A DNA stretch of 64,000 nucleotides from Chloroflexota bacterium. GTDB lineage: Bacteria > Chloroflexota > Anaerolineae > Anaerolineales > Villigracilaceae. The notes under the pieces are model-generated. The model was not told where the DNA came from and did no database searches. It was given only the letters and a program-made list of their open reading frames with translations. Location: the NCBI GenBank assembly GCA_021824575.1, contig JAKAKJ010000033.1:1-64000 (forward strand), read 5' to 3'. Below are positions 1 through 64,000 of this stretch, piece after piece (position 1 is the first letter of the stretch; each line of letters starts with the position of its first letter). The position numbers were made by a program, and so were the translations under genes.

Positions 1-18
1 TCGGTTACAATTTCTCTG

Positions 19-75
19 GGCATGGTATTCTTCGTCTCCTTCCACCTGGCAGTGTTTGGAGAAAGATACCATGCC
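19..75. repeat. inverted repeat at window start
   Basis: GGCATGGTAT (19-28) is the exact reverse complement of ATACCATGCC (66-75), with 37 nt between. It lies upstream of the first small gene. It could be a weak hairpin or a binding site. Nothing else is recognised in bases 1-145. Confidence 0.3.
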
Positions 76-145
76 TTCTTCATTTCACGTTATTCAAATT
101 CTATGCTACCAACCTTGCGCTGTAATAATAGAAAGGAGTTCAATT

Positions 146-334
146 ATGTCTTTTGATCTTTCAAGTCTCAATTCAATTCTTTGGATAATTGGCTTGCTCG
201 TTGTCGTGATGATCGTTCTAGGCGTCCTCGGCTTTATCTTCAGGCATATCTTCCATTGGTTTGCGCGCGGCTGCGGATGTATCGGAACGATCCTTGTGAT
301 TTTGATCGTTTTGCGTCTGTTGAAAGTTCTGTAG
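146..334 (+). CDS. small two-helix membrane protein
   Basis: A 62-residue hydrophobic protein of unknown function. I chose the ATG at 146 rather than the longer ORF start at 56 because GAAAGGAG lies just upstream with good spacing and the upstream extension is not protein-like. Two hydrophobic stretches are visible: residues about 11-32 and about 45-61, separated by a short loop with HIFHWFARGCGCIG, rich in His, Trp and Cys. The ends carry few charges. It stands alone, followed by a dispersed repeat and a terminator. Small membrane proteins of this type are common in Chloroflexota and mostly uncharacterised. I cannot assign a role; the Cys/His loop could bind metal but that is speculation. 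Confidence 0.7.
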   Translation: MSFDLSSLNSILWIIGLLVVVMIVLGVLGFIFRHIFHWFARGCGCIGTILVILIVLRLLKVL

Positions 335-340
335 ATTTGG

Positions 341-470
341 ATGTCATTGCGAGTGGCGCGGTGGTTGAGTAGAGCGGTGCTTTCCCGCTCCTACCGAAAC
401 CAGCGTCGCGAAGCAATCTCCGATTGAAACGGAGGAGACTGCTTCGGGAAGAACTCCCTCGCAGCGACAT
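341..470. repeat. MITE-like palindromic element, copy 1
   Basis: About 130 bp with imperfect inverted ends: ATGTCATTGCGAG at the left and CTCGCAGCGACAT at the right (11 of 13 paired). An inner pair, GAAGCAATCTCC and GGAGACTGCTTC, is also nearly complementary. The same ends recur at 61332-61470. No ORF inside is convincing. Confidence 0.65.
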
Positions 471-493
471 GATAGATTCAAAAAATAAACTTT

Positions 494-512
494 GGCGGGT
501 TACAAACCCGCC
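494..512. repeat. short perfect hairpin repeat
   Basis: GGCGGGTT-ACA-AACCCGCC is a perfect 8-bp stem with a 3-nt loop followed by CTAC. It resembles the short dispersed hairpins seen elsewhere in this window that end in CCCTAC. Confidence 0.5.
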
Positions 513-540
513 CTACGCGGCTTTGCAAAGTTAAATAAAA

Positions 541-572
541 ATCGGGACAAGATCATCTCTTGTCCCGATTTG
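541..572 (-). terminator. intrinsic terminator, probably bidirectional
   Basis: ATCGGGACAAGA (541-552) pairs perfectly with TCTTGTCCCGAT (558-569) around a 5-nt loop, flanked by A-rich and T-rich sequence. It lies directly beyond the stop codon of the minus-strand cytochrome b561-like gene. Confidence 0.8.
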
Positions 573-1283
573 TCATCCGTAACGTTTGCCAAACCACATT
601 CGTCCGAGCAAATTATCTTTTACGAAGAACTGGTGATATAGCGCCGCACCGGCGTGAAAAACGATCAGCAGAAAAAATAATGCCCAACTGATTCCGTGCA
701 GGCGGCCCAATTGGAAGAAGAAATTGCCGCGTCCAAAGCCGCCCTCGAATTCACCTTCACCGCCTCCGAATCGCGGAGTTTGACCGGGCTGGAATTGACC
801 ATTTGGCGGGAATTGCCCGGGTTGCAATTGTCCCGGTGTAAATCGCGGCGTCGTTGCTGCCAATCCAAATGTCCGCGCGAGGCGATTGCCTTGCAATGCC
901 AGAATGATTCCGGTAATCACAATCATAAACGTGAAGAAATACAATGCCCAATGAGTGAGCCTGCCCACAAGATCGAGGAAAGAATTGCCGGTGCTTGCCC
1001 AGTCCGGGCTTTTGGCGCGCCAGCGGACAATGAGACGGATGATCAACAAAACCAGCACCGTAACCCCAAGGATCATGTGGATTGCGAGAGTTGGGAAACC
1101 GGGAAGCAATAAACCCGCGCGGCGGCCTTCTCCTCCTTCACCGCCCAAAAGACCAAGAAATGCAGTGGCAAAAATCAGGATGAAGATGAGCCAGTGCAGC
1201 GCAACAAGTGCCGGATGATAACGCTTTGGTTTTTCTGAAACTGTTGGTGCGGGCGTGGAAATAGACATGGCATCAGTGGTCAT
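573..1283 (-). CDS. cytochrome b561-like membrane protein
   Basis: A 236-residue four-helix membrane protein of the cytochrome b/b6-b561 type, expected to bind two b haems and pass electrons in the cytoplasmic membrane. I chose the ATG at 1283, which has AAAGGAG 8-9 nt upstream; the ORF track start at 1469 adds 62 unlikely residues. Candidate haem-ligand histidines are in the helices PALVALHWL, FPTLAIHMILG, QLGRLHGISW and IVFHAGAALYHQ. Between helices 3 and 4 sits an unusual loop rich in Pro, Gly, Gln and Phe with repeated PGQ units, followed by a Gly/Glu stretch. It is transcribed away from the arginase gene. The electron donor and acceptor are unknown. The family call is firm; the partner is not. 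Confidence 0.85.
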   Translation of the reverse strand: MTTDAMSISTPAPTVSEKPKRYHPALVALHWLIFILIFATAFLGLLGGEGGEGRRAGLLLPGFPTLAIHMILGVTVLVLLIIRLIVRWRAKSPDWASTGNSFLDLVGRLTHWALYFFTFMIVITGIILALQGNRLARTFGLAATTPRFTPGQLQPGQFPPNGQFQPGQTPRFGGGEGEFEGGFGRGNFFFQLGRLHGISWALFFLLIVFHAGAALYHQFFVKDNLLGRMWFGKRYG

Positions 1284-1305
1284 GAACAAAAACTCCTTTG
1301 CGGCG

Positions 1306-1311
1306 AGTATA
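1306..1311 (-). promoter_or_regulatory. possible -10 box for the b561-like gene
   Basis: Read on the minus strand this is TATACT, 23 nt upstream of the chosen start codon. No good -35 box is seen at the right distance, so the call is weak. Confidence 0.3.
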
Positions 1312-1410
1312 CGGATGTTTGATGAACAGGAGATGACAGCCGTAATCATATTTTCTTTTTCGACGGCTTCGCAAATGTGACCTACGGGTGGCAATCGAAA
1401 ATCTTTCTTT

Positions 1411-1419
1411 TGATAAAAT
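1411..1419 (+). promoter_or_regulatory. extended -10 promoter of the arginase gene
   Basis: TGATAAAAT fits an extended -10 (TG-N-TAAAAT), 27 nt before the ATG at 1447. No clear -35 box is present. Confidence 0.4.
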
Positions 1420-1446
1420 AACTGCCTGTCAACCACCGGAGGAAAC

Positions 1447-2349
1447 ATGCAAATTGATATTATCGGCATACCGATTGATCTTGGCGCGGATCGCCGCGGT
1501 GTGGATATGGGTCCCAGCGCGATCCGCTACGCACACTTGCAACAAAAGCTCGAAGCGTTGGGCTATACCGTCGAAGACAAGGGCAACATTGAAGTGCCCA
1601 TTGCCGAGATGTGTTCCATCAATGATCCAAAACTCAAATACATTGATTGCATCGTGCCGATGTCGCGGCGCGCGTCGGGTGCGGTGTCCACTTCGATGCA
1701 GGCCGGACATTTTCCGCTTGTTTTGGGCGGAGATCACAGCCTGTCCATCGGTTCGATTCGCGGCGCGGCCAAATTCAAAAAACTCGGCGTGATTTGGATT
1801 GATGCCCATGCGGATTTCAATACCGACAAAACCACGCCATCTGGAAACATCCACGGAATGCCGCTGGCCGCGCTGTGCGGGCTCGGGGACGCGCGTCTAA
1901 CCCAATTGTGGGACGAGCCGCTTCCAGTCGTGGACCCGAGGCGGGTTGCCATTATCGGAGCGCGTGACCTCGACCCGGGCGAAAAAGTCAACTTGCGCGA
2001 AGCGGGCGTGATGGTCATGGGCATGGAACAAATTGACCGCTTCGGGATGGTGACCGCGCTGGAAAAAGCCATCGAACACGTTTCGCGTCAAACGGATGGC
2101 ATTTATCTTTCATTTGATATGGACGCCATGGACCCGCGTCATGCGCCCGGCGTTGGAACGCCGGTTCCCGCCGGCCTGACCCAACGCGAAGCGCACCTCG
2201 CCTGCGAGATGATCGCGGAAACCGGCAGGCTGATCGGCATGGATATCGTCGAAGTCAATGCCATTCTCGACATCCAGAATCAAACCGGCGCGCTGGCAGT
2301 CGAATTTGTTTTGTCGGTGCTTGGAAAAAAAATTTGGAACGGCGATTAA
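1447..2349 (+). CDS. rocF: arginase
   Basis: Arginase of the ureohydrolase fold, 300 residues as usual for the family. It hydrolyses L-arginine to ornithine and urea using a two-manganese centre. The metal and substrate motifs are all present: LGGDHS near residue 97, DAHADFNT near 119, the arginase-type SGNIHGMP loop near 131, and SFDMDAMDP near 223. A ribosome site GGAGG lies at 1438-1442, five nt before the ATG. The second ureohydrolase in the window, at 16586, has the agmatinase-type motifs instead. There is no ornithine or urea cycle gene next door; the downstream genes are signalling genes with their own promoter. Arginase is preferred over agmatinase or formimidoylglutamase because of the SGN-HGMP loop. 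Confidence 0.9.
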
Positions 2350-2357
2350 GTTACAGG

Positions 2358-2386
2358 TTGGCGAAAGCTTCAAGTGAGACTACAAT
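2358..2386 (+). promoter_or_regulatory. sigma70-type promoter of the response regulator
   Basis: TTGGCG (2358-2363), a 17-nt spacer, then TACAAT (2381-2386). The ATG at 2393 begins 7 nt after the -10 box, where +1 is expected, so the mRNA is probably leaderless. No ribosome site could fit. Confidence 0.65.
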
Positions 2387-2392
2387 AATCGC

Positions 2393-3022
2393 ATGAACGC
2401 TTTGAACGGCCCCTTACTCATCGTCGAGGATACTCCCGACACCCTCAATTTATTGAAGGTGACTCTCGAATTCAAAGGATATCGCGTGGTCACTGCCCGA
2501 AATGGCCGCGAAGCATTGGATGCCATTCAAAAGGAACGCCCGGCTGTCATCATCACCGATATCCTGATGCCCCAGATGGACGGCTTCAGCCTTGTCCAGC
2601 GATTGCGTATCAATCCGGAGACGCGGGATATCCCGGTTGTTTTCCTTTCGGCCACGTATGTCGCGCCCGAAGATAAGCAGTTTGCGATGACACTTGGCGC
2701 GTCCCGTTTCATCGAGAAGCCGATTGATACGGACGAGTTGCTGAAAACGATTGCCGAGTTATTTGCCAAGGGCGCGCCGAAAACGTCGCCGCCGCTGGAG
2801 GAGCGCAAGTTTTATGAAGGTTACAAAGAGCGGCTGGAAATAAAGCTCCAGCAAAAGGTTATACAGATTTCGCGAACAGAGCGTCTGCTCGAGACGTTAT
2901 CAGAAGAAGAGAAACCGCCTTTCAAGACGGACCTCCGCCAAGCCATCAGCGAACGGGAAGAGATCGAACAGGAGCTTGATCAGATTCGCAAATTTCTCAA
3001 ACAGAACACTTTATCAACATAA
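2393..3022 (+). CDS. response regulator with coiled-coil tail, no output domain
   Basis: A 209-residue protein. Residues 7-127 form a CheY-like receiver domain with the acidic pair VEDTPD, the phospho-acceptor Asp56 in ITDILMP, the conserved Ser/Thr region VFLSAT and the Lys in FIEKPID. The rest (about 135-209) is charged and predicted to be coiled coil (EREEIEQELDQIRKFLK), with no DNA-binding or enzymatic domain. It therefore likely acts by protein contact. The start codon sits at the predicted transcription start. It overlaps the next gene, the inositol-phosphatase, by one base (TAATG), so the two are translationally coupled. No histidine kinase is present in the window; the partner kinase is unknown. 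Confidence 0.85.
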   Translation: MNALNGPLLIVEDTPDTLNLLKVTLEFKGYRVVTARNGREALDAIQKERPAVIITDILMPQMDGFSLVQRLRINPETRDIPVVFLSATYVAPEDKQFAMTLGASRFIEKPIDTDELLKTIAELFAKGAPKTSPPLEERKFYEGYKERLEIKLQQKVIQISRTERLLETLSEEEKPPFKTDLRQAISEREEIEQELDQIRKFLKQNTLST

Positions 3023-3804
3023 TGCGCCAGCCCACTTTATCTGAAATTGAAGAACTGGCGAGATTTGCCGGTTCCATCCTGCGTGAGAGCTACAATAAAG
3101 AGCATCAGGTTTCCTATAAAGGCGTAATTGACCTTGTCACCGAAGTCGATCGCGCCTCCGAGGATTTTTTGCTGGGCGAAATCAACAAACGCTGGCCCGG
3201 CAGTTACATTATGGCAGAAGAGAGTGGAGTGACAAGGGGAACCAATGGTTCGAGCTGGTATGTTGATCCGTTGGATGGAACAGTCAATTACGCCCACCGC
3301 ATTCCAATCTTTTCCGTCTCGGTCGGATATGCCTATAACGGTGTGATGCAGCTTGGTGTGGTTTACGATCCGATGCGCGATGAAATGTTCGCCGCGGAAC
3401 GCGGCAAAGGCGCGCGGCTGAACGGCAACCCGATCCATCCGACGGATGAAACCGAGTTACAAAAGAGTCTTTTGGTTACCGGCTTTCCGTATGATGCCTG
3501 GAATACGAAACAAAATAACTTCGATAACTTTGTCCGCTTTGCGCAACTCACTCAGGGTGTACGCCGCCTCGGGTCTGCGGCGCTGGACGCATGTTATGTT
3601 GCTGCGGGCCGCTTCGACGGATTCTGGGAACTATCTCTCAAGCCGTGGGATGTGGCCGCGGGCGGTCTGATCGCCCTGGAAGCGGGTGCGAAAGTCACAA
3701 ACATCCGCGGCGGCGACGATTATCTCTCGCCTCCGCAATCCATTATTGCCGCGGCGCCCGGCATCCACCCAAAAATAATCGAGAAACTGGATTCGACCGA
3801 TTAG
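3022..3804 (+). CDS. suhB: inositol monophosphatase family protein
   Basis: A 260-residue member of the Mg2+-dependent IMPase/FBPase family (SuhB-like). It removes phosphate from inositol-1-phosphate or a related sugar phosphate in the cytoplasm. Family motifs are clear: MAEESG, VDPLDGTVNYAH and PWDVAAGGL, which together bind the metal ions and phosphate. The length is typical. The ATG at 3022 overlaps the stop of the response regulator by one base. Members of this family also act on fructose-1,6-bisphosphate, PAPS or NADP, so the exact substrate cannot be read from sequence. Coupling to a receiver protein is unusual, but I see no direct functional link. Confidence 0.88.
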   Translation: MRQPTLSEIEELARFAGSILRESYNKEHQVSYKGVIDLVTEVDRASEDFLLGEINKRWPGSYIMAEESGVTRGTNGSSWYVDPLDGTVNYAHRIPIFSVSVGYAYNGVMQLGVVYDPMRDEMFAAERGKGARLNGNPIHPTDETELQKSLLVTGFPYDAWNTKQNNFDNFVRFAQLTQGVRRLGSAALDACYVAAGRFDGFWELSLKPWDVAAGGLIALEAGAKVTNIRGGDDYLSPPQSIIAAAPGIHPKIIEKLDSTD

Positions 3805-3881
3805 CATTCTTATAAATTGCAAAAAGTGAATATGGGTTCACGCTATCTGATTAAAATAGAAGCCATAGACCGACGTGAACA

Positions 3882-6800
3882 ATGAATCCATCCAATATTC
3901 CGATCAGCAAGACAAAGATTTTGCTTCCCAAGCGCCGCGCGGAACTGCTGACTCGCAAGCGGCTGCTCGACGCGTTGTTTGAATTCCTTGACCGGAAGCT
4001 GATCTTGGTCTCTGCGCCTGCCGGATATGGCAAAACATCGCTATTGATTGACCTGGCACACCACAGCGAACTGCCGTTCTGCTGGCTGGCGCTCGATCCG
4101 CTCGACCGCGATCCGCAGCGTTTCATCGCTTATTTCATCGCCGCGTTGACCGAACGTTTTCCGCAATTCGGCAACCGTTCCCGTTCGATGCTGAATACAA
4201 TGACCAGCCTTGAAAATGGGATGGAGCCGCTGCTGGTTACATTGGTCAACGAGATTTACGATGACATCCACGAACACTTTGTCCTGGTGCTGGATGATTT
4301 TCACCTGCTGGACGATGTCCAGGCCATACAATATTTTGTAAATAGATTCACGCAGCTGGTTGGCGAAAATTGTCATTTAATTCTGTCTTCCCGCTCCCTG
4401 CCGGGACTTCAGGATTTAACGCTGTTGGTCGCCCGCGAACAGGTCGGCGGCCTGGATTTTTCGGACCTCACATTCACGCCGGAAGAAATCCAGGCGCTCC
4501 TGGCGCAGAATCAACAAATTCGTCTTTCAGATGATGACGCGCAGAAATTGATCGAAGCCACGGAGGGCTGGATCACCGGCCTGCAATTCACAGATTTGAA
4601 TCAGCTGCAATCTGGCGGGTTAAGTTTCCAATCATCTCACGCAGTCGGCATCAGCGTATTTGATTATCTTGGTGAGCAGGCTCTCGAACATCAAACCGAG
4701 GCATTGCAGCTATTCCTTTTGCGAAGTTCCCTGCTCGAAGAGTTCGATGCGAAACTGTGCGAAGAAGTATTGGCTTCGTTCTATTCCGAACATCAAAACT
4801 GGCCGAAATTGATCGAGACGATCGTCCAGAAGAATTTGTTCGTGTTGCCCATGGGCGCGAACGGCCAGTGGATCCGCTATCATCATCTGTTCCGCGATTA
4901 TTTGCAGGAACGGATGCGCGGTGAGCGTCCCGATGAAGTCTTTCCCATTTTGCAAAGGCTGGCGCAATTCCAGGAAAAACAGGGACAATGGGAAAGAGCC
5001 TATCAGCTTTACAAACAACTCGGTAATATGGATGCTCTGGCCGACATGATCGAGCGCGCCGGGATTCCGATGTATCAGAATGCCATGCTGACTTTGGAGA
5101 ACTGGCTGAAGGATCTGCCGCCGTCCATCGCGCAGAACCGCGCGGGGCTGCTGTCATTGCGAGGCGCGGTTGAATCTGCAAAGGGAAATGTTTCTGAAGC
5201 GGTGACGTTCTTTGATCGTGCTATTGCAAAGTTCCGCGATGCGAACGATATTCCCGGTTTGGCGTTAGCTCTTGTGCGGAGAGGTATGACGTATAAATTG
5301 TTGGGAGATTATCAGGCAGCCATCCAAGATGCGAAGGAGACAATACAACTCACCGAATCCAAGGATGATTTGCAATGGAATTATGCTGAAGCGCTGCGCG
5401 TAAAAGGGCTTAGCTTATTCAGGCAAGGCGAGACCTTTCAAGCGTCGAACTATCTGGAACATGCTTTGGATGTCTATAGTCGAGTGCAGGACGTTCATTC
5501 CATCCCCATCTTGCTTATGGAAACTGCCATGATTAATACGGCGTCAGGCAAATACCGGGAGGCCAAGGCCTCTTATGAAAAAGCCCTTATAATCTGGCGA
5601 CAAACGGGAAATCTTTCATGGCAGGCAAGCTTGCTTAATAATCTTGGATTTCTGCACCATCAATTGGGGGAATATGAACAGGCTGCACAGGTCTTTGAAG
5701 AGGGGCTGGTTTGTGCAAAGCAAAGCGGCAATAAATACATGGATGCCCTTATATCCATGAGCTTAGGGGATCTGTATACTGATGTAGGTGATATTGCCTT
5801 GGCAGAAAAAAACTATCACCACTCACAGAACATAGCTCAGCAACTTGGCGAGCAATTTCTCCACAACTACCTTTCTCTTGCGGCAGCTAATCTGGCCATT
5901 CTGAGAAAAGATACTTCGAGTGCTCATTCCATTCTTGATCGAGCAGAGACGGATATCAAAGCCAGTAAATCCAATTATGAAAAGGGTCTTTTTGAGCTTG
6001 CCCGCGGACGCCTGCTGTTACAGGAGGCAAGAAATCAGGAAGCACTCAAGGAATTGATAAGTGCAGCGGATTGCTTCCAAAAGGCTGGGCGAGAAATGGA
6101 GAGTATTTGGAGCCATGTATGGCTTGCTGCTGCTCAAAGCCGAAATGGAAACCTTGTCGCGGCGCGGAAAGAACTAAGCATTGTTTTTGAAAACTCTAGG
6201 AGGCCGAATCATTTTGCAATCGTTGCTGCAATGCAGGCAAAAGAATGGATGGCAGATCTGTATAACGATCGCGAGGCCAGGTCTACCTTGCGGCCACTTT
6301 TTGAAAAAATTAGCCAACTTGAGGGCCAAATACCGCGCATTCGCCGTCAATTGCGGCGGCTGATACGGACAATGGAAATTCCTGCTGCACAGCTGACCAT
6401 TCAGGCTTTCGGGCAGGGGCGAGTATCAATCAATGGCAGGATATTAACGATAAATGATTGGCAAACGCAATCCGTGCGTGAACTGTTCTTTTATTTCCTG
6501 GCACAAGATCGCCCTGTGACGAAAGAGAAAATTGGGGAAGTGCTTTGGCCAGAAAATGACGAGCCATCTAAACTCAAGTTGCGTTTTAAAAATGAGATTT
6601 ACCGTCTGCGCCGCGCGGTGGGACAGGATACAATTCTATTTGAAGATGATCGTTATCGGTTCAATCCTACAATTGACCATGAGTACGATGTTGAAGCGTT
6701 CGAGACTTATCTAGCTAGAGCTAGATCTTCTTCAACACCTGCTGAGCAAATGGACTTTTATCAAAGGGCAATTGCCTTGGTGCATGGGCACTATCTTGAA

Positions 6801-7115
6801 GATATTGGAGCCACATGGGCTTGGCCCGAGCGCGAACGCTTGAGCCAAGCATTTCTTTCAGCATCACTAAATTTGGCCGAACTCCTTTTGAGAAATGCTC
6901 AATTACCAAAAGCACTGCGTGTCTGTCAGCGCGCTTTGGAACATGATTCAACTTTTGAAGCTGCCTATCGCTTAATCATGCAAATCTACTACCGCATGGG
7001 AGACCGAGCTTCTATCATCCACACCTTCCGCACGTGTGAAGAAGCGATGCTAAAGGCATTTGATATGCCGCCGTCGGAGGAAACATTGAGACTTCAGCGC
7101 GAGTTGCTCGCCTGA
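3882..7115 (+). CDS. MalT-like ATPase/TPR transcriptional regulator with BTAD C-terminus
   Basis: A 1077-residue regulator. Residues 1-330 are a MalT-type STAND ATPase: Walker A APAGYGKTS (about 45-53) and Walker B LVLDDFH (about 135-141), then the arginine-rich helical region. About 400-800 is a tetratricopeptide-repeat array (repeated FxxA-L-LxxxG patterns such as YEQAAQVFEEGL). About 835-920 is an OmpR/SARP-type winged helix, and about 930-1075 a bacterial transcriptional activator domain (BTAD). Proteins of this class bind an inducer through the TPR sensor, oligomerise with ATP and activate transcription. The gene is followed by a terminator and then by a 12-bp tandem repeat placed 8 bp before a -10 box, a layout typical of SARP targets, in front of the small-peptide operon. 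The likely role is local activator of that operon; this is inferred from position. Confidence 0.9.
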   Translation: MNPSNIPISKTKILLPKRRAELLTRKRLLDALFEFLDRKLILVSAPAGYGKTSLLIDLAHHSELPFCWLALDPLDRDPQRFIAYFIAALTERFPQFGNRSRSMLNTMTSLENGMEPLLVTLVNEIYDDIHEHFVLVLDDFHLLDDVQAIQYFVNRFTQLVGENCHLILSSRSLPGLQDLTLLVAREQVGGLDFSDLTFTPEEIQALLAQNQQIRLSDDDAQKLIEATEGWITGLQFTDLNQLQSGGLSFQSSHAVGISVFDYLGEQALEHQTEALQLFLLRSSLLEEFDAKLCEEVLASFYSEHQNWPKLIETIVQKNLFVLPMGANGQWIRYHHLFRDYLQERMRGERPDEVFPILQRLAQFQEKQGQWERAYQLYKQLGNMDALADMIERAGIPMYQNAMLTLENWLKDLPPSIAQNRAGLLSLRGAVESAKGNVSEAVTFFDRAIAKFRDANDIPGLALALVRRGMTYKLLGDYQAAIQDAKETIQLTESKDDLQWNYAEALRVKGLSLFRQGETFQASNYLEHALDVYSRVQDVHSIPILLMETAMINTASGKYREAKASYEKALIIWRQTGNLSWQASLLNNLGFLHHQLGEYEQAAQVFEEGLVCAKQSGNKYMDALISMSLGDLYTDVGDIALAEKNYHHSQNIAQQLGEQFLHNYLSLAAANLAILRKDTSSAHSILDRAETDIKASKSNYEKGLFELARGRLLLQEARNQEALKELISAADCFQKAGREMESIWSHVWLAAAQSRNGNLVAARKELSIVFENSRRPNHFAIVAAMQAKEWMADLYNDREARSTLRPLFEKISQLEGQIPRIRRQLRRLIRTMEIPAAQLTIQAFGQGRVSINGRILTINDWQTQSVRELFFYFLAQDRPVTKEKIGEVLWPENDEPSKLKLRFKNEIYRLRRAVGQDTILFEDDRYRFNPTIDHEYDVEAFETYLARARSSSTPAEQMDFYQRAIALVHGHYLEDIGATWAWPERERLSQAFLSASLNLAELLLRNAQLPKALRVCQRALEHDSTFEAAYRLIMQIYYRMGDRASIIHTFRTCEEAMLKAFDMPPSEETLRLQRELLA

Positions 7116-7142
7116 TTTTTTCCACGCTTACATCGTTCCCTC

Positions 7143-7170
7143 AAAGCAGCCAACAGAGGCTGCTTTTTTT
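7143..7170 (+). terminator. intrinsic terminator of the BTAD regulator
   Basis: AAAGCAGCC (7143-7151) pairs with GGCTGCTTT (7158-7166) around a 6-nt loop and runs into a T tract. It separates the regulator from the peptide operon. Confidence 0.85.
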
Positions 7171-7174
7171 AATC

Positions 7175-7212
7175 TTTTGAAGCCTGTTTTGAAGCCTGGG
7201 GGCTTGTATGAT
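7175..7212 (+). promoter_or_regulatory. tandem 12-bp direct repeat plus -10 box, SARP-like activator site
   Basis: TTTTGAAGCCTG occurs twice in perfect tandem (7175-7186 and 7187-7198). Eight bases further is TATGAT (7207-7212), a good -10 box with no matching -35 hexamer. SARP/BTAD activators are known to bind direct repeats of about one helical turn placed about 8 bp upstream of the -10 box, in place of the -35 element. The next gene begins at 7246. Confidence 0.6.
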
Positions 7213-7245
7213 TTGGTCATCGTTATAGAAGAAAGGATTATTCTC

Positions 7246-7389
7246 ATGAATAACAAAATTGCCCGCTTTGCCCTTTTTGCCAGCAAAATTAACCGACAGC
7301 ATGTCCAATTAGCGTTTTCTATTCTCGCTTTAGGAATGCTTGTACTGGGTATCGGAGCTCCACTGGATAGCGGCGGTATCTCTCATTAA
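7246..7389 (+). CDS. 47-residue membrane or exported peptide
   Basis: A short peptide of 47 residues. I chose the ATG at 7246, which has GAAAGGA 9 nt upstream; the longer ORF start at 7177 lies inside the promoter repeat. It has a basic N-terminal half (KIAR, KINRQH), one hydrophobic segment at residues about 23-37 (FSILALGMLVLGIG) and a short polar tail, APLDSGGISH. This is the layout of a signal-peptide-like or single-pass peptide whose tail could be released or displayed outside. It is the first gene after the tandem-repeat promoter and is followed by the DUF5317-type gene 9 nt later. I recognise no named family. A pheromone, a small membrane regulator or an accessory subunit are all possible. 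Confidence 0.65.
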   Translation: MNNKIARFALFASKINRQHVQLAFSILALGMLVLGIGAPLDSGGISH

Positions 7390-7398
7390 AAAAAGATA

Positions 7399-7974
7399 GT
7401 GATCCTCCTTTTTGCCCTTGCCGCCGGGTTGTTGGTGGGCTTGGGATGGGCGCGCTGGCGTAAAGAGCCTTACCAAGCGCCTGCTATACAGGCTTTATGG
7501 CTGGCTTTCATTGCTTTCCTACCTCAGCTGATTATTGCTTACCTGCCAGCCAGCCGCCATCTCCTCCCCGATTGGATCGCCGCGTTAAGCCTGTCGCTGT
7601 CACTGATCCTCTTTCTGGCGTTTGCGTGGATTAACCGTCGTTTGCCGGGCATGCCGATCCTTCTTATCGGGTTGTTGCTCAACTTGGCGGTGATTTTAGC
7701 CAATGGCGGCTGGATGCCAATCAGCCCGGAGGCGGTGAGCCGCCTTGCGGGTCCTGATGCGATTCGAACCGTCAGCTTGGGCAGCCGCATTGGGCAAAAA
7801 GACATCCTTCTGAGCCCGCAGGATACGCGCCTGGAATTTTTGTCGGATCGTTTCCTCCTCCCTGATTGGCTGCCGCATCAAGTGGCCTTTAGTCTTGGAG
7901 ACGTCTTTATCGCCGCTGGCATATTCTGGCTGCTCGCCAGGCCGAAATCAAATATGAAAAGAGTTGCTGTATGA
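7399..7974 (+). CDS. DUF5317-type membrane protein
   Basis: A 191-residue polytopic membrane protein starting with GTG at 7399. It has about five hydrophobic segments (near residues 2-16, 30-48, 58-77, 84-104 and 160-180). The motif NGGWMPIS after the fourth segment is characteristic of DUF5317 proteins found in Chloroflexota and Actinobacteria; the region after it is a roughly 50-residue extracytoplasmic or cytoplasmic loop before the last helix. Function of the family is unknown. It sits between the small peptide and the NHLP-like protein and overlaps the latter by 4 nt (ATGA), so the three are one operon. A transport or processing role for its small neighbours is a hypothesis only. Confidence 0.75.
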   Translation: MILLFALAAGLLVGLGWARWRKEPYQAPAIQALWLAFIAFLPQLIIAYLPASRHLLPDWIAALSLSLSLILFLAFAWINRRLPGMPILLIGLLLNLAVILANGGWMPISPEAVSRLAGPDAIRTVSLGSRIGQKDILLSPQDTRLEFLSDRFLLPDWLPHQVAFSLGDVFIAAGIFWLLARPKSNMKRVAV

Positions 7975-8246
7975 TTACATCAAATACTTTTACAACAAAT
8001 TTGCCTTTCAGGGTTGGTTCGCCTGATTCTCGTACGGGCCTCGGCAGTGTATTTGCGGCCGCCGTGGTCAATCGGGAATTCCGAAATACACTTTTACAGA
8101 ATCCCCAGGCCGCGCTCGAAAGCGGCTATATGGGACAGCCATTCCTGTTGACGGCCGAGGAACATTCTCTTCTGACTTCCATAGCTGCGACTTCTCTCAC
8201 TGATCTGGCTCAACGGATCATGGTATCGCAGGGAGTCGGCGATTAG
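7971..8246 (+). CDS. small protein resembling Os1348/NHLP-clan RiPP precursors
   Basis: A 91-residue soluble protein, overlapping the DUF5317 gene by 4 nt. Residues about 27-70 (NREFRNTLLQNPQAAL, then LTAEEHSLL) match the pattern of the nitrile-hydratase-like leader peptide (NHLP) clan, especially the Os1348 group: xxEFRxxLLxxPxxAL...LTxEExxLL. NHLP leaders are helical regions cut from ribosomal peptides after modification. Here the tail after the pattern is short (about 20 residues), lacks Cys and ends in SQGVGD. No YcaO, radical SAM, LanM or peptidase gene is in the window. It may be a true precursor modified elsewhere, or a non-RiPP user of the same helical fold. Family resemblance is read by eye. 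Confidence 0.6.
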   Translation: MITSNTFTTNLPFRVGSPDSRTGLGSVFAAAVVNREFRNTLLQNPQAALESGYMGQPFLLTAEEHSLLTSIAATSLTDLAQRIMVSQGVGD

Positions 8247-8251
8247 AAAAG

Positions 8252-8289
8252 GCGCCAGCGGATCTTACTCTCATTTTTCAAACTGGCGC
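8252..8289. promoter_or_regulatory. hairpin after the peptide operon
   Basis: GCGCCAG (8252-8258) pairs with CTGGCGC (8283-8289), 24-nt loop, starting 6 nt after the stop codon at 8246. There is no T tract, so it may be an RNA end-protecting stem rather than a terminator. Confidence 0.35.
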
Positions 8290-8312
8290 GGTGGAGCGAC
8301 GCGGCGGAGAAG

Positions 8313-8356
8313 GGGACGCGATGAAAAGGGGATCATCGCGCCCCGCGTCCCGTTTT
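8313..8356 (+). promoter_or_regulatory. overlapping alternative hairpins before the HD-GYP gene
   Basis: CGCGATGA (8317-8324) pairs with TCATCGCG (8333-8340), while GGGACGCG (8313-8320) pairs with CGCGTCCC (8344-8351), which is followed by GTTTT. The two stems share bases 8317-8320 and exclude each other. This could be a terminator with a competing stem, or a leader switch for the gene starting at 8376. Confidence 0.35.
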
Positions 8357-8375
8357 AGGAAAGCTGACGAGAACA

Positions 8376-9845
8376 ATGCTTTTAGATAATCTGCCCAATG
8401 CCTCCACTCAACTGAATGCCATCCTTAAGGCATTCCCGGACTTCCTTTTGATTCTGGATGAGAGGGGATTCGTCCTCGATTACAAGGCTGATGATTCGAT
8501 CTTCCCGTTTGCATCCAAACAGTTCAGGCTGGGACAATCCATAGCCAGTGCCTTTCCGCCGGACGTCGCCGGCAAGTTCCAGCAGATCGTTCAAGACTTG
8601 AAACAAACCCCCGCGATCCAGTCATTCGAATATTCAGTAAAACTCCAACAGACAGAGCATTGGTTCGACGCGAAGTTTATTCCAGTCGAACCGGCACAGG
8701 TTATCGTCGTTATCCGGGAGATCACCAGGCACAAGCTGGCCGAAGAAAGAACCCAGCGCCAACTAAATCGTTTGGCTGCATTACGCGCGATTGATCTCGC
8801 CATCTCATCCACTCTCGATATTCACTTGGCGCTGTCCGTGGTACTGAGTCAGGTCACCTCCCAATTGAACGTTGACGCAGCGGATATTTTGCTGCTCAAT
8901 CCGCAGAATAATTTGCTCGAATTTGCCAATGGCGTTGGCTTCCGCACCGAATCATTGCAGCAGACGCGTTTGCCTCTGGGGGAAGGTTATGCGGGGATGG
9001 CTGCCCTCAGGCGGCAGGTGATCAGCGTTCCGAACTTGCAGCGCGGAAAAACCGGTTTCCTCCGTTCGCCAAAATTCGCGGAGGAAGGTTTCCATTCCTA
9101 TTATTGCGTTCCGCTCATTGCAAAGGGACATGTCCGAGGCGTGATGGAAGTCTTCCATCGAACGCCTCTCACCCCGGACCTCGATTGGTTCGACTTCATG
9201 GAGACGCTGGCTGGTCAGGCTGCCATTGCGGTGGAAAACGCGACGTTGTTCAGAGAGTTGCAGCGCACCAATTTCGAGTTGACCCTGGCCTACAACACGA
9301 CCATCGAAGGCTGGTCGCGCGCCCTCGACCTGCGCGACCGCGATACGGAAGGCCATACCCGGCGCGTTACCGAGATGGCGCTGAAACTTGCACGCCGGCT
9401 GGGGGTATCCGAGGCGGAACTTGTCAACGTTCAACGGGGAGCCATACTGCACGATATCGGCAAAATGGCCATTCCCGACAACATATTATTGAAGTCCGGG
9501 CCGCTAAGCGCCGAAGAATGGAATATCATACGTCAGCATCCGCGTTATGCGCGCGAACTTCTCTCGCCAATTTCCTTTGTGCGGCCTGCACTGGACATTC
9601 CCATGTATCATCACGAAAAATGGGATGGGACCGGCTACCCTGGCGGTTTGAAGGAAAATCAAATCCCGTTGTATGCGCGGTTGTTTGCCGTGGCGGACGT
9701 CTACGATGCACTTACATCCAACCGTCCGTACCGGCCCGCTTGGACGAAAGAGCAGGCCATTGTCTATATTCGCGAGCAGAGCGGCAAACACTTTGACCCG
9801 GACATGGTCAATCATTTTCTAAAGATGATAACGGATACGGACTGA
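8376..9845 (+). CDS. PAS-GAF-HD-GYP signalling phosphodiesterase
   Basis: A 489-residue cytoplasmic protein. Residues about 15-120 look like a PAS domain (FLLILDERGFVLDYK at its start), about 135-300 a GAF domain, and about 305-489 an HD-GYP domain. The catalytic motifs are complete: HTRRVTEM, HDIGK, HHEKWDGTGYPGGLK and ADVYDALTSNRPYR. HD-GYP enzymes hydrolyse cyclic di-GMP to pGpG or GMP with a di-iron or related metal centre. The PAS and GAF parts would sense a small ligand or redox state. The gene stands alone between the peptide operon and a tRNA. No GGDEF cyclase lies in the window. Domain calls are confident; the signal is unknown. Confidence 0.9.
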   Translation: MLLDNLPNASTQLNAILKAFPDFLLILDERGFVLDYKADDSIFPFASKQFRLGQSIASAFPPDVAGKFQQIVQDLKQTPAIQSFEYSVKLQQTEHWFDAKFIPVEPAQVIVVIREITRHKLAEERTQRQLNRLAALRAIDLAISSTLDIHLALSVVLSQVTSQLNVDAADILLLNPQNNLLEFANGVGFRTESLQQTRLPLGEGYAGMAALRRQVISVPNLQRGKTGFLRSPKFAEEGFHSYYCVPLIAKGHVRGVMEVFHRTPLTPDLDWFDFMETLAGQAAIAVENATLFRELQRTNFELTLAYNTTIEGWSRALDLRDRDTEGHTRRVTEMALKLARRLGVSEAELVNVQRGAILHDIGKMAIPDNILLKSGPLSAEEWNIIRQHPRYARELLSPISFVRPALDIPMYHHEKWDGTGYPGGLKENQIPLYARLFAVADVYDALTSNRPYRPAWTKEQAIVYIREQSGKHFDPDMVNHFLKMITDTD

Positions 9846-9884
9846 TTGAGGCGGGTTGCGTTTATAATCATCCATTGGTTCTCG

Positions 9885-9942
9885 AACAGAAAGCCGTCCA
9901 AATATTTGACCGCTCTTGCTTGTGAGCGCGGAGAGGCTCGAA
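9885..9942 (-). pseudogene. partial duplicate of the tRNA-Lys 3' end and its terminator
   Basis: Nearly identical to 9972-10030 (three or so differences over 58-59 nt), which covers the 3' end of tRNA-Lys and its terminator. Going further into the tRNA the copy stops matching after TTCGAGC: in place of the T-stem there is a 19-nt insert containing TCCCCGAAAGGGGA, a 5-bp stem with a GAAA loop, before GAGAG returns. It cannot form a full tRNA. Confidence 0.7.
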
Positions 9943-9978
9943 TATCATCCCCTTTCGGGGACTCTCAGACAAACAGAA

Positions 9979-10005
9979 AAGCCGTCCAAATATTTGACGG
10001 CTCTT
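9979..10005 (-). terminator. terminator of tRNA-Lys
   Basis: On the minus strand GCCGTC and GACGGC form a 6-bp stem extended by AT pairs across AAATATTT and followed by TTTTCTGTTT. It lies directly downstream of tRNA-Lys. A degraded second copy is at 9891-9916. Confidence 0.7.
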
Positions 10006-10010
10006 GTTTG

Positions 10011-10082
10011 TGAGCGCGGAGAGGCTCGAACTCTCAACCAATGGCTTAAAAGGCCACTGCTCTGCCATTGAGCTACGCGCCC
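10011..10082 (-). tRNA. tRNA-Lys (anticodon UUU)
   Basis: A full cloverleaf on the minus strand: acceptor GGGCGCG with CGCGCTC, D-arm GCTC/GAGC, anticodon stem GTGGC/GCCAT with loop CTTTTAA (anticodon TTT), T-arm GAGAG-TTCGAGC-CTCTC and discriminator A. CCA is not encoded. A strong promoter lies upstream and a terminator downstream. Confidence 0.95.
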
Positions 10083-10100
10083 GAACATAAAGCGGACTGC

Positions 10101-10129
10101 ATTCTATCATGGGCAAGTAGAGCCGTCAA
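10101..10129 (-). promoter_or_regulatory. sigma70-type promoter of tRNA-Lys
   Basis: On the minus strand TTGACG (10129-10124), 17-nt spacer, TAGAAT (10106-10101). The tRNA begins 19 nt after the -10 box. Confidence 0.8.
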
Positions 10130-10175
10130 CGTAATAGATTCGAATCAGGCTGCATCTAACCTTCGTGGAGATAAA

Positions 10176-10499
10176 ATGACCGAAGTGAATTATGTAAATG
10201 AAGCTGATTTTCAAAGCGAAGTCCTGAAGGCGGACAAGCCCGTATTGGTGGATTTCACTGCGACGTGGTGCCAGCCTTGCAAAATGATTGATCCAATCGT
10301 GAAGCAGTTGGCGCAGGATTGGGATGGCAGGGTAAAAGTTGTCAAGCTCGATGCTGACGAGAACCCCAACGTTTTGATGCAGTACGATGTGCTGGGGATT
10401 CCGACGCTGATTCTGTTCAAGGCAGGAGAAGTTAAGGAACGCGTGACGGGATATCAGCCAAAAGATAAACTGGTCACAAAGCTCAATCCGCATATTTGA
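10176..10499 (+). CDS. trxA: thioredoxin
   Basis: Thioredoxin, 107 residues, the normal size. It reduces protein disulfides in the cytoplasm using the redox pair in WCQPC (family consensus WCGPC, so Gly is replaced by Gln, a change that may shift redox potential). The buried Asp in VLVDFTATW and the cis-proline in GIPTLILF are present. I chose the ATG at 10176, preceded by GTGGAG at 10165-10170; the ORF track start at 10068 runs through the tRNA gene. It is a single-gene unit with a terminator just after it. No thioredoxin reductase is in the window. Confidence 0.93.
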   Translation: MTEVNYVNEADFQSEVLKADKPVLVDFTATWCQPCKMIDPIVKQLAQDWDGRVKVVKLDADENPNVLMQYDVLGIPTLILFKAGEVKERVTGYQPKDKLVTKLNPHI

Positions 10500-10520
10500 G
10501 GAACCGAAAAGAATTTTAAA

Positions 10521-10549
10521 AAAACGGGTCTCTACTGGACCCGTTTTTT
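10521..10549. terminator. bidirectional terminator between trxA and surE
   Basis: AACGGGTC (10523-10530) pairs with GACCCGTT (10538-10545), with A-rich sequence on the left and TTTTTT on the right. It serves the convergent thioredoxin and SurE genes. Confidence 0.85.
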
Positions 10550-10566
10550 GATTCCGTTCAATAGGC

Positions 10567-11370
10567 TTATTTCCGCAACTGTTTTTCGAGTTCTTCCAAC
10601 CCCACTCTCGACGTCATGTCCAGGCTAATAGGTGTCACCGACACAACATGCTTTTTCCGCAAAGTGAAAACGTCGCTTTCCTTGTCCTCGCCATCGAGGA
10701 TTGCCGCCTCTTTATAATTGACAAAACCGGGAACGTCCCACGATTTTCGCTCAGGCGCAACAGGTTCGTAATAACGCTGGAGCGCCACGCGCGTAATTTG
10801 CCAATTTGTTTTTGTTGTGGCATCCGACGGCACATCCACTTTCAAAAGTTGGACATCTGCAGGTAATTTCTTTTGCAGCAAAATGCCCGCAAAGTGCGCG
10901 GTGAAATGAGCCGCGGCGGAAAAATCCACTTCATCAGAATACGAAAGATGATAACGCTGGTCAGCTTGAAGAGAAACTGCCAGCGAAGGAAATCCCAATG
11001 AGGCTCCTTCCATCGCCGCGCCGACCGTGCCGGAAATGGTCACGCCGAGTCCAACGTTCTCACCGTAATTAATTCCCGATACAACCAAATCAGGTTTTTG
11101 CGGCATGATTTCCAGGATGCCATGCAGCACGGCTTGCGCGGGTGAGCCCTCGACTGCATAAACCGTCCATTCCTGTCCGTTCACCTGAAGTTTCTCTTTG
11201 TGGATAATGCCGCTCGATGAATTTGGCAGACTGCGGCCCATTCCCGAAGATTGCTCCCTCGGGGCCGCGACCGTTACATATCCGATTGATGCGAGCGCAC
11301 CAGCCGCGGCCCAAAGTCCGGGCGAGCGGATTCCGTCATCGTTTGTTAAAAGAATTTGTGGTTTGTCCAT
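10567..11370 (-). CDS. surE: 5'/3'-nucleotidase SurE
   Basis: SurE survival protein, 267 residues. It dephosphorylates nucleoside 5'- and 3'-monophosphates and short polyphosphate. The metal-binding motif LLTNDDGIRSPG starts at residue 6, followed by VAAPREQSSGMGRSL and VVSGINYGENVG, all standard. I chose the ATG at 11370 (MDKPQILLTNDDG); the ORF track start at 11475 is inside tRNA-Arg. No ribosome site is visible before this ATG, and the terminator of tRNA-Arg ends only about 10 nt upstream, so surE is either leaderless from a promoter I cannot see or depends on read-through from the tRNA. Its C-terminal part after residue 190 is ordinary. Confidence 0.92.
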   Translation of the reverse strand: MDKPQILLTNDDGIRSPGLWAAAGALASIGYVTVAAPREQSSGMGRSLPNSSSGIIHKEKLQVNGQEWTVYAVEGSPAQAVLHGILEIMPQKPDLVVSGINYGENVGLGVTISGTVGAAMEGASLGFPSLAVSLQADQRYHLSYSDEVDFSAAAHFTAHFAGILLQKKLPADVQLLKVDVPSDATTKTNWQITRVALQRYYEPVAPERKSWDVPGFVNYKEAAILDGEDKESDVFTLRKKHVVSVTPISLDMTSRVGLEELEKQLRK

Positions 11371-11377
11371 AGTCAGG

Positions 11378-11410
11378 TAAAAAACGAAGCGGGACATCCC
11401 GCTTCGTTGA
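11378..11410 (-). terminator. terminator of tRNA-Arg
   Basis: AACGAAGCGGGA (11383-11394) is perfectly complementary to TCCCGCTTCGTT (11397-11408) with a 2-nt tip. On the minus strand it is followed by TTTTTT. It lies between tRNA-Arg and the surE start codon. Confidence 0.85.
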
Positions 11411-11412
11411 AG

Positions 11413-11489
11413 TGGCGCTCCTGGCGCGATTCGAACACGCGACCTTTTGGTCCGCAACCAAACGCTCTGATCCACTGAGCTACAGGAGC
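11413..11489 (-). tRNA. tRNA-Arg (anticodon GCG)
   Basis: A 77-nt cloverleaf on the minus strand: acceptor GCTCCTG with CAGGAGC, D-arm GCTC/GAGC, anticodon stem TTTGG/CCAAA with loop TTGCGGA (anticodon GCG, reading CGC and CGU), T-arm with TTCGAAT loop, discriminator G and an encoded CCA. Most bacteria use an ACG anticodon (deaminated to inosine) for this codon box. Confidence 0.93.
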
Positions 11490-11503
11490 ATAGGCAGGCA
11501 AAG

Positions 11504-11532
11504 ATTTTAATTCAGAATTGGGGCGGGGTCAA
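11504..11532 (-). promoter_or_regulatory. sigma70-type promoter of tRNA-Arg
   Basis: On the minus strand TTGACC (11532-11527), 17-nt spacer, TAAAAT (11509-11504), 14 nt before the tRNA. Confidence 0.8.
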
Positions 11533-11550
11533 GGAGCGCGCGCTTATCTG

Positions 11551-11592
11551 CAAAAATAAATCGGGAGCGGACACTTTGCCGCTCCCGATTGC
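11551..11592 (-). terminator. terminator of the downstream lipoprotein gene
   Basis: AATCGGGAGCGG (11559-11570) pairs perfectly with CCGCTCCCGATT (11579-11590) around an 8-nt loop; on the minus strand it is followed by TATTTTTG. Confidence 0.85.
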
Positions 11593-11597
11593 GTTCT

Positions 11598-12305
11598 TTA
11601 TTGCACCGATATGGTGACAAGAATTGGACAGAAGAGTGTGTCACCATTTCGGAGCGACCAGTTCGATGTGTAGGTTCCCTTTGTGAGCGGGGCCGTCATT
11701 GGGATGCTGATCGTGGTCGAGCTGCCAGGTGAAACATCAGATGTCGTATCGTAAGCAGTGTTGGCTGCCATCAAAGTTCCACCGACGTTGATCACGTCCA
11801 CAGAAGTATGAAGCCACTTGTTGCTGCCGGTGTTCTTGACTGTCCAATTGGCTGTAAACGAAGCTGACGCACTGAATGATGCTCCATTGGCAGGCGATTG
11901 GCCTGTCACCGCGCAGGCCCACGTCCCGGTGTTCGATCCGCCTCCGCTGCTTCCACCGCCTCCTCCGCCACCGCCTCCACTGCTGCTTTTCTTGGTCTTC
12001 GTCGGCGTAGGCGTCTTGGTGAATTTGATCATCGTCGGCGTGGTGAAGAAGAAGGTCGCGGTCGCGGTTGGTGTGATGCTTGGCGTCTGGCTTGGGAATG
12101 GCGTGAACGACGGCGTCAGCGTTGGCGGAATCAAAACCGCTGTCTGCGTGGCTGCCGCTCCGGCTGTCATTGCCACGATTGTGTTCACCGTAAATGGGTT
12201 TGGTGATGGAATTGGCGCAGGCGCGGCAAGAGTCGAGATATCGCAACTCAGCACAAAAAATGTGAGGATCAATAGCCAATAACCACCGCGCTTGTGCAGA
12301 CTCAT
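11598..12305 (-). CDS. lipoprotein with TP-rich and poly-Gly linkers and NBR1-type Ig domain
   Basis: A 235-residue secreted lipoprotein. The signal peptide ends in the lipobox FVLSC (Cys about residue 21). Residues about 30-110 are a low-complexity linker rich in Thr, Pro and Ser, passing into a run of nine Gly and Ser-Gly repeats. Residues about 128-235 form an Ig-like beta domain of the NBR1 type (NGASFSASASFTANWTVKNTG, MTAPLTKGTYTSNWSLRNG), as is common in Anaerolineae surface proteins. It is anchored outside on the membrane, with the Ig domain held away from the surface. It follows a related lipoprotein in the same direction, with 87 nt between. Ligand unknown. It might bind carbohydrate or another protein. 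Confidence 0.8.
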   Translation of the reverse strand: MSLHKRGGYWLLILTFFVLSCDISTLAAPAPIPSPNPFTVNTIVAMTAGAAATQTAVLIPPTLTPSFTPFPSQTPSITPTATATFFFTTPTMIKFTKTPTPTKTKKSSSGGGGGGGGGSSGGGSNTGTWACAVTGQSPANGASFSASASFTANWTVKNTGSNKWLHTSVDVINVGGTLMAANTAYDTTSDVSPGSSTTISIPMTAPLTKGTYTSNWSLRNGDTLFCPILVTISVQ

Positions 12306-12392
12306 GTTTGCATTGCCTTCAATCAGTCAAGGACGTTATCGCGTAATCGCCCGGTGCCTGACTTTCAAAAATGACAGAGGCAGAGGGCCGCT

Positions 12393-13055
12393 CTAGGGAT
12401 CCTTCAGTTTGCCGACCTGGATATTCAGAGCTGGCCAACATAGGCCGCCCTCGACTTTGAATTGCATGCCGTAGAGTCCCTTTTGCATGGGGGCATTTGC
12501 ATCGAAGATCACGGTGACACTGTCCCCGGGTTTTAAGTCGGGCAATTGCTCACCAAGGAAAGTGCTCATCTTGGTGCCGCTTACATAGTCGAGATCTCGC
12601 TTATATCCAAATGGCTCACTGCCCGTGTTCGTAATAATCCATTCAACATCAATGGCATCGCCAGGGCTAAAGGCATTCGTCCTGGGTTTGATCTCGGTCC
12701 AACTGCAAGCATATTGGGGAGCTGAGACATTTCCACCTCCGCCGCTTGAAGGCGCAACCGCGTAAGGAGTCGGCGAGGGGATGATCACAGGTGTGAGGGT
12801 CGGGACGACCACCGATGTTGCGATCGAAGTCGAGGTTGCGAGCGCCTGCTGTCCTGACTGTGCGTCAACCGTTTGTGCAACTGATGTGCCCATCTGATTT
12901 TGGGCCTGGACAGTCATCGCGACCGAAGTTTGAACCTGTGACTGAATTTGTTCCGGACTTTGGGCTGGCGCGCAGGCTGCGAGGAGCGCCGTGAGGACGA
13001 GCGCAACCAACGCGGATTTTTTGAACGCTTGCAAAGTGGTCTGTTTTGTGACCAT
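12393..13055 (-). CDS. lipoprotein with NBR1-type Ig domain, downstream of kamA
   Basis: A 220-residue lipoprotein related to the next gene downstream. I chose the ATG at 13055, which has AAGGAG about 10 nt upstream; the ORF track start at 13286 lies inside kamA. A basic N-terminus and hydrophobic stretch end in the lipobox LLAAC (Cys about 27). A Gln/Ser/Thr-rich stretch with repeated TSVAQTV-like units follows, then a TP-rich linker and an NBR1-type Ig domain (about 110-220: WTEIKPRTNAFSPGD, WIITNTGSEPFGYK, ANAPMQKGLYGMQFKV). It starts 26 nt after the kamA stop, so it is probably cotranscribed with kamA, though I see no functional link between an aminomutase and a surface protein. Confidence 0.8.
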   Translation of the reverse strand: MVTKQTTLQAFKKSALVALVLTALLAACAPAQSPEQIQSQVQTSVAMTVQAQNQMGTSVAQTVDAQSGQQALATSTSIATSVVVPTLTPVIIPSPTPYAVAPSSGGGGNVSAPQYACSWTEIKPRTNAFSPGDAIDVEWIITNTGSEPFGYKRDLDYVSGTKMSTFLGEQLPDLKPGDSVTVIFDANAPMQKGLYGMQFKVEGGLCWPALNIQVGKLKDP

Positions 13056-13081
13056 ATCGTTATTCTCCTTGCTTGCTGAAA

Positions 13082-14428
13082 TTAGGCTTCTTCGTTTGGA
13101 TGTGAGTCGCCAGCGCCGATCCCCAGCGGCTGCCATTTCTTTTCGTCCTTCAAACGATGCTGAATTCCGTGACGGTCGTGGACTTCGTCGAAGCCTGTCG
13201 GCTTGATGAACATTTCTTCGCTGTCGAGCAGGCCGGTGATTCCGGCCTGGCCAACCTCGGGCCGCTTGCTCTGACAGAACTTGCAAGTCTTCGGATCATG
13301 CGCTTTGTATTCCATCGGCTCTTCGTAGGTTGTGATGTAGCCTTCGTAATTACGCAAAATGATCTTGTGATCCGAGGCGCTGATCTGGTAATTTGGCATG
13401 ACCGGAATCTTTCCGCCGCCGCCGGGAGCGTCAACGATGAATTGCGGAACGGCGTAACCGGATGTGTGCCCGCGCAGGCCTTCGATAATCTCGATGCCTT
13501 TCGCAACAGGTGTGCGGAAATGTCCCGCACCTTCGACCAGATCGCATTGATAGAGATAATACGGGCGGACGCGGATGCGCGTCAACTTCTGAACCAATTC
13601 GCGCTGGATGTGAACGCAATCATTGATCCCGGCCAAAAGAACGGACTGGTTGCCCAGCGGGATTCCGGCGCGTGCCATCCGGTCACAAGCGTCAGCCAGT
13701 TCTTTTGTGATCTCGTTGGGATGATTGACGTGAATGTTCAACCACAACGGATGGAATTTAGCGAGCATATCACACAATTCCTGTGTGACGCGCATGGGCA
13801 GGAAGACTGGCACGCGCGAGCCAATGCGGACGATTTCAATGTGCGGAATCTCGCGCAGACGCGTCAGAATCTCCTCGAGGATTTTTGGCGCGAGCACAAG
13901 CGGATCGCCGCCGGAAAGCAAAACGTCGCGCACTTGTGGAGTCCGCTTGAGGTATTCGAGCTGCATTTCAAATTCGCGGCGCGAGAAGGTTTGTCCGGGG
14001 TCGCCAACGATGCGCGAGCGCGTGCAGTACCGGCAATACGACGCGCATTGCGTGGTTACCAGCATGAGGACTCTGTCAGGATACCGGTGAACCAGCCCTG
14101 GCACGGGAGAGTGGCGGTCTTCTGCAAGGGAGTCTTCCATCATGCCGGTGAACGGCGTGATCTCCGCATCCGTTGGAATGATTTGCTTGCGAACCGGGTC
14201 ATTGGGATCGTCCGGATCAATCAGGGAAATGAAGTAAGGTGTTACATCCACGCGGAACAAACCGCTGGTGTTCAGGGCTTTTTTCTCGGATTCTGTAAGT
14301 GGGATGATCTTCTCGATCTCTTCAACGCTGTTGAGGCGGTGGCTTAACTGCCAGCGCCAGTCGTTCCACTTTTCATCTGGAACGTCGGCATAGACGGGTG
14401 CGCGTCTGGAAACGATGGGTGTAGGCAT
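13082..14428 (-). CDS. kamA: lysine 2,3-aminomutase
   Basis: Radical SAM and PLP enzyme that converts L-alpha-lysine to L-beta-lysine, 448 residues, slightly longer than the classical Clostridium enzyme. The 4Fe-4S cluster cysteines are in CASYCRYCTRSR (Cys128, 132, 135). The SAM motif GGDPL and the PLP-binding lysine in APGGGGKIPV are present. A C-terminal pair in CKFCQSKRP probably contributes to the structural zinc site. The start at 14428 has CGGAGG upstream. A strong promoter lies about 135 nt upstream. The lysine fermentation genes (kamD, kdd, kce) and the beta-lysine acetyltransferase ablB are absent here, so the product could be an osmolyte precursor or a fermentation intermediate. 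EF-P lysine modification by EpmB is less likely since those proteins are shorter. Confidence 0.93.
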   Translation of the reverse strand: MPTPIVSRRAPVYADVPDEKWNDWRWQLSHRLNSVEEIEKIIPLTESEKKALNTSGLFRVDVTPYFISLIDPDDPNDPVRKQIIPTDAEITPFTGMMEDSLAEDRHSPVPGLVHRYPDRVLMLVTTQCASYCRYCTRSRIVGDPGQTFSRREFEMQLEYLKRTPQVRDVLLSGGDPLVLAPKILEEILTRLREIPHIEIVRIGSRVPVFLPMRVTQELCDMLAKFHPLWLNIHVNHPNEITKELADACDRMARAGIPLGNQSVLLAGINDCVHIQRELVQKLTRIRVRPYYLYQCDLVEGAGHFRTPVAKGIEIIEGLRGHTSGYAVPQFIVDAPGGGGKIPVMPNYQISASDHKIILRNYEGYITTYEEPMEYKAHDPKTCKFCQSKRPEVGQAGITGLLDSEEMFIKPTGFDEVHDRHGIQHRLKDEKKWQPLGIGAGDSHPNEEA

Positions 14429-14484
14429 ACAATTTTCCTCCGATTTTAATTAACGAATTTTGAATCTAAAGCGATACAGAAGGG

Positions 14485-14545
14485 AAAAACCAGCCCGGAC
14501 GGAGGATCGTGATCGGGCCGGAAGAAACCGGCAAAACGGTTAAAT
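14485..14545 (-). promoter_or_regulatory. structured kamA leader, possible attenuator
   Basis: In the roughly 130-nt leader of kamA (minus strand) a hairpin GCCGG-TTTCTT-CCGGC abuts a weaker stem GCCCG/CGGGC that is followed by TGGTTTTT. The two stems overlap slightly. It could be a leader attenuator; no known riboswitch consensus is recognised. Confidence 0.25.
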
Positions 14546-14563
14546 ACGTCAACCATCAATAGT

Positions 14564-14592
14564 ATTGTAAGTGGAAACAAAATGCAGGTCAA
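14564..14592 (-). promoter_or_regulatory. sigma70-type promoter of kamA
   Basis: On the minus strand TTGACC (14592-14587), 17-nt spacer, TACAAT (14569-14564). It gives a leader of about 130 nt before the kamA ATG. Confidence 0.75.
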
Positions 14593-14661
14593 CCGCACTT
14601 TGCAAAAGTATGGATGTAGCGTCCGCGGGTGTAAAATGAGGATGAGAGAAAGCGAGGGAAA

Positions 14662-15525
14662 ATGCCCAATGTTGCGGTTTTGACGGATAGCACGGCCAGC
14701 CTGCCTGAGACGATTCTGAGCAGTCTCAAAATCAGCACGGTGGCTTATTATATTCATCGCGGGCAGGAAGTTCTGCGCGATCTGGTCACGATTCAGCGGG
14801 AAGAATTTTTGCGCTGGATGATCACCGCCAAATTTGTGCCGACTACTGCCAGCCCCGGTCCGGGGGATTATTACCAGGCGTATGAAAAACTGGTTGAGAA
14901 TGGAGCGGAGGAAATCATCAGCATCCAAATGACATCCAAAGCAAGCGGCGGATATCAGGCCGCGACCGTCGCGCAATCCATGCTCAAGGAAAGCCATCCG
15001 AACATTCGGCTTGAAGTGATTGACACGCGTTCCGCGTCGCTCTGTCAGGGATGGATGGTGATCGAGGCGGCGCGTGCCGCGTTATCGGGTTGGGGTCTGA
15101 ACGAGATCACGGCGCGCGTTAAAGGGATGATTCCCGTCACGCACATGATTCAAACGGCGGATACGCTCCGCTATCTTTACCTCGGCGGGCGTATTGGCAA
15201 GGCGCAAAATTTGCTTGGCACCATGCTCAACATCAAGCCGCTGATCGGTGTGGAAAATGGCGAAATTGTGCCGCTTGGCAAAGCTCACAGCCGCGGCCAA
15301 GCCTATCAACAAATGGCCGATATGGTCGCACAGGCAATTGGGAAAGGCAAAGCCAGAGTCGCTTATGTTCATGCGGGGGCGCAGCGCGAAGTGGAAAAGA
15401 TCAAGGATTTGGTCGAATCAAAAGTGAATGTGGTTGAGTCGATGTTTGCTGAACTCTCGCCTGCGTTGGCTGTCCATACGGGGCCGGGCACGGCGGGCTT
15501 GTGTTACTACCCTGTGGATGATTGA
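14662..15525 (+). CDS. DegV family fatty-acid-binding protein
   Basis: A 287-residue DegV protein, close to the usual 280. DegV proteins bind one fatty acid in a groove between two domains and, in some bacteria, hand it to fatty acid kinase FakA (FakB role). The N-terminal VAVLTDSTASLP, the second motif TTASPGPGDYYQAYE and the C-terminal HTGPGTAGLCYYP fit the family. The lipid-contact residues lie in DTRSASLCQG and YLGGRIGKAQ. The ATG at 14662 has GCGAGGG upstream. It is a single gene ending in a strong terminator; no fakA is in the window. The family is certain, the fatty acid bound is not. Confidence 0.9.
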   Translation: MPNVAVLTDSTASLPETILSSLKISTVAYYIHRGQEVLRDLVTIQREEFLRWMITAKFVPTTASPGPGDYYQAYEKLVENGAEEIISIQMTSKASGGYQAATVAQSMLKESHPNIRLEVIDTRSASLCQGWMVIEAARAALSGWGLNEITARVKGMIPVTHMIQTADTLRYLYLGGRIGKAQNLLGTMLNIKPLIGVENGEIVPLGKAHSRGQAYQQMADMVAQAIGKGKARVAYVHAGAQREVEKIKDLVESKVNVVESMFAELSPALAVHTGPGTAGLCYYPVDD

Positions 15526-15529
15526 TGGA

Positions 15530-15562
15530 TCAGGCCAGTCAAACGACTGGCCTGAATTTTTA
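15530..15562. terminator. terminator between degV and the cytochrome c gene
   Basis: TCAGGCCAGTC (15530-15540) pairs perfectly with GACTGGCCTGA (15545-15555), AAAC loop, followed by ATTTTTAT. It serves convergent genes. Confidence 0.9.
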
Positions 15563-15564
15563 TA

Positions 15565-16482
15565 TCATCCTGTTGAAGAAGTTGTGGTTGGCAATGGAGG
15601 AAGGGAATGTAAATACATCCAGATCGCCTTCAACTCATCATCGGTCATTTGACCCTTCCATGGCCATGGCATGAAACGCGGCTCCAGCAAATCACCCGAT
15701 GGCGTTGACCCCGTGCGCAAGGTCTTCAAAAAATCTGCTTCTGACCAGTTTTTGAGATCGCCGCCCGGCGTCAGATTCGGTGCTGGCGGCGACTGCGGAT
15801 CACCCGACTTGCCGCCGGAAAGTTGCACACCATGACAATCATGACAGCCGTTGATATTTACCAGGTATTTTCCATACTCAATGCTTATGCCTGGCTGAGG
15901 TGTCGCAGGACGATTCGTTTGATCAATCGTGCTGGCACGCAATAGATTTCCAAACACTCCCGCGCCATACATCACATTGCCGATGAACGTCATTTGAACA
16001 TCCGGCTTATCGTCGCCGCGATCCACAGACGGGACGGACCTAAGGTAAGCGATCAAATCTCCGAGGTCGCTGTCGCTAAGATGATAAAAGTCGTTGGCTG
16101 GCATGACGAACACTGACGTTCCGTCTGGCTTTACTCCATGACGCAGAATGCGCACCAGATCGGTATTACTGAGTTGGCCCGCAATTCCATATTTGCCATT
16201 CGTCAAGTTGGGAGCTTTGACGCCTCCCAGCGCACCAAGGGCCATCCAGTTTGTATCACCGCCCAGATCCTGGCTGTGGCACTCCATGCACAGAATAGTG
16301 GCCAGATGCTTGCCATGATCAATTGATGTTGCATCAGTGGGAATAGAGGCCGACTCCACGTTAACATTGTATGTGTGGCTGAATTCCAATCGGGATTTCA
16401 TGTACAATCCCAGCGCCAAAAGGATGATCAGGCCGATCAAACTACCGAACACAAATCCAATCCCCTTTAAAACTTTTTTCAT
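15565..16482 (-). CDS. membrane-anchored di-haem cytochrome c
   Basis: A 305-residue protein with one N-terminal membrane helix (about residues 7-27) that acts as an uncleaved anchor, then two cytochrome c domains outside the membrane. Each has a haem-binding CXXCH: CMECH (about 66-70) and CHDCH (about 210). Methionines that could serve as distal ligands are in FVMPANDF and PRFMPWPWKG. The tail is Pro/Thr/Ser rich. It most likely carries electrons between membrane or periplasmic partners, similar to the cytochrome subunits of alcohol or gluconate dehydrogenases, though no dehydrogenase is next to it. AAAGAGGAG lies upstream of the ATG at 16482. It is divergent from agmatinase. Confidence 0.9.
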   Translation of the reverse strand: MKKVLKGIGFVFGSLIGLIILLALGLYMKSRLEFSHTYNVNVESASIPTDATSIDHGKHLATILCMECHSQDLGGDTNWMALGALGGVKAPNLTNGKYGIAGQLSNTDLVRILRHGVKPDGTSVFVMPANDFYHLSDSDLGDLIAYLRSVPSVDRGDDKPDVQMTFIGNVMYGAGVFGNLLRASTIDQTNRPATPQPGISIEYGKYLVNINGCHDCHGVQLSGGKSGDPQSPPAPNLTPGGDLKNWSEADFLKTLRTGSTPSGDLLEPRFMPWPWKGQMTDDELKAIWMYLHSLPPLPTTTSSTG

Positions 16483-16550
16483 ACTGCACTCTCCTCTTTA
16501 TAAAGTTGGCGCAGTCTACCATTGCCCATCCAATTTCTCACTCCCCCCTT

Positions 16551-16559
16551 TGGTAGAAT
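16551..16559 (+). promoter_or_regulatory. extended -10 promoter of the agmatinase gene
   Basis: TGGTAGAAT fits an extended -10 (TG-N-TAGAAT), 26 nt before the ATG at 16586. No clear -35 box. Confidence 0.45.
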
Positions 16560-16585
16560 TGAAACAAATCCCACAAGGACAAAAT

Positions 16586-17488
16586 ATGACCGATCCCGCT
16601 GCAACTCATGGACTTTGGGCTGATCTTTGCCGCCCGGATTTTTCTCCCGCCGAATCCGATTTCTCAATCATCGGCATTCCTTTCGACGGACTTGCCAGCG
16701 CGCGCAAAGGCGCGTCGCATGGCCCGGAGCGGATTCGCTTTTGGTCACAGCACATGACGCCATTCAGCGAAGATCGGACGCGGCTCAAAAATATTCGCAT
16801 TTGTGATTTGGGCGATATCGGAATTTCGCATCCTGCGCGGGATTTTGAGCGGGTCCGCAAAAACGTGGCGGCTCTGCCCAATGTGCCGATCCTGCTTGGT
16901 GGGGACCATTCCGTGACGATTCCGATTTTTCAAGGCCAGCGTGAGCGATTCAAAGACAAACGTCTCGGCGTTTTGTGGATGGATGCGCACCCGGATTTGT
17001 GCGATGAATTCAACGGCTCGAAATTTTCCCATGCCTGCGTCCTGCGCCGCGGACTGGAATTCGGAATCAAACCTGAAGATGTTTGTCTGGTCGGCTTGCG
17101 TTCGTGGGAATATCAGGAAATTGATTTGATCGAGAACGGTGGCTTGAACGTTTACACCGCCGCGGACGTTGCTGAGCGCGGCATGAAACCCATCGCGGCG
17201 GATGTTCATAAAATATTATCGAGATGCGATGCGGTTCATGTCTCACTGGATATTGATTGCCTTGATCCCGCGTTTGCTCCTGGCACCGGCATTCCCGATT
17301 CGGGCGGGATGACTTCGCGCGAAGTCATCACATTGATCAAATCGCTTCAAGGATTGAAGCTGGTTGGACTCGATGTGGTCGAAGTTGCGCCGCCGCTCGA
17401 TGAATCTGAAGCGACAGTTTTCGCGGCACTCAAAATCATCATGGAATTTATTGCCGTCATTGTGCGGGAGAGACAACCAGGCCTGTAA
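16586..17488 (+). CDS. speB: agmatinase-like ureohydrolase
   Basis: A 300-residue ureohydrolase. The metal ligands are present in LLGGDHSVT, WMDAHPDLCDEF and SLDIDCLDPAFAPGTG. The loop FSHACVLRRGLE matches agmatinases (consensus SHG...RR) better than arginases, so agmatine to putrescine plus urea is the likely reaction. The start at 16586 is chosen since the upstream part of the ORF (from 16337) is antisense to the cytochrome gene. The neighbouring genes do not belong to polyamine synthesis; no arginine decarboxylase or spermidine synthase is here. Other members act on guanidinobutyrate or related guanidino acids, so the substrate is moderately certain. Confidence 0.85.
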   Translation: MTDPAATHGLWADLCRPDFSPAESDFSIIGIPFDGLASARKGASHGPERIRFWSQHMTPFSEDRTRLKNIRICDLGDIGISHPARDFERVRKNVAALPNVPILLGGDHSVTIPIFQGQRERFKDKRLGVLWMDAHPDLCDEFNGSKFSHACVLRRGLEFGIKPEDVCLVGLRSWEYQEIDLIENGGLNVYTAADVAERGMKPIAADVHKILSRCDAVHVSLDIDCLDPAFAPGTGIPDSGGMTSREVITLIKSLQGLKLVGLDVVEVAPPLDESEATVFAALKIIMEFIAVIVRERQPGL

Positions 17489-17496
17489 TATGGGCA

Positions 17497-17593
17497 TGGA
17501 ACTCGACAAGCTCGGGACAAATTCGCGAATTGGTGCGGATTTTCGAAAAGCTTTATTCGCGGCATTCGATCATTTGTGCAATTCGCGTTAATC
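17497..17593. repeat. degenerate dispersed repeat region
   Basis: The gap between agmatinase and tsaE holds pieces that look like dispersed repeats, including the perfect 12-bp palindrome AATTCGCGAATT (17519-17530) and a related CAATTCGCGTTAA further on. No gene or RNA is recognised. Confidence 0.3.
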
Positions 17594-17616
17594 AAGATGG
17601 TCTCTGGCATCGTCAC

Positions 17617-17645
17617 TTGCCGTTCGCTATCCGCTGACGTATAAT
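17617..17645 (+). promoter_or_regulatory. sigma70-type promoter of the tsaE operon
   Basis: TTGCCG (17617-17622), 17-nt spacer, TATAAT (17640-17645). The GTG start at 17652 lies 7 nt after the -10 box, so the transcript is likely leaderless. Confidence 0.75.
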
Positions 17646-17651
17646 CCTTCC

Positions 17652-18149
17652 GTGCCCATCCTCGATGAACATACGTTTGAATTCTTCAGCCGCAGTCCTG
17701 AGCAAACGCGCCGCATCGGAATGCGTCTTGGTGATTTGCTCCAGCGCGGCGATTTGATTTGTTTGCAGGGAGATCTCGGCGCGGGCAAGACCACGCTCGT
17801 CCAAGGAATGGCGCAAGGCTGGGGATCGCTCGATGGCGTATCCAGCCCGACGTTCGTTTTGGTGAACGAATATAGACGCCCCGATGGCGCGATGCTTTTT
17901 CACATGGACGCGTATCGCCTCGAGTCCGGACCCGAAGCGGCGGAGCTTGACCTCGACTCGATGCTGGCTGAGGGCGCGTTGATTGTCGAATGGCCGGAGC
18001 GCGTCTCGTCGGTTTTGCCGAATGAAGAATTGCGGATCAACCTGGATTATGTCGCCGATGAACAGCGGCAGATGAGATTCAAAGCCAGGGGTCATCGTTA
18101 TGATCGTATGATCGCTGAATTGCAGCAGTCCTTGTTTGGAGTTTCATAA
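17652..18149 (+). CDS. tsaE: tRNA t6A synthesis ATPase TsaE
   Basis: TsaE, 165 residues, ATPase that cycles the TsaB-TsaD complex when it places threonylcarbamoyl on A37 of ANN-reading tRNAs. Walker A is GDLGAGKTT (about 40-48), preceded by the usual LQRGDLICLQ; SSPTFVLVNEY and MDAYRLES follow, as in the family, and IVEWPER is the Walker B-like strand. The GTG start at 17652 coincides with the predicted transcription start. It overlaps tsaB by one base (TAATG). The operon goes on with tsaB, rimI and udg; TsaD and TsaC are not in the window. Confidence 0.93.
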   Translation: MPILDEHTFEFFSRSPEQTRRIGMRLGDLLQRGDLICLQGDLGAGKTTLVQGMAQGWGSLDGVSSPTFVLVNEYRRPDGAMLFHMDAYRLESGPEAAELDLDSMLAEGALIVEWPERVSSVLPNEELRINLDYVADEQRQMRFKARGHRYDRMIAELQQSLFGVS

Positions 18150-18817
18150 TGCTTTTGGCTGTAGATACGTCCACCGCGCAGATTGGACTTGCGTTATTCG
18201 ACGGCACGCAAGTCATCGCCGAATCATCATGGATCAGCCGCCAGCATCATACCGTGGAATTGGCACCCGCGCTTGCGAATATGCTGAAGCACACGGAAGT
18301 AAAAATGGATGAGATTCAAGCGTTGGGCGTCGCGATTGGCCCTGGTTCGTTTACAGCGTTGCGTGTGGGATTGGCTTTTGTCAAAGGGTTGGCGTTATCG
18401 AGAAGATTGCCAATCGTCGGAATCCAAACATTGGATGTTCTTGCCGCGGCGCAACCCGTTTCAAAGATGCCGTTAGCCGCGGTTCTGCAAGCAGGCCGCG
18501 GACGTATCGCGCTGGCTTGGTATAAAGCTTTGAAAAACGAATGGAAATCCGAGGGCGCGGCACAGGTTACGACGGTGGATGCGCTGGCCGATTCGATTGA
18601 CAAGCCAACGCTGGTGGCGGGCGAACTCACCGCGGAAGAACGCCAGCGATTGGCGCGCAAAAAAGTCAACGTTGTTTTGGCATCGCCAGCTTTGTGCGTG
18701 CGCCGGCCATCCATCCTTGCTGAATTGGCATGGGCGCGCTGGCAGAATGGCAAAGCGGATGAACCTGCTTCGCTCGCGCCGATCTATTTGCATGTGGGCG
18801 AGCCGATCCAGGCATGA
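18149..18817 (+). CDS. tsaB: tRNA t6A synthesis protein TsaB
   Basis: TsaB, 222 residues, an ASKHA-fold pseudo-enzyme that forms the t6A synthesis complex with TsaD and TsaE. The N-terminal LLAVDTSTAQIGLAL, the QHHTVELAPAL stretch and GVAIGPGSFTALRVGLAFVKGLA match the family strongly. The C-terminal half is shorter and more divergent, as usual. It starts at the stop codon of tsaE and overlaps rimI by 4 nt (ATGA), so expression is coupled. The tsaE-tsaB-rimI order is widely conserved in bacteria. Confidence 0.92.
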   Translation: MLLAVDTSTAQIGLALFDGTQVIAESSWISRQHHTVELAPALANMLKHTEVKMDEIQALGVAIGPGSFTALRVGLAFVKGLALSRRLPIVGIQTLDVLAAAQPVSKMPLAAVLQAGRGRIALAWYKALKNEWKSEGAAQVTTVDALADSIDKPTLVAGELTAEERQRLARKKVNVVLASPALCVRRPSILAELAWARWQNGKADEPASLAPIYLHVGEPIQA

Positions 18818-19272
18818 ACGTTACCATCCGAAAGATGGCGGCGGAGGATGTGCCAGCGGTCTCTGCAATTGATCGCATGTCATTCACGCTTCCATGGCCG
18901 GAAAGCGCCTTTCGTTATGAAGTGACCGATAACCGCGTGGCGCGCTGTTTCGTCGGCGAGACGGATGAAAAGCGGATTATCGCCGCGGTGGTCTCATGGG
19001 TTATCATTGACGAACTTCACATCGCCACCATCGCAACTCATCCGGACTTTCGGCGGCGAGGCGTCGGAAAGGGGATCTTAACGGAAGCGCTCCAGGATGG
19101 ATATAAAGCCGGTGCGCGCCGCGCCTTTCTCGAGGTCCGCGAATCGAACCAAGCCGCACAGGCCATGTATCGCAAGTTTGGTTTTGAAGTCACGGGCCGG
19201 CGTCCGAAATATTATAAGGATAATGGCGAGGATGCGATCCTGATGACGCTCGATCCTTTGGAGATGATATGA
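18814..19272 (+). CDS. rimI: ribosomal protein bS18 alanine N-acetyltransferase RimI
   Basis: A 152-residue GNAT acetyltransferase, RimI type, which acetylates the N-terminal alanine of ribosomal protein S18 and possibly other N-termini. The acetyl-CoA loop ATHPDFRRRGVGKGIL (V-x-x-x-x-R-x-x-G-x-G) and the following EVRESNQAAQAMYRKFGFE-type block are diagnostic. The N-terminal part DVPAVSAIDRMSFTLPW is typical of RimI. Overlaps are 4 nt with tsaB and 4 nt with the downstream uracil-DNA glycosylase gene. The position after tsaB supports RimI rather than another GNAT protein. Confidence 0.92.
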   Translation: MNVTIRKMAAEDVPAVSAIDRMSFTLPWPESAFRYEVTDNRVARCFVGETDEKRIIAAVVSWVIIDELHIATIATHPDFRRRGVGKGILTEALQDGYKAGARRAFLEVRESNQAAQAMYRKFGFEVTGRRPKYYKDNGEDAILMTLDPLEMI

Positions 19273-19907
19273 ACGCCGAAGAAATCTTAGCGCAGGTTGC
19301 AAAGGAAGTCGCGGTTTGTGAGAGGTGCGCGTTGTATCATTCGCGCAAAAAGTCTGTGCCGGGTGAGGGGCCGGCCAACGCGGAGATCATGCTGATTGGC
19401 GAAGGTCCCGGCTTTTACGAAAACGAACAAGGTCGTCCGTTTGTGGGCGCGTCGGGACAATTCTTAACGGACTTGCTGGCTCAAGCGGGACTCAAACGTT
19501 CGGATGTCTGGATTGGCAACGTAGTCAAATGCCGCCCGCCGGGCAACCGCGATCCGCTGCCTGAAGAACTGGCAACATGTGACGAATATTTGGAACGTCA
19601 AATCAAAGCCATCAATCCGAGCATCATCATCACGCTCGGACGTTATTCGATGGGAAAGTTCATGCCCGGTGCGAAGATCAGTTCGGTGCATGGACAGATG
19701 CGAAAAGTTGGTGACCGCTATGTGATTGCGATGTTCCATCCCGCCGCGGCGTTGCATCAGGCTTCGCTCAAGCCGTCCATTCTGGCGGACTTTGCCAAAC
19801 TGCCTGAATTATTGGAACAGGCGCGTAAAGGGCTGGGGCGTTCCGCCCCGGACGCCGCGCCAAAAGAAAAGCCGAAGGATGATCCGAAGCAATTGAGTCT
19901 GTTTTGA
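19269..19907 (+). CDS. udg: family 4 uracil-DNA glycosylase
   Basis: Family 4 (Fe-S) uracil-DNA glycosylase, 212 residues. It removes uracil from DNA to start base excision repair. The active-site motif GEGPGFYENEQGRPFVG and the C-terminal HPAAAL block are present. Four cysteines for the 4Fe-4S cluster are seen: CERC near residue 17-20, and Cys in VVKCRPPGN and ELATCDEYL. After the catalytic domain a charged Lys/Asp/Pro tail ends in QLSLF, which is the consensus bacterial sliding-clamp binding motif (QL-S/D-LF). The gene overlaps rimI by 4 nt. A clamp-tethered repair enzyme is a reasonable inference from the tail. Confidence 0.93.
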   Translation: MNAEEILAQVAKEVAVCERCALYHSRKKSVPGEGPANAEIMLIGEGPGFYENEQGRPFVGASGQFLTDLLAQAGLKRSDVWIGNVVKCRPPGNRDPLPEELATCDEYLERQIKAINPSIIITLGRYSMGKFMPGAKISSVHGQMRKVGDRYVIAMFHPAAALHQASLKPSILADFAKLPELLEQARKGLGRSAPDAAPKEKPKDDPKQLSLF

Positions 19908-19966
19908 TGATATTCGCTATTTGATATTTGCAATTCGAATAACGAGTATCGAATATCCAAGTTGGG
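19908..19966. repeat. AT-rich dispersed-repeat-like stretch
   Basis: Short words such as GATATT, CGAATAACGAG and TATCGAATATCC are repeated and partly inverted here; similar words occur inside the GT4 gene at 59190-59245. Assignment as a repeat is by eye. Confidence 0.35.
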
Positions 19967-19988
19967 TTATGAAGGAAACAAGGAATCT

Positions 19989-21311
19989 ATGAACACCAAA
20001 GAAACTCTCATCAACAAGCTGCAAAATAAATCTGCAAAAATTGGAATCCTTGGCATGGGCTATGTTGGAATGCCGTTGGCTGTTGTGTTTGCTGAGGCGG
20101 GATTCAATGTGCTTGGTGTTGATCCTGATCGGCGCAAAGTGGACACATTCAACAAAGGCGTGTCTTACATTCAAGATGTGCCGACTGAAAAAGTCGTCCG
20201 CTTGCATAAAGATGGCAAGCTGAACATGACCGCCGATTTTTCCGCGCTGAAAGAAATGGACGCGGTCAGCATTTGTGTGCCGACGCCGCTGCGTCATACC
20301 GGCGATCCCGATATGTCGTTCATTAATTCGGCCACCGACCAGTTGGCAAAATACGTCCACAAGGGAATGGTCGTCGTGCTGGAATCCACCACCTATCCCG
20401 GCACGACGCGGGAGGTGATGCTCACAAGGCTGACGGAGCAATCCGGACTCAAAGTCGGCGAGGACATCTTTATTTGTTTCTCGCCTGAGCGTGTCGATCC
20501 GGGACGCGAAGACTGGACCACATTCAACACGCCCAAAGTCATCGGCGGCATCACCAAAGATTGTGCGGACGTTGCAATCGCATGGTACGGCGGCGCGATC
20601 AAGACGGTGGTGCCGGTCTCGTCTGCGGAAGCGGCTGAGATGGCAAAACTGCTGGAGAACACGTTCCGTATGATCAACATCGGACTCGTCAACGAACTGG
20701 CGATCATGTGTGAACGCCTCGGTGTGGATGTTTGGGAAGTGATTGACGCGGCCGCGACCAAGCCGTTTGGTTTTATGAAGTTCACACCCGGTCCCGGACT
20801 CGGCGGACACTGCATCCCGATTGACCCGCTGTATCTTTCATGGAAAATGAAGGAGATGAATTACAATGCGCGCTTCATCGAGCTGGCATCGGAAATCAAT
20901 ACGAATATGCCGCGTTACGTGGTCAACCGCGTGCTGGACGCCATGAATGACCGCGGCAAGGTATTGAAAGGCTCGAAAGTTTTGGTGCTGGGCGTGGCCT
21001 ATAAACCCGACATTGATGATGTGCGCGAATCACCTGCGCTCGATGTGATTGCCCTGCTCAAGAAAAAAGGCGCGGACGTTTCATATCACGACCCATATAT
21101 TCCGATCATCCATCATGAGAAGGAAGACTGGAAGATGGAAACAGTCAAGGATGTGATGAAAGCTGTTAAAGAGTCCGACGCAGTGGTGATCGTGACGAAT
21201 CATAAAGCGTACGATTACAAGGCCATTCTTGATTCTGCATCCTTCATTTTCGATAGTCGCAACGCGTTGAGTAAGATCGCAAAAGATCATCCGAAGGTAG
21301 TGAAACTCTAA
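19989..21311 (+). CDS. UDP-N-acetyl-sugar dehydrogenase (WecC/WbpA type)
   Basis: A 440-residue UDP-sugar 6-dehydrogenase, which oxidises C6 of a UDP-N-acetylhexosamine or UDP-glucose to a uronic acid with two NAD+. The NAD-binding start IGILGMGYVGMPLA, the FSPERVDPG block and the catalytic cysteine in LGGHCIPIDPLYLSWK all fit the WecC/WbpA branch, more than the Ugd branch, which usually has a different spacing. I chose the ATG at 19989, preceded by AAGGAA, over 19962, which has no ribosome site. This is the first gene of the surface-polysaccharide locus. The next gene is a UDP-glucuronate-type epimerase, so both probably feed a uronic acid building block. Exact substrate uncertain. Confidence 0.88.
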   Translation: MNTKETLINKLQNKSAKIGILGMGYVGMPLAVVFAEAGFNVLGVDPDRRKVDTFNKGVSYIQDVPTEKVVRLHKDGKLNMTADFSALKEMDAVSICVPTPLRHTGDPDMSFINSATDQLAKYVHKGMVVVLESTTYPGTTREVMLTRLTEQSGLKVGEDIFICFSPERVDPGREDWTTFNTPKVIGGITKDCADVAIAWYGGAIKTVVPVSSAEAAEMAKLLENTFRMINIGLVNELAIMCERLGVDVWEVIDAAATKPFGFMKFTPGPGLGGHCIPIDPLYLSWKMKEMNYNARFIELASEINTNMPRYVVNRVLDAMNDRGKVLKGSKVLVLGVAYKPDIDDVRESPALDVIALLKKKGADVSYHDPYIPIIHHEKEDWKMETVKDVMKAVKESDAVVIVTNHKAYDYKAILDSASFIFDSRNALSKIAKDHPKVVKL

Positions 21312-21313
21312 AT

Positions 21314-21393
21314 ATGTGTCAGGTATCATGTGTCAGGCGTCAGGTCAACTCTGCGCGTGGCACATGGAACTTGACACCTGGAACTTGACACAT
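21314..21393. repeat. palindromic dispersed repeat A, copy 1, supplying a start codon
   Basis: Ends are inverted: ATGTGTCA (21314-21321) and TGACACAT (21386-21393). Inside, GTCAGG and CACATGGAACTTG-type words repeat. The last bases ATG form the start codon of the next gene. A related element lies at 54911-54966, also before a start codon. Confidence 0.6.
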
Positions 21394-22363
21394 GGCACAT
21401 TATTTAGTCACAGGCGCGGCCGGGTTCATCGGCGCACGTACGTCGGAAATGCTGATTGCACAAGGCAATACTGTCACTGGTGTGGATAACCTGAACAACA
21501 TGTACGATGTCCGCATGAAGGAATATCGTCTCAAGCGGCTTCAGACCATGCCGGGATTTACCTTCCACAAAGTAGATGTTGCAAACAAAGATGCGGTTTT
21601 CTCGACACTCGACGGAAAATTTGATGGCTTGATCAACCTGGCCGCGTGGGCTGGAGTTCGCACAAGTGTTGAAAATCCGTGGGTCTTTGTGGAGTCGACC
21701 ATTCTCGGTACTGTGAACATGCTTGAGTTGTGCCGTCGGAATGGAATCCCGAAATTCATCCTGGCCTCGACTTCAAGTATTTATGGGGCGAATCCCCCTT
21801 ACCCGACTCCTGAGACTGCTTCAAGCAGTGAGCCGCTCCAGCCTTATGCCGCGAGCAAGAAGGGTGCTGAAGCAATGGCGCACGCGTATCATCATCTGCA
21901 CGGCGTTGACGTGACCGTGGTGCGCTTCTTTACGGTTTATGGCCCGGCAGGGCGTCCCGACCTGGCGATCTTCCGCTTCGTGCAATGGATCAGCGAGGGC
22001 CGGCCTGTGCATGTTTATGGTGATGGCGAACAGTCGCGCGGCTTTACCTACATTGACGATATCGGACGCGGTATCATTGCGGCGCTCAAACCGCTCGGCT
22101 ACGAAATCATCAACATCGGCGGGCATGAGGTCATCACGATCAACAATTTGATCAAGTTGACTGAGGAGATCGTGGGAAAGAAAGCCAATGTCCAATATGG
22201 TCCGCCGAATCTGGCGGATATGTTCATGAATTGGGCGGATGTGTCCAAGGCAAAACAACTGCTTGGCTGGGAGCCACAAGTAAGTTTGCGCGAAGGGGTG
22301 AAAAAACTTGTTGACTGGTACGCCGCTGAACGGTCGTGGGCGAGCGGAATTTTGACTCCATGA
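21392..22363 (+). CDS. NAD-dependent epimerase, UDP-glucuronate 4-epimerase type
   Basis: A 323-residue extended short-chain dehydrogenase acting on nucleotide sugars. The NAD motif VTGAAGFIG is at the N-terminus, followed by the DNLNNMYDVRMKEYRLKRL block typical of UDP-glucuronate 4-epimerases (CapI/LpsL). The catalytic Ser-Tyr-Lys is in ASTSSIYG and YAASKKGAE. RFFTVYGPAGRPDLA is the usual substrate-binding stretch. The start codon is the end of a dispersed repeat and lacks a clear ribosome site. It overlaps the flippase gene by 4 nt. UDP-galacturonate is the likely product, but 4,6-dehydratase-free epimerases of this group vary. Confidence 0.87.
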   Translation: MAHYLVTGAAGFIGARTSEMLIAQGNTVTGVDNLNNMYDVRMKEYRLKRLQTMPGFTFHKVDVANKDAVFSTLDGKFDGLINLAAWAGVRTSVENPWVFVESTILGTVNMLELCRRNGIPKFILASTSSIYGANPPYPTPETASSSEPLQPYAASKKGAEAMAHAYHHLHGVDVTVVRFFTVYGPAGRPDLAIFRFVQWISEGRPVHVYGDGEQSRGFTYIDDIGRGIIAALKPLGYEIINIGGHEVITINNLIKLTEEIVGKKANVQYGPPNLADMFMNWADVSKAKQLLGWEPQVSLREGVKKLVDWYAAERSWASGILTP

Positions 22364-23694
22364 ATTTGGTTCGGAAACTGCGCCAGGATGATTTGTTGAG
22401 CAAAGTCATCAGTCATAGCGCACATTTATTCAGCAGTAATTCCATCAGTCTGGTTCTTAGCGTCGTTCAGGGGATTCTTGCGGCGCGGCTGCTGGGCCCC
22501 GCCAATTATGGCTTGATCGCCATCGTGATGAGTTATGCCTCGACGGTGAATGGACTGTTTTCATTCCGCATGAGCGAGACAGTGGTTCGTTATGGCGGTG
22601 AGTATCTCGAGAAAAACGAAAAGCAAAAAGCTTCGGCGTTGATCAAAGCCGCAAGCCTCGGCGAGACGACGGTCTCGGTGCTGGCTTTTATTGTTGTCGT
22701 TTTATCGGCCGGGATTGCCACGCGTTCGATTGCCAAAACGCCCGGCACGGAATGGATGTTCATCGTTTACAGCCTCGGCTTGCTGGCAAACTTCAACACG
22801 GAAACGTCCACCGGCATTCTGCAAATCACAGATCATGTGAAATTGCGCGGAACGATCAATTTGATTCAAACCATCGTTTCAGCGCTGGTTATCGGAGCGG
22901 CGTTTTTATTGAAAGGCAGTCTGACGATTGTCCTGATTGCTTATTTACTCGGCAAAGCCATTCTCGGACTTGGGCTTTTCCTCGCCGCGCAGATTCAATT
23001 GCATCGCGTTTTGGGTCAGGGCTGGTTTCGTGCGCCGTTTTCTGTTTTGCCCTCGTTTAGAGAATTGTTTCGTTTCGCGTTCACATCCAATTTGAGCGCA
23101 ACCGCGATTTTGATTTTTCGCGAAAGCGAGATTTTGTGGGTCGGTTATTTTTTGACCAGCGAAGCGGCGGGTTATTATAAAGTGGCGTACACGATTATCA
23201 GCCTGCTTTCCGTCCCAGCCGACCCGCTGATTTTGACGGTCTATCCGGAACTCAACCGGCTCATCGTTCAAAAAGCCTGGCCGCGTCTGCGCGATTTTCT
23301 TCGCAAAGTCACGGCGCTTTCATTTGCATATAACATTGTGCTCGCGCTTGGCTTTATCGTTCTCGGACGCTGGGTGCTTTGGGTTTATGGACCGAAATAC
23401 ATTGTGGCATATCCAGCCTTGATTGCATTGTTAATCGGCATGGTTTTCAATTACACTTTGTTTTGGAATCGTCCGCTGTTATTGTCGTTCAATTTGCCAG
23501 CCTTTCCGCTTTGGGCGACGCTTATTGCGGGTTTGCTTAAGGTTGGGCTGGCGTTTCCGCTCGTGCCGCGTTATGGCTATGTGATGGAAGCAGCTTTGCT
23601 TTCGATGTATTACATCCTTTCTGTTGGATTGATCGTTTGGCGCGGGATGAGAGAACTGCGCCATCAGGAGTCAATTAACCGCGAAGAACGCTAA
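22360..23694 (+). CDS. Wzx-type polysaccharide flippase
   Basis: A 444-residue polytopic membrane protein of the MOP/polysaccharide-transport superfamily with about twelve helices. It would turn lipid-linked oligosaccharide units across the cytoplasmic membrane. The N-terminal region has the usual amphipathic start and an LGPANYGLIAIVMSY motif typical of Wzx (LG...YG). The start at 22360 overlaps the stop of the epimerase (ATGA); the ORF track start at 22336 is upstream of this. The C-terminus QESINREER is encoded by the first bases of a dispersed palindromic repeat (AACCGCGAAG) and the stop codon lies inside that repeat, so the native end has probably been replaced. Confidence 0.87.
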   Translation: MNLVRKLRQDDLLSKVISHSAHLFSSNSISLVLSVVQGILAARLLGPANYGLIAIVMSYASTVNGLFSFRMSETVVRYGGEYLEKNEKQKASALIKAASLGETTVSVLAFIVVVLSAGIATRSIAKTPGTEWMFIVYSLGLLANFNTETSTGILQITDHVKLRGTINLIQTIVSALVIGAAFLLKGSLTIVLIAYLLGKAILGLGLFLAAQIQLHRVLGQGWFRAPFSVLPSFRELFRFAFTSNLSATAILIFRESEILWVGYFLTSEAAGYYKVAYTIISLLSVPADPLILTVYPELNRLIVQKAWPRLRDFLRKVTALSFAYNIVLALGFIVLGRWVLWVYGPKYIVAYPALIALLIGMVFNYTLFWNRPLLLSFNLPAFPLWATLIAGLLKVGLAFPLVPRYGYVMEAALLSMYYILSVGLIVWRGMRELRHQESINREER

Positions 23695-23747
23695 GTGCGC
23701 GAAGAGAAGGTTAAAAGAACTTTGCGTTCTTCGCGAGCTTCGCGGTT
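23677..23747. repeat. palindromic dispersed repeat B, copy 1
   Basis: A 71-bp element with perfect inverted ends AACCGCGAAG (23677-23686) and CTTCGCGGTT (23738-23747), and an inner pair GCGAAGAACGC/GCGTTCTTCGC. It overlaps the end of the flippase gene. A second copy is at 50656-50724. Confidence 0.75.
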
Positions 23748-23757
23748 GAAGAATCTC

Positions 23758-24885
23758 ATGCGAATTGCTGTAATCACAAATTCACGTATCCCATCGCTGA
23801 CGGCTAATTCGATTCAAGCCATGAAAGTGTGCGACGCGCTGACGGAACTGGGTCACGATCTGCGTGTCTTTGCCCCGCGTGAAGTAGAACCTGCATCTTG
23901 GGATGAACTTGCCAAACATTATGGTTTGCGTTTTGCGTTTCAAATTGATTGGCTGCCCTCAATCCCTGCATTCAAACGTTTTGATTTTATATGGTATGCT
24001 CAATCCGCCGCGCGCAAGTTCAAGGCTGATTTAATTTATACTTGGCTTCCGCAATCCGCGGCGGTTGGACTTTTGCAAAGCTATCCGGTTGTGCTGGAAA
24101 TGCACGCGGACGTGGTCGGACGGCTCGGCCCGTGGTGGCTGCGTCAGCTTTGGATGAAGCGCGGGCGCAGGCGATTGTTGGTGACAACGTCAGCGTTGAG
24201 AAAAGCTTTGGAACGTTCGACCCGCCTCCAGTTCCCGGACGATGCGGTGCAGATTGCCCCGAACGGCGTTGACCTCCACCGATATGCGAATCTGCCAAAT
24301 CCCGCTGAGGCGCGTCGTCAATTGAATCTCAAAGATGGATTGACGGTTGGCTTCACCGGCCATTTCTATGCGGGCCGCGGCATGGACTTGTTGTTCGAGC
24401 TGGCGCTTGCGCTGCCGAACGTGAATTTTCTTTGGGTGGGCGGCACGCCGGACGCGGTCGCAGAATGGCGAACAAAGTTGAATGCCGCGCAAGTTTCGAA
24501 TGTGACGTTGACCGGCTTCATTGAAAATATTCGCTTGCCGCTTTATCAAGCCGCTGCTGATATTTTGCTGATGCCGTATGGTCGTTCAATTTCCGGCAGC
24601 AGTGGACAAGATATTGCCGAAGGCATCAACCCGATGAAAATGTTCGAATACATGGCGGTGGGACGCGCAATTGCCACCGCGGATTTGCCGGTGATTCGTG
24701 AAGTGTTGGATGAAACACGCGCGGTCTTTTGTCCGCCGGGTGATGTGAGTGCGTGGAAGTCGGCGATTGAAAATTTATTGAATGATGAAAAGCATCGCGT
24801 TGCATTGGCATCAAATGCGCGGCGTGAAGTTGAAAAATACACGTGGATCGCGCGAGCCGAACGCGCGCTGGATGGAATGAAATGA
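23758..24885 (+). CDS. glycosyltransferase, GT4 family
   Basis: A 375-residue GT-B glycosyltransferase of family GT4 type. The N-terminal domain begins MRIAVITNSR with the acceptor-side SLTANSIQAMK stretch; the C-terminal donor-binding domain has VGFTGHFYAGRGMDLL and the EX7E-like block EGINPMKMFEYMAVGRAIA. The start at 23758 follows the dispersed repeat; the ORF track start at 23695 is within the repeat. It overlaps the next gene by 4 nt. Donor and acceptor cannot be told from sequence. Cytoplasmic or membrane-associated. Confidence 0.85.
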   Translation: MRIAVITNSRIPSLTANSIQAMKVCDALTELGHDLRVFAPREVEPASWDELAKHYGLRFAFQIDWLPSIPAFKRFDFIWYAQSAARKFKADLIYTWLPQSAAVGLLQSYPVVLEMHADVVGRLGPWWLRQLWMKRGRRRLLVTTSALRKALERSTRLQFPDDAVQIAPNGVDLHRYANLPNPAEARRQLNLKDGLTVGFTGHFYAGRGMDLLFELALALPNVNFLWVGGTPDAVAEWRTKLNAAQVSNVTLTGFIENIRLPLYQAAADILLMPYGRSISGSSGQDIAEGINPMKMFEYMAVGRAIATADLPVIREVLDETRAVFCPPGDVSAWKSAIENLLNDEKHRVALASNARREVEKYTWIARAERALDGMK

Positions 24886-26488
24886 AAACGAAATATCTTT
24901 TTGCTAAAGACTTTATTTTTCTTGTTCCCGTTGCATTGATCGTCGGCGCGGGATTGGCCGCGCTTCAAAGCCCTCCGTTTTGGATTGGCTGGCTTGGATT
25001 TTCAGCCTTGCTTTTGCTTGGTCTCATTGGCATGATCGTTTTATGGCGTTGGGCTGGCAGCGGCAAAGCATTGGCATGGATGACCGGCTTGGCACTTTTA
25101 TTACGTCTTGCCTCCGGTGTCGCTGTTTACATCGCGCTGCCTATCAACGGTCATGATGTTCCCGATGACAAAGCCGGTTTTGTGTTCACCGACGCTCATC
25201 GCCGCGATGACCAGGCCTGGCAGTTGGCAAGCTCCGGTCAATCGCTTGTATCTGCCTTCGATAAAACGTATTACACCGATCAATACGGCGGATTGCTCGC
25301 GTTGAGCGCGCTGACATATAAAATCTTTTCGCCGGATGCTCACCGCCCATTATTGATTCTTCTCCTGGCGGCCTTGACCGCGGCCCTCGGCGTTCCCTTC
25401 TTTTATAAAGCGACGCGTCTGCTCTGGGACGAGAGGCTGGCCTCTGTTTCCTCGTGGCTTTTCGTTCTCTATCCGGAGTCGATCCTGACAGGCGGCGCGC
25501 AGATGCGCGAGCCTTTCCTGTTGACGTTTATCGCGATGGCGCTTTGGGGATTTGCAACCTGGTTGAAGCAAGGCGAGAATCAAATTGCTGGCATGTCCAA
25601 CCGAAGCAGTTTTATCTGGATGGGAGCGGCTTTGATTGGAATGCTGTTGGTTTCGCCTGCGATGGCATTGGCATTGATTATTTTGTTTGGCGGCTGGATG
25701 TGGTTCCGAGGCGAACGCAAGCGTTTGCCGTTGCCTGTTTTGATCACTGCCGGAGTCTTGTTCCTCACCGGAATTTTGTTTTTGGCATTCAGCCTTAGCC
25801 GCCAACACGATTTCAGCGGCGGATCGCCTATCGTGGTCATCTTGAACTGGGTTCGCAATTCGGTTAAATACGTGATCTATCAACTTGAGCGCGGGTCGGG
25901 TCAGGTTCAAAATGTTTTTTCCAAGATGAATCCGCTGATGCAATTTCTGTTTGTGGTTGGTTATGGAATTACCCAGCCGGTTTTGCCTCCTGCGTTTTTC
26001 GAGCCAACGACATTGACATGGCATATTATTGCCATCTTCCGTTCGATTGGTTGGTACGTTGTACTGCCACTTTTGATCTACGCGCCGATTGCCGTGTGGC
26101 GATCCGCGCCCGGACGCGAACGAAGGCTTTGGCTATGGCTCACGGCCTTCGTCTGGATTTGGATCTTGATTGCAGATATCCGCGCCGGTGGAAGTCAATG
26201 GGACAATCCACGTTACCGCCTCATCTTTTTCGGGATTGAAGCGCTGGTTATCGGATATGCGTGGCTATGGTGGCGCGATCATCGTGATTCGTGGCTGCCC
26301 CGGATTCTTGCGTTGGAAATATTATGTGTTCTTCTTTATGGTCAATGGTATGTAGCCCGCTATGTGACCAAGAATTTGAGTATGCATCTGCCAATCACGG
26401 TCGTGCTTCTCATGAGTTTGATTCTCGTGGCATTGATATTCATTGGCGGGTGGGCATGGGACCGTTGGCGCGGCGCAAAAAGGCGTGC

Positions 26489-26492
<4 letters not shown>
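24882..26492 (+). CDS. polytopic membrane protein, GT-C-like
   Basis: A 536-residue membrane protein with about eleven helices, starting at an ATGA overlap with the GT4 gene. The first extracytoplasmic loop after helix 3 holds an acidic run (DDKAGFVFTDAHRRDDQAW), and a second loop has TYKIFSPDAHR and PESILTGGAQMREP, as in GT39/ArnT-like or EpsG-like proteins of lipid-linked sugar transfer. This suggests a GT-C transferase using polyprenyl-phosphate sugars on the outer face. The C-terminal part has a positively charged tail. I cannot assign a precise family. The stop codon overlaps the -35 box of the gmd promoter. Confidence 0.7.
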
Positions 26493-27521
<1,029 letters not shown>

Positions 27522-27558
27522 GCGATTACTCTGCTTTTTGATGTAATTCAGGAAGTGA

Positions 27559-28521
27559 ATGCCATACCTGTCGCTCGTCGTCCCGGTTTATAACGAGGAG
27601 GAGAATCTGCCTCTTCTCTTCGCCGCGATCCAGCAGGTCACACGTTCGTTAAAAAAAACGTGGGAATTGGTTTTCGTGGATGACGGCAGTTCAGATAAAA
27701 GCCTCGACGTTCTCCGATCTTTGGTTAAGTCCGATCCGCAGCATGTCCGCGTAGTGGCATTTCGCCGCAACTTTGGTCAGACGGCGGCCATCGCGGCAGG
27801 CATTGACCATTCCGAAGGCGAAATCATCGTGCTGCTTGACGCCGATTTGCAAAATGATCCGGCGGATATTCCGCTGCTCTTATCAAAACTGGATGAAGGC
27901 TATGACGTGGTCAGCGGCTGGCGCAAAGATCGCAAGGACAACGCCATCACGCGTACGTTGCCGTCAGTGATGGCGAACGGCTTGATCTCGTGGGTGACCG
28001 GCGTCCATTTGCATGATTACGGATGTACGCTGAAAGCCTACCGCCGCGACGCGCTCGAAGGTTTTCGTTTGTATGGCGAGATGCATCGCTTCATCCCGGT
28101 CTTTGCACATTCCATTGGAGCGCGTATCACGGAAGTCGAAGTTCATCATCATGCGCGTCGTTTCGGCAAAGCCAAGTATGGACTCGAGCGCACGTTGAAA
28201 GTTTTGCTTGATTTGTTCACGGTCAAGTTTTTGCTTGATTACGCCAACAAGCCCATCTATCTATTTGGCGGCGCAGGGATTTCTTTTATCGCCATCGGCG
28301 GATTGACTCTGCTTTATCTTTTCCTGCGCCGTACCTTCCAGAATGTTGCGGTTCTTGGGTCGCCGCTCTTTCTGCTGGCCGTGATGTTCATCATCCTTGG
28401 CTTTCAATCCATTTTGATGGGGTTGATTGCCGAGTTGTTGGTTCGAACATATCACGAGTCCCAGCACAAACCGACGTACACAGTGCGGGAGGTCATCCGC
28501 TCAGATAAAAGGAAGAAATGA
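27559..28521 (+). CDS. GT2 glycosyltransferase with C-terminal membrane helices (DPM/GtrB type)
   Basis: A 320-residue GT-A glycosyltransferase of family GT2, similar to polyprenyl-phosphate mannosyl/glucosyltransferases (GtrB, ArnC, DPM1). The nucleotide-sugar part has LVVPVYNEEENLP, VDDGSSDKS and the DxD motif LLDADLQND, then WRKDRKD and RRFGKAKYG. Two membrane helices lie at about 235-258 and 275-300. It would transfer a sugar from a nucleotide donor to undecaprenyl phosphate, making the donor for GT-C enzymes such as those encoded nearby. AGGAAG precedes the ATG. It overlaps the following membrane protein gene by 4 nt. Confidence 0.9.
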   Translation: MPYLSLVVPVYNEEENLPLLFAAIQQVTRSLKKTWELVFVDDGSSDKSLDVLRSLVKSDPQHVRVVAFRRNFGQTAAIAAGIDHSEGEIIVLLDADLQNDPADIPLLLSKLDEGYDVVSGWRKDRKDNAITRTLPSVMANGLISWVTGVHLHDYGCTLKAYRRDALEGFRLYGEMHRFIPVFAHSIGARITEVEVHHHARRFGKAKYGLERTLKVLLDLFTVKFLLDYANKPIYLFGGAGISFIAIGGLTLLYLFLRRTFQNVAVLGSPLFLLAVMFIILGFQSILMGLIAELLVRTYHESQHKPTYTVREVIRSDKRKK

Positions 28522-29435
28522 ATATTCGAGTCTCGGATCGGCGCCAATTTATTTTTCGGTTGATAGGCACGCTGCTGTCCATCGGCTTGATTATTCTCCT
28601 TGTTCGGCAGGGCGGATGGGCCGACATCGTTGATGCGTTAAAGAAAATTTCGTTCTCGAATATTTTGCTTGCTTTGGTATGTATTGTTGCCTCCCGATTT
28701 TTTGTGATCGGACGCTGGTATGTTCTTCTGCGCTCGGGCGGTGTGAAGATTTCTTTTTCCGACGCAGCTGCCCTGACTTTTACCGGACTCTTCTCCTCCA
28801 ACTTTTTGCCCACGACGATTGGTGGCGATGTGGTTCGACTGGTCGGTGCGATGCAAATGGGATACGACCGCGCGGTTTGCGTCGCCTCGATTGCCGCGGA
28901 CCGGTTGGTCGGCATGCTTGGAATGTTTTTTGCATTGCCCTTTGGCCTGGTCCCCGCATTCCAGAGTCTCCATAGTCCGATTGGCGAATCCATTGCGTTC
29001 GGCGCGTTGTTCAATCGCTTGTGGGATTTTATCAAGCGTACGGTTCAAACATTCTCGATCTGGCTCAAAAAACCGCTTGCGATTTTCGGCGCACTTTGCT
29101 GCACATGGGGACACATGCTTTGCACTTTTATCGCCTTCTCGATTTTGATCAATGGCCTCGGCGGATATGTTCCCTTCTGGCTGGTGGCGGGGCTTTGGAG
29201 CCTTGCTTATTTCGTTACACTGATCCCCATTTCGATCAACGGTTACGGCGTGCAGGAACTTTCGCTGACGTTTCTGTTTTCTTCGGTTGCTGGATTAAGC
29301 ACGGGCGTCAGTTTGACCGTCGCGGTTTTGATCCGCGCTTTATATCTGGCGGTCAGCCTCGTCGGCGCGATTTACCTGCCCGGCATCCTGGCTGCAATGG
29401 ACACCGACCGCGTCGTGGATGACGCTGGGGAATAA
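28518..29435 (+). CDS. UPF0104/AglD-type flippase-like membrane protein
   Basis: A 305-residue polytopic protein of the UPF0104 group (lysylphosphatidylglycerol synthase transmembrane region, also AglD C-terminal type), with about eight helices. The motifs FTGLFSSNFLPTTIGGDVVR and ADRLVGM are characteristic, as is PISINGYGVQELS near the end. Such proteins often accompany GtrB-type transferases and may help move lipid-linked sugars across the membrane; the activity is not proven for this branch. It overlaps the GT2 gene by 4 nt. A second member is at 35987. Confidence 0.82.
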   Translation: MNIRVSDRRQFIFRLIGTLLSIGLIILLVRQGGWADIVDALKKISFSNILLALVCIVASRFFVIGRWYVLLRSGGVKISFSDAAALTFTGLFSSNFLPTTIGGDVVRLVGAMQMGYDRAVCVASIAADRLVGMLGMFFALPFGLVPAFQSLHSPIGESIAFGALFNRLWDFIKRTVQTFSIWLKKPLAIFGALCCTWGHMLCTFIAFSILINGLGGYVPFWLVAGLWSLAYFVTLIPISINGYGVQELSLTFLFSSVAGLSTGVSLTVAVLIRALYLAVSLVGAIYLPGILAAMDTDRVVDDAGE

Positions 29436-29481
29436 ATTCCATTCCGCTTTACGATAAAATCAGGCTTTGTGTAGGGCTACA

Positions 29482-31479
29482 ATGACAGCCAGTATCAAGA
29501 CTTTTCTCAAAACATTTTTTGCCATTGGAATTGCGTTCAGCGCTCTGGCGATCTACCAGACCGAACAGCAGACGCAAGCCTTTTTGAAAATCCGCACGCG
29601 TTACAAGTGGGTGGTCGTGATGGCGGTCTTCGCAGTTAATTTGATTGTCGGCATTTATTTGCTTTTGCGCCGCGATAAAAACGATTCATTCTGGCAGCGA
29701 TTTGAGATCAAACCATCGAACTTTGTTTTGAAGATCATCGGCGTTGTTTTATTGCTTGCCGCGTTCCCGATTCTCTGGTTTGCCAAATATGATTTCTTCG
29801 GCAAGGCCGTCCCCGATTTTTTCCCGCTGATGTGGGTTTTCTGGTGGCTGGTTTTGATTCAAGCCGCCGGTTTGAAAATATTTGCGCGTACATCGTGGGC
29901 CACATCGTTTGCGCTGACTTTACTGCTTGATGGTCTCGTCTTTCAAATGTACACGATCTTCCAACCCGTCACGGCTTACCCCTTTTCGATGGGCTGGTCG
30001 GAGGCCAGCCGCTTTTATTACGGTTCGCTGCTTTTCAGTAAATCCATTTATGGAGTTCAACTTCCGCTTTCGATCTGGCATGCGACACGCTACTTCATGC
30101 TGGCGATTCCATTCCTTATCAAAGGTTTGCCGCTTTGGGCGGATCGACTCTGGCAATCGCTCGTCTGGCTTGGCGTGACGGGTTTGACCGCATGGTTGTT
30201 CGTCCGCCGTATTCAACCAAAAGATGTAATCACAAAAATTATTTTAGGTGCGTGGTTCTTTTTATACGTTTTCCAGGGCGCGGTTTATTATCACTTGCAG
30301 ATTTGCATCATCATCATTTTGATGGGCGTTTCATCAAAATATCCATGGCGTTCGCTGATTGCGGTCGTCGTTGCTTCATTTTGGGCGGGCATGAGTCGGC
30401 TCAACTGGTATCCCGTCCCGGCGATGCTGGCAATCACGCTCTATCTGCTTGAAGAACCTTTCTCGCGCGAAAATAATTTTTGGCGATATGTCGCCAGACC
30501 CGCGTTTTGGAGCATCGTTGGTCTCGTCACTGCGTTGGCGGGACAAGCTTTTTATATTGTTATTTCCGGCAACACAGATTTGAGCGCGTTCGATTCCAGC
30601 CTGCATTCGCCTCTGCTTTTCTATCGCTGGTTTCCGAATGACACGAATCCATTGGGAATCATTCCCGGTATTCTGTTGGTTTCGCTGCCGTTGATTGCGA
30701 TTCTTTTTTGGATTCTACGCGGCCACTTGAAAAATTTGTACCCTCTCCGCTGGCTGGGATTGTTGACCATGTTGTTGATTCTGTTCATCGGCGGTTTGTT
30801 CGTCAGCTCGAAGATTGGCGGCGGCGGCGATTTGCATAACATGGACGCGTTCATGGTCATGCTGGCGTTGATCGCGGCTTATTTCGTAGTCGGACGCGTC
30901 GAAACGGAATCCGCTGCGGAGCCTGCACTGAGCCGTGTCGAAGTGTCCGCGTTTGAAGCGGTGACATGGCCGTTGATCGCGTTCATGCTGATTGTCCCGG
31001 TCGCGTTCTCTTTGTCGCGCATTGTCCCGCCAATCCAATATAACAAAGCGCAAGCCGCGCAGGACTTATCCACATTGAGGCAAACAGTTCAGTCTTATAG
31101 CAAGTCTGGCCCGGTTCTTTTTATCTACGAGCGGCATCTGTTGACGTTTGATATGATTCCGAATGTCCCGATTGTTCAGGATTACGAAGTGATCGCTTTG
31201 ATGGAAATGGCGATTTCTGACAACCAGCCGTATCTCAATCGCTTCTATCAGGACTTGCAGCACCATCGTTTTGCCGCGATCGTCGCGACCAAACAAAATC
31301 TCGACGCGCACAGCGGCGACTTCGCCGAGGAAAGCGCAATGTGGAATGAACGCGTGGCTTATCATTTGTTGTGCGAGTATCAACCCATTTTGACTTTGCA
31401 ATCATCGAACATTCAGGTGTTTGTGCCGCGCGCTGCACCTGAATGTCCGGTACTTTCGCCCACGGGCGTACAACCTTGA
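29482..31479 (+). CDS. large polytopic membrane protein with GGGGDLHN motif, copy 1
   Basis: A 665-residue membrane protein with about twelve helices and a C-terminal soluble domain of about 150 residues. I chose the ATG at 29482 over the TTG at 29467. It is homologous to the protein at 37070: both share FSMGWSEASRFYYGS-like and GLPLW-type blocks, the motif SKIGGGGDLHN before the last helices, and a soluble tail with SKSGPVLFIYERHLL. The acidic residue in the WSE loop and the DLHN motif are candidate catalytic residues of a GT-C-like fold. No named family is recognised. A small in-frame repeat CACTGAGCCGTGTCGAAGTG (30926-30945) sits just before the tail. Confidence 0.7.
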   Translation: MTASIKTFLKTFFAIGIAFSALAIYQTEQQTQAFLKIRTRYKWVVVMAVFAVNLIVGIYLLLRRDKNDSFWQRFEIKPSNFVLKIIGVVLLLAAFPILWFAKYDFFGKAVPDFFPLMWVFWWLVLIQAAGLKIFARTSWATSFALTLLLDGLVFQMYTIFQPVTAYPFSMGWSEASRFYYGSLLFSKSIYGVQLPLSIWHATRYFMLAIPFLIKGLPLWADRLWQSLVWLGVTGLTAWLFVRRIQPKDVITKIILGAWFFLYVFQGAVYYHLQICIIIILMGVSSKYPWRSLIAVVVASFWAGMSRLNWYPVPAMLAITLYLLEEPFSRENNFWRYVARPAFWSIVGLVTALAGQAFYIVISGNTDLSAFDSSLHSPLLFYRWFPNDTNPLGIIPGILLVSLPLIAILFWILRGHLKNLYPLRWLGLLTMLLILFIGGLFVSSKIGGGGDLHNMDAFMVMLALIAAYFVVGRVETESAAEPALSRVEVSAFEAVTWPLIAFMLIVPVAFSLSRIVPPIQYNKAQAAQDLSTLRQTVQSYSKSGPVLFIYERHLLTFDMIPNVPIVQDYEVIALMEMAISDNQPYLNRFYQDLQHHRFAAIVATKQNLDAHSGDFAEESAMWNERVAYHLLCEYQPILTLQSSNIQVFVPRAAPECPVLSPTGVQP

Positions 31480-31485
31480 GGCTTA

Positions 31486-32187
31486 ATGAAAAAAAGATTT
31501 GGCGAATACGCCCACCGCGGCGACTATCACATCAACCCCGAAAAAGACTGGCCGTATCTGCCGGTCTATTTGGAGAAGATGAAGTTGGCGCGTGAATTTT
31601 TAAATTCATGTTCGAAAGATCAGGTCATTTATGATATGGGCTGCGGCGAGGGCGTGCTGGTCAACGAATATCGCAAGGCCGGTTATCAAATCACTGGAAT
31701 GGATTTGAATTATTCATCTGACGTTATTATTCAACGCAATTTTTTGCAGTCGGAAATTCCAGATAACTCCTTGGACATTATTGTTTGTACTGATGTGATC
31801 GAGCACTTGATTTTCTCCGATCAGGAAAAAGCCATTGCCGAGTTTGCCCGCATGTTGAAGCCCGGCGGACGCGCATTGATCAGCGTTCCAAACCTCGCGC
31901 ACCTTGCTTCGCGCATTTCATTTTTCTTTACCGGCAAATTGGTCCGCACTTCGAGCATTGATCGTCATCCCGGTGATCGGCCGGCGGGCGAATATGTCAA
32001 GATGCTGCGGAAACATTTTCGAATCACAAGGCGCAAAGGCGTCTTTCCAACGTTCCCGGTGATTTCGATCTTTACCGTGATCATGCCGTCCAACGTGATT
32101 TGGATGCACAAGCTTTATAACCATTTGCTGGGTTATCCCAATTGGTGTTTTCTCAACGTCTTCTATCTCGAAAAGCCATCGGCTTGA
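31486..32187 (+). CDS. class I SAM-dependent methyltransferase
   Basis: A 233-residue Rossmann-fold methyltransferase. Motif I is VIYDMGCGEGVLVNEY, followed by the acidic TGMDLNY, and the later DIIVCTDVIEHL and MLKPGGRALISVPN blocks, the usual pattern of the UbiE/Methyltransf_11 group. It begins 7 nt after the membrane protein gene. It likely methylates a sugar or lipid-linked oligosaccharide, given the locus, but the acceptor is unknown. A hydrophobic patch at about 190-205 may give membrane contact. Confidence 0.83.
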   Translation: MKKRFGEYAHRGDYHINPEKDWPYLPVYLEKMKLAREFLNSCSKDQVIYDMGCGEGVLVNEYRKAGYQITGMDLNYSSDVIIQRNFLQSEIPDNSLDIIVCTDVIEHLIFSDQEKAIAEFARMLKPGGRALISVPNLAHLASRISFFFTGKLVRTSSIDRHPGDRPAGEYVKMLRKHFRITRRKGVFPTFPVISIFTVIMPSNVIWMHKLYNHLLGYPNWCFLNVFYLEKPSA

Positions 32188-32188
32188 C

Positions 32189-33319
32189 ATGAAGATTCTG
32201 CTTCTCAACAGCGAGTATCCTCCCATCGGCGGTGGCGCGGGAAATGCCAGCGCAAACATCGCGCGCTTGCTGGTCAAAATGGGAAATGAGGTGTTGCTGC
32301 TGACTTCGCATTTTGACGATTTTGCGCGCGACGAAATTTGTGACGGCGTGCGGATTGTCCGCGTCTCTGCCTTGCGCCGCAAAATGGACCGCTCGAGCGC
32401 ACTCGAGCAAATCTCGTTTATCTTCGCCGCATCTTTCCGGACCCTTGGCTTGGCGCGCCAGTTCAAGCCGGATGTCACCCTGGCTTTTTTTGGATTGCCT
32501 TCCGGCGCGGCGGCTTTGTTCATAAAATGGTTTTATCGAATCCCTTATGTCGTTTCTTTGCGCGGTGGAGATGTGCCGGGATTCCGTCCGTATGATTTTC
32601 GCATGTACCACAAAATGGCTGCACCATTCCTGCGCGTGATCTGGCACAACGCGTCAGCAGTGGTCGCCAACAGCAAAGGTTTGCATAATCTTGCATCGGC
32701 ATTTGATTCGACCATTGAAATTCCCATCATTCCCAACGGCGTTGATCTTAAGAAATTTTCCATCTCAGAGCGCGATTGGTCGTTGCCGCGAATTTTATCG
32801 GTTGGACGCGTTGTCTATCAAAAAGGTTTTGATCTCGCGATGCGCGCACTCGCCGATCTAAAAGATTTGGAATGGCAATGGTCCATTGCAGGCGATGGCC
32901 CGCAGATGTCCGTCTTGCAAGCGAAGGTTAAAGAGCATGGATTGCAAAATCGAATTCACTTTTTAGGCTGGCTGACCGCCGATCAACTCAAGGAACAATA
33001 TGCTGCAGCAAATATGTTTTTATTTCCATCGCGGCACGAGGGAATGCCGAACGCGGTCTTGGAAGCCATGGCGAGCGGATTACCTGTTGTGGCAACTCAC
33101 ATTGCAGGCAGCGAAGAATTGGTAGTGGATGGCGAAACGGGCAGGCTTGTCCCGCCTGAAGATGCGAATGCGCTTCGAGAATCGCTGAGGCCGTTTTTGG
33201 TCGACGCGCAGATGCGAGAGCAAATGGGACGCGCCGCACGCCAACGAGTCGAATCGTCGTTTAGTTGGAATCGTGTCGCAGAACAATACGAATCGATTTT
33301 AGAGAAGGCGATTAAATAA
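32189..33319 (+). CDS. glycosyltransferase, GT4 family
   Basis: A 376-residue GT-B protein of family GT4. The N-terminus MKILLLNSEYPPIGGGAGNAS is typical, with a glycine loop for the acceptor side. In the C-terminal domain ILSVGRVVYQKGFDLAMRAL and the donor motif SRHEGMPNAVLEAMASGLPVVAT (EX7E) are intact, followed by GRLVPPEDA. It overlaps asnB by one base (TAATG). The sugar transferred is unknown. The full motif set suggests an active enzyme. Confidence 0.9.
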   Translation: MKILLLNSEYPPIGGGAGNASANIARLLVKMGNEVLLLTSHFDDFARDEICDGVRIVRVSALRRKMDRSSALEQISFIFAASFRTLGLARQFKPDVTLAFFGLPSGAAALFIKWFYRIPYVVSLRGGDVPGFRPYDFRMYHKMAAPFLRVIWHNASAVVANSKGLHNLASAFDSTIEIPIIPNGVDLKKFSISERDWSLPRILSVGRVVYQKGFDLAMRALADLKDLEWQWSIAGDGPQMSVLQAKVKEHGLQNRIHFLGWLTADQLKEQYAAANMFLFPSRHEGMPNAVLEAMASGLPVVATHIAGSEELVVDGETGRLVPPEDANALRESLRPFLVDAQMREQMGRAARQRVESSFSWNRVAEQYESILEKAIK

Positions 33320-35208
33320 TGTGCGGTATTTGCGGCCTATCGTATGCCAATGATCGAATCGGCGACCGCGAAGTTTTGCGGGAAATGAACGCAGCCATCG
33401 CCCATCGCGGTCCCGACAGTGACGGTTTTCATGTTGCCGAGGGCGTTGGACTCGCGATGCGGAGGCTTGCCATCATTGATGTGAAGGGCGGCGATCAGCC
33501 GATCTCGAACGAAGATGATTCGATTTGGGTCGTGTACAACGGCGAGATTTATAACTATCCCGAAATGCGCGCCGAGTTGGAAAAGCGCGGACATCGTTTC
33601 AAGACTCAAACCGATACCGAATGTGTGATTCACTTCTACGAAGATGAAGGCGAAGCGTGCGTCCGACATTTCCGCGGCATGTTTGCTTTTGCTTTATGGG
33701 ACGCGCACAAACATCGTTTGTTCATCGCGCGTGATCGGCTTGGCAAAAAACCGATTTATTACACGATTCAAAACGGTGAATTTTATTTTTCTTCTGAATT
33801 GAATGGATTGATGGCAACTTTGCCGCATCGTCCCGAAATTGATCTCGAAGCGATTGATTTGTATTTGAGTCTGCAATACGTTCCTGAGCCGCGTACGGTT
33901 TATAAAAATGTTTATAAACTTCCCGCCGCGCACACATTGATTTGGGAAAACGGCGAAGCCAAGATCAATCGTTACTGGGATGTTTCATATCAGCCGAAAT
34001 TGACCGGCACTGAAAATGATCTCGCCGAGGAGCTGCGCGTTCGTTTGCGTGAGGCGGTGAAGATTCGGCTCATCAGCGAAGTGCCGCTCGGCGCTCATTT
34101 AAGCGGCGGACTCGATTCAAGTATCGTTGTGGCGTTGATGGCCGAGTTGAGCGACGCGCCGGTCAAAACATTTTCGGTTGGTTTTCAGGAAGAAGAATTT
34201 TCTGAACTACCTTATGCGCGTGCCGTCGCGCAAAAATATTCCACCGATCATCACGAGTTCACACTGACGTATGGCGATATTCCTGCGACGCTCGAAAAGA
34301 TCATTTATCATTTTGGCGAACCGTTCGCAGATGCTTCGGCGATTCCGCTTTATCATCTCTCATTGCTGACACGTCAATATGTGACGGTTGCGTTGAATGG
34401 CGATGGCGGCGATGAAGACTTCGCGGGTTATCAACGTTACTGGCTCGATCCGCTTGCCAACGCGTATTTGCAGGCGCCTCCGTTCCTGACCCGGAATCTG
34501 ATCCCGTCCATCGCGCATCGCCTCCCCGATAGATCGACGCGCCCGGTTGGGCAGAGTCTTGTCAACGGATTCAAGCGCCTCGAACAACTGCCGCGCATGG
34601 ATCGCCGTGCCAGCATTTTGCGCTGGGGTTCGTACTTCGCACCGTGGCAGAGACAAGCGCTTTGGAAAGAAGAACATTGGGAAAATTTCCGCGCCGATAA
34701 CGCCGAATCGTTGTTGGCTGAATCGTTTGATAAAGCCAGCGGTTCTTTTCTCGACCGAACGCTTTACACCGATTTGCACAATTATTTACCCGGCGATCTG
34801 CTGGTCAAAGCCGACCGGATGACAATGGCCGCTTCGCTCGAAGGACGCTCGCCGTTCCTTGATCATGAAATCGTGGAATGGTCAGCCCGTTTGCCGGATT
34901 CGCTCAAAGTCCGGGGCCGAAGCGGAAAATATTTGTTGAAGAAAGCTTTTGCGAGGCATTTACCAGAAAACGTCAAATCACATGGTAAACAGGGATTCGG
35001 AATCCCGCTGGCGGAGTGGTTCCGCGGCCCGCTTGTGAATTGGTCGCGCGAACTTTTGCTCGGTGCAGAAAGTCCGTTGAATAGTTTATTCAATCCATCC
35101 GCTTTGCAAAATCTGATTGATGAACATACGCAAGCCCGCGCCGATCATGGCAAACGGCTGTACGCACTCTCGATGCTGGCACTGTGGATGAAGGAGACGC
35201 ATGTTTAA
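33319..35208 (+). CDS. asnB: asparagine synthase, glutamine-hydrolysing
   Basis: A 629-residue AsnB-type enzyme. The N-terminal glutaminase domain starts MCGICGLSY with the nucleophile Cys2, and has the AHRGPDSDG and VYNGEIYNY loops. The synthetase domain has the pyrophosphate loop LSGGLDSSIV and the conserved LNGDGGDEDFAGY. The start is coupled to the GT4 gene by TAATG. Within polysaccharide loci such enzymes often amidate a carboxyl group, for example of a sugar uronate or amino sugar acid, rather than aspartate, so the role may be amide formation on the polymer. Length is somewhat above the classic 550-600. Confidence 0.9.
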   Translation: MCGICGLSYANDRIGDREVLREMNAAIAHRGPDSDGFHVAEGVGLAMRRLAIIDVKGGDQPISNEDDSIWVVYNGEIYNYPEMRAELEKRGHRFKTQTDTECVIHFYEDEGEACVRHFRGMFAFALWDAHKHRLFIARDRLGKKPIYYTIQNGEFYFSSELNGLMATLPHRPEIDLEAIDLYLSLQYVPEPRTVYKNVYKLPAAHTLIWENGEAKINRYWDVSYQPKLTGTENDLAEELRVRLREAVKIRLISEVPLGAHLSGGLDSSIVVALMAELSDAPVKTFSVGFQEEEFSELPYARAVAQKYSTDHHEFTLTYGDIPATLEKIIYHFGEPFADASAIPLYHLSLLTRQYVTVALNGDGGDEDFAGYQRYWLDPLANAYLQAPPFLTRNLIPSIAHRLPDRSTRPVGQSLVNGFKRLEQLPRMDRRASILRWGSYFAPWQRQALWKEEHWENFRADNAESLLAESFDKASGSFLDRTLYTDLHNYLPGDLLVKADRMTMAASLEGRSPFLDHEIVEWSARLPDSLKVRGRSGKYLLKKAFARHLPENVKSHGKQGFGIPLAEWFRGPLVNWSRELLLGAESPLNSLFNPSALQNLIDEHTQARADHGKRLYALSMLALWMKETHV

Positions 35209-35962
35209 GTTTGGTCAAAATTGGGCATCGTTTTCGCGGCAGATCGATGAAACACGTTTGGAAGAAGCAATGGCATCATTGACTTCTTTATTTGGCCAAG
35301 GTGCTTTGAAGGGCAAGTCGTTTTTGGATATTGGTTGCGGCAGTGGATTGTTTTCGATTGCTGCATCGCGATTAGGTGCACAACCTGTTGTGGGAATCGA
35401 TGTTGACCGGATTTCTGTGGAGACCTCTCAACAAAATGCATCCAACTGGGATGGAAATAAAATTTCATTCCGACATATTTCTGTTCTTGATAAGGAACAA
35501 GTGAAATTGCTCGGTGAATTCGATGTTGTTTATTCATGGGGTGTTCTACATCATACCGGAGATATGAAGCAGGCATTGAATAACGCCGCGTTACTGGTTC
35601 GTCCCGGCGGTTCGTTGATGATTGCAATCTATAACCGGCACTGGTCATCTCCTGCATGGAAATTCATCAAATGGCTTTATAACCATGCAGGAAGGTTCGG
35701 CCAGCGGATGATCATTTGGATTTTTACGCCCGTCATATTTTTGGCAAAATGGTTTACAACATTCAAGAACCCGTTCAAAATGCGTCGTGGCATGGATTTC
35801 ATGCACAATATTATTGATTGGGTCGGCGGATATCCGTACGAATACGCAAGCGTATCAGAAATAACGGTCGCATTGAAACAATTGGGATTCCGCGTCGCAC
35901 AGACACACCCAGCTAATGTACCGACCGGGTGCAACGAGTTTGTCTGTGTTAAGGATAAGTAG
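35201..35962 (+). CDS. class I SAM-dependent methyltransferase
   Basis: A 253-residue methyltransferase. Motif I is KSFLDIGCGSGLFSIAA, then VVGIDVDRISVE, VVYSWGVLHHTG and VRPGGSLMIAIYN, giving a complete SAM-binding site. The C-terminal part after residue 150 is long and basic with a MRRGMDFMHNIIDWVGGYPYEYA block typical of a recurrent family in surface-sugar loci. The start lies 8 nt inside asnB. The substrate is likely a sugar or sugar-linked carboxylate. Confidence 0.85.
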   Translation: MFKFGQNWASFSRQIDETRLEEAMASLTSLFGQGALKGKSFLDIGCGSGLFSIAASRLGAQPVVGIDVDRISVETSQQNASNWDGNKISFRHISVLDKEQVKLLGEFDVVYSWGVLHHTGDMKQALNNAALLVRPGGSLMIAIYNRHWSSPAWKFIKWLYNHAGRFGQRMIIWIFTPVIFLAKWFTTFKNPFKMRRGMDFMHNIIDWVGGYPYEYASVSEITVALKQLGFRVAQTHPANVPTGCNEFVCVKDK

Positions 35963-35986
35963 CTTCCTTTGCTGCTGCGAGATTGA

Positions 35987-36979
35987 ATGCAAAAGAGAAC
36001 GGTTTCCCTAAAGTCTTTGTGGAATTATTTCAAGATTGTCTTAGCTGTCGCCCTGATTTGGTTTATCCTGACCAAGACGAATCTTAGCGAGGTGATTGCC
36101 CTACTGAAACAAGTGTCGGTGCCGTGGTTGTTGGTCAGCTTTGTTTTGTTTTGCATATTGACTTTGATCAAGACATTTCAGTATTATTTATTGACAGAAC
36201 GGCAGGCCTCTTACAGTCGCGTTTTGTACGTGGTCATCACACAGAATGCGTTCTCGAATTTCGTTGCCAGCGGTGCGGGGATTGCGTCGTACCTGACGAT
36301 GCTCAGTGTGGACGAAGGCATTCGATTCCGGAAAGTGTTTTCTTCTTTCATCATTGTCAAGATGGGTGACCTGCTCTCCGTATGGATCGTCCTGTTCGTG
36401 ACTGCCTTATACGTATGGCCTCAGATCGCGGTTGTGCGCGGCGCGGTCATCGTTTTGTTAGCCGCGATTCTTGCCGCGGTTGGAGTATTTTTGGCCGCCG
36501 CGCTTTTGCGTCAAAAGTTTATGGCGGTTGTTCGGGCCATTTTGACTGGTCTGCGATTGGATAAAGTTTCCTTCATCCAGCGCGGCGTGGATATTCTCGC
36601 CTCTTTTGCAGAACAGGATAGCGGTGCGGTGCTTCGCCGACTGTTGACTGGTTTATTGTATTCGTTGATTTATATGGGCGTTACTCTGTTGTGGTTCTAT
36701 GCAAATATCCGCGCTTATTCGCTGGTCTTTCCATTCGCGGTCGTTTCATTTGTCAACGCCTTCGTGCAGTTGATTTCGTGGATTCCGATTCAAGTCTTTG
36801 GCGGCTTGGGCGTTAATGAAACCTCGCTGGTATATTTGTTCGGGCTTTTTGGATTGCCTGCGGCGCAAATCGGAGCGATGAGCATTGGCCTGCGTGTGCT
36901 TTTGTATTTGTTTACGCTGATCGTGCTTCTATACTTGCCATTGAATAACTTGTTGTCTCGAAAAGCAGCAGCCAAGTGA
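35987..36979 (+). CDS. UPF0104/AglD-type flippase-like membrane protein
   Basis: A 330-residue polytopic protein with about eight helices, related to the one at 28518. Typical blocks: NAFSNFVASGAGIASYL, IIVKMGDLLS and PIQVFGGLGVNETSLVYLFG. The second of the two versions in the locus. Its function may be lipid flipping or glycolipid synthesis; no MprF-type soluble domain is present. The gene follows the methyltransferase by 24 nt and is followed by about 90 nt of non-coding sequence. Confidence 0.8.
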   Translation: MQKRTVSLKSLWNYFKIVLAVALIWFILTKTNLSEVIALLKQVSVPWLLVSFVLFCILTLIKTFQYYLLTERQASYSRVLYVVITQNAFSNFVASGAGIASYLTMLSVDEGIRFRKVFSSFIIVKMGDLLSVWIVLFVTALYVWPQIAVVRGAVIVLLAAILAAVGVFLAAALLRQKFMAVVRAILTGLRLDKVSFIQRGVDILASFAEQDSGAVLRRLLTGLLYSLIYMGVTLLWFYANIRAYSLVFPFAVVSFVNAFVQLISWIPIQVFGGLGVNETSLVYLFGLFGLPAAQIGAMSIGLRVLLYLFTLIVLLYLPLNNLLSRKAAAK

Positions 36980-36984
36980 CTTTT

Positions 36985-37012
36985 TTGACGTTGAGGCGTC
37001 TTTGGGAATAAT
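36985..37012 (+). promoter_or_regulatory. possible promoter before the 790-residue membrane protein
   Basis: TTGACG (36985-36990), 16-nt spacer, AATAAT (37007-37012). The -10 match is partial, so this is tentative. Confidence 0.3.
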
Positions 37013-37069
37013 TGGGTAAAATGGGGTTCTGATTATTTCGATTGAAATGTCATAAACAAAAGTTCCCCT

Positions 37070-39442
37070 ATGGAAAAAAACTTGGCGCTTCAAAAAAAGC
37101 TCTTCCTGCTTGGTGTCACTCTGGCGCTTCTGGCGGCCATTCGAGAGACCTATTCCTGGTACTTTGCCAGCCATGATTGGATTGCGCTGTTTTCTCTTAG
37201 GGGTTTGCTCGCGCTGGTTTTGTTCGCCGCGATATTGATTTTGGGATTGGCATTTGCATTTCTAGGTTTGCTCTCCACAACTGCCGCACGAAAAATTTCC
37301 AAACTCATGCCACAGCTAAAATGGCTGCGATGGCCTGCGACAATATTTTTGTTATTGGTTTTCCTTTGGATTCTCCTTTATTCGCCCTGGGCCGCGGATT
37401 TCCCCGGTCAATGGACGCGTTTCGCGTTGTCCATCGCGTTGGCTTGCTGGATTTCATTCGTTCTATCCGGTCGCCATAAAGATTTTGGCTGGCGGGAAGT
37501 TGTTTTATCTCTTGCTTTGTTTCTTTACATCAGCAGTGTTGCAGAAGTCCGTGCTTATTTTCTGACAGAGCTGGCCTCGCGTTCTGCCATTTTGATTGAG
37601 GGCTTGCTTGTTATCGGACTGATTTATGGTGGCTATTCCAATCGTTTCGAATCTCTTGGCCGGCGTCTGCGTGATTGGCGCGCCTCACTTGGACGTTCGC
37701 GATGGATTGCATTTGCGCTTGTTTTGATTGCGCTATTTTTATTGCGTTTGTTGTTTGGCCCGTCGCTTTACTGGTTCAATGACAGTTTGCGATTCGCATT
37801 TGTTGCTTTGCTGTCTTTGGCGGCGGCCTTTCTTCTCACATCTGATAAAGAAAGTTTATTGTCTATCAAAACGGGCATGTTGGGTCTGGGACTCATATTG
37901 CTTGTGGCCTCCATTATCAATGATACCTATCTCGCTTCCAATTATCCGTTCTCGTTGACTTGGTCAGAGGGCAATCGTTTCTACGATTATTCTATGATCT
38001 TCGGCCAGAGAATTTATGATGCAACACTTCCGATTGTCAATCCATACACGTACAACGCTCCGGGCCGCTTTGTTTTGTGGGGACTTCCTTTCCTGCTGCC
38101 CGGTTTGCCGATTTGGTTTCACCGCTTGTGGGGTGGGGTATTGTTGATCGTTCCGCCCGCGTTGTTTGCGTGGCTGACCAGCCGGAAGATCACTGATCCT
38201 TTTGTTCGATATGCGCTCGCGTTGTGGATTTCCCTTTTCTTTATTGTCCTGACGCCGGTCTACGCGCCGATTTTGCTTTCCGCCATCATTCTTCTTCTTA
38301 CCGCATTCGAGCCTTCTTTATGGAAACGCGTTGCGCTGGTTGTCATTGCCAGCGTCTATGCCAGCCTGAGCCGCTGGACGTGGTTCCTCGCGCCCGCGGC
38401 CTGGGCCGTGCTCTCAGATCTGCTGCTTTATTATCCACAGCGTAGTTCGTCTTTCATTCGCAAAATTTTACCAACTGCAATTGTTGGACTATCCGGCATC
38501 GTCGCGGGCTATCTGGTCGGCAAAAGGAGTATTGCGAGCTATGGCGCCTCTGAAAGTTTGACGGCCAGCCAGCCGTTGTTGTGGTATCGCCTGTTTCCCA
38601 ACCAGACGTATTCGATGGGCATCGTTTTTGGCGCTTTGATCGTCACCGGACCTCTGCTCATCATTATCGGCTGGTGGATGGCTTCGCGGCGCTGGAAGTT
38701 GGACTGGCTCCAAATGCTGGCGGCCTGGGTCGGACTTTTAGGTTTCCTCGGCGCTGGCTTGGTGGTCAGCACCAAGATCGGCGGCGGCGGCGATTTGCAT
38801 AATCTTGATATGTATTTGGTTACCTTGACGTTTGTGTTTGCGCTAGGAATTTATTCTCTGTGGAAAGATAGTCAACTCAATTTGGCTTCGTGGCCGTTTT
38901 GGATTCAAGCATTGTTGTGCTGGTCTTTCCTGATGATCGTTTATCCATTCACGCCGTTCTCGAATCAATCCGCGCCTGCTGCTTTGAATTTGCCTCCTGC
39001 TGCCCAGGTTCGGCAGACTCTTCAAACGATCCAGACTCAGGTGGCTCAAGCCAGCAAATCCGGCCCGGTTTTGTTCATGGACGAACGCCAGTTGTTGTCA
39101 TTTGGTTATATCCGAAATGTTCCGCTGGTCCCGGATTACGAAAAGAAATACATGATGGATCAATCACTAGCCTCGAACGCGGAATATTTCCATCAATATT
39201 ACGTTGACTTATCGAACAAGCGCTTTGCTCTGATCATCAGCGAACCGCTCAAGCACGTGATCAAAAGTGAGGTTGACAACACCAGCCCGTTTCCTGATGA
39301 GAACAATGCCTGGGTCAAGTGGGTTTCCGATCCAACGTTGTGTTTCTATAAACCGATTTTCACTGATACGGCGGATCGGGTTCAACTGTTGGTTCCCCGC
39401 GATGATACGAGCGGATGCAGTCAATACCTGGGCGGAGGATGA
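37070..39442 (+). CDS. large polytopic membrane protein with GGGGDLHN motif, copy 2
   Basis: A 790-residue protein, longer than its paralogue at 29482 owing to about four extra N-terminal helices. Shared blocks: YPFSLTWSEGNRFYDYS, LPGLPIWFHRLWGG, STKIGGGGDLHNLDMYLV and the soluble tail with SKSGPVLFMDERQLL. About fourteen helices in total. The pattern suggests a GT-C-like transferase or a lipid-linked-sugar polymerase-like protein, with the conserved DLHN motif probably at the active site. The gene overlaps the next methyltransferase by 4 nt. No known family name is assigned. Confidence 0.7.
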   Translation: MEKNLALQKKLFLLGVTLALLAAIRETYSWYFASHDWIALFSLRGLLALVLFAAILILGLAFAFLGLLSTTAARKISKLMPQLKWLRWPATIFLLLVFLWILLYSPWAADFPGQWTRFALSIALACWISFVLSGRHKDFGWREVVLSLALFLYISSVAEVRAYFLTELASRSAILIEGLLVIGLIYGGYSNRFESLGRRLRDWRASLGRSRWIAFALVLIALFLLRLLFGPSLYWFNDSLRFAFVALLSLAAAFLLTSDKESLLSIKTGMLGLGLILLVASIINDTYLASNYPFSLTWSEGNRFYDYSMIFGQRIYDATLPIVNPYTYNAPGRFVLWGLPFLLPGLPIWFHRLWGGVLLIVPPALFAWLTSRKITDPFVRYALALWISLFFIVLTPVYAPILLSAIILLLTAFEPSLWKRVALVVIASVYASLSRWTWFLAPAAWAVLSDLLLYYPQRSSSFIRKILPTAIVGLSGIVAGYLVGKRSIASYGASESLTASQPLLWYRLFPNQTYSMGIVFGALIVTGPLLIIIGWWMASRRWKLDWLQMLAAWVGLLGFLGAGLVVSTKIGGGGDLHNLDMYLVTLTFVFALGIYSLWKDSQLNLASWPFWIQALLCWSFLMIVYPFTPFSNQSAPAALNLPPAAQVRQTLQTIQTQVAQASKSGPVLFMDERQLLSFGYIRNVPLVPDYEKKYMMDQSLASNAEYFHQYYVDLSNKRFALIISEPLKHVIKSEVDNTSPFPDENNAWVKWVSDPTLCFYKPIFTDTADRVQLLVPRDDTSGCSQYLGGG

Positions 39443-40269
39443 TCTTGAATCTGCCTTATCTCGTTCCACGTGTGGTTCGCCACTTCATGCCCGAAGGCCT
39501 CACGCGATTTCTCCTGCTGCGATCCATCATCATTCGTCCCGGCCTCGAGACGACTGCGCCTCAAACTGCCGCCAATCGTTACAATGAAATTCTCAAGTCG
39601 CGCGGCGATTCGTTAAAGGACAAGCGCGTTCTTGTCTTTGGATATGGCGGACGATTTGATCTCGGCATTGGTCTATTGGAAGCCGGCGCGGAACATGTCG
39701 TCTTGTGCGACAAATATGCGCCGCCGGATGATGCTCACAACGCGATGCTTTTGTCGAAATACGATTCGGTTCTTTTCCTCGACGGAGGCCGGACGCGCCC
39801 GCGCCCCGAGCGGATGACTCTGCTCCAGGCCGACATCCGCGACATACGTTCCTCGCCCGAGTTTCCTCCCGTTGATTTAGTGGTCAGTAGTTCCGTTTAC
39901 GAACATCTCGATGATGTGGATGGCATCACGCGTTCCCTCGCCTCGCTGACCAAACCCGGAGGCCTGCATATCCATTACGTGGATCTGCGCGATCACTTCT
40001 TCAAATATCCATTTGAGATGTTGTCGTATTCTGAAACTATCTGGCGCAGCTGGCTGAATCCAACCAGCAACCATAATCGTTTTCGCTTGTGGGATTATCG
40101 CCGCGCCTTTGAAAAATATTTTGAAAAAATTGAAATTCAGATTCTGGAGCGCGACGAAACCGCTTTTGAAAAAGCCCGCCCGCGCATTCGGTCTGAGTTC
40201 GTCAGCGGCAATTTGCAGGATGACAGCGTCACGCTGATTCTTGTGATTGCATCCCGGCCGCGTAATTGA
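39439..40269 (+). CDS. class I methyltransferase-like protein
   Basis: About 276 residues. The start is uncertain: the ATG at 39439 overlaps the upstream stop, but GGAGG touches it directly, so the TTG at 39445 with 6-nt spacing may be used. The fold has motif I as RVLVFGYGGRFDLGIGLLEAG with a glycine pattern, VLCDKY, LVVSSSVYEHLDDV and LTKPGGLHIHYVDLRDH, which is a methyltransferase pattern with slightly divergent SAM loop. The His-rich HIHYVDLRDHFFKYP segment is typical of a small group of uncharacterised proteins in such loci. The next gene starts 6 nt later. Confidence 0.75.
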   Translation: MILNLPYLVPRVVRHFMPEGLTRFLLLRSIIIRPGLETTAPQTAANRYNEILKSRGDSLKDKRVLVFGYGGRFDLGIGLLEAGAEHVVLCDKYAPPDDAHNAMLLSKYDSVLFLDGGRTRPRPERMTLLQADIRDIRSSPEFPPVDLVVSSSVYEHLDDVDGITRSLASLTKPGGLHIHYVDLRDHFFKYPFEMLSYSETIWRSWLNPTSNHNRFRLWDYRRAFEKYFEKIEIQILERDETAFEKARPRIRSEFVSGNLQDDSVTLILVIASRPRN

Positions 40270-40275
40270 TCAGCC

Positions 40276-42273
40276 ATGAAAATTTTGCTTGACGCCATTC
40301 CATTCGTTGCCTGGACGTTGTTGTGGATCGCGGGCGGCTGGCTGCTGGTCGCCTCGCTCTTTCGCCTGCGCGGCAGCGAGAATGCCATGATTGGTTTGGG
40401 AGTCGGCTTGGTTCTTCAAGCCTGGCTGGCGAATCTCCTTGCACGCGCCTTGCCGGTCATGACCGCGTTCTGGCTTTCAGCCGCGCTGGTTTTTCTGGCT
40501 GGCATTATCTGTGCATTTATATTTCGCCGCGACCTGCAAATTGAGTTTTCCTTATCGCAATGGTTGCTGCTCATTCTCCTGACCTTGTTGTTCAACTTCA
40601 TCGGAAACGGTCTCGGCATTTTCGATGATTATCAGAATCTCCCGACTGTTTCCTTAATGGCAACTGGCGATATCCCACCGCATTTCGCGCTCAATCCATC
40701 GTTGAATTTTGGTTACCATTATTTATTGCTTTTGATCTCTGCGGAGTTCATGCGGATGGCGCACATGTTTCCGTGGAGCGCACTCGATCTGGCGCGCGGT
40801 TTCATCCTCGCATTGCCGCTGATGCTTGCTGGTTTATGGGCCTATCGCCTCACGCGAAACCGCACCGCCGCTTTTCTGACAAGTTTCATGCTGGCGTTTG
40901 CTGGGGGCGCACGCTGGCTTTTACTTTTGATTCCCCAGCCGATTCTCAATCTCATTTCATCCAACATCACGCTGATCGGTTCTGCCAGCACGACTGCATC
41001 AAATTTATCCGATGCACTACTCTCAAATTGGAAAATTGATGGAGCCGGGCCGATTCCATTTCCATTTGCTTTTTATACCGGCATCAATCAGCCTTACATC
41101 ATGGCATATACCGGCATTGCTGGTTCAGCCATTCTGATTATGCTGATTCTTCTGATGACCGCTGGCCGCTGGCGTCATTGGAGCGCAGCAATTATTACTT
41201 CTATGTTGATTGCGGCTCTGGCGATTGCCAATGAAGTTTCGTTTGGTTTGATTGGTCTTAGCTTTCTTCTCGTCATCCTCACATGGATGATCGCAAATCG
41301 TTCATGGAAGTTACCGCGCGCGCTTTGGATTTGGATCGCGATTCTCAGCGCGGCGGGATTGGCGGCGCTCGTTCAAGGCGGGATGTTTACCGAAATCGTG
41401 CGCGCCCGCTTCCAGTCCGGGCCTGAAGCGGCCAGCTACTTCGACGCGTCGCCCAGCTTCGTCTGGCCTCCGTCAATTATTTCCGCGCATCTCGGCTCAT
41501 TATCCATTTTCAATTTATCACAATTAATCGCGGCGCTTGCCGAGATTGGACCCATCATTTTGGTCACGCCGCTCGTTTTGATTTGGGCGTGGAAATCTTT
41601 TCGACTGGGAAAATGGTTTGAAGCCGCGTTGATCGCGTCGTCGCTGTGGAGCGTGCCCGCGTTGTTTGTGGCATTCAAAGGCCCGTTATTCACAGCCACG
41701 CCGCGTTTGATGAGCGGATGGTTGTTCGCATGTATTTTGTACAGCGTGCCGCTGCTATGGATTTGGCTTCGCAAACGAAGCGGAGCTTGGCAGGTTGTTG
41801 CATTGAGCGGTGGATTGGTAACGACCTTTGCAGGACTGATACTTTTCGGCGTTCAATTGGTCGCGATCCAAAAACCCATTTACACAACTTTCATCACGCC
41901 GATGGACGCGCAGATGTCGCAAAGCTATTGGAATAAATTGCGGCCCGATGCCTTGATCTTCGATCCGACGGTTTACCGCGCACCCACTGTCTTTGGACGG
42001 TTCACAGATTCATCGCCATCGTGGTATCAAACGTCGCCGGAATTTCAGGCCTTGGCCAGCGCACCCGATCCGTTCAAACTTCGCGCGGCGGGATTCGATT
42101 ACACGTATTTTGACAGCGATTACTGGAACAACATGACGCCTGCCGAACAAGCCTTGTTCAAAAATGAATGTGTAAAACAAATCGCGCAAACGAATGGCAT
42201 TCACAGCGAAAAAGATTATCGCAAGGATTTCCGCCGCTTGCTGGATATTCGCGATTGCAAACAAACACCCTGA
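40276..42273 (+). CDS. large polytopic membrane protein with acidic DDY loop, copy 1
   Basis: A 665-residue membrane protein with about thirteen helices and a soluble tail of about 120 residues. It is homologous to the gene at 43932: shared features are GIFDDYQNLPTVSLMATGD in the first large loop, FPWSALDLARGF, FAGGARWLLLLIPQ, and a tail with FDPTVYRAPTVFGRF. The paired Asp in DDY resembles the acidic motif of GT-C glycosyltransferases. Family unknown to me. It ends near the stop of the inverted fusion gene, with convergent orientation. Confidence 0.7.
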   Translation: MKILLDAIPFVAWTLLWIAGGWLLVASLFRLRGSENAMIGLGVGLVLQAWLANLLARALPVMTAFWLSAALVFLAGIICAFIFRRDLQIEFSLSQWLLLILLTLLFNFIGNGLGIFDDYQNLPTVSLMATGDIPPHFALNPSLNFGYHYLLLLISAEFMRMAHMFPWSALDLARGFILALPLMLAGLWAYRLTRNRTAAFLTSFMLAFAGGARWLLLLIPQPILNLISSNITLIGSASTTASNLSDALLSNWKIDGAGPIPFPFAFYTGINQPYIMAYTGIAGSAILIMLILLMTAGRWRHWSAAIITSMLIAALAIANEVSFGLIGLSFLLVILTWMIANRSWKLPRALWIWIAILSAAGLAALVQGGMFTEIVRARFQSGPEAASYFDASPSFVWPPSIISAHLGSLSIFNLSQLIAALAEIGPIILVTPLVLIWAWKSFRLGKWFEAALIASSLWSVPALFVAFKGPLFTATPRLMSGWLFACILYSVPLLWIWLRKRSGAWQVVALSGGLVTTFAGLILFGVQLVAIQKPIYTTFITPMDAQMSQSYWNKLRPDALIFDPTVYRAPTVFGRFTDSSPSWYQTSPEFQALASAPDPFKLRAAGFDYTYFDSDYWNNMTPAEQALFKNECVKQIAQTNGIHSEKDYRKDFRRLLDIRDCKQTP

Positions 42274-42316
42274 GTTTCGGGACGCGGATTTTTAGTTTGG
42301 GGGCTATCGAGACAGA

Positions 42317-42340
42317 ATTTCATCCGCGTTCATCAGCGCT
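42317..42340. repeat. dispersed repeat C fragment
   Basis: AATTTCATCCGCGTTCATC resembles 53849-53868 (TTCATCCGTGTTCATC). The two lie in otherwise non-coding gaps. A small degenerate repeat family. Confidence 0.4.
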
Positions 42341-42356
42341 CGTCAGCGCCCTTTTT
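42336..42356 (+). terminator. weak terminator after the 665-residue gene
   Basis: GCGCT-CGTC-AGCGC forms a 5-bp stem followed by CCTTTTT. Weak, but well placed between convergent genes. Confidence 0.4.
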
Positions 42357-42360
42357 CAAT

Positions 42361-43806
42361 TTATACAAATTTTATTCTTCTGGCCGCGAAAGCCACCATT
42401 CTCAATAATAACATTCCATGCTTCCAGCGCGAAATATTTGTCGAGCCGTAGGTCCGCTCGCGATATCGGATCGGGATATCAACGATTTTGCGGTTGAGTT
42501 TTGCCGCGCCGAAGATGAGATCGTAATCACCGAACGGATCGAACTCGCCGAAATAACTTCGGTTGACGGCGATCATTTCATAGTCTTTGCGCCATAAAAC
42601 TTTTGTGCCGCACAATGTGTCTTTGATGGGCTGACCCAAAATCCACGAAAAGGCAAGACTAAAAAATTTGTTGCCGAGAAAGTTCAAGCCCTGCATGGCT
42701 TCCTTTTCCATCGGGTAAATCAATCGCACACCGTTGATGAATTCGCCTCTGCTGGATCGAAGAGCTTCGTAGAAACGCGGCAGGTCTTCGGGCGGGACGG
42801 TTAAGTCTGCATCCAAAATCATCAACACATCGCCTTTGGCTTCGGCGAAACCGAGTCGCACCGCGTCGGCTTTGCCAATGCCGGTTTGACGGAGCAGCCG
42901 GCTCTTCGTCCCGGGATGAGCCGACATTTCGCGTTCGATGGCCGCGTACGTATCATCGTGCGAATGTCCCTCGACGAAAACAAGCTCCATGTCGCTTCCC
43001 ATTTTGGGAGTCCGCTCGAAGATGGCTTTGATATTTCCGGACTCGTTGCGCGCCGGAATAATCACGGAAATCATTGGCTCTTCACGAAGTGGTTCAGCTT
43101 GCGGTCTTGCAATCACAAAATTTGAAAGTGCAAACTCTTTGAACGGCCAAAGCCGAACGAGAAATTTATTCGCAAAACTGCCAAGTGGCAAAGGCCAAAG
43201 AATTTCATGCCAGCTTCGGATGACATCAAAGCCTGCCAGGTTCAACATGCCGCGCACGTCAATGGGCGTCATCCAATTTTGCGGCAGCATCGGCGCGGCG
43301 AGGTTAAATTGCTGTGCGATCGTCAGTGGAAGCTGCCAAAGCCTGCTATAGAAATTGATAATGACGCGAGTGGACGGAGTACATAAATGACGAATTTGAT
43401 CGAACGCGCATTGGATGTCCCACAGATCATTGACCGTGTCTGAAAAAATGATGGCGTCGAACGTTCCTTCCACGGACGAGAGATCGTGCGCGTCGGCCTG
43501 GATGAAATCCAGCTCTGGATGCTTTTCCCGTCCGCGCCGAATCATCTCGGCGGAAAAATCCACGCCGACGCCGCGCGCCGGATCGAGCGAAGCGAGCAAA
43601 TCGCCCATGCCGCAGCCGATCTCCAGCACGCGCTGTCCCGGGCTGATGAGGAAGCGATAAATCCCGCCAAGCCTGCGATGGTAAAAGCTGCCCCAACCGC
43701 GCCAATTGTCGCGCTTGCGCGCCACATTGTCCCAGTGAGCGATATGGGTCTGCTGATATTTGGATTCCTCATAGCCGATGAAATGATCTTGAGAAGGACT
43801 GTTCAT
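42361..43806 (-). CDS. fused methyltransferase and GT2 glycosyltransferase
   Basis: A 481-residue two-domain protein and the only minus-strand gene of the locus. Residues about 1-230 are a class I methyltransferase: VLEIGCGMGDLLASLDP, VGVDFSAEM, AIIFSDTVNDLWD. Residues about 245-481 are a GT2 transferase: ISVIIPARNESGNI, VEGHSHDDTYAAI, the DxD motif ILDADLTVPP, and YRERTYGSTNISRWKH near the end. Fusion would pair methylation and sugar transfer (perhaps polyprenyl-phosphate sugar synthesis) in one protein. The reading frame runs through the linker without interruption. It lies inverted between two paralogous membrane protein genes. Confidence 0.85.
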   Translation of the reverse strand: MNSPSQDHFIGYEESKYQQTHIAHWDNVARKRDNWRGWGSFYHRRLGGIYRFLISPGQRVLEIGCGMGDLLASLDPARGVGVDFSAEMIRRGREKHPELDFIQADAHDLSSVEGTFDAIIFSDTVNDLWDIQCAFDQIRHLCTPSTRVIINFYSRLWQLPLTIAQQFNLAAPMLPQNWMTPIDVRGMLNLAGFDVIRSWHEILWPLPLGSFANKFLVRLWPFKEFALSNFVIARPQAEPLREEPMISVIIPARNESGNIKAIFERTPKMGSDMELVFVEGHSHDDTYAAIEREMSAHPGTKSRLLRQTGIGKADAVRLGFAEAKGDVLMILDADLTVPPEDLPRFYEALRSSRGEFINGVRLIYPMEKEAMQGLNFLGNKFFSLAFSWILGQPIKDTLCGTKVLWRKDYEMIAVNRSYFGEFDPFGDYDLIFGAAKLNRKIVDIPIRYRERTYGSTNISRWKHGMLLLRMVAFAARRIKFV

Positions 43807-43887
43807 GATCCCTGTAACCGAACTTGAAAATGAACTTTATTTTACGCGTGAACATGGACTCCGAACAGCCCGAAATTCATCTTCGTA

Positions 43888-43893
43888 TATAAT
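43888..43893 (+). promoter_or_regulatory. possible -10 box before the 672-residue gene
   Basis: TATAAT at 43888-43893, 38 nt before the GTG start at 43932. No convincing -35 box. A palindrome TGAATT-GTCG-AATTCA lies at 43905-43920. Confidence 0.4.
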
Positions 43894-43931
43894 CGAACCA
43901 TTCATGAATTGTCGAATTCAGGTGATGTGCC

Positions 43932-45950
43932 GTGTATTGGAATAGAACTGGCAGTATTCTCGATCCGCTAATCTTCATTATTTTGTCCCTTGGCTGGATT
44001 ATCGGCGGCTGGCTTCTGGTTCGCCGCAGTGGACGATTTTCCAAACGCGAACAGCTTGTTGCCGGTATGGCATCCGGCTTGCTGCTTTACATCATGCTTG
44101 GCAATGCCGTTGCTCATTTCCTGCCGTTGTATTTTGCGTTTGCCTTGACGTCCATCTTGATATTGCTCTTCGGTGTTTGGGTATCGAGAAATTTCAAATT
44201 TGCCTGGCCTGAACTAATCGCGCCATCTGTGTATTTTCCAATTGCGGCAATGATGGTAATGACGGGGTTATTCACTTTGATTTTGCGCGGCCTCGGCGTT
44301 GGCGACGATTACGCTCATCTGCCGCTGGTCTCTTCGATGGCCGCCGGGGATTTTCCGCCACATTATTCGCTTCATCCTGAAATCTTTCTTCCGTATCATT
44401 ACGCTCTGGACTTGTTTGCCGCGACCGCGGTTCGAATCGGCGGATTTTTTCCGTGGAGCGCCTGGGACATCAGCCGGGCGTTTGTCCTTTCGTTGACTCT
44501 CACCTGCGCGTGGATATGGTTGCGCCGAATCACGCGCAGCAAAGTCGGGGCTTATCTCGGTTCTGGCCTCATCGCATTTGGGATGGGAACGCGCTGGTTA
44601 TTGGCTCTACTTCCCAAAGCATGGATCGCAAATATTTCTTCGGATATTCAGATCATCGGTTCCTCTGCCGCGACAGGCGATACGCTCGCCAAAGCTCTTT
44701 TCCGCTCGTGGGTAATTGATGGCGGGCCTCCGGTTCCAATTCCGTTTGCATTTGCGAATGGAATTCTCAATCCGTTGACTTACGATTGGGCTGGCGCTGC
44801 CTCCCTGCCTTTGCTTGCCATGATTTTGATCCTCATGATCGCCAGCCGCCGAGCCTTGAGGCCAGTCGGACTTTTATTGCTGGGAGTTGCGATTTTGTCC
44901 CTGGCGCTGAGCGCCGAGCATATTTTTGTCCTGCTGACTGTTGGAGGCGGCCTGGCGGCTTTCATAAATATCCTTCATCTACAAACACCGCCAAGAAAAA
45001 TCCTGGCATCGTTTTCGGGACAATTTCTTTTCGTCGCTCTGATTGCTGCTTTGCTAAGTTTCGTTCAAGGCGGCGTAATAACCGAATTTGTCAGGACGCG
45101 CATCACGGGTCAAGCCGGGGTGACTGCCGCGGGCACAAGCGTATTTTCATTGCGCTGGCCGCCTGTATTCTATGACAGCCATTTTGGAAGCCTGTCCATA
45201 ACGAGCTGGAGGCAACTTATAGTTCTTCTTGCAGAAGGCGGCCCGATTCTCTTTTTGTTCCTGATCGTGATTTACAGAATGAGAAATGATTTTCGACATC
45301 ATCGAACTTTTGAGTTTGGTCTTGGTATCGCTTCATTTCTCAGTGTGATCATTCCTTTATTTGTCAGTTATTATGTGCAGCGCGACATCACGAGATTTAC
45401 TGGATTCGGTCTCGATGCCTGGCTGTTATTGTCCATTCAGCCGCTTTGGAACTTTGTCAGGCGCGGACTTCTTTGGAAAAAGCTGGTGCTCGGATTCGGT
45501 TATGCGGTCACGGTCTTCGGCGGCATCGCCTTGTTCGCTTTACAAGCCACCGCCATCATCTCTCCAGAATCCTCCAGTTTTATTTCCAGCATGGACAGCC
45601 GGATTTCGCAAGCCTATTGGAATCGCCTTACGCCGCAAACGATGGTCTTTGACCCGATTGGCTTTCGCGGACAGACGGTGTTCGGTCGTCTCTCCATTGC
45701 TGCCACCAATGGCTTTACCATGAGCCAATTTGTCCCTTACCTCGCGGCTCCTGATCCACACGCTCTTCAAAAGCTTGGATTTGGTTATATTTATATTGAT
45801 TTGAAATATTGGGAACGCCTCTCGCCGGAATATCAACAGGCGTTAGGCAGCTCATGCGCCAAAGTCATCAAAAGGTTGGAGCGTTATAACAGTGCGACTG
45901 GCGAACTTTCTGACTTCCGTGTTTTGATTGACATCACCAATTGCAAATAA
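43932..45950 (+). CDS. large polytopic membrane protein with acidic DDY loop, copy 2
   Basis: A 672-residue membrane protein starting with GTG. It is the paralogue of the gene at 40276: shared GVGDDYAHLPLVSSMAAGD, FFPWSAWDISRAF, FGMGTRWLLALLPK and the tail FDPIGFRGQTVFGRL, with a PDPHALQKLGFGYIYID end block. Thirteen or so helices plus a soluble extracytoplasmic tail. The acidic DD pair is a plausible GT-C catalytic motif. It precedes the winged-helix gene and has its own possible -10 box. Confidence 0.7.
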   Translation: MYWNRTGSILDPLIFIILSLGWIIGGWLLVRRSGRFSKREQLVAGMASGLLLYIMLGNAVAHFLPLYFAFALTSILILLFGVWVSRNFKFAWPELIAPSVYFPIAAMMVMTGLFTLILRGLGVGDDYAHLPLVSSMAAGDFPPHYSLHPEIFLPYHYALDLFAATAVRIGGFFPWSAWDISRAFVLSLTLTCAWIWLRRITRSKVGAYLGSGLIAFGMGTRWLLALLPKAWIANISSDIQIIGSSAATGDTLAKALFRSWVIDGGPPVPIPFAFANGILNPLTYDWAGAASLPLLAMILILMIASRRALRPVGLLLLGVAILSLALSAEHIFVLLTVGGGLAAFINILHLQTPPRKILASFSGQFLFVALIAALLSFVQGGVITEFVRTRITGQAGVTAAGTSVFSLRWPPVFYDSHFGSLSITSWRQLIVLLAEGGPILFLFLIVIYRMRNDFRHHRTFEFGLGIASFLSVIIPLFVSYYVQRDITRFTGFGLDAWLLLSIQPLWNFVRRGLLWKKLVLGFGYAVTVFGGIALFALQATAIISPESSSFISSMDSRISQAYWNRLTPQTMVFDPIGFRGQTVFGRLSIAATNGFTMSQFVPYLAAPDPHALQKLGFGYIYIDLKYWERLSPEYQQALGSSCAKVIKRLERYNSATGELSDFRVLIDITNCK

Positions 45951-45983
45951 AGGGGGAATACCTGCTCCAGGGTAAGAACATCG

Positions 45984-46005
45984 TGTTATAATTCAGTCGC
46001 TGAAT
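45984..46005 (+). promoter_or_regulatory. extended -10 promoter and operator-like palindrome of the winged-helix gene
   Basis: TG-T-TATAAT (45984-45992) forms an extended -10. From 45991 to 46005 ATTCAGTCGCTGAAT is a palindrome with perfect 6-bp arms that overlaps the -10 box and reaches the likely start of transcription. The same layout occurs before gmd (26511-26529). Autoregulation by the winged-helix protein encoded next is likely. Confidence 0.65.
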
Positions 46006-46013
46006 TTTGAATT

Positions 46014-46493
46014 ATGGAAGATACGCACAACGAAACCATCCGCGAATTGACCCTGCTCGAGCAGGTCGAGAGCGACCCGGATATCAACCAATCTGCCCTT
46101 GCCAACCAGCTTGGAGTCGCGGTTGGAACCGTCAACTGGCACCTCAAACGCTTGATTGCGAAGGGCTATGTCAAAGTCCAGCGCGCGGAGCGGAAAAAGT
46201 TGCGTTACATTATCACGCCCGAAGGTATTGCCTTACGCGCCCGCCTCACAGTGGATTACATCGAACATTCCCTCGACCTTTATCGTAAAACGCGCCAGCG
46301 CGTCAAAGAGCATTTGAATGCGATCCGCGCCGTAGGGATTGATCGCGTCCGCATTGTCGGCGATGGCGACGTAGCGGATATTTGCCGGCTTTCGTGCCTC
46401 GAGCAGGGATTTGCAGTTGTTCAAGACGACGACGCGCCCCGGCTGGAAATCAAGGGCTGGAAAGTCACCTTGAACATGGGAGAACATTCATGA
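46014..46493 (+). CDS. winged-helix regulator of the polysaccharide locus
   Basis: A 159-residue protein. Residues about 8-75 form a winged helix with SALANQLGVAVGTVNWHLKRL as the recognition part and a basic wing (VQRAERKKLRYIIT), similar to EPS-associated MarR-like regulators. Residues about 100-159 form a small alpha/beta extension, VGIDRVRIVGDGDVADICRLSCLEQG, reminiscent of the first half of a Rossmann fold and perhaps a ligand-binding part. The gene heads an operon with an epimerase (4-nt overlap) and GDP-fucose synthase. A palindrome overlaps its own -10 box and the gmd promoter has the same one, so autoregulation plus control of fucose synthesis is a fair hypothesis. Confidence 0.82.
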   Translation: MEDTHNETIRELTLLEQVESDPDINQSALANQLGVAVGTVNWHLKRLIAKGYVKVQRAERKKLRYIITPEGIALRARLTVDYIEHSLDLYRKTRQRVKEHLNAIRAVGIDRVRIVGDGDVADICRLSCLEQGFAVVQDDDAPRLEIKGWKVTLNMGEHS

Positions 46494-47521
46494 ATAATGA
46501 TCGTCACATCTTGATTACCGGAGGCGCGGGCTACATCGGTTCGCTCCTGACCTCGGAACTGCTGAGGGCAAATTATCGCGTTACCGTGGCTGACAGTTTG
46601 CTCTTCGGCGGCGAGTCGCTGGTCCCGTTTTTTCATCATCCCAATTTTCATTTTGTGAAAGCGGACGTGACCGAGCCGCGCGCCGTCAAGGACGCGGTGC
46701 GGAGCGAACATTCGTCAGGCGTGTTGTGGCCGCAACCTGACGCGATCGTTCATCTCGCGGCGATTGTCGGCTTCCCCGCCTGCCAGGCGGTTGGACATCA
46801 GGTGGCGTGGAAGTACAACGTCGAGGCCACGAAAATGGTTTTTGAGCAGGCGTCCGATTTGGGCGTGGGGCGATTCGTGTTTGCGTCCACGTACAGCAAC
46901 TATGGCTTGATGCCCGACGGCAAGCCTGTGACGGAAGAATCACCGCTCAATCCGCAATCGTTGTACGCCGAGACGAAGATTGCCGCGGAAGAATTTTTAC
47001 TTGGGCAAAAAGACGCGCCCTCTGCGCCGCTATTGTTCCGTTTTGCGACGCTTTATGGAATTTCCCCGCGCACGCGCTTTGATTTGATCGTCAATCAATT
47101 CGTGCTGGATGCCTACACCAAGCACCAGTTGCTGATTTATCAGCGCGGCTATTCGCGTTCGTTCGTCCACGTGCGCGATGTGGTGCGCGGCATCATGATG
47201 GGACTCGACGCACCGCAGGAAAAAATCCGCGGGCAGGTTTACAACCTCGGCACGGAAAGTGGCAATTACACCAAGGATCAAATTGTCAATCTTGTGCTGA
47301 AGCGCATGCCCGAAACGACAGTGGAATATAAGGATTTAACTTTCGGCGGCGATATGCGCGATATCACGGTTTCGTTTGCAAAAATCAAACGTGAGCTTGG
47401 TTTTGAAACAACGCTGGATGTTGATGATGGCATTCGGGAGTTGTTGTTTGCCATGAAGACTGGTTTGATACGCAATCCGCTCGATCAGCGTTATCGCAAT
47501 GCCCAATTCATTGTTCAATAA
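46490..47521 (+). CDS. NAD-dependent sugar epimerase/dehydratase
   Basis: A 343-residue extended SDR enzyme. I chose the ATG at 46490, which overlaps the regulator stop by 4 nt; the ORF track start at 46382 is inside the regulator. The NAD motif is ILITGGAGYIGSLL; the catalytic Ser and Tyr-Lys are in FASTYSNYG and YAETKIAAE. Typical late block: QVYNLGTESGNYTKDQI. It is not a clear GalE, RmlB or UGE4; a nucleotide-sugar epimerase/reductase is the safest call. It precedes fcl by 12 nt. Confidence 0.85.
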   Translation: MNNDRHILITGGAGYIGSLLTSELLRANYRVTVADSLLFGGESLVPFFHHPNFHFVKADVTEPRAVKDAVRSEHSSGVLWPQPDAIVHLAAIVGFPACQAVGHQVAWKYNVEATKMVFEQASDLGVGRFVFASTYSNYGLMPDGKPVTEESPLNPQSLYAETKIAAEEFLLGQKDAPSAPLLFRFATLYGISPRTRFDLIVNQFVLDAYTKHQLLIYQRGYSRSFVHVRDVVRGIMMGLDAPQEKIRGQVYNLGTESGNYTKDQIVNLVLKRMPETTVEYKDLTFGGDMRDITVSFAKIKRELGFETTLDVDDGIRELLFAMKTGLIRNPLDQRYRNAQFIVQ

Positions 47522-47533
47522 TGGAGTTGATAT

Positions 47534-48505
47534 ATGACAGAAAATTTTTGGCAAGGCAAGCGTGTGATTCTGACCGGCGGGGCGGGCTTCCTGGGTTCGT
47601 TTGTCACCGAGAAGCTCAAAAAGCGCGGCGCAACAGATATTTTTATCCCGCATATTGAAAACTATAATCTTGTTGACCCAAATGATATTCGCCGCTTGTA
47701 CAGTGATGCATTAAAAAATATTGATCCTCAAAACGTCATCATTATTCACCTCGCTGCGAACGTGGGCGGAATTGGCGCAAACCGCGAACATCCTGCGGAA
47801 TTTTTCTATGACAATCTGATGATGGGTGTGGAATTGATGCACCAGGCATATAAGAATGGCGTTGGAAAATTTGTCGCAATCGGTACAGTGTGCGCTTATC
47901 CAAAGTTCACGCCAGTGCCATTCAAGGAAGAAGATTTGTGGATCGGATATCCCGAAGAGACGAACGCGCCGTACGGTCTCGCCAAGAAAATGATGCTGGT
48001 GCAGGCGCAGGCATATCGTCAGCAATATGGATTTAATGCAATCTTCCTGTTGCCTGTGAATCTTTATGGCCCGCGCGATAACTTCAACTTGCAGACATCG
48101 CACGTGATTCCCGCGCTGATTCGCAAAGCAGTCGAAGCGACGGAGCGCGGCGACAAGGAATTGGCCGTCTGGGGTGATGGGTCGCCAACGCGCGAATTTT
48201 TATATGTCGAAGATGCTGCGGATGGAATCGTCACCGCCGCGGAAAAATATAACGGCTCCGAGCCGGTCAACCTTGGATCGGGCTACGAGATTTCGATCAA
48301 GAATCTAGCCGAGATGATCGTCCGTCAGACGGGATTTAGCGGAAAGCTCGTCTGGCAGACCGACAAACCAAACGGCCAGCCGCGCCGAGGTCTGGATGTG
48401 ACGCGGGCAAAGGAATATTTCGGCTGGAGCGCGCACGTCCCGTTCGAAGAAGGGATGCGGCACACCATCGAATGGTTCAAAGAGAATCGTTCAAAGATCA
48501 AGTGA
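47534..48505 (+). CDS. fcl: GDP-L-fucose synthase
   Basis: A 323-residue bifunctional 3,5-epimerase/4-reductase that turns GDP-4-keto-6-deoxymannose (from Gmd) into GDP-L-fucose with NADPH. Family blocks: [53 protein letters not shown] (catalytic Tyr-Lys) and [19 protein letters not shown]. The N-terminal [14 protein letters not shown] is the nucleotide site. Its partner gmd is at 26550. It lies in the regulator-headed operon, followed 3 nt later by the ABC transporter permease. Confidence 0.93.
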
Positions 48506-48508
48506 GTT

Positions 48509-49357
48509 ATGGCAAAGTCAATTGAGTTGATTCATCAACCGGAAACAATTTATATCAAACCGTCGAGCGGACTGGCGGCGCTCAACCTGCGTGATCTTTG
48601 GACTTATCGTGAGCTGGTCTTCTTCATGATCTGGCGCGATATCAAAGTCCGTTATAAACAAACGATGCTTGGCGCGGCCTGGGCTGTGATTCAACCTGTG
48701 CTTACGATGCTGGTGTTCAACTTTGTGTTTGGCACGGTTGCCAAAGTCCCGACTGAGGGCATTCCATATCCGATCTTTTCGTACACTGCGCTTCTGCCGT
48801 GGGGGCTCTTCACCACTGCGCTCAATACCGCCAGCCGTTCGTTGACATCCAATACAAGCATGGTGACGAAGATTTATTTCCCGCGGCTGGTCCTGCCGCT
48901 GGCGTCGGTGCTTGGCGGATTGGTGGACTTCACCATCGCGTTCATGATCCTGATCGTTATGATGATCTACTACAAAGTGACGCCTACCGCTGCCATCTGG
49001 ACTTTGCCGCTGTTCCTGATTCTGACAATCGTCACCGCGCTGGGAGTTGCACTGTGGCTTTCAGCGATCAATGTTCAATACCGTGACGTGAACTATGTGC
49101 TTCCGTTTCTAACGCAGTTCTGGCTGTTCCTCACGCCGGTTGCTTATTCAGCGAAGATCATTTCAGCCAAATGGCAGATCGTTTATTCGCTTAACCCGAT
49201 GGCTGGCGTGGTGAACGGATTTCGCTGGGCATTGCTTGGGACGAATACCGGACCAAATTTGAACATGGCTATTTCAATTGCCATTTCCCTGACCTTCCTC
49301 ATCAGCGGCCTGTTCTATTTCCGTTCGATGGAACGAACTTTTGCGGATACGATCTAA
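48509..49357 (+). CDS. wzm: polysaccharide ABC transporter permease (Wzm/TagG type)
   Basis: A 282-residue ABC-2 permease with six helices. The amphipathic N-terminus, WRDIKVRYKQTMLGAAWAVIQPVLTMLVF and the second-half blocks AINVQYRDVNYVLPF and LNPMAGVVNGFRWALLG are diagnostic for O-antigen or teichoic-acid exporters. It forms a channel with the ATPase encoded next, with which it overlaps by one base (TAATG). It likely exports a lipid-linked polysaccharide across the cytoplasmic membrane. Confidence 0.93.
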   Translation: MAKSIELIHQPETIYIKPSSGLAALNLRDLWTYRELVFFMIWRDIKVRYKQTMLGAAWAVIQPVLTMLVFNFVFGTVAKVPTEGIPYPIFSYTALLPWGLFTTALNTASRSLTSNTSMVTKIYFPRLVLPLASVLGGLVDFTIAFMILIVMMIYYKVTPTAAIWTLPLFLILTIVTALGVALWLSAINVQYRDVNYVLPFLTQFWLFLTPVAYSAKIISAKWQIVYSLNPMAGVVNGFRWALLGTNTGPNLNMAISIAISLTFLISGLFYFRSMERTFADTI

Positions 49358-50649
49358 TGACCATCGCAGTTCGTGTTGACCATCTCAGCAAACGTTACAG
49401 GATCGGCGCATCGCAAACCAGGTTCCGCTATGGGATGTTCCGCGACGTTCTGGTTGACGTGGCAATGACGCCCGTTCGCATTTTGAGGTCCATGCAGGGT
49501 AAATCCATGCGCGGCGCTGACGCAACGTCGTTCATCTGGGCACTCGATGATGTTTCATTTGATGTCGAAGAGGGCAAAGTGCTTGGCATCGTTGGACGCA
49601 ACGGCGCAGGCAAAAGCACATTGCTTAAAGTTTTGTCGCGCGTCACCGAGCCGACAAAAGGAACGGTCGCTGTTCGCGGCCGCGTCGGCTCACTTCTCGA
49701 AGTGGGAACCGGTTTTCATCCCGAATTGACCGGGCGGGAAAATATTTATCTCAATGGCGCGGTCCTCGGCATGAAGCGCTCCGAGATTGACCGCAAGTTC
49801 GATGAGATCGTGGATTTTTCCGAAGTCGCCCAGTTCATTGATACGCCGGTCAAGCGTTATTCGTCCGGCATGTATTTGCGCCTGGCATTCGCGGTCGCCG
49901 CGCATCTCGAACCGGAAATCCTTGTGGTGGATGAAGTTCTCGCGGTCGGCGACGCGGAATTCCAGAAAAAATGCCTCGGCAAAATGGGTGACGTCGCACA
50001 GCAAGGCCGGACCGTTTTATTCGTCAGCCACAACATGTCCGCGATTCTGCGTCTCACACAGGAAGCCATCGTTTTGAAAAGAGGACGGCTCATCAAACGC
50101 GGACCCACGCAGGAAGCCGTGGACTTTTATTTGTCGTCGGGGCAGGCCGAGACCGGGGAGCGGATTTGGGAAACCGATGAAATTCCCGCGAGCGCCGCGC
50201 CGTTCAAACCGATCGCGCTACGTCTCAAAGATCAGCGGGGCAAGGTCGTGGACACCGTCCGTTCGACGGAACCGGTCACGTTGGAATGGGAATATCAACT
50301 TGACATGCCGGTCACCGGTTTGCGCGTGGGCATGTATCTCAGCACGATGCGCGGCGAATATGTTTTCACCGCCTTCGACACGGATGATGCGGAGCGCTTC
50401 GAAAGATTCAGCGCACGCAAAGCTGGTCGTTATATCAGCCGCTGTGTCGTCCCCGCGGATTTTTTCAACGAGGGCCGCTATTCGCTTGGTGTGAATGCCA
50501 GTTCGTTTGGCGTACGCCGCTATTTTATGGACGAGAACGCGTTGTCATTCAACGTGGACATTTCCGGTGCGCCCGGCACGCATTGGCCTGAGATGCGTCA
50601 GGGTCCCGTCCGCCCGCGGCTCGATTGGAAGATTGAGAAGATAGATTAA
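49357..50649 (+). CDS. wzt: polysaccharide ABC transporter ATPase with C-terminal sugar-binding domain (Wzt type)
   Basis: A 430-residue protein. Residues about 1-250 form the ATPase: Walker A GIVGRNGAGKSTLLK, Q-loop region around GSLLEVGTGFHPELTGREN, signature YSSGMYLRL, Walker B EILVVDEVLAVGD, and the switch His in LFVSHNMS. Residues about 265-430 form a beta-sandwich typical of Wzt C-terminal domains, which bind the finished, end-capped polysaccharide chain. An N-terminal extension of about 40 residues before the first strand is as in Wzt proteins. It pairs with the permease above. Confidence 0.93.
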   Translation: MTIAVRVDHLSKRYRIGASQTRFRYGMFRDVLVDVAMTPVRILRSMQGKSMRGADATSFIWALDDVSFDVEEGKVLGIVGRNGAGKSTLLKVLSRVTEPTKGTVAVRGRVGSLLEVGTGFHPELTGRENIYLNGAVLGMKRSEIDRKFDEIVDFSEVAQFIDTPVKRYSSGMYLRLAFAVAAHLEPEILVVDEVLAVGDAEFQKKCLGKMGDVAQQGRTVLFVSHNMSAILRLTQEAIVLKRGRLIKRGPTQEAVDFYLSSGQAETGERIWETDEIPASAAPFKPIALRLKDQRGKVVDTVRSTEPVTLEWEYQLDMPVTGLRVGMYLSTMRGEYVFTAFDTDDAERFERFSARKAGRYISRCVVPADFFNEGRYSLGVNASSFGVRRYFMDENALSFNVDISGAPGTHWPEMRQGPVRPRLDWKIEKID

Positions 50650-50655
50650 GGGATT

Positions 50656-50724
50656 AACCGCGAAGGCGCGAAGGGCGCTAAGAAAACTTCTTAAGGCCTT
50701 TGCATTCTTGGCGACTTCGCTGTT
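50656..50724. repeat. palindromic dispersed repeat B, copy 2
   Basis: AACCGCGAAG (50656-50665) and CTTCGCTGTT (50715-50724) form imperfect inverted ends of a 69-bp element related to 23677-23747. It fills the gap between wzt and the next gene. Confidence 0.65.
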
Positions 50725-50734
50725 CAAATATTTC

Positions 50735-52339
50735 ATGATCAACAAAACTTCTCTCCGCAACTTCCTGGGTGAACTCCCGCTGGCTGCCGAACTGGATTGG
50801 ACGCTTCGGCAAAAGAACCGCACCCGCAAGGATCATTACAATCTCCAGCGTTTACAAAAATCTTTGCCCGCTGCGCTTCCTGTCGTTGAGCGCTTTGCGC
50901 GGAATGCTCAGCCCGGCAAGAAGATTCTTTTTTTCGCCACGCTTCATTATTGGATCGAACAGTCGGCTTATATTTCGCTTTTGCTCACGGGCCTCGGGCA
51001 CAAAGTCACACTGATGACGCTGCCTTATTCTGAATGGCATAAGCGCATGGACAAATTCACACAGCGCCAGCGGATTCTGCACACGCGTGATGCGCTTGCC
51101 GCGATTGCGTCATGGGTCAACCACGTTTCTCTTCTCGACCTGAAACCGGCTTCCGTTTTACCGGCACAACTCAAAGCTGACATTGAAGAGATCAGCCTGT
51201 GGGATTCTCAATACACATTGATGCGCGAAGAAGTGGACATGAACCATCCATCGGATCGCGCCGTTTATGATTTGCGCATCGAACGTAATACCTTCGCAGC
51301 GCGCCTCGCCCTCGATTGGATGCAAACCAACAAGCCTGAAGTTGTCCTTGTGCCCAATGGTTTGATTTTGGAAATGGGCGTTATATTCCGCGTGGCGCGC
51401 TATTTGAAAATTCCTGTGATGACATTTGAGTTCAATGACCAGCGGGAACAAATCTGGCTGGCGCAAAATTCATCCATCATGCGCATGGATACGGATTACC
51501 TCGTCGAAGCGCGCTGCCATCTGCCGATGACCGATGCCATGTACGAACGTTTGGCTGATCTCGAAAATGCGCGCCGGGGCGCAAAAGTGTGGGGCAAATC
51601 CAAACGATTGTGGCAATATGTTTCCTCGCAAGGCGCAGAGAAAACGCGCACGATGCTTGGCCTCGATAATCGTCCGGTGGTGATGTTGGCCGCGAACGTG
51701 TTGGGTGATAGCCTTACACTGGGACGGAATGTTTTTGCCGAGTCGATGTCCGAATGGCTGACGCGCACGATTCAATTTTTTGCGAGCCGCCCTGATGTCC
51801 AGTTTGTGCTCCGAGTTCATCCGGGCGAGACCATTGTTCCGAAAGCGCGGTCCATGGCGCAGGTTGCTCGCGAAGCGTTGCCGAGTCTGCCCGAACACAT
51901 TCACATCATCGGCGCGACGGATAAAATCAACACGTATGATTTGATCGAGATCGCAGATTTGGGATTGGCTTATACAACGACGGTCGGACTCGAAACGGCG
52001 ATGAATGGCCGCCCCGTCATTCTCTGCGGACAAACGCATTATCGCGGCCGCGGCTTTACGATGGATCCGCATTCATGGGATGATTATTTCGCCGCGCTTG
52101 AAAATGTTTTGAGCGATTTGCCAGCGCATCGCCTGAACGACGAGCAAATTGCCAAAGCCTGGAATTATGCGTATCGTTATTTCTTCGAATATCCGCGTCC
52201 GTTTCCATGGCGCCTGATGAATTTTTGGGATGACCTTGCGGTGTGGCCGCTCGAAAAAGCGCTGGGCCCCGAAGGGCAAACCGCGTTCGGCGATACATAT
52301 AAGTTTTTGGTTGGCGAACCGTTTACGTGGAAGGATTAA
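50735..52339 (+). CDS. capsule-synthesis-like protein
   Basis: A 534-residue soluble protein starting just after a dispersed repeat; the ORF track start at 50708 lies within it. The C-terminal half has the pattern of GT-B type capsule enzymes: FASRPDVQFVLRVHPGET, TDKINTYDLIEIADLGLAYTTTVGLETAMNGRPVILCG and HYRGRGFT. This matches the KpsS/LipB-like (Capsule_synth) region, where the His and the TxxG-E motif are typical. The N-terminal half has FFATLHYWIEQSAYISLL, suggesting a second Rossmann domain. Likely adds a linker sugar or modifies the polymer; function is assigned by motif only. Confidence 0.7.
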   Translation: MINKTSLRNFLGELPLAAELDWTLRQKNRTRKDHYNLQRLQKSLPAALPVVERFARNAQPGKKILFFATLHYWIEQSAYISLLLTGLGHKVTLMTLPYSEWHKRMDKFTQRQRILHTRDALAAIASWVNHVSLLDLKPASVLPAQLKADIEEISLWDSQYTLMREEVDMNHPSDRAVYDLRIERNTFAARLALDWMQTNKPEVVLVPNGLILEMGVIFRVARYLKIPVMTFEFNDQREQIWLAQNSSIMRMDTDYLVEARCHLPMTDAMYERLADLENARRGAKVWGKSKRLWQYVSSQGAEKTRTMLGLDNRPVVMLAANVLGDSLTLGRNVFAESMSEWLTRTIQFFASRPDVQFVLRVHPGETIVPKARSMAQVAREALPSLPEHIHIIGATDKINTYDLIEIADLGLAYTTTVGLETAMNGRPVILCGQTHYRGRGFTMDPHSWDDYFAALENVLSDLPAHRLNDEQIAKAWNYAYRYFFEYPRPFPWRLMNFWDDLAVWPLEKALGPEGQTAFGDTYKFLVGEPFTWKD

Positions 52340-52346
52340 CAAGTTA

Positions 52347-52386
52347 GCTCTCGCTGCCGTCCTCGGCGGCGAGGACGCCGCCTTGA
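52347..52386. repeat. short hairpin repeat with CGTCCTCG stem
   Basis: CGTCCTCG (52358-52365) pairs with CGAGGACG (52370-52377) around GCGG. Flanking GCTGC and GCCGCC extend it partly. Non-coding, between two genes. Confidence 0.5.
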
Positions 52387-52393
52387 GCAAAGT

Positions 52394-53224
52394 ATGGAAA
52401 ACACCAAACAGCAAGTGCGCGAATTTTATGACCGGATCGGATGGTCACAGGTCGGCGATGGACTTTATCAAAATGCCCGTTACGAAGACTTGCGTCCGGT
52501 TTCGCGCGACTACATCCACAAATGCCATTTGCGCGTGAACCGTTACATCGCTTCACGCGGCGACTTTTTGCTGGACGCCGGTTCCGGGCCTGTACAATGG
52601 CCTGAATATTTGACGTACTCTGAAGGCTATCGCTTCCGTGTCTGTGCCGATATTTCGATCACGGCGCTGAAAGAGGCTCGTGAAAAAATTGGCGAACGCG
52701 GTTTATATGTTGTGGCTGATATCGCCAGCCTGCCATTCAAGCCTGATGCGTTCGATGGAATCGTTTCATTACATGCAATTCATCATTTGCCGTTGAGCGA
52801 ACACAAACGTGCGTATGTTGAATTGAACCGTGTGTTGAAGTCTCAACGGACGGCGGTCATTGTCAACGGTTGGCATAATCCATTGTTGATGCGTCTGGCT
52901 GAACCATTGATTCGACTTGGACGACGGCTCACTGGCCGTTCTGCAAAACAGAAAAAAGATTGGGCTGCCGAAGAAGATCGGGCCGGGACGTTCGTTGAAA
53001 AGATGACGCCGCGTTGGTTGAAGGATGAATTAAAAGGCGCGGTCAATTTTGAAATCTATCCGTGGCGCAGTCTCAGCCCGCGTTTTATGCGCTGGTTCGT
53101 GCGTCCGCAATTGGGAGGCAGGGCATTTCTGCGTTTTGTCTTTTGGCTGGAGGAGCGCTTTCCGCGTTTCTTCGGCGAGAATGGGCAATATCCATTGATT
53201 GTGGTTCGGAAGAAGGGGCTTTGA
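52394..53224 (+). CDS. class I SAM-dependent methyltransferase
   Basis: A 276-residue methyltransferase with a short amphipathic N-terminus (VREFYDRIGW) as in UbiE-like or glycopeptide-type enzymes. SAM motif: DFLLDAGSGPVQWPEYL, VCADISITAL, VVADIASLPFKPDAFDGIVSLHAIHHLP and LNRVLKSQRTAVIVN. The catalytic region after residue 160 is long and basic. Located between the capsule-like protein and a small AT-rich gene. Acceptor unknown; a sugar methylation step is likely. Confidence 0.85.
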   Translation: MENTKQQVREFYDRIGWSQVGDGLYQNARYEDLRPVSRDYIHKCHLRVNRYIASRGDFLLDAGSGPVQWPEYLTYSEGYRFRVCADISITALKEAREKIGERGLYVVADIASLPFKPDAFDGIVSLHAIHHLPLSEHKRAYVELNRVLKSQRTAVIVNGWHNPLLMRLAEPLIRLGRRLTGRSAKQKKDWAAEEDRAGTFVEKMTPRWLKDELKGAVNFEIYPWRSLSPRFMRWFVRPQLGGRAFLRFVFWLEERFPRFFGENGQYPLIVVRKKGL

Positions 53225-53232
53225 AATTAATC

Positions 53233-53760
53233 ATGATGAACTCTACTCAAAATATCTCTGACTGGTTATTTTTAACTGTCGTTCTTTTATCTATTGGCCT
53301 GATGCTGGGATTGATAATATGGGAAGCAATTCTGGAAATTCAATATATTGATCCATTTGTACTAATAAAAACAAACAATAAAGTAAAATGGCGCAGGGCA
53401 ACTATACTAGCGTTATTACTAACCTCGATGCTTCCCACTTTTGGTTTGGTAATGTCCATTATTGGTGCACCATACGAAAAATTACCAATGTTTCTGCTTT
53501 GTAACGGTGTGTGGATTATCGTTTTTCCTCTTGCGATCTTGTATAAGAGATGGGAATTTGAAATGCATATAAAAAGATATCGTTTTTTTGACGAAATGAT
53601 AAAAGATAATAATAGCGTTTATTACCGCTTCCTTAAATCCAAATTTCCAACAAGGTTCATGAAGATGTTTCTATCGGCTGAACAAAAGCGTTTTTATCGA
53701 GAAGGTTTTCCCGATGACAATGATGATAAAAAAGATGGTATGTCCTCCAGCCAAGAATAA
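53233..53760 (+). CDS. AT-rich orphan membrane protein
   Basis: A 175-residue protein. The start may be ATG 53233 or 53236. Two hydrophobic segments are at about residues 11-30 and 57-100 (the latter probably two helices), then a charged cytoplasmic part ending in DDNDDKKDGMSSSQE. No known motif. The codon use is AT-rich (many AAA, AAT, TTA) unlike the flanking genes, and it lies in a gap that has another dispersed-repeat fragment, so it may be an inserted gene. It overlaps nothing. I do not recognise the family. Confidence 0.65.
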   Translation: MMNSTQNISDWLFLTVVLLSIGLMLGLIIWEAILEIQYIDPFVLIKTNNKVKWRRATILALLLTSMLPTFGLVMSIIGAPYEKLPMFLLCNGVWIIVFPLAILYKRWEFEMHIKRYRFFDEMIKDNNSVYYRFLKSKFPTRFMKMFLSAEQKRFYREGFPDDNDDKKDGMSSSQE

Positions 53761-53845
53761 CAAAAGCGCCTGAAAAAGATAAGAATCTTAAGTCAAAAAG
53801 CAAGTTAACAAAGCACACAATATACGCAAGCCGTTTATCAAAAAT

Positions 53846-53875
53846 CTGAATTCATCCGTGTTCATCTGTAATGAA
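53846..53875. repeat. dispersed repeat C, second copy
   Basis: CTGAATTCATCCGTGTTCATC resembles 42317-42340. It lies upstream of the dehydratase gene. The flanking 53761-53845 shows no gene or signal. Confidence 0.4.
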
Positions 53876-53899
53876 TCTTAACTCAACAGGAAAATAATT

Positions 53900-54907
53900 A
53901 TGGATTGGAAAAATCAAGTTGTTCTTGTCACCGGCGGAACCGGTTCATTCGGTAAAAAATTCATCGAGATCATGTTGAAGGATTTTCAGCCGAAGAAAAT
54001 CATTGTATTCAGCCGCGACGAATTGAAGCAACATGAAATGCAGACGATGGGATTCAATCATCCGTCCCTGCGTTATTTCATCGGCGATGTGCGCGACCGC
54101 GAGCGCCTGCTGCGAGCCATGCACGGCGTGGATATTGTCGTCCATGCTGCGGCTTTGAAGCAGGTTCCGGCTTGTGAATATAACCCGATGGAAGCGGTCA
54201 AGACCAACATCATGGGCACGAGCAATGTTGTCGAGGCCGCGTTGGACGCGGGTGTGAAAAAGGTCATGGCGCTCAGCACCGATAAAGCCGTCAACCCGGT
54301 CAATCTTTATGGCGCGACAAAACTCGCGGCGGAGAAATTAACTGTTCAAAGCAACGCGTACGCTGCGGGTACAGCGACCCGTTATTCGTGCGTACGATAT
54401 GGGAATGTCGTCGGGAGTCGCGGCTCGGTCGTTCCCGTCTTCCTCAAACAGCGCGAGAACGGCAGCGTCACCATCACCGATGATCGCATGACGCGCTTCT
54501 GGCTTTCACTCGAGCAGGGCGTCCGCTTCGTCATTGCCTGCATCGAACGTATGCACGGCGGCGAAGTTTTTGTACCCAAGATTCCAAGCATGAAAGTGAT
54601 TGATCTCGCAAAGGCAATTGCGCCGAAAGCAAAGGTCAATATCATTGGCATTCGTCCCGGCGAAAAACTGCATGAAGTGCTCATCTCGGAAGACGAGGCG
54701 CGCAACACGGTCGAACTGGATGACATGTTCATCGTGAAGCCTCCCGAAACTTTATGGGAGCGTAATTTGCAATATGAAGGCCGTTCTCTGCCCGATGGTT
54801 TTCGTTATTCCAGCGATAACAATGCTGAATGGCTCGACATTGAAGGCATTAAAAAATTCATCGCACCGTTCGAGAATTTGTACGCAGTTGGCAAACTGGA
54901 AGGATAA
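53900..54907 (+). CDS. pseB: UDP-N-acetylglucosamine 4,6-dehydratase (PseB/CapE type)
   Basis: A 335-residue SDR-type dehydratase without the N-terminal membrane domain of the large FlaA1 type. The N-terminus VLVTGGTGSFGKKF, VFSRDELKQHEM, AALKQVPACEYNPMEAVKTN and YGATKLAAEK are all diagnostic of PseB/FnlA-like enzymes that make UDP-4-keto-6-deoxy amino sugars. It opens the gene group with an RmlD-like reductase, a GT39-like protein, a sialate-type synthase and a SpsF-like protein, consistent with nonulosonic acid or deoxy-amino-sugar synthesis. PseC, PseG and PseH are not here. The start at 53900 has AACAGGAAAAT upstream. Confidence 0.87.
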   Translation: MDWKNQVVLVTGGTGSFGKKFIEIMLKDFQPKKIIVFSRDELKQHEMQTMGFNHPSLRYFIGDVRDRERLLRAMHGVDIVVHAAALKQVPACEYNPMEAVKTNIMGTSNVVEAALDAGVKKVMALSTDKAVNPVNLYGATKLAAEKLTVQSNAYAAGTATRYSCVRYGNVVGSRGSVVPVFLKQRENGSVTITDDRMTRFWLSLEQGVRFVIACIERMHGGEVFVPKIPSMKVIDLAKAIAPKAKVNIIGIRPGEKLHEVLISEDEARNTVELDDMFIVKPPETLWERNLQYEGRSLPDGFRYSSDNNAEWLDIEGIKKFIAPFENLYAVGKLEG

Positions 54908-54910
54908 AAG

Positions 54911-54966
54911 CTATCAGGCGCACGTGCCAAGTTCCACGTGGCCTGATACCTGATACATGGCACATG
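54911..54966. repeat. palindromic dispersed repeat A, copy 2, supplying a start codon
   Basis: CTATCAGG... CCACGTGG...CATGGCACATG resembles 21314-21393 in inverted word order. Its last ATG (54964-54966) is the start codon of the reductase. The central CCACGTGG forms a perfect palindrome. Confidence 0.55.
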
Positions 54967-55893
54967 ACACGGATTCTAATCACTGGCGCAAGCGGACTAC
55001 TCGGCCTTAACCTGGCTTTGGATGCGGCACGCACGCACGAAATCATTGGCGTGGATCGCAACACGCTGGCAGGCGTGCCCTTCAAAGTGATCAGTACCGA
55101 TCTTCTTGCCCCGAATGCGGTTTACCGTGTCTTGACCGAATCTCACCCTGAGGCGGTGATTCACTGCGCGGCGCTGGCGAATCTGGACGCTTGCGAGGCC
55201 GATCCGAATCTGGCGCGTCAGGTGAACGCTGAACTTCCAGCCCGGTTTGCGGATGAATGTGCGCGGCGCAAAATTCGATTGATACACATTTCCACCGACG
55301 CGGTCTTCGATGGTCAAAAGGATGGTTATTACACCGAAGGCGACGCGCCGAATCCGGTCGGCATTTACGCGGCGACGAAATACGAGGGTGAGAGAGCTGT
55401 CTTGCAAATCAATTCGTTGGCAATCGTGGCGCGCGTCAATTTTTATGGCTGGTCGTTGAACGGGAGACGCAGCCTGGCTGAGTTCTTCGTCAATAACTTG
55501 AGCAATGGAAAAAACGTCAACGGGTTTACGGATGTGATTTTCTGCCCGATGTGGGTAAATCATCTCGGCACGTTGCTAATTCAAATGCTGGATCGCGGCT
55601 TGCGAGGTCTGTATCACGCGGTGGGTGCACAGGCGATGAGCAAATATCAGTTCGGCGTGGAAATCGCGCGCAAGTTCGGGCTGAGGGAAAGCCTCATTTC
55701 GCCGCAGTCCGTTGAAACGTCTGATTTGACCGCACAACGTTCCCACAATTTATGGCTGTCCACCCACAAACTGTCCACAGATTTGGGGGTGACAATCCCC
55801 GATTTCTCAACAGGCTTGAACGAGTTTTATACACAATACCAACAGGGTTATCCACAGAAAATCCGTAGTTATTCACAGGAGCGAGCCGAATGA
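54964..55893 (+). CDS. RmlD-like dTDP-4-dehydrorhamnose reductase family protein
   Basis: A 309-residue SDR reductase. The NAD(P) motif is ILITGASGLLGLNLA; the catalytic Tyr-Lys is in YAATKYEGE; the blocks PEAVIHCAALANLDACEADP and HISTDAVFDGQKDGYYTE match RmlD. It would reduce a 4-keto-6-deoxy sugar. It follows the PseB-like gene via a dispersed repeat whose end gives the start codon, with no clear ribosome site. It overlaps the next gene by 4 nt. Confidence 0.88.
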   Translation: MTRILITGASGLLGLNLALDAARTHEIIGVDRNTLAGVPFKVISTDLLAPNAVYRVLTESHPEAVIHCAALANLDACEADPNLARQVNAELPARFADECARRKIRLIHISTDAVFDGQKDGYYTEGDAPNPVGIYAATKYEGERAVLQINSLAIVARVNFYGWSLNGRRSLAEFFVNNLSNGKNVNGFTDVIFCPMWVNHLGTLLIQMLDRGLRGLYHAVGAQAMSKYQFGVEIARKFGLRESLISPQSVETSDLTAQRSHNLWLSTHKLSTDLGVTIPDFSTGLNEFYTQYQQGYPQKIRSYSQERAE

Positions 55894-57533
55894 CAGATGC
55901 AGCCCGAAGCCAAAGTGGCCCGAATTCGCGGCGTATCCAGAATTGCATTGCTCTTGCGCTGATCGCATTTTTCATCGTCTTTGGGATTCTGAGCGTCCAG
56001 AAAGTTTCGGTCACGGCGGACGAGGCGCTTCATTACCGTTATGGGATGCAAATCCTGAACCTGAATTCGAAGCGCTTCGATGACAGTAAGATGCCGGTCA
56101 CTGCGCTGAATGCTTTGCCAAAGAAAATTGCTTCTTATTTGCCGGGCGGCCCACTGAATAATTTTCTCAGCGATTTCTTTACCGCGCGGCTGATGACGAT
56201 TCTGTTTTCAGCGCTTGTCGCGTACGTGGTCTTTCACTGGGCGCGCGAACTTTACGGATTTTATGCGGGACTGGCCGCATTGGTGCTATACATTTTCGAT
56301 CCGAACATTATTGCCAATTCGCAATTGGTAACAACGGATATTTATGTCACCGGCACGATCCTTTTTGCAACGTATGGCGTTTGGAAGTTTGCGAACACCC
56401 GCCGAGTCCGTGACGGCGTTTTGAGCGCGTTCACGCTGGGACTCAGCGAGATTGCCAAATACACATCCATCGTTTTGCTGCCGCTGTTTGCACTTGCGCT
56501 GGTTCTTCACGATTTGCCCGCACAGATTTCGGCTTTTAAAGAAAATGGTTTGAAAGCGATTGGAAAATATTTGGGCCAATTGGTTCTTTATACTGCAGCA
56601 GGTTGTTTGTCCATCTTTGTCATTGTCAATGCCGCATTCCTGTTCAATCGCACCTTCGTACCGCTGAATCAATATGTGTTTCAGTCTCACTTTTTTAGAA
56701 GGCTTCAGAATGTTCCGGTCGTTCAAAACTTACGCGTGCCGTTTCCGTATCCGTATTTACAGGGCCTGGATCGGACAATCAATAACGAACAGACGGGAAA
56801 AAGTTTCGGCAACATCTATCTTCTTGGACAAATCCGCTCCGGGCATGGCTTTGCTGGATATTATTTCGTGGCATCGGCCTTGAAAGTGCCGATTGCGACA
56901 CTGTTGGTTATCCTCATCGCTTTCATCGTTTATGCTGTCAGCAAAAAGCGCAGGCAGACATTCCTGCAAGATGAAGTTTTCCTGTTTGTACCGTTTCTGT
57001 TTTACACCATCTATTTCAATTTCTTTTACGACGCCCAAATCGGATTCCGCTATTACATGGTCGTTTTTCCATTGCTTTATGTATTTGCCGGGAGCCTGTT
57101 CTCGAATTGGCCGGAATTTTCAAGGAAACAGAAGACGGCAGTCTTTGCGCTGGCGGTTTATTTGATCGGGTCCGTGTTATCGTATTATCCCTTTTATCTT
57201 TCATATTTCAATGAGATTGTTTGGGATCGCAGGTACGCTTATAAATATTTGGCCGACTCGAACCTGGATTGGGGGCAGGGACAAGTTTATCTTTCAGATT
57301 ATCTTGCCGCACATCCGAACGCGATTTATACGCCCGGCGGCGTTACAAGTGGTGAGATTATCGTCGGCGCCAGTGATTTGGTCGGCGTGACAACGTGGGG
57401 AAACCCCGATAAATATAAATGGCTGCGCGACAACTTCCAGCCGACAAAAACGATCGCTTACGAATATTTGGTTTTTGACATCACGCCGCAGCAATTACAT
57501 CAGCTTTGTTTGACAACCAATTATTGCCATTAG
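55890..57533 (+). CDS. GT39-like (ArnT/PMT) membrane glycosyltransferase
   Basis: A 547-residue integral membrane protein with about eleven helices. The first extracytoplasmic loop carries the acidic VTADEALHYRYG motif typical of GT39/GT83 transferases, and YDAQIGFRYYMVVFPLLY and LADSNLDWGQGQVYL are further conserved blocks near the C-terminus. It would use a polyprenyl-phosphate sugar donor and transfer to a protein or lipid acceptor outside. It overlaps the RmlD-like gene by 4 nt. It lies 16 nt before the synthase gene. Confidence 0.85.
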   Translation: MTDAARSQSGPNSRRIQNCIALALIAFFIVFGILSVQKVSVTADEALHYRYGMQILNLNSKRFDDSKMPVTALNALPKKIASYLPGGPLNNFLSDFFTARLMTILFSALVAYVVFHWARELYGFYAGLAALVLYIFDPNIIANSQLVTTDIYVTGTILFATYGVWKFANTRRVRDGVLSAFTLGLSEIAKYTSIVLLPLFALALVLHDLPAQISAFKENGLKAIGKYLGQLVLYTAAGCLSIFVIVNAAFLFNRTFVPLNQYVFQSHFFRRLQNVPVVQNLRVPFPYPYLQGLDRTINNEQTGKSFGNIYLLGQIRSGHGFAGYYFVASALKVPIATLLVILIAFIVYAVSKKRRQTFLQDEVFLFVPFLFYTIYFNFFYDAQIGFRYYMVVFPLLYVFAGSLFSNWPEFSRKQKTAVFALAVYLIGSVLSYYPFYLSYFNEIVWDRRYAYKYLADSNLDWGQGQVYLSDYLAAHPNAIYTPGGVTSGEIIVGASDLVGVTTWGNPDKYKWLRDNFQPTKTIAYEYLVFDITPQQLHQLCLTTNYCH

Positions 57534-57549
57534 CAAAAGGAGAAGCAAA

Positions 57550-58620
57550 ATGGAGATCAAAATTGGAGACCGTTTGATTGGGCCCAATCATCCGACGTAT
57601 TTCATCGCCGACATCGCCGCGAACCATGACGGCGACTTGAACCGCGCCAGGATGCTCATTCGCCTCGCGAAGGAAGCGGGAGCGGACGCGGCCAAATTCC
57701 AGAACTTCGACGCGCCGAAAATTGTTTCCGATTATGGCTTCTCGCACATGAACAGCCAGGTCAGCCATCAGGCGGCGTGGAAGAAATCCGTGGTTGAAGT
57801 TTATCGCGCGGCTTCCATTCCGTTCGAGTGGAGTTTGACTTTGACGGAGGAGTGCAACGAGGCTGGCATTGATTATTTCTCGTCGCCGTATGATTTCAAA
57901 GCCATTGACTTCCTCGATCAATATGTGCCGGTTTACAAAGCCGGTTCCGGCGAGATTGATTGGATCGAAGCACTCGAACGCATGGCCAGCAAAGGCAAAC
58001 CGCTTTTCGTCGCGACGGGCGCTTCGACGATTGGCGAAGTGCAGAAAGCCGTCCATGCGATCTTGAAGATCAATAAGCAACTCGTGTTGATGCAATGCAA
58101 TACCAATTACACGGCCAGTCCGAAGAATTACGATCATCTTCACATCAATGTTCTCAAAACATATGCGACGATGTTCCCCGATGTGATTCTCGGATTATCG
58201 GATCACACGCACGCGGCCGCTCCCGTTCTCGGCGCGGTGACGCTGGGTGCACGCGTCATCGAACGTCATTTCACGGACAGCAATGATCGCGAAGGCCCAG
58301 ACCATAAATTCGCGATGAATCCCGAAAACTGGGCGAAGATGGTGGAAGAGACGCGTTTGCTGGAACGCGCGTTGGGCAGTTCTGATAAATTCATTGCCGA
58401 TAACGAAAAAGATACTGCGGTTGTCCAGCGGCGCTGTCTGCGCGCGGCGCGCAAGATCACGGCTGGCGAAGTCTTCACGCGCGAGATGATTGATGTTTTG
58501 CGTCCGGCAACGCCCGGCGCGATCAAACCGGATCAAATTGAAAATGTCATTGGCACGAAGGCGTTGCATGATTTCGAATATGGCCAGGAATTGCGCTGGA
58601 CGGATTTAGGCTCAGCATAA
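57550..58620 (+). CDS. spsE: NeuB/SpsE-type nonulosonic acid synthase
   Basis: A 356-residue synthase that condenses phosphoenolpyruvate with an amino sugar to give a sialic, pseudaminic or legionaminic acid. The TIM barrel starts FIADIAANHDGDLNRA with KFQNF, SSPYDFKAIDFL, YKAGSGEIDWIEAL and VIERHFTDSNDREGPDHKFAM; the C-terminal SAF antifreeze-like domain begins about residue 290 with RAARKITAGE. The catalytic region has MQCNTNYTASPKNYDHLHIN instead of the usual CTSxYP motif, so its branch is uncertain. AAGGAG precedes the ATG. Context with the PseB-like and SpsF-like proteins supports a nonulosonic pathway. Confidence 0.88.
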   Translation: MEIKIGDRLIGPNHPTYFIADIAANHDGDLNRARMLIRLAKEAGADAAKFQNFDAPKIVSDYGFSHMNSQVSHQAAWKKSVVEVYRAASIPFEWSLTLTEECNEAGIDYFSSPYDFKAIDFLDQYVPVYKAGSGEIDWIEALERMASKGKPLFVATGASTIGEVQKAVHAILKINKQLVLMQCNTNYTASPKNYDHLHINVLKTYATMFPDVILGLSDHTHAAAPVLGAVTLGARVIERHFTDSNDREGPDHKFAMNPENWAKMVEETRLLERALGSSDKFIADNEKDTAVVQRRCLRAARKITAGEVFTREMIDVLRPATPGAIKPDQIENVIGTKALHDFEYGQELRWTDLGSA

Positions 58621-58630
58621 TAATGTCTTG

Positions 58631-58659
58631 GTAGGGGCACAGCGTCGCTGTGCCCCTAC
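58631..58659. repeat. perfect hairpin repeat GTAGGGGCACAGCG
   Basis: GTAGGGGCACAGCG (58631-58644) is the exact reverse complement of CGCTGTGCCCCTAC (58646-58659) around one T. It fills the gap before the GT4 gene. A related one is at 62388-62416. Confidence 0.7.
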
Positions 58660-58666
58660 AATTGAT

Positions 58667-59794
58667 ATGCGGATTATTTATTTTTCCAAAGATTATTCCC
58701 CACACGATCATCGTTTCCTTGCGGCGTTGGCTGAAACGGATCACGAGGTTTTTTATTTAAAGCTCGAAAATAGCGCGCGGCAAATTGAAGATCGGCCTGT
58801 GCCGTCCAAAATTCAACAGGTTTTGTGGGCGGGCGGACAAAATCAATTTCGCTGGCGTGACTTGCCGCGGCTTGTATTCGATTTCAAGCGCGTCGTGCGC
58901 GAAATTAAACCCGATCTTGTTCATGCCGGTCCGATCCAAACATGCGCTTTCATCGCGGCACTTTCGGGTTTTCATCCGCTGTTGACAATGTCGTGGGGAT
59001 TCGATCTGATGCAGGATGTCCATAAGAATTGGCGGATGGAGCGCATCACGCGTTACGTTCTGCGCAACAGCGATTTCTTCACCAGCGATGCCCAAGTAAC
59101 GCGCGATAGAGCGGTCGCCCATGGAATGAAACCAAACCGAACGGTTGTCTTTCCGTGGGGCGTGGATTTGAAGCATTTTCGATGCACAACCGAATCTCGA
59201 ATATCGAATGTCGCAAAACGCAAGACGCAAATCAAAAATCAAAAACCGTTCACGCTTTTTTGCAATCGTTCGTGGGAGCCGCGTTATGGCGTGGATGTTC
59301 TGGCCAAAGCATTCGTCAAAGTGACGCAGCAAAACCCAAACGTCAATTTGCTTCTGCTCAACGGCGGGTCACAGGCGCAGTTACTTCGTAATATTTTCAT
59401 GAATGGCGGCGTATTAGACCGCGTCCAATTTGGCGGGCAGGTTTCGCAAAAAGATTTGCCGCGCTGGTATCATATGGCTGATCTTTACATCTCACCCTCG
59501 CACGTGGATGGTTCATCCGTTTCTCTGATGGAAGCGTTGGCGTGCGGCTTGCCCGCTCTCGTTTCGGACATTCCCGCGAACAAAGAATGGGTCAGCGATG
59601 GAGTCAACGGCTGGCTTTTTCGTGACAATGATCCAAACGATCTCGCCGGGAAAATTTTAACGGTGGTGGCCCAAAGAAAAAGATTAACTGAAATTGGCCG
59701 CGCCGCCCGAAAGTCCGCGGAGGAACGGGCCGATTGGAAGAAGAATTTTGCGCTCCTGCTTCATGCTTACGATGAGACCGTCCGCCTTAAATGA
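58667..59794 (+). CDS. glycosyltransferase, GT4 family, with K-rich insertion
   Basis: A 375-residue GT-B transferase of family GT4. N-terminus MRIIYFSKDYSPHDHRFL; donor domain with PWGVDLKHF, YGVDVLAKAFVKV and the EX7E block SHVDGSSVSLMEALACGLPALVSD, complete. I chose the ATG at 58667, since the ORF track start at 58628 is in a palindromic repeat. Between the fixed blocks DLKHF and PFTLF is a Lys-rich stretch (SRISNVAKRKTQIKNQK) encoded by AT-rich, repeat-like sequence at 59190-59245, probably an in-frame insertion. The enzyme follows the sialate-type synthase gene by 46 nt. Confidence 0.87.
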   Translation: MRIIYFSKDYSPHDHRFLAALAETDHEVFYLKLENSARQIEDRPVPSKIQQVLWAGGQNQFRWRDLPRLVFDFKRVVREIKPDLVHAGPIQTCAFIAALSGFHPLLTMSWGFDLMQDVHKNWRMERITRYVLRNSDFFTSDAQVTRDRAVAHGMKPNRTVVFPWGVDLKHFRCTTESRISNVAKRKTQIKNQKPFTLFCNRSWEPRYGVDVLAKAFVKVTQQNPNVNLLLLNGGSQAQLLRNIFMNGGVLDRVQFGGQVSQKDLPRWYHMADLYISPSHVDGSSVSLMEALACGLPALVSDIPANKEWVSDGVNGWLFRDNDPNDLAGKILTVVAQRKRLTEIGRAARKSAEERADWKKNFALLLHAYDETVRLK

Positions 59795-59809
59795 TCCCGG
59801 AGGTTCAAG

Positions 59810-60103
59810 ATGATTGTCTCGCTTGTGTTCGTGGTTGTCGTGACGATTCTGGCCGTTTACTTCAGCACTTTCAATCAAGCCATCATTACCGTCAACCTCT
59901 TCGGCTATCTCGTGGAAGGACCAACCGGTCTTTTCCTGATTCTCGCGTTGGGCATCGGCGCTTTGATTGGCGTCCTGATCATGCTGCCATCGGTAATCAG
60001 CCGCAGTTGGACGCTGATGCAGCACAAGCGCCGCGTGCGGGAACTTGAAAAAGCTGTTTCCTCGCAGAAACCTGTTGAGCCAATCGAAGGCGAAGATTCG
60101 TAA
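59810..60103 (+). CDS. LapA-domain small membrane protein, copy 1
   Basis: A 97-residue protein with two hydrophobic segments (about 2-18 and 43-63) joined by FNQAIITVNLFGYLVEGPTG and a C-terminal coiled-coil tail (KRRVRELEKAVSSQK). This is the LapA domain layout (lipopolysaccharide assembly protein A, DUF1049), in which a two-helix unit with a cytoplasmic helix can dock onto other proteins. It follows the GT4 gene by 15 nt. A second copy is next. The E. coli LapA helps control LPS synthesis, so a role in surface-sugar assembly is plausible. Confidence 0.8.
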   Translation: MIVSLVFVVVVTILAVYFSTFNQAIITVNLFGYLVEGPTGLFLILALGIGALIGVLIMLPSVISRSWTLMQHKRRVRELEKAVSSQKPVEPIEGEDS

Positions 60104-60186
60104 GCCAGCAGGTTCTTCGTTGCTGAAATATGCAGGTTCGTTTTTTGCATTGAAGATTCTGTAAATCAAAATTCCAGGAGGCAAAA

Positions 60187-60522
60187 ATGGCAACTGTTTA
60201 TTTGATCGTGGCGCTGGTGATCGCGCTCCTTGCGGTGGTTTTTGCATTGCAAAATGCGATGACCATCACCATTTCCTTTTTGGCGTGGACGATAACAGGC
60301 TCGCTTTCTTTGGTCCTGTTGGTTACGCTCGTCATTGGCGTTGTGATTGGCCTGCTTGTGCTCGCTCCTTCAGCGGTTAAAAATTCCTTTGCCGTTTCCA
60401 ATCATCTCAAACGCATTGGCGCTCTGGAAAAAGAGCTGGATGCGCATAAAGCGAAAATCGCTGAATTGCAGAAGCCCAACCCCGTTGAACTGCCATCGGA
60501 AACACCCGGCCCCCAACAGTGA
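60187..60522 (+). CDS. LapA-domain small membrane protein, copy 2
   Basis: A 111-residue protein with the same layout as the previous gene: helices at about 3-20 and 36-58 with the FALQNAMTITISFLAWTITGS block that is the core LapA (DUF1049) signature, then a coiled-coil tail (RIGALEKELDAHKAKIAELQ) and a Pro-rich end. Preceded by AGGAGG. It overlaps the SpsF-like gene by 4 nt (GTGA). The tandem pair within a sugar-biosynthesis operon is unusual. Confidence 0.85.
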   Translation: MATVYLIVALVIALLAVVFALQNAMTITISFLAWTITGSLSLVLLVTLVIGVVIGLLVLAPSAVKNSFAVSNHLKRIGALEKELDAHKAKIAELQKPNPVELPSETPGPQQ

Positions 60523-61331
60523 AGCCGCGCGTCGTTGCCATTATTCAGGGGCGGATGAGCTCATCGCGCCTGCCTGGGAAAATCCTTGCGGACATCGCGG
60601 GACAGCCGATGCTGCAGCGCGTCTTCATCCGAACCTCGCGGGCGGCCACCGTTAACGAAACCATTTTCGCCACGACAACCGATCCGAGCGATGATCCCGT
60701 GGCCGAATACTGCGATTTCAGCGGAATCCCATTCACACGCGGCAGTTTGTATGATGTGCTGGATCGTTATTATCAAGCCGCGAAAGAATCAAAAGCGGAT
60801 GTCATTGTTCGCATCACCGCGGATTGTCCGGTGATTGATCCGGCATTAATTGATGATGTCGTGAATACTTTGATTGATGGCGAATATGATTTTGCCTGCA
60901 ATCGCCTTCCGCCGCCATTTCATCGAACTTTTCCAATTGGCCTCGATACAGAAGTTTGCACATTTTCTGTTTTAGAAAAGGCATGGAAAGAAGCCAGGGA
61001 ACCGCAGCACCGCGAACATGCCATGCCGTATTTTTATGAAGGAGTACAGCTGTCGGCGGCTAGTCGTCAGTTGTCAGAAGGAATTTCTCCTCGCGGATTT
61101 AGGATTGCCTTGTTGAATCACGCCACCGACTTCGGCGATTATCGCTGGACAGTGGACACGCCCGAAGATTTGGAATTCATGCGTCAGGTCTATTCCCGCT
61201 TCAATGGCCGCGATGATTTTTCGTGGAAGGAAGTTCTGGATTTGGTTCACAACGAACCCAAGTTGATGGAAATCAATGCGGGCGTGAAACACAAAACGTT
61301 GAAAGACATTGATAAGCGCGCGCTGAAATGA
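60519..61331 (+). CDS. spsF: SpsF-like cytidylyltransferase family protein
   Basis: A 270-residue nucleotidyltransferase of the SpsF/acylneuraminate cytidylyltransferase family, GTG start. N-terminal signature IIQGRMSSSRLPGK matches the CTP loop of CMP-sugar synthetases; VRITADCPVIDP and RWTVDTPEDLEFM are typical SpsF blocks. Together with the SpsE-like synthase it would make a CMP-activated nonulosonic acid. A stretch VQLSAASRQLSEGI is encoded by a repeat-like sequence (61046-61077) and may be an in-frame insertion. It is the last gene of that operon, followed by a MITE-like element. Confidence 0.87.
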   Translation: MKPRVVAIIQGRMSSSRLPGKILADIAGQPMLQRVFIRTSRAATVNETIFATTTDPSDDPVAEYCDFSGIPFTRGSLYDVLDRYYQAAKESKADVIVRITADCPVIDPALIDDVVNTLIDGEYDFACNRLPPPFHRTFPIGLDTEVCTFSVLEKAWKEAREPQHREHAMPYFYEGVQLSAASRQLSEGISPRGFRIALLNHATDFGDYRWTVDTPEDLEFMRQVYSRFNGRDDFSWKEVLDLVHNEPKLMEINAGVKHKTLKDIDKRALK

Positions 61332-61470
61332 TGTCATTGCGAGCGAAGCGAAGCAATCTCATGTAATATATAAACAGGAGATTGCCACATTGAAAGAACA
61401 CAGTGCTTCGTCGCCGCTGGGCGCGACACGTTGCGCCCCTACAAGAACACTGCGGCTCCTCGCAATGACA
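61332..61470. repeat. MITE-like palindromic element, copy 2
   Basis: Perfect 12-bp inverted ends TGTCATTGCGAG (61332-61343) and CTCGCAATGACA (61459-61470). Inner AAGCAATCTC and GAGATTGC are inverted as well. The same ends occur at 341-470. It contains the false N-terminal extension of the next ORF. Confidence 0.75.
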
Positions 61471-61482
61471 ATTGATTACTTA

Positions 61483-62391
61483 ATGTCACTGATTACTCTC
61501 TTCTCCGCCCCCAAACCCTTTACCGATCCGCACATCGCGATGATTCAGCGCAACGCGATCAAATCGTGGACGCTGCTTCCCGATGTCGAAATCATCCTCC
61601 TTGGCGATGAAGAAGGATTGGCGCAAGCAGCGCAGGAATTCGGCGTAAAGCATATTCCCAATGTGAAATGCAACGAGAATGGCACGCCGTTGATTTCATC
61701 CATGTTTGAATTGGTGCGGCAAAATACTCAAAGCGAATTGCTCTGCATCATCAACGCGGACATGATTCTTATGTCTGATTTTATTGAAGCAGCGAAGCAA
61801 ATGATGAATTTTAAAGAAAAATTTGTTTTGCTGAGTCAGCGCTGGGATTTGGATATAACACAACCCATTGATTTCACCGATGGCTGGCAAGATCGCCTGC
61901 GGTCTGACATCTATGATCGAGGTCAATTACATAAACCCGCCGGAAGCGATTCCTTCCTCTTTCCTCTTTCTTCTTACCTCGATGTTCCCAATTTCGCCAT
62001 CGGCCGCGCGGGTTGGGACAATTGGATGATTTACAAAGCGCGCAAAGAAAAATGGCCTGTCATTGATTGCACGCCATCGGTCATGATTGTCCATCAAAGC
62101 CATGATTATTCTCATTTACCCGGCGGCAAACCGCATTACGAGCATCCCGATACGAACGAAAACATCCGTCTTGCAGGCGGGCAGGCCAACATCCGTTACA
62201 CGATTTTGGACGCGACGCATCAACTCGTCGGAGGTAAACTTGTCCGTCCAAAAATGTCTCGTCCGCGTTTCATGCGCGGTGTGGAATTGTTCTTGCGAAA
62301 AGTGTTCTTCTTCCTGCCTGAAAATACGATTGAAAATGTGGCAAGGCCGAAGAGATGGAAGAAACGAATTAAGAAATTATTCAAATCGTAG
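61483..62391 (+). CDS. glycosyltransferase-like protein, GT-A type, family unassigned
   Basis: A 302-residue protein. I chose the ATG at 61483 since the ORF track start at 61390 lies in the MITE-like element. The N-terminal half has a nucleotide-sugar fold pattern: MSLITLFSAPKPF, IILLGDEEGL, and IINADMILMSDFIEA with a NADM motif in place of a DxD. The second half has IGRAGWDNWMIYKARKEKWPVIDCTPSVMIVHQSHDYSH, like the acceptor side of several GT-A families. The stop codon lies in a hairpin repeat. I do not recognise the family name. Confidence 0.7.
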   Translation: MSLITLFSAPKPFTDPHIAMIQRNAIKSWTLLPDVEIILLGDEEGLAQAAQEFGVKHIPNVKCNENGTPLISSMFELVRQNTQSELLCIINADMILMSDFIEAAKQMMNFKEKFVLLSQRWDLDITQPIDFTDGWQDRLRSDIYDRGQLHKPAGSDSFLFPLSSYLDVPNFAIGRAGWDNWMIYKARKEKWPVIDCTPSVMIVHQSHDYSHLPGGKPHYEHPDTNENIRLAGGQANIRYTILDATHQLVGGKLVRPKMSRPRFMRGVELFLRKVFFFLPENTIENVARPKRWKKRIKKLFKS

Positions 62392-62416
62392 GAGCGGAGC
62401 GACGCTCCGCCCCTAC
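62388..62416. repeat. hairpin repeat GTAGGAGCGGAGCG, supplying a stop codon
   Basis: GTAGGAGCGGAGCG (62388-62401) pairs with CGCTCCGCCCCTAC (62403-62416), 13 of 14. The TAG at 62389-62391 ends the upstream gene. Confidence 0.65.
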
Positions 62417-62427
62417 ACAAGGAAATT

Positions 62428-63465
62428 ATGCGTAAAGGTCAAAACCCCGCCAAATTTGTCAAAGATGTCGCCCGCCCCGAGCGGATCACGGTCGCGTTGT
62501 TGAACTACATTCCGTTCTTGAGCGGATTCTATGCCGAGACTTTGGATGTGTTGAAAGTCTGCATGGAATCAATGCGAAAGGACGCGGGCTTGCCATTTGA
62601 TCTGATGGTTTTCGATAACGGCTCGTGCGCGGAAGTGCGCGATTATTTGATCCAGGAAAAAGAAGAAGGAAGAATCCAATATTTGATTCTGGCCGAGAAG
62701 AATATGGGCAAAGGCGGCGCATGGAATGTGATGCTGGCAGGCGCGCCCGGAGAAATCATCGCGTATACAGACAGCGACGTTTTATTTTCTCCAAAATGGC
62801 TTTCGCGTTCCGTTGAAATTTTGGAAACATTTCCAAACGTTGGCATGGTGACCGCGCGTCCGTTCCGCACGCCGCCGGAGTTTTATGAAGGCACGTTGAA
62901 TTGGGCGCGCAAGAATGCAAAACTCGAAGATGGACAATTCATTCCATGGGAAACATTTTTGGAATTTAATCTCTCACTCGGGCAGACCGAAGAAGAGAAT
63001 AAAAAAGTCTACGCAGAGACGAAAGATTGGAAAATTACTTATAACCCGCCAGCCGATGGTCGAGTAGGCGGTGGGTCTCGATACGTTCCTTCGGAACTAC
63101 TCGACCAGCGCCGCCGTATCGAGACCGAGGCGAAACCGATTGTTGTATTTGCTGGCGCATCGCACTGGCAATTCACGGCGTACAAATCCACGCTTGGACA
63201 ATTCCTGCCCTTTGACATGGACAAGCCGATGGGACAAGTCCGCCAGTTGGACAAGCGCATGAACGACGCAGGCTTATTGCGCTTGATGGTCTCCGACCCG
63301 CTGGCGATGAATATGTCCAATACGCTGGGGTATTTGCGCGGAGAACTCAAAGCGCAAAATAAAAAACGCAAAGTTGGTTTTGGCAAACGTTTCTTTGAAA
63401 TTGGTTTTATCAAGAAGATGTTGCTGGCAGTGTACAACAAGATTTTCAAGATGTATTATGAATAG
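62428..63465 (+). CDS. GT2 glycosyltransferase with in-frame palindromic repeat
   Basis: A 345-residue GT-A protein of family GT2. N-terminus RITVALLNYIPFLSGFYAE, then MVFDNGSCAEV, NMGKGGAWNVML and the DxD motif IIAYTDSDVLFSPKW, followed by VGMVTARPF. AAGGAAAT precedes the ATG. Residues about 211-234 (GRVGGGSRYVPSELLDQRRR) are encoded by a dispersed palindromic repeat (63058-63126) that keeps the frame. It is the last complete gene of the locus. The donor and acceptor are unknown. Confidence 0.85.
   Translation: MRKGQNPAKFVKDVARPERITVALLNYIPFLSGFYAETLDVLKVCMESMRKDAGLPFDLMVFDNGSCAEVRDYLIQEKEEGRIQYLILAEKNMGKGGAWNVMLAGAPGEIIAYTDSDVLFSPKWLSRSVEILETFPNVGMVTARPFRTPPEFYEGTLNWARKNAKLEDGQFIPWETFLEFNLSLGQTEEENKKVYAETKDWKITYNPPADGRVGGGSRYVPSELLDQRRRIETEAKPIVVFAGASHWQFTAYKSTLGQFLPFDMDKPMGQVRQLDKRMNDAGLLRLMVSDPLAMNMSNTLGYLRGELKAQNKKRKVGFGKRFFEIGFIKKMLLAVYNKIFKMYYE
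63058..63126. repeat. palindromic repeat inside the GT2 gene
   Basis: GGTCGAGTAG (63058-63067) pairs with CTACTCGACC (63097-63106), and GGTCTCGATACG (63074-63085) with CGTATCGAGACC (63115-63126). The two pairs interleave (A-B-A'-B'). A TTCC-TTC-GGAA hairpin lies in the middle. Confidence 0.75.
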
Positions 63466-63478
63466 ATGGAGGTGCACG

Positions 63479-64000
63479 ATGTATGAAAACCTTCGTAGAT
63501 ATATCTCGGTTTTATTATTCGCAATCTTGATTCTATCAGGATGCAATCCTTTGCCAAACCCTTTTGCATCTAATCCTTTTATTTCGAGTCCTGAAATTGA
63601 CCAAGTGATTAAGTCTGGTAGTTTTGTAGAAGACACAGAACTGCAATATTTCCCAATATTTAACTGCCAGAGCCAAGTACAAAATACAGTTAATGTTTCG
63701 CGCTCAAGAACATTGGAACAAAGTGTTAATGTTAGTATTGATCCTAATATTAAATTTGCAAGTCCTGACAAGCTTTCTAATTTCATTGATCAAGTTGATG
63801 TAACCATTGGTGGAAATTATGGTTGGACAAATGGAACTACTGTTATTGATAGCAGCGGTCTGACTTTAAATGCTGCGCCCCAATCTTATCCAGTTTACAC
63901 AATTGCATGGCGGCAGCGATGGGAAAAAGGATATGTTGTAGTAAAAGCACAAAATGGAACAGAGCAATTGCCATATCAATTTCTGAGTGAGGCTCATCCA
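63479..64000 (+). CDS. AT-rich lipoprotein, truncated by the window edge
   Basis: An open frame from the ATG at 63479 to the window end (174 codons, no stop), absent from the ORF track because it is incomplete. GGAGG lies 7-11 nt before the ATG. The signal peptide (ISVLLFAILILSGC) ends in a lipobox with Cys at about residue 22, followed by an Asn/Pro/Phe-rich linker and a beta-rich region with several IDP, NVS and VTIGG words. Composition is AT-rich compared with the glycosyltransferase genes. No family recognised. It may be a surface protein of the next unit. Confidence 0.75.
   Translation, partial: MYENLRRYISVLLFAILILSGCNPLPNPFASNPFISSPEIDQVIKSGSFVEDTELQYFPIFNCQSQVQNTVNVSRSRTLEQSVNVSIDPNIKFASPDKLSNFIDQVDVTIGGNYGWTNGTTVIDSSGLTLNAAPQSYPVYTIAWRQRWEKGYVVVKAQNGTEQLPYQFLSEAHP

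Follow-up and report, generated by a model that had tools for sequence, protein, structure and literature searches.

We describe a locus that is on balance probably an autoregulated peptide-signalling locus, most like an autoinducing peptide system, and that is a strong candidate for a new bacterial peptide-signalling family in the Anaerolineae and beyond. It lies in a 64,000-nucleotide stretch of a Chloroflexota genome (assembly GCA_021824575.1, contig JAKAKJ010000033.1, positions 1 to 64,000; hereafter the window). The regulator, terminator, tandem repeat, 47-residue peptide, DUF5317 protein and 91-residue protein named in a preliminary description of this DNA were all recovered in place. 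Beyond the three genes of the operon that it proposed, the unit often runs on into a PAS-GAF-HD-GYP gene. The features are as follows.

3882..7115, + strand: regulator, 1077 aa, with an N-terminal AAA/STAND ATPase, TPRs, a predicted winged helix and a C-terminal BTAD (Pfam and NCBIfam)
7143..7170, + strand: intrinsic terminator-like stem-loop (stem 7143-7166) and T run, 3′ of the regulator
7175..7186, + strand: putative operator half-site 1, TTTTGAAGCCTG
7187..7198, + strand: putative operator half-site 2, TTTTGAAGCCTG, ending 8 bp 5′ of the -10 element
7207..7212, + strand: -10 element TATGAT; relatives in the family, and the second operator of this genome, show the same 8-bp spacing
7232..7237, + strand: Shine-Dalgarno-like AAAGGA, from sequence
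7246..7389, + strand: 47-aa signal-peptide-like precursor, candidate mature tail APLDSGGISH, proposed cut after Gly37
7399..7974, + strand: DUF5317 membrane protein (PF17248, E=3e-37), ~5 hydrophobic helices
7971..8246, + strand: 91-aa Os1348/NHLP-clan protein that lacks a core peptide and overlaps DUF5317 by ATGA
8376..9845, + strand: PAS-GAF-HD-GYP protein, putative c-di-GMP phosphodiesterase, the conserved next gene in closer families

DUF5317 was present in 83/298 Anaerolineae-class genomes, and approximately 100 DUF5317 loci were read. Throughout the Anaerolineae the genes recur in the order regulator, small peptide, DUF5317, NHLP-like (~60 loci), far more often than chance would allow. 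Where a regulator lies upstream of DUF5317, a small peptide was found between the two in 62 of 63 distinct loci (60 by script, with those of L066 and L137 coming from other scans); the sole exception was L072, in which no peptide was recognised. The conserved co-occurrence across Chloroflexota that had been suggested is thus borne out. The NHLP-like gene is found 3′ of DUF5317 in most loci and 5′ of it in one lineage. Across genomes, the peptide (E<1e-5) was detected in 72/83 DUF5317-positive versus 2/215 DUF5317-negative genomes (Fisher, 2e-54), and of the latter two matches one falls inside a 198-aa ORF and the other at a contig end. This association between peptide and DUF5317 holds even for genomes in which the two are unlinked. 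A phylum-wide search revealed a genome from beyond the Anaerolineae in which the order is complete (L230), and partial versions in L229 and L231.

Three genera carry regulator, peptide and NHLP gene without an adjacent DUF5317 (L169, L172, L173, L175, L177). Many regulator orthologues from genomes that lack DUF5317 still have a small ORF of exported appearance and an NHLP gene behind them; the tails here include GMPGSGGGGA, NAPISGGGGGY and ANPPAGGDSPS. Since the set persists without DUF5317, the stable set is regulator, peptide and NHLP, and DUF5317 accompanies the GAP type of peptide. For the regulator orthologues L210, L219 and L224-L226 neither peptide nor NHLP gene was found. Likewise, no GAP-type peptide was found near the two other BTAD regulators of the window genome (L108, L109).

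The regulator gave Pfam matches to AAA_16 (E=3e-7) and BTAD (E=1e-15, residues 936-1076), flanking a TPR array at approximately residues 355-735. A winged helix probably occupies residues ~845-930, where no Pfam model for it matched. The MalT model NF003420 matches residues 10-806, whilst the C-terminus matches by sequence the SARP domain of AfsR in the PDB (8hvr, E=0.0016); similarity to ComR/Rgg TPR models is marginal. The protein therefore carries the BTAD, AAA (NOD) and TPR set of the large, AfsR-type SARPs in reversed order. Judged by this domain content, it is a STAND/SARP-type regulator that is nearest to AfsR and belongs with the large SARPs, its domain order inverted. The preliminary description compared it with the RRNPP group, to which it does not belong.

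Two copies of an exact 12-bp direct repeat, TTTTGAAGCCTG, lie head to tail at 7175-7198 in front of the peptide gene. Direct repeats of period 11/12 were found upstream of the peptide gene in 36/60 loci, reaching a score of 7, compared to ~1.6 of 60 expected from shuffles and 5.9% for other upstream regions of the same loci, and no other repeat period gave a comparable peak. In the remaining 24/60 loci a clear repeat was absent by the criterion used. SARP promoters have direct repeats 11 or 22 bp apart, the 3′ repeat being 8 bp from the -10 element (PMC10936776). The period of the operator in the window is 12 bp versus the classical 11, whereas its 8-bp spacing is as at SARP promoters; 8 bp also separate the 3′ repeat from a -10-like hexamer in the window's family, and a Shine-Dalgarno-like site precedes the peptide gene of every relative too. 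The repeat sequences vary from family to family, as is expected if each regulator reads its own repeat, and we infer that the direct repeats are the site bound by the regulator.

The window genome contains only one further copy of the operator (<=3 mismatches), situated 8 bp 5′ of TATACT. This second site (G000:C50) precedes a gene for a giant secreted RHS/SpvB-type protein of more than 3575 aa (L187:9276-20000). A second operator was likewise found in genome G302, where an HU-like gene and an RHS + SLH protein lie downstream of it, and in G089 and G233, where it is followed by a small LuxR-type HTH protein and then by secreted hydrolase-type genes. A reversed-pattern control returned 0 matches in 41 genomes; some three-mismatch matches in other genomes resemble chance or fall inside genes (L188, L197, L205). 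When two operator sequences of other families were searched, no second target was found, the sole site being the peptide promoter. Orthologous operator promoters in L206 and L207 lead to a small stand-alone LuxR-type HTH gene with M23-like or Rv2525c-like hydrolase genes downstream.

The precursors begin with a positively charged N-terminus, contain a single hydrophobic stretch and a cleavage-like small-x-G site, and end in a short tail (AP...GG). Within a set of 69 distinct sequences, nearly all of GAP type, the N-terminus is positively charged in 64/69, position -3 relative to AP is A, G or S in 68/69 and position -1 is G or A in 66/69, with a median tail length of 10 aa (n=69). For Leptolinea sp. 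HRD-7 (L006) the predicted tail is APAATGG. Tandem peptide genes are frequent, reaching up to five copies (L010). Between copies within one genome, leaders show 77 amino-acid versus 121 synonymous codon differences, whereas tails show 5 versus 66; these counts are pairwise in arrays and the pairs are non-independent. In L010 the tail APGAVGI is unchanged over 38 synonymous pairwise differences. A DUF5317-free precursor directly after its regulator (L214, G009:C77) has a signal-like start, MDRGLGRFVVIVVVTVLVAAFVLGIG..., followed by LLANPPVGGGSSAT three times, and is preceded by a 12-bp direct repeat of its own. Propeptides of the RRNPPA group are known to carry repeated pheromones (PMC11343458). 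Taken together, tails that are constant in tandem arrays and a tail that is internally repeated point to the tail being the product, and this part of the preliminary description is well supported by the pattern of the sequences.

In L223 (G116:C378) a small candidate ORF downstream of a regulator orthologue contains PPTYGGC three times and has no clear signal sequence. Short Cys-rich tails (ICPAC, FCWTC, ICIMC, CGSSVC) occur among L066, L054, L128, L097, L107, L115 and L117, which suggests that these lineages use disulfide or metal chemistry.

The further proposal, that the regulator's TPRs bind the tail as their ligand, is plausible from the gene pairing and the operator. Covariation, however, gave no specific TPR signal: in a partial Mantel test over 47 loci the TPR domain was not singled out (tail-TPR 0.06, p=0.21), whilst the association of tail with DUF5317 was stronger (0.24, p=0.003). 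The partner of the tail could therefore be DUF5317.

DUF5317 itself scored 128 bits against Pfam (cut-off 25) and has the invariant motifs NGG.MP, L.D and S.GD. A Foldseek search of its confident model (pLDDT 91.9) against the PDB returned no fold match (best E 3.1). The suggestion that it acts in export or processing is consistent with its co-occurrence with the peptide across genomes, but this search lends no structural support to a role as protease or transporter; for the same reason an aspartyl protease of the GxGD type, which S.GD might indicate, remains a guess. A literature search found no paper on DUF5317. The HD-GYP gene that follows the unit in closer families hints at a link to c-di-GMP. 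A second DUF5317 context, with no BTAD regulator, was observed in L076, L065, L085, L077, L123, L125, L126, L138 and others, in the order ~250-aa conserved protein, tiny ORF MKW...KW(H), HD-GYP, DUF5317. This tiny ORF has one hydrophobic stretch, and no Pfam family above cut-off was found for the ~250-aa protein upstream of it. DUF5317 is thus often near a tiny membrane-type ORF.

Several known systems resemble the locus in part. As in the RRNPP/RRNPPA systems of Bacillota, a TPR regulator stands beside a small gene whose propeptide carries an export signal, and a short tail would be the signal; multi-copy or internally repeated forms of the RRNPPA pheromones are known (PMC11343458, PMC10075063). 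The RRNPP_detector survey, with receptors set to 250-500 aa, covers Firmicutes and viruses only (PMC10075063). RRNPP receptors of 250-500 aa have TPRs alone or with a small N-terminal HTH, whereas the window regulator is a 1077-aa STAND ATPase with a C-terminal winged helix/BTAD, in Chloroflexota, with a SARP direct-repeat operator and with DUF5317 and NHLP partners that have no RRNPP counterpart. The adjacent propeptide gene with export signal is present, yet the system is not an RRNPP member. MalT/LAL regulators similarly combine a STAND ATPase with a TPR sensor. MalT, a sensor of maltotriose, has a LuxR HTH at its end, in contrast to the winged helix/BTAD and linked peptide gene found here. 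In the AfsR-afsS system of Streptomyces, SARP/BTAD, NOD ATPase and TPR are again joined in a single protein, but AfsR has the opposite domain order and its system lacks a DUF5317 or NHLP partner. To our knowledge, afsS does not encode a signal-peptide-bearing propeptide. Its direct-repeat operator, 8 bp from the -10 element, drives this small gene (PMC10936776). That account describes phosphorylation and ATP as modulators of AfsR and does not use the word 'ligand' (PMC10936776).

The 91-residue protein matches the Os1348/NHLP model at E=7e-7, below the curated cut-off, and of the NHLP-like members 58/60 match NF038399 (Os1348) at E<=0.01 and 12 match the NHLP leader model. Such matches would favour reading the protein as the precursor of a RiPP that serves as signal or effector, in keeping with the earlier proposal that the 91-mer yields the ligand. 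However, conservation among the members spans the fold, their C-termini are short, variable and often absent, and no conserved or Cys/Ser/Thr-rich core region was found in them. The window protein shares the NHLP fold with Os1348/NHLP RiPP precursors but has no core peptide, and no RiPP modifying enzyme was recognised among the window's neighbouring genes. The 91-mer was rejected as a RiPP precursor, being an NHLP fold without a core region; we consider a RiPP product as signal or effector highly improbable, and the protein is probably not the ligand. Of the term 'NHLP leader-like', the NHLP fold survives and the leader does not, since the core peptide is absent. As a guess, the protein is a modulator.

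The small ORF might instead be an uncleaved single-pass membrane protein that serves DUF5317, or the HD-GYP pathway, as subunit or regulator, with the BTAD regulator only driving the operon as in AfsR-afsS. This would agree with the way the peptide follows DUF5317 through genomes, with the closer correlation of tail distance to DUF5317 than to the TPRs, and with the HD-GYP context, where a BTAD regulator is absent and the tiny ORF near DUF5317 is a different one. However, on separation the peptide and NHLP gene remain with the regulator, not with DUF5317, and they also occur where DUF5317 is lacking; internally repeated tails, and tails that stay constant across diverged copies, are a better fit to a released product. 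We therefore think an uncleaved protein unlikely. A released tail could also be a small secreted, bacteriocin-like antimicrobial under SARP control, with DUF5317 as its immunity protein. Several features would suit such a role: the genes are multi-copy, the tails are species-specific, co-occurrence with a membrane protein is strict, control is of SARP type and the regulon includes an RHS-type secreted protein. Against it, the tails are Gly-rich and of only ~10 residues, there is usually one locus per genome, almost always adjoining the regulator, and the operator is mainly found at the peptide promoter itself. Among the loci read, neither a dedicated transporter nor a modification gene could be recognised. 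An antimicrobial is thus very unlikely.

The computation shows that the genes are linked, how the operator is built and distributed, that tails are constrained and occur in tandem and internally repeated forms, and that a second operator site exists. A secreted signal is favoured by the tandem genes with constant tails, the thrice-repeated tail, the peptide's persistence beside the regulator where DUF5317 is distant or missing, the direct repeats, their SARP-like 8-bp spacing and the operator copy ahead of the RHS gene. In the following model of peptide signalling we infer cleavage, export, re-entry and binding, in which direction regulation runs, and what DUF5317 and the NHLP-like protein do. 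The regulator would bind the direct repeats and recruit RNA polymerase, in SARP fashion, to the peptide operon, forming a positive loop. The 47-residue propeptide would be inserted in an N-in/C-out orientation, and a cut near G|AP would free the short tail APLDSGGISH. DUF5317, specific to GAP-type precursors, would most likely cut, release or (re)import the tail, which upon its return would act on the regulator via the TPR domain and so turn on further targets. These would include the giant secreted RHS protein in the window genome and, in relatives, the small LuxR-type regulator beside secreted hydrolase genes. The NHLP-like protein would be a conserved accessory, perhaps a modulator.

A literature search found no description of peptide signalling in Chloroflexota. 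In its broadest form, which we put forward tentatively as somewhat short of an even chance, the system may be a phylum-wide, undescribed class of Chloroflexota peptide pheromones, with a STAND-TPR-BTAD protein as intracellular receptor and autoactivator, GAP-type tails, DUF5317 as a membrane protein devoted to maturation or transport, and control of giant secreted RHS proteins and other social functions. It offers concrete predictions in the tail sequence, the operator and the second target. If true, it would provide a ligand class for the large SARP/STAND regulators, a role for DUF5317 and predicted signal sequences for dozens of largely uncultured sludge and sediment genera.
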